Shown piece by piece: positions 1-25,539 of a stretch of DNA of 25,539 nucleotides; position 1 is the first letter of the stretch, and every line of letters begins with the position of its first letter. The DNA is from Spirogloea muscicola. Its lineage: Eukaryota; Streptophyta; Zygnematophyceae; Spirogloeales; Spirogloeaceae. The stretch spans positions 691-26,229 of the forward strand of contig WELB01000188.1 of assembly GCA_009602725.1 (NCBI GenBank), written 5' to 3'. The notes beneath the pieces are model-generated. The model made no database searches and was not told the origin of the DNA. It saw nothing but the letters and a program-made list of their open reading frames with translations. Made by a program: the position numbers and the translations under genes.

Positions 1-50
1 GCCACCCCCCCCCCTGCTTCTCCCGCCAGTCCTCCGCCCCCGCCCTTAGG

Positions 51-3000
51 ATGACCGAGCTCGCCCGCGGTGGCTACTGGAAGCCGCAGTGGCCCCAACA
101 ACACCACTCCGCCCTCCGAGCGGCGCCCCCCTCCGGAGGCCCCCGCTGCAGCGCCGGCGCCAGCGCCCGCTGGCCGCCCCTCCTCGCTGAGCCCCTCAAG
201 CGTGGCTCGCGGGTGCCCTCGCTCTCCCGCCCTCCCTTTCTGCTTCTCGTGCTCCTCGTCCTCGCCCTGTCCGCCTGGAGCCACTACCGCCACTGGGCTC
301 CCGGCCTCCTCGCCCACTCAGAGGTGTGCAGACACTTTGCAACGCCAAACCCCCTGCGCCACCTCCCGCCCACTGGAAGCCCTTACTACAGCTCCACTGC
401 AGACAGACCTCGATGGCCTTGATAAGGAAACACCAAGCTTTGGACTGTTTGGCTGATCACAGCTTGTTCAACTCCTGATTGCCCGCTGGTAGCAGCTTCC
501 TGTCAAGCTTCCCAGACCCATCCCACTTGTCGTACTGCTGGTGCTGGCAGGGCGAGATCAGTGACGAGCTTGAATTACCGCTTGACACGAGCTCATTCAG
601 GCTGACCCTTCAGGTTCTGGCAAGGTGAGACACTTGCCATATCCGGCAGATTTCTCGAGCTGCATTTGGTTCTGCACTGCACGTAGAAGTGTGCACACTT
701 GTGATGCAAGCATATTGAGCCTGCTTGAGCGTTGCTTGACAAGGGCCTGAGAGTACATCATTCTCCTCCTCGCTTCCAGTGAAGGAGCACCATATCTCCG
801 GAAGCTACTCAGGAGTCTGAGTGTAGCTAACTATGAAACGGATAGGTGCGACCTGGAGATCTATGTCAGCCCAAGTGGGCGTGAAGTGGAGGTGCGGTTT
901 TGTACAGCGAGCTTTTGTTGTTCACTTTGAGAAGAAAGATTCCCTGGCTTTAGCACTGCAGCTCTCTCACCACAATGCTGTCATGCCTCTCTTAAGGCCC
1001 ACTGCAAAGACAACCCTCGTTCTGGACGTGTCCCGTCTATTGGCTGATTCTCTGATCTGGTGAGCAGAGGTACAAGTCTCGACAGGTTCTGGACCTTCTC
1101 AGGAATTTCACCTGGCTGCACGGAGACTTGAATATCAAGTATTGGCACCAATCTATGGCTGGCGAGCCCCTCTGGCTGGAAGATTGGTGGCCAGGACAGA
1201 GGGACTACGTCTTGCTTTTAGCTGATTCTTTTGTCCTATCTCCCCTTTATTATGTCTTTGTGAAGCAAGCTGTGCTGGCTTACCATTATAGCCGTACCAC
1301 CAAGACTCCAAGGGTGTATGGCATCTCCTTGGAGCAAGTAGGGCGGATGCAAGGTGTACGTCCTTCCTCTCCTCAGCAACCTCTCTTAGTCAGCTGCTTG
1401 CCTCACTTTACTGCTGATATCTTGGTCTACTCTTGTGCATTTGAAGGTGGAAGTGGCTATACAACTGCTATCCGACTTGAACGCAGGGATAACGTGAGTA
1501 CTGAAGACCAATACCGTCGAACGGCCTTTCTGATACCCCTGTGCTCCTGGGTTGGTCTGCAGACGAGTATGCAACGGGCAATGCAACCAGCTCCCTTTTC
1601 TTGCTGCAAAAGATAAGCCGGGGTGCTCAAGTGCTGTTTCCTGATACATGGCTTGACTTCAGGACGTGGTTTGAGTCTCAGCACTTCGACCTTGAGGTTG
1701 ACATGCTTGCAGACGAGGCACCTGTCTTCGCGTGCAAAGACAGGTGGCTATCTCGTTATGCTGAGTACCTTCACTCTCACGGCGCCTATAGCCTCTACCT
1801 TGACGAGCCTTCAAGGTGCCCCGGACAGGACCGTGCCGCTCCGATCAGCCTGGTTTCGTCTGTGTTTCCCACCAGTTACCATGTAGAGGCTGCTTGTGTT
1901 GAACCAAGCTGCTGCACTTTGACACTGCCATGCTTTGGTCAAACAGTGGCACCTAACTGACTATGACATGCTCTGACAGCCTGCATCCAAGCACTCTGCT
2001 AGTATCTGATGGGTGACTGAGGTATTTGCTAGTCCTGCAAGGGTAGTGGCCAGGAAAGGGCCTCCGGGTGATTCAAGGGTCCGGTCGATGAAAACGATGA
2101 AAGATGCTGTCAGGCTGGTCTGAGCACATGCAATTGTCTCACTGCAGGAAGATATTAAGCGTGGTTCAAGAACAGATCGATGAAGTAGACCCTGAAGAAG
2201 ATGTCAATCAAGCAACAAATATGCTGGTGCAACGAAGCAATCTCATTGGTGCACCGACTGAGAAATGGCCGGCTGTCAATGAGATGGCAACCTATGACTA
2301 CTGTTATCATAGGTGATGTGCATCATGTGAACTAAGAATAGCTCATTGAGTGCTGTCTGAGTTTACTTACAAGCTTGGGGATTGGCATGCACTTCGCCTC
2401 CTCTGCTGCCTAGGGATCAGGGCTGGGAAGAAAATGCCTGGATTGACCTTTGCCGATTGGGTGCAATTGTTGTCCTGATTTGAGCTGTTACAGTGAGAAT
2501 GTAGTCTTCACTGCAGTATTTAAACCGCATTGGAACAGCAGTGGCAGTGTAGCCTTTCACTTTTTGAGGTGCTTGTAAGGTTGAAGCATGCTCCCCTGTC
2601 TTTGAATCACTGATGACTGATTGTGCTTGCTCTCTCGGCAGGGTTGAAAGGGGACGTCTCGCCGTAACGGACTCAGACCTAGCAGAAATGCTAGCACACA
2701 TTCAAGTGAACAACACAGTGGTCTCCGTAACAGCAAATGCAGGCTTTGAGGTTTGCATCTGTCCCTCTGGCATGCTCTCTTCCTCATCCTTCAGTGGCCC
2801 TGGCTCTGCAATGCCTTAAATCATGCTCCTACCAATGTCCTGAGCTTCTTGGGACTGAAGCTCTCCAGCAGAGTTCCCCTGAAACTATATAAATTATCCG
2901 TACGACTAATCGTCGGTGTGGCCCGAAAATATGCACATCAAGGGCGCCCTGCGACCGTGTGTCGCATGCATGACCTCGCACCCTTGCTATTTCATGGCGA

Positions 3001-4775
3001 GGCAGTGGCAATCTAGTACTGGCCGCCTTTTGCGTTTGAGTGGTCAGTTAGGTTGCACTTTGTATCCGCTTGAGGGCCTACAGCTTGTCGAGCACTGTAT
3101 GTCAGCTCCAAGTGTCTTGTGTGACGGGCTTCTGAGTAGGGGATAGCTCTGCCACATATGGCTGTAGAATGTGACTTTGATCATTTTCAAACTTTTGCAG
3201 TCTGGTCTTTGCTGTCAAACTCATGATCCAATGTATGCTGCAGGATGTGCTTCAAAACTTCCTTTGTTATGCCCGTGGACTGCGAATTCGCAACTACTTC
3301 ATTATAGCCTTTGAGGACAAGCTTGCCAAGAAGTTGGCTGGGGAAGGCCACCCTGTCTTCTTTCCTAAGCATGTCCTGAGTCAAATTGACCAAACAGGAC
3401 TATCGTACGGGTAAATACTTCATCCCTGCCTTTCTTGGTTGATGTGCAATATCAGCTGGCTCAGCCGTTTTGCTGGCATGGAAAAAGCGGATCTCTGTGG
3501 AGTTTGATATGGCGCGCAGTGTCAATGTCTTGCTTGGCAGCACATATGAGTACTACCTGCTGGTGCTTGAGAGGACCAAAATCGTGGGGCAGATCCTGCA
3601 CAGAGGCTTCAATGTGCTCCTGGCGGACACAGACTCTGTCTGGCTTTCCAATCCCTTCCCGCACCTGTCTGATGCTTGGGTTGACGTCTTTGGGCAGGTG
3701 AGCACACAGGCCAAAGCATTGATGATTGATTGCCTTGCCTTGCCTTTGCTGAGGGTTTTAAAGGGCGTGCAGGGGCATTGGGCCATACTTTGATGATGCT
3801 CTCTGCTTACAGCAAGAAGTGATTTCTCGTGTCAGCACAGCTATCATTTTCATCGAAGGGCTGTCTTCATGCAAGAGATTGATGCGAGCACTGTTGACGT
3901 GAAAGGAACGGGGACTTTGGCCTTACGCTGGTGGCTCCTAGTACCCACTGCGGGGGACTGTCTCTCACAGTGCTTTTTGGTCGCTGGTGCTCAGGTGGAG
4001 CCTTCGGGCGACTTATGCGGGGGTTTTCTATACCTGCGCAATGGCAGAGCCGTGATTGAGCTATGGGACAGAGTGCAAGCACGGTATGAAGGACTGGTGA
4101 CCAGGATCACAGCGCAGATGAAGCTCATAGCGGACCCCGCGAAGAAGGCATCCTGGCTCATGGACCACAGGTGAGGCCTTTGCGCCTGGCCAGCAGAGGG
4201 TAGTGGCTGCAGTCACGTCCGAGCACATGGCAGCTTGCCATATTGCTGCTGAGTCCAAGACATGGTGCTGTGAGGCACGCTTGTGAGGTGCCCTTGGATG
4301 CATTGCCATTGACGTGCCAAGGTGCCATCCTTGAGTACCATGCTGCACCTGGCTGCGCGGCTTCTGATCAGTAGCAAATTGCGATCAGGGTAGTTGCAAG
4401 CAGCATACTTGAAGGCCATCTGGTGATCGTCGTGCCTGGCTGATGGGCAGGGACGAGCACGAACAGAAGTACTTGAATGAGGAGCTGCGGGGGTCGAACG
4501 GGACAGTGCGGTGGCGACGGCTGGATCGCAACTTGTTCCCATCGGGCCAGTTCTACTTTCTGGACCGGTCTGTGCAGGCCGCGGGCGTGATACCAGTTGT
4601 AATCCACAACAACTGGATCATCGGGAAGGAGGCCAAGGTGGCCAGGTTCAAGGAGTTCCACCTGTGGAAGATCCGGGATGCGGACATGGGCTGCCCGTGT
4701 GCACGATGCGGAGAGGAGGAGGAGGAGGAGGAGGGGGAGGAGGAGGGTGGGCGAGGCACTGGGAGGAGGAGGTAA
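51..4775 (+). CDS. Two-domain type II glycosyltransferase (GT-A domain fused to a GT77-like nucleotide-diphospho-sugar transferase)
   Basis: Eleven exons: 51-323, 551-624, 780-891, 1068-1353, 1563-1815, 2148-2312, 2642-2750, 3244-3410, 3456 or 3465-3697, 3995-4170, 4451-4775. The product is about 724 residues. Residues 61-76 (PPFLLLVLLVLALSAW) form one hydrophobic signal anchor after an Arg-rich N-terminus, typical of a Golgi type II enzyme. Domain 1 (about 105-335) has the GT-A opening FRLTLQVLASEGAPYLRKLL, an acidic strand LLLADSFVLSP where a DXD would lie, and the FPDTWLDFRTWF block. Domain 2 (about 405-700) matches the nucleotide-diphospho-sugar transferase family (Pfam PF03407, GT77): VVSVTANAGF, ILHRGFNVLLADTDSVWL with DTD at 3626-3634, GDLCGGFLYLR, and the C-terminal VIHNNWIIGKEAKVARF. 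GT77 plant members include arabinosyl- and xylosyltransferases of extensins and pectin; the substrate here is unknown. Exon phases agree at every junction except 8/9. The C-terminus is a poly-Glu run from a GAG microsatellite. Confidence 0.87.
4713..4765 (+). repeat. (GAG/GGA)n microsatellite coding a poly-Glu tail
   Basis: Purine-only triplet repeat inside the last exon of the double glycosyltransferase. It is read as Glu/Gly after the CPCARCG motif and lies beyond the conserved transferase domain, so its length is probably free to vary. A possible donor (GAG|GTAACG) at 4770-4777 overlaps the stop codon, so an alternative C-terminus by splicing cannot be excluded. Confidence 0.7.
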
Positions 4776-4929
4776 CGCAGGAGGACTATTTCCGTGTTTC
4801 TGAAAGCAACGAAGGCCGATTGGCCAAAGTACTGAAGGGGGGAGGGGAGGTCGCGACATTAAGCGGTGGGGACTGTCGGCCAGGGGCAGCAGCGCACCGA
4901 GAAGACGTCAAGAGATGTTGAGATGGAGG
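4776..4929. other. Gene-poor stretch after the glycosyltransferase stop codon
   Basis: Probably 3' UTR of the upstream gene. It is purine-rich and holds no recognisable coding sequence or TGTAA motif. Retroelement tail sequence starts just after it. Confidence 0.5.
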
Positions 4930-5525
4930 GGGGGTGCGCTGGGGACCGTCAGCGAGGAAGGAGGAGAGAGAGAAGGCGCGCGCGGTGTGCATGAAATTGA
5001 AAAGGGAGGGCATCTCTAGCCTTACAAAGGTCCTGGTAACGGGGTAATGAGTTGGCTAAGGGGGGCGCTAAGAAGAGAAGAAGCAAATATCCGGAGGGGG
5101 GCGGGCACCGTCAGAAAGAGGGAGCGTGACACCTCTTGCAAGGAAAGTGGCACTCCCAATGGGGGCAAGGGCTGTGAAAAGCCAGCCCGAAAAGAGGTGG
5201 CAAAGTTTGAAGGGGCCAAATGACGGAGGGTTCTAAAAAGCGCTAAGCAGCTACGAAAGGAAAGCGCGGCTCAATTGACTGGTGGCTGTGAGAGGCCAGC
5301 CCAAAGAAATGGACAAGGCTGAAGCCATCCGATAGCAAGGTACGAAGTGCCAAGTGCGTGACACCGCCGCCTCTTGCAGTGTAGTCCTTTTTCGAGAGAA
5401 GGGCTCGCCCATTGAGGATAGGGGCTGGAAAAAGCCAGCCCAGAAAAAATGAACAAAGGACGAGAAGGGGCCAGGGGAAGTACAAAGAACAACAAGCACA
5501 GACAAGAAACGAAGCAGCTAGCACT
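4930..5525 (-). mobile_element. LINE 3'-UTR remnant, minus orientation
   Basis: Read on the minus strand, this stretch aligns by eye with the 3' UTR of the plus-strand LINE at 7197-7943, in the same order. Shared landmarks are CCACCAGTCAATTGAGCCGCGC near 5262-5285 (compare 7250-7275) and CCCTCCGTCATTTGGCCCC near 5213-5232 (compare 7842-7861). Three GGCTGG-type hairpins lie at 5169-5188, 5284-5301 and 5422-5441. No coding part of the element remains. It faces the plus-strand LINE head to head, with the junction near 5525. Confidence 0.75.
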
Positions 5526-5526
5526 C

Positions 5527-7167
5527 AGTAACCCCTGCCTCACCCTCCTCGGCGTCCCCCTAGGCGCACCTGCCTTCGTGACGGAGCAGCTCAGGTGCGG
5601 CTGCAGGAACACCTCCGGCCAGCGGACCGTCTCCACACGCTGCACGACATGCAGCTTGCGTCTGCGATGCTGACTCGGTGCATTGCGCAGCGGCCACAAT
5701 ATTTGGCCCGCACCATCCCCCCCTCGTCGGCGGTGAAGGCAGCGTATGCAGCCTTTGACTCCGGCATCCTGGCGTCCGCGGCCACCCTGGTGCAGCACCC
5801 CGCGTTCCTCACCACACCAGCAGCGCTGCTGCAGGCCAGCCTGCCGATCAGCCGTGGCGGCTTGGGATGCCGCTCAGTTGCCCGCGGCTGCGAGGCGGCC
5901 TATATGGGTAGCTGGGCTCAGGTGGCAGCCCCAATGAGCCAGAGGTTCCTCGTGCACGGCCAGCGCGCCCTGGAGCGGGTGGCAGCTGAGGTGGAGATCG
6001 GTCAGCTGCCTTTTCAGGTTGCCCTCCGCTCTGCCCGCGACGGGCTCCTGGCGGTCCACCCCCGCATGTCCGAACAGGCTGTTCCATTCATCCACCTCGC
6101 CCACACCCCAGACCAGCGTGCCCAGGCACGCTTCTCGGCGCTGGTTGAACAAGCGGCCTCCGACCACGTGGTGGAGCTTCTCCCCCCGGCTGACCTGCGA
6201 GGGCGCGCCCGGCTGCTCTCAGCCTCCTCCCCTGGGGCGGCGGCGTGGCTATCAGCGCTTCCACTCCACGCGGCGCTCACTATGCCTGACGAGGCCTTCC
6301 GGACGGCGGTCCACCGGCTCTTGGGCCTCCTCCCCCCCTGCCTCGTGGGCGTCCCTCAATGCGAGTGCGGTGCCCGACACGATGATCCTGCGGAGCTGGC
6401 CGCCCACATGCTCCGCTCCACGGGGGGGAGCGGACCGCTTCCCACGACCTCCTGCGCGACGGTATACAGGGGGTATTTTCGGAGGCGGGCTTCAAGGTTG
6501 CGGTGGAGAACTCCTCAATCATGCCCATCCAGCTGGGCGCGGACGGCCAGCCCCATACGCAACGCGCCGACCTGGTCGCCATCCCTCCCGGCGGCGGTCC
6601 CCGCATCATCGCTGATGTGGTGACAACTGACTGCATCGACTCCGCCAACCCCACCAGATCGGCGTCGTTTGCAGGGCACGCGGTCGGCCAGGCAGCCCGG
6701 GGCAAGGAGCGAAAATTCGCTGATTACCCGGAGGGGGATGGATTCGCGGCCCTGGCGATGGACGTACACGGGGCTTTCGGCAGCCGCTGGCTGGATCTCA
6801 TTCAGCGGCTTGCCCGCCAGGCCATTGACCGGCGGCCGGGTCTGCCAGGGGCGATGCCCGGCTCCCACTCGCCGTCGACGTACACGGCGCCTTTGGCGCC
6901 AAATGGCTGGACCTCCTTCACCGCCTTGCGCGGCGAGCAGCGGCCCGCCGCGATGGGCAGCAGGGCGAGCAGGCTGGCTTCCATGTCGCCGGGTCCCTCG
7001 CCCAAGTTTATCGGATGCGCCTGGCCGTCTCTTTGCAGCGGTCCCTAGCTTTTGCGGTCCTTTTGCGCGCAGGCCGCGCTCTTGCGGCGGCCTCCGGCTT
7101 CCGTCAGGGCGACGTCTTTCCGCCTGCTAGCTACTCAGATTTGCATCTACTGACGAGAGGTTACTGA
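5527..7167 (+). pseudogene. Decayed LINE-type retrotransposon ORF: end of reverse transcriptase plus C-terminal region
   Basis: Starts in the last RT motif (TLLGVPLGAPAFVTEQL, 5533-5592), then shifts frame near 5591 into a long open frame (to about 6425). That frame has the helical post-RT segment HDMQLASAMLTRCIAQRP and a Cys/His cluster (CECG...H) at 6361-6410. A second shift occurs at a 7-G run (6422-6428). The next frame carries VAVENSSIMPIQ, RADLVAIPPGGG and ADVVTTD with a downstream GKERKF, which resembles a PD-(D/E)XK nuclease core and is frequent at the C-end of algal and plant LINE proteins. A third frame break lies near 6850, where a DVHGAFG...WLDL block recurs. The final frame ends with SYSDLHLLTRGY and TGA at 7165-7167. 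The catalytic RT core and any 5' endonuclease are absent. Non-functional. Confidence 0.8.
6741..6972 (+). repeat. Direct repeat of the LINE C-terminal DVHGAFG block (two diverged copies, offset 116 bp)
   Basis: The first copy reads DVHGAFGSRWLDLIQRLAR from 6761. The second reads DVHGAFGAKWLDLLHRLAR from 6877 in another frame. The copies differ at many codons but keep the protein pattern, so this looks like a junction of two different LINE copies rather than a recent duplication. Confidence 0.7.
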
Positions 7168-7312
7168 GAGTTCGCTTACTGCTGTCTCAGTCCTTAGCAC
7201 TCCGACTCCTTCAGACCTTGTCCATTCTTTTGGGCTGGCCTCTCCCAGCCACCAGTTAATCTGGCCGCGCTTGCTGCGGCTTCAACGCCGCCCGTTCGTT
7301 CGCACAAGTCTT
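7168..7312 (+). mobile_element. 3' UTR of the first LINE 3' end
   Basis: Follows the TGA at 7165. It contains GTCCATTCTTTTGGGCTGG and the hairpin 7233-7250 (GGCTGG/CCAGCC). It ends with TTAATCTGGCCGCGCTTGC at 7256-7274, a phrase repeated at 7797-7815. Confidence 0.65.
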
Positions 7313-7469
7313 CCGCATGCGCCTGGCCGTATCGCTTCAACGCTCCCTTGCCCGCGCCGTCCATACGCGCGCAGGCCGTGCTATGGCCGCCGCCTCTGGG
7401 TCTCGGCGGAGTGCCTCTTTCCCTGCAGCGAGCTACTCAGACCTGATGTTGCTCACTCGTGGGTACTGA
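7313..7469 (+). pseudogene. Second truncated LINE 3' end (last ~50 codons)
   Basis: A frame reading RMRLAVSLQRSLARAVHTRA, then GRAMAAASG and finally SYSDLMLLTRGY, with TGA at about 7468. It repeats the C-terminus of the preceding element and is closest to the minus-strand copy at 16527-16706. It is 5'-truncated, as expected for LINE insertions. Confidence 0.75.
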
Positions 7470-7990
7470 GCTTTCCTCTGCATCGTTTCTGTGTTCTGCA
7501 GTGTTTTGTAGTGTAGTCCTTTCTCCGGCTCCTCTTTCTTAGGCTTTGGACATTGTCCATTCTTTTTTGGGCTGGCTTTGCCAGCCCCTCTTTTCTATGG
7601 GCGCGCACTTCCCTGCTAAGCAGCCTCAGGTCAGAGAGACTGGGTTCCTGGAAGCGGGCCGGTTTCCGGCTCCTTTTTCTTTGGCTTTGGACATTGTCCA
7701 TTCTTTTTTGGGCTGGCTTTGCCAGCCGCTCTTCTCTATGGGCGCGCACTTCTCTCTTGCAAGGCTTCGTAAGCGCGCGCTGCTTAGCGCTAGCGCTTAA
7801 TCTGGCCGCGCTTGCTTTTCCTTTTTTTCCTTTTTAAGGCCCCTCCGTCATTTGGCCCCTTCGAACCTTTGTCAATTCTTTTCGTGCTGGCTTTTCGCGG
7901 CACTTGCCCCCATTGGGAGCGCCACTTCTCTTCGTAACCAGAGGGCGGGGAAATCGACTCCCCTGGCGACCCAGGATCAGAAGAAGTGAG
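7470..7990 (+). mobile_element. LINE 3' UTR with tandem hairpin modules
   Basis: Two near-identical modules of about 139 bp start near 7521 and 7660. Each has CCGGCTCCT, TTTGGACATTGTCCATTC and then a GGGCTGGC-TTT-GCCAGCC hairpin (7569-7587 and 7710-7727), followed by CTATGGGCGCGCACTTC. A third diverged module is at 7839-7943, with hairpin 7884-7903. The right edge of the element is not defined; the next gene's likely ATG is at 7993. Confidence 0.75.
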
Positions 7991-7992
7991 CG

Positions 7993-10900
7993 ATGTCAAA
8001 GGAAGGCCAGCCCGGTAGGAATGGGCAAGAAGGGGACACCGGCGCTGGCTGGCTGAGGCCCGCGCGCCTCTGGTGGCGGAGCCGGAAAGGGGCGGAGGGG
8101 GGGGGCCTGGCCAGCCCCTGGCCGGGCACTGCTGCCCGTTGCCGGGCCCGACCCCCCCCCTCCCCCCCGTCGATGTCCCTCAAGCTCCCCGCTTTCCCCC
8201 CCCGCCTGCCTGCCTGCCTCCTGCCCCATCCCTGGAGCTGATCCTCGAATGTGTCCCCCGCAGGGCGTGGCTGGCAGCCGCACTGCTGCTGCTCTGCGGC
8301 TTCGCGTCGCAACAGGCGAGGCGCCAGGTGAGCCAGCAGCCAGCCAGCACACCCGCCAGCCAGCAAGCCGGGCAGGCTCTCCTGGCATCACGACTCTGCA
8401 CCTGCTCACAGCGGGACCATGCCTATACTGCCAGCCGCTGAGCGCTCAGCCGCTCGCTGCTGGCGTTGTGCCGCAGGACGCCAGCGGCCACAGTGTGCTG
8501 GTGCAGGGGCGCTGGGTAAGGATAGGGAGGCACACCGGCGGCCACGTGGAGGTGGACGACGGCAGCAAGCCGTTTGTGCAGCAGGAGCGGGCAGGCGATG
8601 CCCAGGCCGCGAGCGAGCATGCCGCGCACACTCGCGCCAAGAGCTGGTGGGGCAGGCGGGAAGCCTCCCAGCCAGGGGCGCCCTGGCAAGCAAGTGCTGC
8701 TGGAGGAGGATGGTGGCCCTGGCGGAGCATTGCGAGCTGGAAGGGGGGAGGAGAGCAGGTGCCCACGGCAGCGCAAGCGCCGCCCGTGGTCGAGAAGGTC
8801 AAGACTCGGGCCCGCCGAAAGAGAGTGCTGCCTGACTTCATCAAGGCTGCCAACTCGTGGAAGTTTGCGGGCTCCCTGGTGGGCGGCCAACCAGACCAGG
8901 AGGATGAGGGCGAGGAGTATGGGGAGGACGAGGCTTCTGCCGCGTCCAAGAAGGAGGAGCCCGCATTTGTTGCCGTCGACCCGGCCAGCAAGGTGGCCAT
9001 CTGCCTAGCAGGAGGAGCTCGGGATTTGGAGCTCAGCGGTACCAGTCTCATGGAGCACCTGATTCCCGCTTATGCTGGAGCTCATGTCTTCATTCACACC
9101 CCCCTCGATCAGAACACACACAAGGTGAGAGCAAGTCGCTCCCATCGTCCACACTGGTGATCTAGCAACATGGTCTGCAATGTTTTACCTCCTCCCTACC
9201 CATTCAGATACCAGCTCGACTTGTTAGGGCCTTGCTTACCTGCACCATGCGCTGGGCGTAAGGCAAGGAGACAATGTGAGGCTATCTCAAACGCCTGTCC
9301 AAGACCGTGCAGCTCTGCCATGTGCAGGAGCTCTGTTGCCCACACGGTTGATATCTTTAAGCATGTGCTTTCTCACTAAATCTTGCTGTACTTCACATGC
9401 ATGGCTGGCCAGATATCAATGCTCAGAGGGGCCAACATAGCCGGTGTGCGAATATTTCTGCCAAGAGGAAACCTGAACAAGACAGTGAGCAAGGTGCTTG
9501 CCCATCATTGACCCAGTGCGCCAATGCTATTGAAGCCATCTGCACATGTAGCTGCTCTCAAGCTGTTGCATGGAAGGCTCTAAACCTATGTATGCTCTCC
9601 TCTTCTGCATGAAAGCTCCATGTTCTCATGCACTTGCTTTACTCAGCAGTGGTGTCCATGTTCTCTCCTGTAGTTTCTGCCAATCAGAGCGTCCAAGAGG
9701 TAGAAATTGTGCAGCCAAAATTCATGTGTCTTTCTTAGCCAGAGGTACTGTGGACCTTTTAACTGAAACAGGGGGTGCTGGAGGAGCTCATTGCGCCAGG
9801 TTCACCATCTGGGACGACCGGTAATCACAGATCTGCCCTTCTGCTTTGGCTTGTACATCCTCGTACATCACCTCGCCAGTATGCTGACACTGAGCAATCA
9901 CTTACAGTTCTGGGCGTGTTGGTCTGTCCCTCTTTCGGCTGCTACTCAGGCTTACTGATGTACTACCTTCTCGTGGAGGGCTGCTCGCTTCTCATCGACG
10001 ACTATGAGGAGAAGCATGGAGTCCAATTTGATTATGTGATATGGACTCGCCTTGACACGTTCTGGGAAGGACGACCACCTCCTCTGCAAGACCTGGACAG
10101 GTGCCTAGACTGAATTCTGCAAACTTATCTCTTTTAAATCTCTCTTGTCTGATATGCAGCTGAGGGAAGAGCATGATCTGTATTAATTTGACAATCTGAG
10201 TGCTGAGGGGGTCATTCAATTGATAATGGTGATGCTCCGCTTGCTCTGGTACCTGACACAAAGGTGATGACAGTGAAGTGGCGTGGCTTTGCCCTGCGAC
10301 AGTCGCTATTACTACTTGCCCAGTGGCAAAAGTGGCACCGACTTCGGAGGTGTCAACGATCGCCTGGGCATTGGGCCGCGCAAGTACAGTCAGTTGGCCA
10401 TGCGGCGTCACAGTGTTCTGCACGAAGTGCACATCCGCGGACGTCGCGGGTATGCTCCTGCACTGAGTATGACATGAAGGGAGGCCTCCCTTCATGTCAC
10501 TCACCGTGGAAGACATTTTGCAGATTCCTGGAGCCATTGGAGACCAGATGTGTACAACTTCCAGTCTGCTACTGAGCTTGTATAATCTGGCTGCAGGCTT
10601 GGGTCGGAAGGCATTTTCCAGGCACAACTGGAGCTTTCAAACGTCCCCGTAAAGCGTGCAGACTTTCCATTCTGCATCCCAAGCCACAGAAAGTTTGAGT
10701 ACCCCCCTGAATCTGCAGCAGTTGCTCCGATGGGCACGGCAGACGCATCGAATGGTGTGTACTGCCGTCCTTGTGAGCCAGCGCCAGAGCTCCCCGAGAC
10801 AGTGAAAGTCAAGTGGGACCTGGAGAGCTTCTGCGATGCACGTGGCGATTGGATGGAGGAGTGGGAAGAGAATTTTGACGAGGTCATCAGCTTACATCTT

Positions 10901-11472
10901 ATCTCAAATGGACTGTCGTGCTTCTTAGCTGGCTATTCGTTCACTTATCAGCTCCATCCTGTGGTCGTAAAACCTGCTTCAGGTGCATGGCTCCTTACAA
11001 AACCTTGTCAAATAGTCTGATAAAACTCCTTCGCTTCTTGAGCAGCTGGCTGGCCAGGTAGCAGCCAAGGCACGGCAGTACTTGAAAGCGCGAGGGGAGA
11101 AGCAATGTCTCAAGGACATGATGGCATTTATTGCCACAGTGGACCTTTGGCAGGGCTTCTCTGCAACTGGCATATGTCGGCGAGCAGGAAATGAAGATCA
11201 GATTTACAGGTGAAAATAGAGAAATAACCTCGGAGAAGCACGAAGGTCGCTGACTTTGTAGATGAGCAGCTTCTTGGCTGCTTCTTAATCAAATCTGCTA
11301 CGTGCAACAACGCTTTCTCTTGGAACCTCCTACCCAAGCCAGAGGACTTTCTTGCAGGGCACTCTATCAGCTGGCACTATCTGCCAGCAGCATGGAGTTC
11401 TCTGGAAGACTTGCTTCTGGTAGCGTGTTGGCTGCATTCAGCACATTTGTGTCAGATATTATCAGATCCTGA
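7993..11472 (+). CDS. DUF7796-like type II membrane protein
   Basis: Ten exons proposed: 7993-8072 and 8264-8327 (both tentative), 8477-9124, 9413-9493, 9772-9820, 9950-10100, 10303-10449, 10597-10882, 11046-11209, 11358-11472. All phases agree, giving about 594 residues. Exon 2 codes a signal anchor (AWLAAALLLLCGFA). A variable linker precedes the domain, which starts KVAICLAGGARDLELSG (about residue 220). It continues with HTPLDQN, AGVRIFLPRG, LLVEGC, YVIWTRLDTFW, GGVNDRLGIGPR, FPFCIPSHRKFEYPP, CRPCEP and FCDARGDWMEEWE. This order matches, from memory, plant proteins annotated DUF7796, whose biochemical role is undefined; a glycosyltransferase-like fold is suspected. The start codon is uncertain because the anchor frame has no upstream ATG without the first intron. 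An optional in-frame intron (8516-8758, 243 nt) also fits. Confidence 0.82.
10470..10499. repeat. Perfect 30-bp palindrome in an intron
   Basis: TGACATGAAGGGAGG is followed directly by its exact reverse complement, with no spacer. It lies within the 147-nt intron 10450-10596 of the DUF7796-like gene. As RNA it could fold into a 13-bp stem with a small loop; as DNA it could extrude a cruciform. Confidence 0.95.
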
Positions 11473-11486
11473 GACACTGGTCTCAG

Positions 11487-12044
11487 GGTGCTCCGACTTT
11501 GCTTGTCAAGTCAGACAAAGTCAGAACATTGGGCGAACGGATTTGCTAATACAATGTGCGCTCATGACGACGAGCAAACCTGCTTCTGCCCTTGTTGAGC
11601 GAGACTAGACAACACCAACACCCACTGCAACGGATGAGCTCCTTTGACTGTTGGCTGCAACAGTCGACACAACACTTGGCAAACATATAGAGGTACCTCG
11701 ACTTCAAGGATTGAACTGACCAGTAGACCAGGATTATGGACATTCCAATGGCATGCAAGTTGCTCTTATGTGGTGCTCCAACGTTGTTTGCCAAGTCAAA
11801 CAGAGTCAGACCATTAATTAGAGGAGAGTCTTGATATGCTTTGTGCTCGTTACGCTCTGCGAGAGTACTGCTTCTGCCCTTATCGAGGGTGACTAGATAA
11901 CGCTGACGCCTATCGGAGGAAGTGAGCTCAACCGACTGTTGGCTAAAGCCCTTCGCAGACAAGTTAACGACCCTCAACTTGAGGATTTGACTTAGCAGGA
12001 AAAGGACCACACACCAGTTTCCAGTGGCGTGCAAGTTGCTCTTC
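11487..12044. repeat. Two-copy diverged tandem repeat, unit about 284 bp
   Basis: Copy A (about 11487-11768) and copy B (about 11772-12044) share the same series of phrases: GTGCTCC, GTCAAGTCAGACAAAGTCAGA (with variants), CTGCTTCTGCCCTT, GACTGTTGGCT, and the end GGC(A/G)TGCAAGTTGCTCTT. Identity is moderate with small indels. It lies just 3' of the DUF7796-like gene and contains no gene I recognise. A minus-strand open frame runs through both copies. Confidence 0.75.
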
Positions 12045-12932
12045 CCTGGGTTTAGGTTACGGCCTAGAATAACCTTCACGCAGCTTGAGCACTCGTGGAC
12101 AGACTTAAGTGGCTGAATAGCGTGGAAAGGTGTGCAGCGCAGTGATCTCCATGCAGCTGAACAACTTCTTGGCGCACGTAAGCGGCTAACACCTGGAAGG
12201 ACTTGATGGAGGCGTAGTCCGCAACGCTTACCTCTGACCTGCTCACACTACAAGCCCTGATTACCTGTGACCTCCGAAACTACTTCACAAATTGCGTACT
12301 ACGTAAATGACCTAAGGCATCGGCTGGCCAACTAGGCTAGTGCAATGTGCGAGGGACAAGCTACAGTTACTGGAGTATTGACACAGGTCATTGCTGCTGG
12401 TAAGCAAGTGAGAAAGCAGGGGACGATGATCTGGTTAATGTCAAGCCCCACAAATGTGATGCTGCATCTGGTACCCAAGCAACCTTGAGAGGGAATTCCG
12501 TATTGCTGGTATGTGGAGAAAGTGTCACGACTCCCAATTAAATACTTCAACTTCTGTGGACTGTGCATGTGGTCGAAAGTCGCCAGCAGGCTGACTAGGC
12601 TAGTGCCATGCGTAAGAGACGAGAATCGTGCTGAAAGAATGGTACATTGATCTCACTGGTCAGGGAGGGCCAGAGATCTTTTCTTGTCACTGCTTCCCCA
12701 AGGTCTTACACAACCTGCCGTAAGTCACGACATTGTTGCTGGAGAGCCTGTACTGTAGCGTCAGAGCTTGTTGGCTCGCTTGCCTCGTCAATTGAGGACA
12801 AAGGTAAGCGATCCTGTGACAATCTTGGTTAGGTTCACTTAAAGGCCATCGGTAGCCCCTGTAGAGGGGAAAGACTTCCAAGAAGAGCAGCAATTACAAG
12901 GTGACAACACGTGAAGCTTGTGGCCCTCGCAC
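12045..12932. other. Intergenic region between convergent genes
   Basis: No conserved coding sequence seen. It holds a short dispersed direct repeat: GACTAGGCTAGTGCCATGCG at 12592-12611, compared with AACTAGGCTAGTGCAATGTG at 12330-12349. The right end includes the CLPR4 3' UTR. Confidence 0.5.
12894..12898 (-). promoter_or_regulatory. TGTAA polyadenylation signal of CLPR4
   Basis: TGTAA on the minus strand, 35 nt past the CLPR4 stop codon. TGTAA is the usual poly(A) signal of many chlorophyte algae. The distance is on the short side, and the other genes in the window show no clear TGTAA close behind their stops. Confidence 0.5.
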
Positions 12933-15473
<2,541 letters not shown>

Positions 15474-15534
15474 GCAGCTACACGGAGCCCCCCGGGGGGT
15501 TCTGGCGGGGTTTTAAGGCTCAGCTCGCAAACCC

Positions 15535-15545
15535 CTCAAAAGGGT
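15535..15545 (-). terminator. Possible RNA polymerase III terminator of tRNA-Arg
   Basis: TTTT on the minus strand at 15541-15538, 44 nt past the tRNA 3' end. It is the first run of four T downstream of the tRNA. This is a minimal terminator, so the call is tentative. Confidence 0.35.
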
Positions 15546-15584
15546 TGGGCGGCAAAGAGTCCTGCGGCGTGAGAGCACCGCGCG

Positions 15585-15657
15585 CGCGCCAGACAGGGGT
15601 CGAACCTGTGACCTTTTGCTTAGGAAGCAAACACTCTATCCACTGAGTTACAGGCGC
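15585..15657 (-). tRNA. trnR-CCU: tRNA-Arg (anticodon CCT)
   Basis: 73 nt on the minus strand, starting GCGCCTGTAACTCAGTGGAT. The anticodon stem TTTGC/GCAAA encloses the loop TTCCTAA with anticodon CCT, reading AGG. The T arm is ACAGG-TTCGACC-CCTGT, and the acceptor strands GCGCCTG and CTGGCGC pair except for one T-T. No intron and no encoded CCA. The internal B box (GGTTCGACCCC) is at 15607-15597. It lies 111 bp upstream of the CLPR4 start codon on the same strand. Confidence 0.95.
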
Positions 15658-15735
15658 CGGCGGGTCAGGCGGGGAACCTTGCATGTCGTGGCGGCGGCAT
15701 GGGCGCACATCACTAGCAAACGGCGGATCAGCCAA

Positions 15736-16706
15736 AGGCGCGGTGTGCAAGAACAAGGAGGGATGAGGCCAGATCAACCCAATACACATTCTAGGCAAAA
15801 GCATTGCCAAGTATGGGGCTACTCAGTGCGAAGCCCTATACTTAGGGGCACTAGGGTAGCTGTGCAAAAGCCAGCTGAAGGGGGACTTCACCCACGAGTG
15901 AGCACATGCAGATTCGCTAAGCTGGGGAGCCGGAGCTCTGCTACCGAAGAAAAGAAAGGCTTCCAGGAGAGGGCGGTGGCTGGGAGAGGCCAGTGCACAG
16001 TAAAGAATGAACAAAGTTCGAAGCCACCGAAGCCAGTCGCTTGGCTTAGTGCGCGCCCAGCACGCTGATGAATAGCCACAGCTTGGAAGCGCTGCAAACT
16101 TAGCGAAAGCAGCACGAAGAGAAGGCACGCTATGCGCATGACTTGGAAGGGAGGCCTACGCAAGCACATACACAGTCCCGGCAAAAGCCAGTGCAAAGAC
16201 ATGGGGCCAAACCGCTTGCTTAGGGGGGCTAGGTACCAGTGCGAAAGCGAAGCCGAGCTGAAGGGCGAAGGTGCGCGGTGCGCATGAAATGAAAGGGAGG
16301 CCAAATCAGGCCGATCCAAGCCGGGCTGAATGGGGAGTACAGGGGAGGAGCGGGAAAGGGAAAGTAGCTCATACACAGGGGGAACGCTGTGAGAAAGGAA
16401 GTGCTCGCCCATAGAGAAGAAGGGCTGGCAAAGCCAGCCCAAAAAGAATAGACAATGCCCAAAGCCAAAGAAAGAGGTGCCGAAAAAGGACTACACTGCA
16501 AAACACGAGACGATGCCGAGGGATGCTCAGTACCCGCGAGTAAGCAACATCAAGGCAGAGTAGCTCGCTGCAGGGAAAGAGGCACTCCGCCGAGGCCCAG
16601 AGGCGGCAGCCATAGCACGGCCTGCTCGCGTGTGGACGGCGTGGGCTAGGGAGCGTTGGAACGAGACCGCCAGGCGGATACGGAATACCTGGGCGAGCGA
16701 TCCGGC
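15736..16706 (-). mobile_element. 5'-truncated LINE copy with long repeated 3' UTR, minus strand
   Basis: Coding remnant 16706-16527 reads AGSLAQVFRIRLAVSFQRSL and then GRAMAAASG, ending in the SYSALMLLTRGY block with a stop at 16529-16527. Its closest match is the plus-strand copy at 7313-7469, and the following UTR is also close to 7470-7620, including TGCAGTGTAGTCCTTT and the GGGCTGGC-TTT-GCCAGCCC hairpin at 16440-16422. Further on, a module containing GGGAGGCC(A/T) and TGCGCATGA recurs near 16270 and 16120 and, more diverged, near 15736. The end near 15736 lies about 80 bp upstream of the tRNA 5' end. Confidence 0.75.
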
Positions 16707-16960
16707 GAAAAGCCTGCCCGGGAGAGGGGACAAGCGGGAAGGGAGGCCACCCCGCTCGGCGCCCTCCCGCTGATCTCCCAGTTGTGCCCAGCAGGCCCCT
16801 TCACGCGGCCCCCCCCCGGCCCCTGGCCCGTCTCCCGCCCCCCGCCCGGGCCTCGGGCCCCCCGCTCTGCTCTGCCCGACCTCCCGCCCCCCCAGGCTCC
16901 TCCCTGCCCCGCCTCTTCGTCTCCCCCCTTCCGGCGCCCTTCCCCGGCGGAGCCCTTGCC
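16707..16960 (+). promoter_or_regulatory. Likely promoter and 5' UTR of cytochrome b5
   Basis: Very GC-rich, with long C runs on the plus strand, directly before the ATG at 16961. No TATA box seen. Its left edge abuts the LINE remnant, so regulatory sequence is confined to about 250 bp unless the element is included. Confidence 0.4.
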
Positions 16961-17959
16961 ATGGGCGAGGAGGCGCCTCCAGCAGCCCCGGCGTCGGCGG
17001 CGCCTGCGCCGCCCGTGTTCACCATGGACCAGGTCAACGAGCACGCGTCCGAGCGCGACTGCTGGCTAGTCATCGCCGGCAAGGCATGCACAGAACCTCC
17101 CCACCACGCCCCCTCCCCGATCCTCGACCTCCCTTGACTCCTGCGACCCTACGAGCCCCACCTCCGCACCTACCAGCCCACTCCGCCGTGGCCGTGCCGC
17201 GAGCTTCGGGTCCTCTGTAATCCAGCACCGACTCCTCCTGCTTGATCATCATCCGCTGCGAGCTTCAGAGCTCCTCCAATCCGCCCCTCACCACCCAGGT
17301 GCCCATGTTGCAGGTGTACGATGTTACTAAGTTCCTGGATGAGCACCCGGGTGGAGACGAGGTCATGCTGTCCTCCACAGGTGCACCTCCTTTTCTCCCA
17401 AAGCCGTATTGGCGCCCCCTCCGGTGCCGCGCAAACACTGTCTGGGGGGAGACCATGCCCTAGCTTGTCAGTGGTTGCCACAGGCACGCCAGCACGACAT
17501 AGTTCGAAGGAGCGCACCTGAGTAAGAGTTCACATAAAAGGAATTAAGTAGCACACCTCATCGTCCACCTCTTCGCTGGGGAAAGTAGCAGCTTGAACTA
17601 TAGGGTTTAGAGTCCACACAAAGCAAGTGGCGTCGATCAACTCAGTGCCCACCCTGCACTTATCTCGTGAATTTCAAGCTGCAGGCAAGGATGCAACTGA
17701 TGACTTTGAAGACGTCGGCCACAGCACAAGCGCCAGGAAACAACTGAATCAGTACTATATTGGCGAGCTGGATCCTTCCAGCCTGCCTGAACGGGCCATT
17801 ACAAAGAGCAGCATGGCCACAGTGCCCTCGCAGGCAACCGGCAATACCAGTTTCATCACCAAGATTTTGCAATTCTTAGTCCCCATAGCTATTTTGGCTC
17901 TTGCTATCGCTGTGCGTGTCCTGACTAAGAAAGAGCCAATCGACGCTGTCCCGTCTTAA
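16961..17959 (+). CDS. CYTB5: Cytochrome b5, tail-anchored (ER type)
   Basis: Three exons, 16961-17083, 17314-17380 and 17685-17959, give 154 residues. The heme domain has FTMDQVNEHASERDCWLVI, VYDVTKFLDEHPGGDEV and DDFEDVGHSTSAR. The axial histidines are His52 (HPGG) and His76, 24 residues apart as usual. An acidic linker precedes the C-terminal membrane anchor FLVPIAILALAIAVRVL (about 126-143) and a short tail TKKEPIDAVPS. It donates electrons to ER desaturases and hydroxylases. The N-terminus is an Ala/Pro-rich extension of about 18 residues. The first intron (17084-17313) begins GC rather than GT; the second is GT-AG. Both phases match. Confidence 0.95.
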
Positions 17960-19768
17960 TTGCATCCTTCGTTAAGTGACTGGCCCAAGGATCACAGCCT
18001 GTGCAAAAGCCAGCCCTGTGGGATGGAAGTTGTCATGTATTAATCAAGAGTCCTGAATATGTTTCGGGTGCATGCGTTTTCTGTTGTCGGGGCACATGTC
18101 TTGCTTGCATTCTGCTGCTCAACGCTTTCAGTGCAGGCTTCGGCAGCCCTGCCTCTGAACATATGCAACTGAGCAAACGTGTCCTATCTAGTTATCTCAA
18201 AGGCAGCTACTACATAGGCCAGCCAGCGTTTGCGGAGTTTCGAGTGCAGCACTGCTTGTTCACCCCCATGACACTGATGGTACTGTCTCACTTCGAGACT
18301 GCGTGCATTTTATGCGATGCTGCACTTCTGTCAGACCGAAGAATTCACGACTGTGGGAGGATACCTGATCAACAAGGAGTTGCCTGATGTGCATTCTCTT
18401 CCCTGTAAGTGGACTTAAATGGTTGCATGAATACAGTGCGCTGCTTGGTGATTGTTGCTCAAGGGAGAATTGACGCGCTGGATGCTTAAGGTGCTAAGAA
18501 CATAGGTCGCCCAGGTTGTAGCATGAAGAGGACCAAATCTCTGCTCAGAACAGTGTGGTACAGACTGTGAGTGAAATCTGAAACCTGCAATCTGCCCAAT
18601 TTGAAGTGGCGAAGGCAGACAGCACCTACTACAGTTACAAACGGTAGTGCTGTCCTCACAGGCAGAAGCAGAACGCAATGCAGAAGTGCACACTGTGCGC
18701 TGACTAGAAGGCCCCACGCAGGCAGAGGTACCCCTGCTCGGGCTTTGAAATCCTGATGATTATAAGCGGCTTCCAATCGCCAACCCCAAGGAATGTTCCT
18801 GCCCGTTGTTCTATCGGAGCGAGCTTTTGAGCGAAGGGCGAAAGGTGTGGACGCAGTAAGCAATACGAGACTGGCAGACACCAGAGATTCGATAGGGGGG
18901 GAAGCGTGGCAGCAAGTCCACGGGACAAACACTCCCGCATCGCAACGTTCACGTCGATCTGCAGCGCGACACATATGGTTCTCACTGAGGTCTCAAATAG
19001 TCTGTTCTTGGTGCTGCGCAACCTGCAAAGATGTATACTCTCGAACGGATTTTGAGAAGCAGCACTCTCGGGTCTGTCAAGCGCCGGCCTGCACCAATTC
19101 GCGCTCGTGAGAGGATTGGCTGTGACGAACTTGGTTGCTGCTGCATTCTAGACCAACTTGCCTTGCCCACCACCGGGTTCCTATATGTTGCCCAGCAGCT
19201 GCAACACAGATTGGCTGTCACGTCGAAGGAAGACAAGAACAGCCCTTCATGGATAGGGTAAACAAGAGCACTGCTTCAAGAAGAGGCGGGACGACGAGCG
19301 CAACGAGGTGTGAATGAGGACCAGATGACGACGATGATCCAGGCAGCAGGCTTCCTGTCTGTGACATGCTAATGTGCCGGTATCTCCTCCACTTCCCCTA
19401 GGACGAAGGTGCGATCAAAGCCTGATCATTGGCAATTCCTGACTCAGGCTTACCCAGCCCTGCCCAAGGCTACTGAATGATGTACACACAGAGAAAGCAC
19501 ACGGCTATATGACTCATGGAATATGTCAGCCCTTGCATAAAAGAGGTAACATGCACCCCGCAGCTCTGTGTCCTCTTTATTAGTACTCTATAGACTCCCA
19601 GCAATGTGATCAGATACTCGTCGACCGATCATGCATCACGTGACTCAAATGACACAGTGCTACGTGACTAACTACACGGCGGACACACTTGCAAGGCATG
19701 CAGGCTGGAGTAAAGGGGGTGGATGCGTGAGGTCCTCACCTGGCGAAGAGGTTGCGGGGGCGATGCTC
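17960..19768. other. Intergenic region between convergent genes; no gene recognised
   Basis: Contains the 3' UTRs of cytochrome b5 (+) and the RRM gene (-). Open frames here, such as 18001-18387 (+) and 18486-18974 (-), show no domain, no splice-compatible extension and no family resemblance. I see no clear TGTAA on either strand near the stops. Confidence 0.5.
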
Positions 19769-21587
19769 CTAACGACCGAGTGGTGAGCGCTGTCGCTCGA
19801 AGTCTCCAATCTGGCGGTCATAGGGCCCAGGTCTGAAGCCGCCGGCCCCCAACTCCCTGGGTGGAGGTCCACGTGGGCCTGGATTGCGAGCAAAAGTCAG
19901 TCGAAGGACAGGGGAGCGGGGGTCTTCCTCGTCAAATCTGTAACCTGCAGGGACATAGCCATTCCCAACCACGCCAATCAGCTTCATCACTGCAACCAGC
20001 CGATGCTGCAGGCTCACAATTGAGCACATTCAGCCAGTCCAGATTGAGCCATACGGTGGCGGCCATGACCGACGCTCTGGATCTGGAATTTACCCTGCAG
20101 CGCCTCTAAGGCTGTGGAGGCACAGGCCGCATCTTCAAACTCAACGAAGCACAGAGCAATCTTGTCACCAACACCACCCTGCACTTACGTGATGACACAC
20201 CGCGCACATGGATCAGCATCAGCACCGCCAGTTTGCCTCAGAGCATGTTCAACACCGCTTCACCATCGACATTATTCATGGATGTTGGCGTGGAGTGAGA
20301 AATGCCCAACAGGCTCATGACTATGGTCTTAACGTCAACACAGATGCAGTGAATGTCCTCCTCTACTCGCAGCTGTGCAACACATCCAACTGGTATGCCT
20401 CGTCGAAATGTGTCATGTCACTCACCCTCCTGGCATCTTTGAGCACAAGCCGTACCTCCTTGTAGCCAATGAAGGGTCGGAAGATATCTGGCCGTAGCAA
20501 CTGAAGTCAAGGATAACATGGCACCTTAACGCACCAGGATCAGGGGGGAGCAGAAATTGGCACGGTCTTGACTAGGCAGACCGTGAGCTACCCTCGAGTA
20601 TGTGGAGATCCTCTTCCCTTGGAGATTGCCACAGTCTTGGATGCAACACAGTATAAAACGTGTGGGGGATACGAGCTGCCTCTCTTCGAGAGCAGTCTGG
20701 AGGCAGTCCATCTATGAAGAGCGTGGGCGCTGCATCGCGCGGCAGGGGAACTGCCGGACGCTCGGGCTCGTAAGCAGCGTCAGGTCGGCCGTTCCCCAGT
20801 TGGCCTTGGACAGCAAAGGCAAGCGCAGGCTCCAGTCCCACTCTCGGAGCTGCAATGAGAGGCTCCTCGTACTGTGCGAAGGATGACGAAACGCCGGCGT
20901 TGTATTGAGGCCGCTGACCCATGCCGGGCACGCCCATGTCATACGGCGGCTGCACGAGAGAGGCATGACGGATCAGCATGGCTCCCAAAGAGACATGCCA
21001 TGTCAAGCTGCAGAGGATATAGTAGGCGAGCTCGAGGCTCTGCTCCACGTCCTGGCAAAGCTCTTGGACAGATTTTATGTAGAAGACGAGGCAGGCGTGG
21101 CAAGACCCTTCCTAGCAGGGGCTGCTGTGGCGCCGGCGGGGCGCCAGGGCCGCAGCGACAGGCAATCACCAGCTCCCGTGCGTAGCTCGATGGAGGCCCG
21201 CCCCGATCGTCGTAGATGGCAGCCGGCACGTAGGACGGCCCGCCATGGTCTGAGGCTCCGGGGGGTCCGTATCCATGCTCCCGCATCGGCGGCAGGTCGT
21301 CTGAATAGCCGCGCCCGCAGGCGAGCAGTGTCACTCACGAGCAGCCCGGGGCAGCGGCAGGGCAGCTGGCTGCTGGAAGGCGGCAGCCGACGGTGCGGCC
21401 AGGGGAGGCGCTGCTCACCGTAGTCCTGGCGGGGCCGCTTGGCCCGCACCTCGTACATGGCGTCGGGGGGGCCGGCGAAGCGGCCTGGCGGAGCGCCAGC
21501 GGCGAAGCGCGGGTCGGGCGGCAGAGCGGCGGCGGCGGCGGCTGCGTGGTGGCCGTAGGCAGCGGGCAACCGCTTCGCAGGCAACAT
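19769..21587 (-). CDS. Single-RRM RNA-binding protein (RBPMS/couch-potato-like, plant At3g21215-like)
   Basis: Six exons (minus): 21587-21419, 21300-21170, 20949-20673, 20487-20426, 20178-20094, 19944-19769. They give 299 residues with all phases matched. The N-terminal half is disordered and rich in Pro, Gly, Ala and Tyr, with a basic patch RPRQDY (51-56). One RRM follows: RNP2 TLFIDGLP (176-183), then CSRREAAHIFRPFIGYKEVR, RNP1 ALCFVEFE (221-228) and ALEALQGYRFDEEDP. This layout is that of plant RNA-binding proteins such as At3g21215 (from memory) and of animal RBPMS, which act in mRNA binding. The C-terminus is RG/P-rich. The start codon sits next to an ambiguous base at 21590, so an upstream start cannot be excluded. 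Confidence 0.9.
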
Positions 21588-21699
21588 CNGGGGCGGGGCG
21601 CGGGGGGGGAGGGGGCCGGCTGCGTGCGGCGGCGGCGCGGCGCCTTGCGCCGGGGCCTCTCACGCCCTCCGCCGCCCCGGCTCGCTCGTCTCCACTCGG
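21588..21699 (-). promoter_or_regulatory. GC-rich upstream region of the RRM gene
   Basis: Extremely G/C-rich, with an n at 21590 that marks poor sequence quality. It probably holds the 5' UTR and core promoter of the minus-strand RRM gene. No defined motif seen. Confidence 0.35.
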
Positions 21700-21910
21700 G
21701 TGGCCTGGCTGGCCTGGCTTTCCACGGCGCTCGGTGGCTCGAGCTCCTGCGACGCCTGGCGCGCAGCGCGGTGTCCCGCCGCCACCAAGACCCAAGGGGG
21801 ACCGGCCGACAGACCACGACGGTGGCCCCTTCGGACTTCGTTCGTTCCCTCTTTCTGGGCTGGCCTTCCACGGCTATCGCCGTCTACTGGAAGAGTCTTC
21901 CCCGCTTACG
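21700..21910 (+). mobile_element. LINE C-terminal and 3'-UTR fragment
   Basis: The frame at 21719-21778 reads FHGARWLELLRRLARSAVSR, resembling the LINE block AFGAKWLDLLHRLARRAAAR (from 6889). About 100 bp on, GGCCCCTTCGGACTTCGTTC and then TTTCTGGGCTGGCCTTCCACGG match the module at 7855-7905. Short and diverged, so it could be chance in part. Confidence 0.5.
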
Positions 21911-24125
21911 GGTGTGCTGGGAGTGCCGCCAGGGACCACCCGGGCTGCCACAGACTCTTGCTGCCTGAAGAGAATCCTGCCCACACGGCAAGCGCTTCGA
22001 GCAGGAAGGGGAGCTGAGGGCTCCAGCCGGCTCGAAGCCACGGCCTGGCGGTGTGTCGAAGAGGAAGGTTTAGCATGGGTCGGAAGACTTGATGGTCTTG
22101 GGTGTCGCAGCTGGCCTGGCAGCTGACGAGCTCTTGTGCCCACACAGAGGCCCCGCATGCTTCTCGATGTCAGCGGGGGGCTGTTCCAGGAGCGGCAGTG
22201 GCTGTGAGGGTCACGGCCCAGTGTGGGCTGATCATGAGCCGGTCTGGCAGACGAAGCAGGCAAGAAACCAGAGGCGGAGGCGGCAGGGGGGTTTCAGGTG
22301 GCAAATGGCAGCAAGTCAGCTTGTCTAGGGGTGGAGAGGAAGTCACCGGACCTTGGGTGGCTGCTATGATGCTGATGCCGGGGTCCAGGCTCGGCAACTC
22401 CGGACCGGATGGCTGGTTGGCCAGGACTGGGCGGTGGGACGTGGCCAGACCACCCCTTGGCGCTGTCTCTGGTCCAGGCAGCATCATGAGCAAATCTCAA
22501 GGGCTGCTCTTGCTTGGACTGTTGGTGAATCCGCAGGAATTATGAGCAGGCCATGAAGTGGCTGAAAGCAAGACAAGGGGTCGGAGAGGGGCGAAGAGGC
22601 GGCATCTGCAGCACCATCTGAGACAAAGGCAGGTAGTAGCAGCAGTGGCAACATTGCAGGTCCTGAGGGCTAAGAGAGAGCCAGGGGCTTGGCTCGCTGA
22701 TGGCATCGATCACATTGGCCTTGTGGGGTACTGGGTGATGGAGAGCGTCAACAAGAGGTTACTGCGTACCTTGGCAGATACATTCCCAACCCCTCTGGAA
22801 TAAGACGTTGGTTGAGTGCGGGCCAGGCTGCTGCCGGAGGTGGCTTGTCACAGAGTAGTCACTTTGACGCTGGCGAATGCGGTGACGTCCAAGGACTGGC
22901 CAATTTGTCGTTCCAATGCGGCAAGCTTGCTCTGGATCACTGTGCTGCGTGCACTCATGTGCACGTCGGTGCCAGGCCTTGGGTCCCCGACCTGGCTTTG
23001 CAAACTCGAGCCACCAATCAGTGCGTGCACTCTGTGCACGCACGGACCGCAACCTCCCAAATGGCGAGGGTGTCAAGTGCCCAAGCATTGCAACCGTGGA
23101 GTCATTGTACTGCAGCGCCATCCGCCAAAAGCTCACTGTTCCTAGCACGACCTAGGCTTACTCTCGAGCAGATAATGCAAGCACTGTACTGGCATCAAGG
23201 GGCCCGAACAACGCCATTCGCTCAATTGAGGGTAGCACTGGACAGCAGAGTCCACCCTATGCACAGCTCGGTCAGGGAGGCAGCTCGTAACATCGTTGAC
23301 CATTCCGGCACTCCCACAGCCATGGTAGGCCTTACCTAGTGAAAGTTGTGCACGACACCAAGCTGTGTCCGTCAGACGGGGGGGGGGGCATGTGTCGGCT
23401 GGAGGCATCTGGAGGTCCATCAGCAAGGGCCGACAGAAAATAATCTGTTGCTGCAGCCGCCGCTGTCGAGGGGCAGAGAACCGTCCCTTCGCTCGTGGCA
23501 GCCCTATGACCAGTGCAACAAGCCCCCCGTCATGGCCGCCTTGTGCTCCGAGCTACCGCGCGCATGCGTGCTTGCGCCGGATGGAGGAGGCGGGCTGCAC
23601 AGGCTGAATGCCTATACACCTGATGCAACCTGCACGCAGTCTCGAAGACGCTGCAGGATGCCGAGCGTGGAGGCGAGGCAGGGCAACGTGAAGCTGTGGC
23701 TAGCCTCTGCTCACCGAGCTTCCGAGGACCAGCAAACAAATCAATGAACAAAATGGGCAGGGTGGAATGCCTGCGAGATGGAATGGTAGCAGGGCCTTTG
23801 GAGGAAGGCCAGCAGTGATGTGGGTGAGGAGTGAGGGCGCTACGCTGGCTGCTTCGCCACGGTGGCGGTTGCGCCCTGCAAGCGGGACCCTCTGTGCGCG
23901 GAGGTGGTCTGGGAGCCCTCGCTGTGTCTGCGCACCGGTGTGGAGAGTACAGGACCGGCGTGCCACAAGGGGAGGGGCGGGGGCTCCTGCTGAGGGTGAG
24001 GGGCTGCCGCAGCTTGTGCTTTGACCCACGGAAACTCTGGTCAGCCGGAGCACGGCTCCGTGCAGTGTGCTCTGCGTGCCGTAGGCGGGCCTGGCCGGAA
24101 AGGAGGGTGCAGGCCACGCGCTCGG
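21911..24125. other. Gene-poor region between the RRM gene and the LOB-domain gene
   Basis: No conserved protein recognised on either strand, despite several open frames favoured by high GC. It should contain the 3' UTR of the LOB-domain gene. A 10-bp inverted repeat with 3-nt loop (GTGCGTGCAC/GTGCACGCAC) lies at 23021-23043, and a run of nine G at 23380-23388. Confidence 0.5.
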
Positions 24126-25539
24126 TCATCTGCTCGGGTCGCGGCGGCCGTTGCCGGATCCTCGGGGCCCGCCGAGATACTGCTCGAGGTACGGGTCAGC
24201 ACCTTCCCCCGCGTCGCTCGTGCCCGCTCCCGACGGGTCTCCGAAGAGCCGAGTCCTGTCTTGGCCAGGGTCGGGGTCCGGAGGCGGCAGCATCCGCGCC
24301 ACAGGCGGCTGCAGCGACAGGTCCTCCGGCCGGAGGCCGTCCCGCCGCCTGCTTCGATCCGACGGCCCGGCACCGTAGTCGGCAGGGTGCCCCGGGTCTC
24401 TGACGCCGGTCGGCTCTGCTGCTTCTCGCCATTGCATGTCCCGTTGCAGGAAGAACTCCAGCTGTGCCCGCAACCGGCCTAGCTCCTGACGCGTACCCTC
24501 GAGCTCACCCAGCGCGCTGTGCAGCCGCTCCTGCATGCCGCGCAGACGGACGGGCCCGCGTGAGCCTCGTGGATGCCTGCCTGCAGCCCCTGGCAAGGGG
24601 ACGCTTATCCCCGCACCGGGGCCGCGCTGGACGGACCACCGCCTGACACCTCGACGCTGGATGCGCCCACCCTACGCCGCTCGCGGGCCCTGCATTGGCG
24701 CCAGAGGCCCTGCTGCAGAGACGCCCCCGCTGGGCTGCGCAAGTGCACGAGACACTTCTCGGGCCGAGCGCTAAGGTGGTTCTGCGGCGGCTGTTGCTCG
24801 GCGGAGTGGCGGCCGCGAACGGAGTGGGGCGTGGGGCCCCCCGGCCCGGAGGCGAAGGCGGCCAGCGCAGGACCGTGGCGGCCGGCGAGGGGCCGGGCGG
24901 GTGGGGGCAGCAGCGGACCCGGGTGTCGTTGAGCTCGGCCTCGAGCCGCACGAACCGGCCCTCGCTGCCGTGCACGGGGTTCTCGATGCGAGCGTTCGCC
25001 TCCCGCGACAGGCTGCACAGCGCGGGCTCGCCGAGCGGCAAGGAGGGTCAGCTCCACTGCCCCGGGGCTCCCCGTGAAGGGCCGAGCAAGGGCGGGCCCC
25101 CACCGCTGCCATTGCGAGGGCATCGGGCGGGGCGCGGCGAAGAGGGCAGCACCTCTCGACGGTGTCGGCGCGCGTGGCCGGCGGCACCTCGTGCAGCATC
25201 TTGGTGAGGTTGGCGACGCCGAAGACGCGGTGCACGTTGGCGAACTTCACCGGCTGGTCCGCCGGGAAGTGCGGCGCGAACAGGCAGTCCTGCGCGATGG
25301 CGAGGCGGGGCGGCGCCGTGAGGGCCGGCACCGCGCGCCGCGCGCGGGGGCTGCCAGGGGACGCAGTGGGGAGGCGGGCGGGGGGCAGCATTGCCGGAGG
25401 CCGGCGCGTGGCCCAGGGAGGCGCGGAACGGGAGAGGGGGCGCACTCTGGAGCACTTGCGGCGGAGGAAGCGGCAGGCGGCGCAGGCGAAGCCGCCGGCG
25501 CCGGGGGGGCCGCCGGGGGGAGGCGGGGGCCCGGGCCCG
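24126..25539 (-). CDS. LOB-domain (LBD/AS2-like) transcription factor, 5' partial
   Basis: Four exons (minus): 25539-25446 (cut by the window), 25289-25153, 25012-24919, 24530-24126. They give 242 visible residues with all phases matched. After a Pro/Gly stretch comes the C block CAACRFLRRKCSRDC (19-33), an exact CX2CX6CX3C zinc-binding motif whose last Cys is supplied by exon 2. Then follow LFAPHFPADQPVKFANVHRV, the GAS-like block FGVANLTKMLHEVPP...RADTVESL, and REANARIENPVHGSEG. Across the exon 3/4 junction, L-X6-L-X3-L-X6-R nearly matches the plant LX6LX3LX6L coiled coil (last Leu is Arg). A helix ELGRLRAQLEFFL follows, then a disordered tail. LOB proteins are DNA-binding regulators in plants. 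The start codon and upstream exons lie outside the window. Confidence 0.9.

Follow-up and report, generated by a model that had tools for sequence, protein, structure and literature searches.

The window, by which we mean the whole 25,539-nucleotide stretch of DNA that was analysed, carries in its last 1.4 kb, on the minus strand, a LOB-domain gene that is complete except for its 5' end. We conclude with high confidence that this is a nuclear gene for an LBD transcription factor with class I affinity and that its host is a streptophyte alga of the Zygnematophyceae type; the most likely species is Spirogloea muscicola, a proposal based on copy number and genome type. The gene (hereafter C188, as its contig) was modelled by setting splice sites at GT-AG junctions common to the sister copy on contig C398, those of exons 2 and 3 being also common to the paralog C16, yielding the following features:

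25446..25496, minus strand: exon 1, from GGF to CSR (CAACRFLRRKCSR), with donor GTGCGC, identical in the sister copy C398
25153..25289, minus strand: exon 2, with the last Cys of the C block, FAPHFPADQP and the GAS-like VHRVFGVANLTKMLHEV, CAG acceptor and GT donor
24919..25012, minus strand: exon 3, 94 bases as in C398 and C16, with the SLSREANARIENPVHG block and the first part of the coil
24126..24530, minus strand: exon 4, with the remaining coil (ERLHSALGELEGTRQELGRLRAQLEFFL), the tail and the stop codon (at 24126), CAG acceptor common to C398
24426..24530, minus strand: coil portion within exon 4, with five heptad-spaced Leu in a run starting at the end of exon 3

All three introns are GT-AG, exon 2 measures 137 bases in C188, C398 and C16, and the predicted exon junctions rest on conservation between the copies. 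The spliced C188 protein comprises 228 residues and lacks its N-terminus; the reading frame of exon 1 is open up to the window edge, and the start codon is lost in an assembly gap. We searched for the gene start by extending the contig, where N begins just beyond the window (8871 of the 9901 extracted bases), and a 6434-aa "open frame" at the 5' end of the gene is best read as this N gap. The start was also sought in C398, whose sequence is interrupted at about the same place by a poly-A stretch and N.

The spliced protein was searched against the LOB profile PF03195 and matched with 115.1 bits (E-value 2.4e-33, curated cut-off 24.2), which bears out the proposal of an earlier note on this DNA that a LOB-domain protein is encoded in an alga; exon 2 by itself scored 52.6 bits in the whole-genome profile search. 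We also performed a PDB search using as a query an earlier splice (108.5 bits against PF03195) that is unlike the final model at two junctions, and the sole match up to an E-value of 0.001 was Ramosa2 (5ly0, E-value 5.9e-30). The protein contains the CX2CX6CX3C zinc block (CAACRFLRRKCSRDC), with CAACRFLRRKC-SRD-C spanning the junction of exons 1 and 2, and its FGVAN (GAS block) and NPVHG (DPVYG-like block) align with plant members, the literal Gly-Ala-Ser of the GAS block being Gly-Val-Ala here. The perfect CX2CX6CX3C, the FGVAN of a GAS-like block and the DPV-like ENPVHG described in the earlier note are all found in the spliced model. By analogy with plant LBD proteins, zinc binding and DNA contact would fall to the CX2CX6CX3C block, and dimer formation to the leucine coil that follows it; we infer sequence-specific DNA binding and dimerisation as the probable function.

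We then searched the genome (153 Mb, 471 contigs) with PF03195, yielding 17 matches at 13 loci, which were grouped by sequence into A (C188, C398), B (C16, C38), C (C112, C205), D (C122, C259, C32), E (C66:525925, C47) and F (C46, C66:516832), with three copies in group D and two in each of groups A, B, C, E and F. Loci of the same group share aligned pieces, those longer than 1 kb being 75-93% identical. Spliced domains from six of the 13 loci were scored against PF03195, giving, in addition to the value for C188, 112.2 bits for C398 (group A), 131.6 for C16 (B), 86.5 for C112 (C), 79.0 for C122 (D) and 37.9 for C66 (E). Group C was assigned to class II because it is 71-72% identical to AtLBD37 (provisional sequence), and groups A and B go with class I.

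The C188 and C398 domains are 47-54% identical to three class I domains (the Arabidopsis rows being provisional sequences), as against 29-31% to AtLBD37 (provisional sequence) and 30-36% to the class II LOB of the same genome; identity to Ramosa2 (5ly0) is 54% over the LOB domain. A tree of 13 rows, in which 6 of 10 inner branches are open, was used for class affinity only alongside this identity table. By sequence comparison the C188 protein is closer to class I than to class II sequences, and we term it class I-like since it lacks the full LX6LX3LX6L zipper. It has the same C block, GAS region, DPV-like block and leucine coil as land-plant class I LBD proteins (Ramosa2 5ly0; Arabidopsis LOB and AS2), but FGVAN where plants have FGASN, Thr (C188) or Ala (C398) in place of the second zipper Leu, and a coil that goes on in both copies as five heptad Leu. 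The paralogs C16/C38 have FGVAN and the exon lengths of 137 and 94 in common with C188 (55% identity), whereas C16 has a complete LX6LX3LX6L and the C16/C38 type is 61% identical to Ramosa2. Class II LBD proteins (AtLBD37) belong to the same family as C188, the class II member of this genome being C112/C205.

For host placement, we used a plastid contig (C392, 56.9 kb, 34% GC) that carries matK (95 bits against MatK_N in the genome search), whose 493-residue protein matched MatK_N with 79 bits and Intron_maturas2 with 77.4 bits. By eye, trnK(UUU) is split, with its 5' half upstream and its 3' half downstream of matK, and a group II intron domain ends immediately before the 3' half. Genes named by eye on this contig are psbA, which adjoins matK/trnK, chlI, odpB, a tilS/ycf62-like gene, chlB and ndhC/J/K. 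In the best 60 of 171 PDB matches, PsaA scored highest against 8htu (1649.5 bits), 9lut (1647.1 bits) and 6l35 (1633 bits), as against 1605.1 bits for 6ijj; we take 8htu and 6l35 to be from moss and 6ijj from Chlamydomonas. According to an excerpt of PMC1277820, Staurastrum, Zygnema and Chaetosphaeridium have chlI, odpB and ycf62, all of which Marchantia lacks; with chlI and odpB, C392 resembles the charophycean algae. As excerpted, PMC4877394 describes trnK introns without a matK ORF in Coleochaete and Klebsormidiophyceae, and no trnK intron at all in Mesotaenium, Cylindrocystis and Zygnema. The intron of this plastid sets it apart from these three early-diverging zygnematophytes and counts against the proposed placement. 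Gene content and the matK-bearing trnK intron therefore mark this as a streptophyte-alga plastid outside the groups listed in that excerpt.

Nuclear evidence came from genome searches for NAC (PF02365; 38 matches, many of them weak, the best at 99.7 bits) and GRAS (PF03514; 92 matches, the best at 121.9 bits). The same search of 14 control genomes, which possibly include no plant or alga, gave 0 matches for LOB, NAC, GRAS and MatK_N. GRAS matches occur in threes with like scores and spans, compared unaligned (C53/C160/C91, C10/C239/C162 and C28/C27/C180), and so do two apparent other Clp subunits, while ClpR4 was found on C188 and C398 only. A genome triplication is reported for Spirogloea muscicola in the excerpted parts of PMC7994812 and PMC12866927, and a triplicated genome would account for loci that come as pairs and triplets. 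Searching the PDB with ClpR4 was uninformative about the host, the best chains all coming from one entry pair. Several weak NAC-domain matches per contig were seen on C21, C264, C348 and C9, possibly arrays of divergent NAC-like genes.

The presence of matK in a trnK intron and of NAC, GRAS and class II LOB genes makes the host a streptophyte. The earlier note had raised a possible chlorophyte host, with an earlier LOB origin or a transfer as the consequence, and had itself named a streptophyte host as the result that would speak against this; with such a host neither consequence is supported. A chlorophyte LOB gene, whether inherited from deep ancestry or acquired from a streptophyte, is extremely improbable: the window by itself does not name its organism and the gene has divergent features (FGVAN, and Thr among the zipper residues), but matK in the trnK intron, 13 LOB loci that include the two plant classes, and NAC together with numerous GRAS genes stand against it, and a single transferred gene fails to explain the complement of LOB, NAC, GRAS and matK. 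A chlorophyte host, or transfer into one, is refuted unless the plastid and transcription-factor contigs are contamination, and the possible chlorophyte origin of the LOB family is struck from the open claims.

In the streptophyte host, a LOB gene is expected from published dating. As excerpted, TAPscan v4 (PMC11712027) traces LOB1 to the common ancestor of Klebsormidiales with Phragmoplastophyta and LOB2 to that of Anydrophyta, and PharaohFUN (PMC12866927) dates LBD and NAC to Klebsormidiophyceae plus Phragmoplastophyta and GRAS to Anydrophyta; in these excerpts GRAS and class II LOB thus go back to the ancestor that Zygnematophyceae share with land plants, and LBD overall to an older streptophyte node (PMC11712027, PMC12866927). 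An alfalfa study, as excerpted, gives 0 matches in its five green algae (PMC10003661). We found no paper on the C188 LOB gene in the open-licence literature, and the gene may well be in a published gene set. The added value is small and consists of an algal LBD set for comparison with land plants, in which the two plant classes and three divergent groups are represented.

C188 and its sister copy C398 agree in exon structure, ClpR4 lies on both contigs, and the window aligns to C398 over 3.9 kb with 88% identity. In the spliced sequences (by eye), the LX6LX3LX6L positions read L-T-L-L in C188 and L-A-L-L in C398, so the class I zipper is incomplete in both and complete in the paralog C16. Both copies have five Leu at heptad spacing, in a run starting at the end of exon 3 that was reached in 3 of 5000 protein shuffles for C188 and 4 of 5000 for C398. 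The earlier note had placed Arg at the fourth zipper Leu and suggested a pre-plant form of the dimerisation helix; the spliced model with sister-shared splice sites has Leu at that position, and the C188 variant is not pre-plant because another LOB gene of the genome, C16, has the plant LX6LX3LX6L spacing. We therefore reject the reading of a pre-plant, Arg-bearing zipper.

A class I variant specific to this lineage, whose dimer helix would use continuous heptad Leu in place of LX6LX3LX6L, is a tentative possibility: the five Leu are kept in C188 and C398 while the rest of the coil changes, and Thr or Ala occupies the second canonical position, but Leu still stands at three of the four canonical positions and the comparison is within one zygnematophyte genome. 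Doubtful, and more speculative, is a zygnematophyte-specific class I LBD branch whose GAS block reads GVA and whose coil runs on through five heptad Leu, in a genome that also holds three divergent LOB groups with C blocks intact or nearly so; if it is real, its dimer partners would differ from those of land-plant LBD proteins. The overall dN/dS between C188 and C398 is 0.75, with values of 1.13 for the LOB domain, 1.68 for the coil and 0.49 for the tail, all from small counts; purifying selection is therefore not shown overall, in the LOB domain or in the coil, and one copy may be relaxed. We consider it unlikely that C188 is a duplicated class I LBD gene that is relaxed or in decay following polyploidy. 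The values above 1 in the LOB domain and coil would agree with such decay, as would the failure to find a third copy of the C188-type LOB or of ClpR4 in a search across the genome, and the state of C38, a copy of the other class I gene, with a premature stop in the final exon and a C block missing at an N. Yet the frame, the four zinc Cys, the splice sites and the five heptad Leu are retained in C188 and C398, and the tail value of 0.49 also argues against it. Our preferred reading remains that of a class I-like LBD gene expected in a zygnematophyte.

The remaining LOB groups were also inspected. Group D (C122, C259, C32) is divergent with an intact CX2CX6CX3C (C122, 79 bits against PF03195); by eye, the intron before SLIYEA is kept, the intron within the C block is absent, and C122 has four Leu at a spacing of seven after the LOB domain. 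In group E (L017:4926-5096 on C66 and L021:4946-5113 on C47) the C block is present and the second half falls outside the LOB profile match; a fragment of this group on C46 (L016:8379-8465) is absent from the whole-genome PF03195 matches. Group F (L016:4936-5130 on C46 and L019:4833-5024 on C66) is divergent, with SCTSCR...C...SCPFTGT..., and each of its loci has group E sequence a few kb away on its contig. On both sister contigs of group B (C16:399412-415275 and C38:88816-104323), the class I LOB gene is about 15 kb from a NAC gene, and the C38 LOB copy has a damaged look.

Elsewhere in the window, we found exons of a DUF7796 (PF25072) protein on the plus strand (8057-9157 and 10586-11017), exons of a ClpR4-like Clp protease subunit on the minus strand (13577-14647), and a tRNA gene on the minus strand (15585-15657), downstream of a long CA repeat at roughly 14900-15120.
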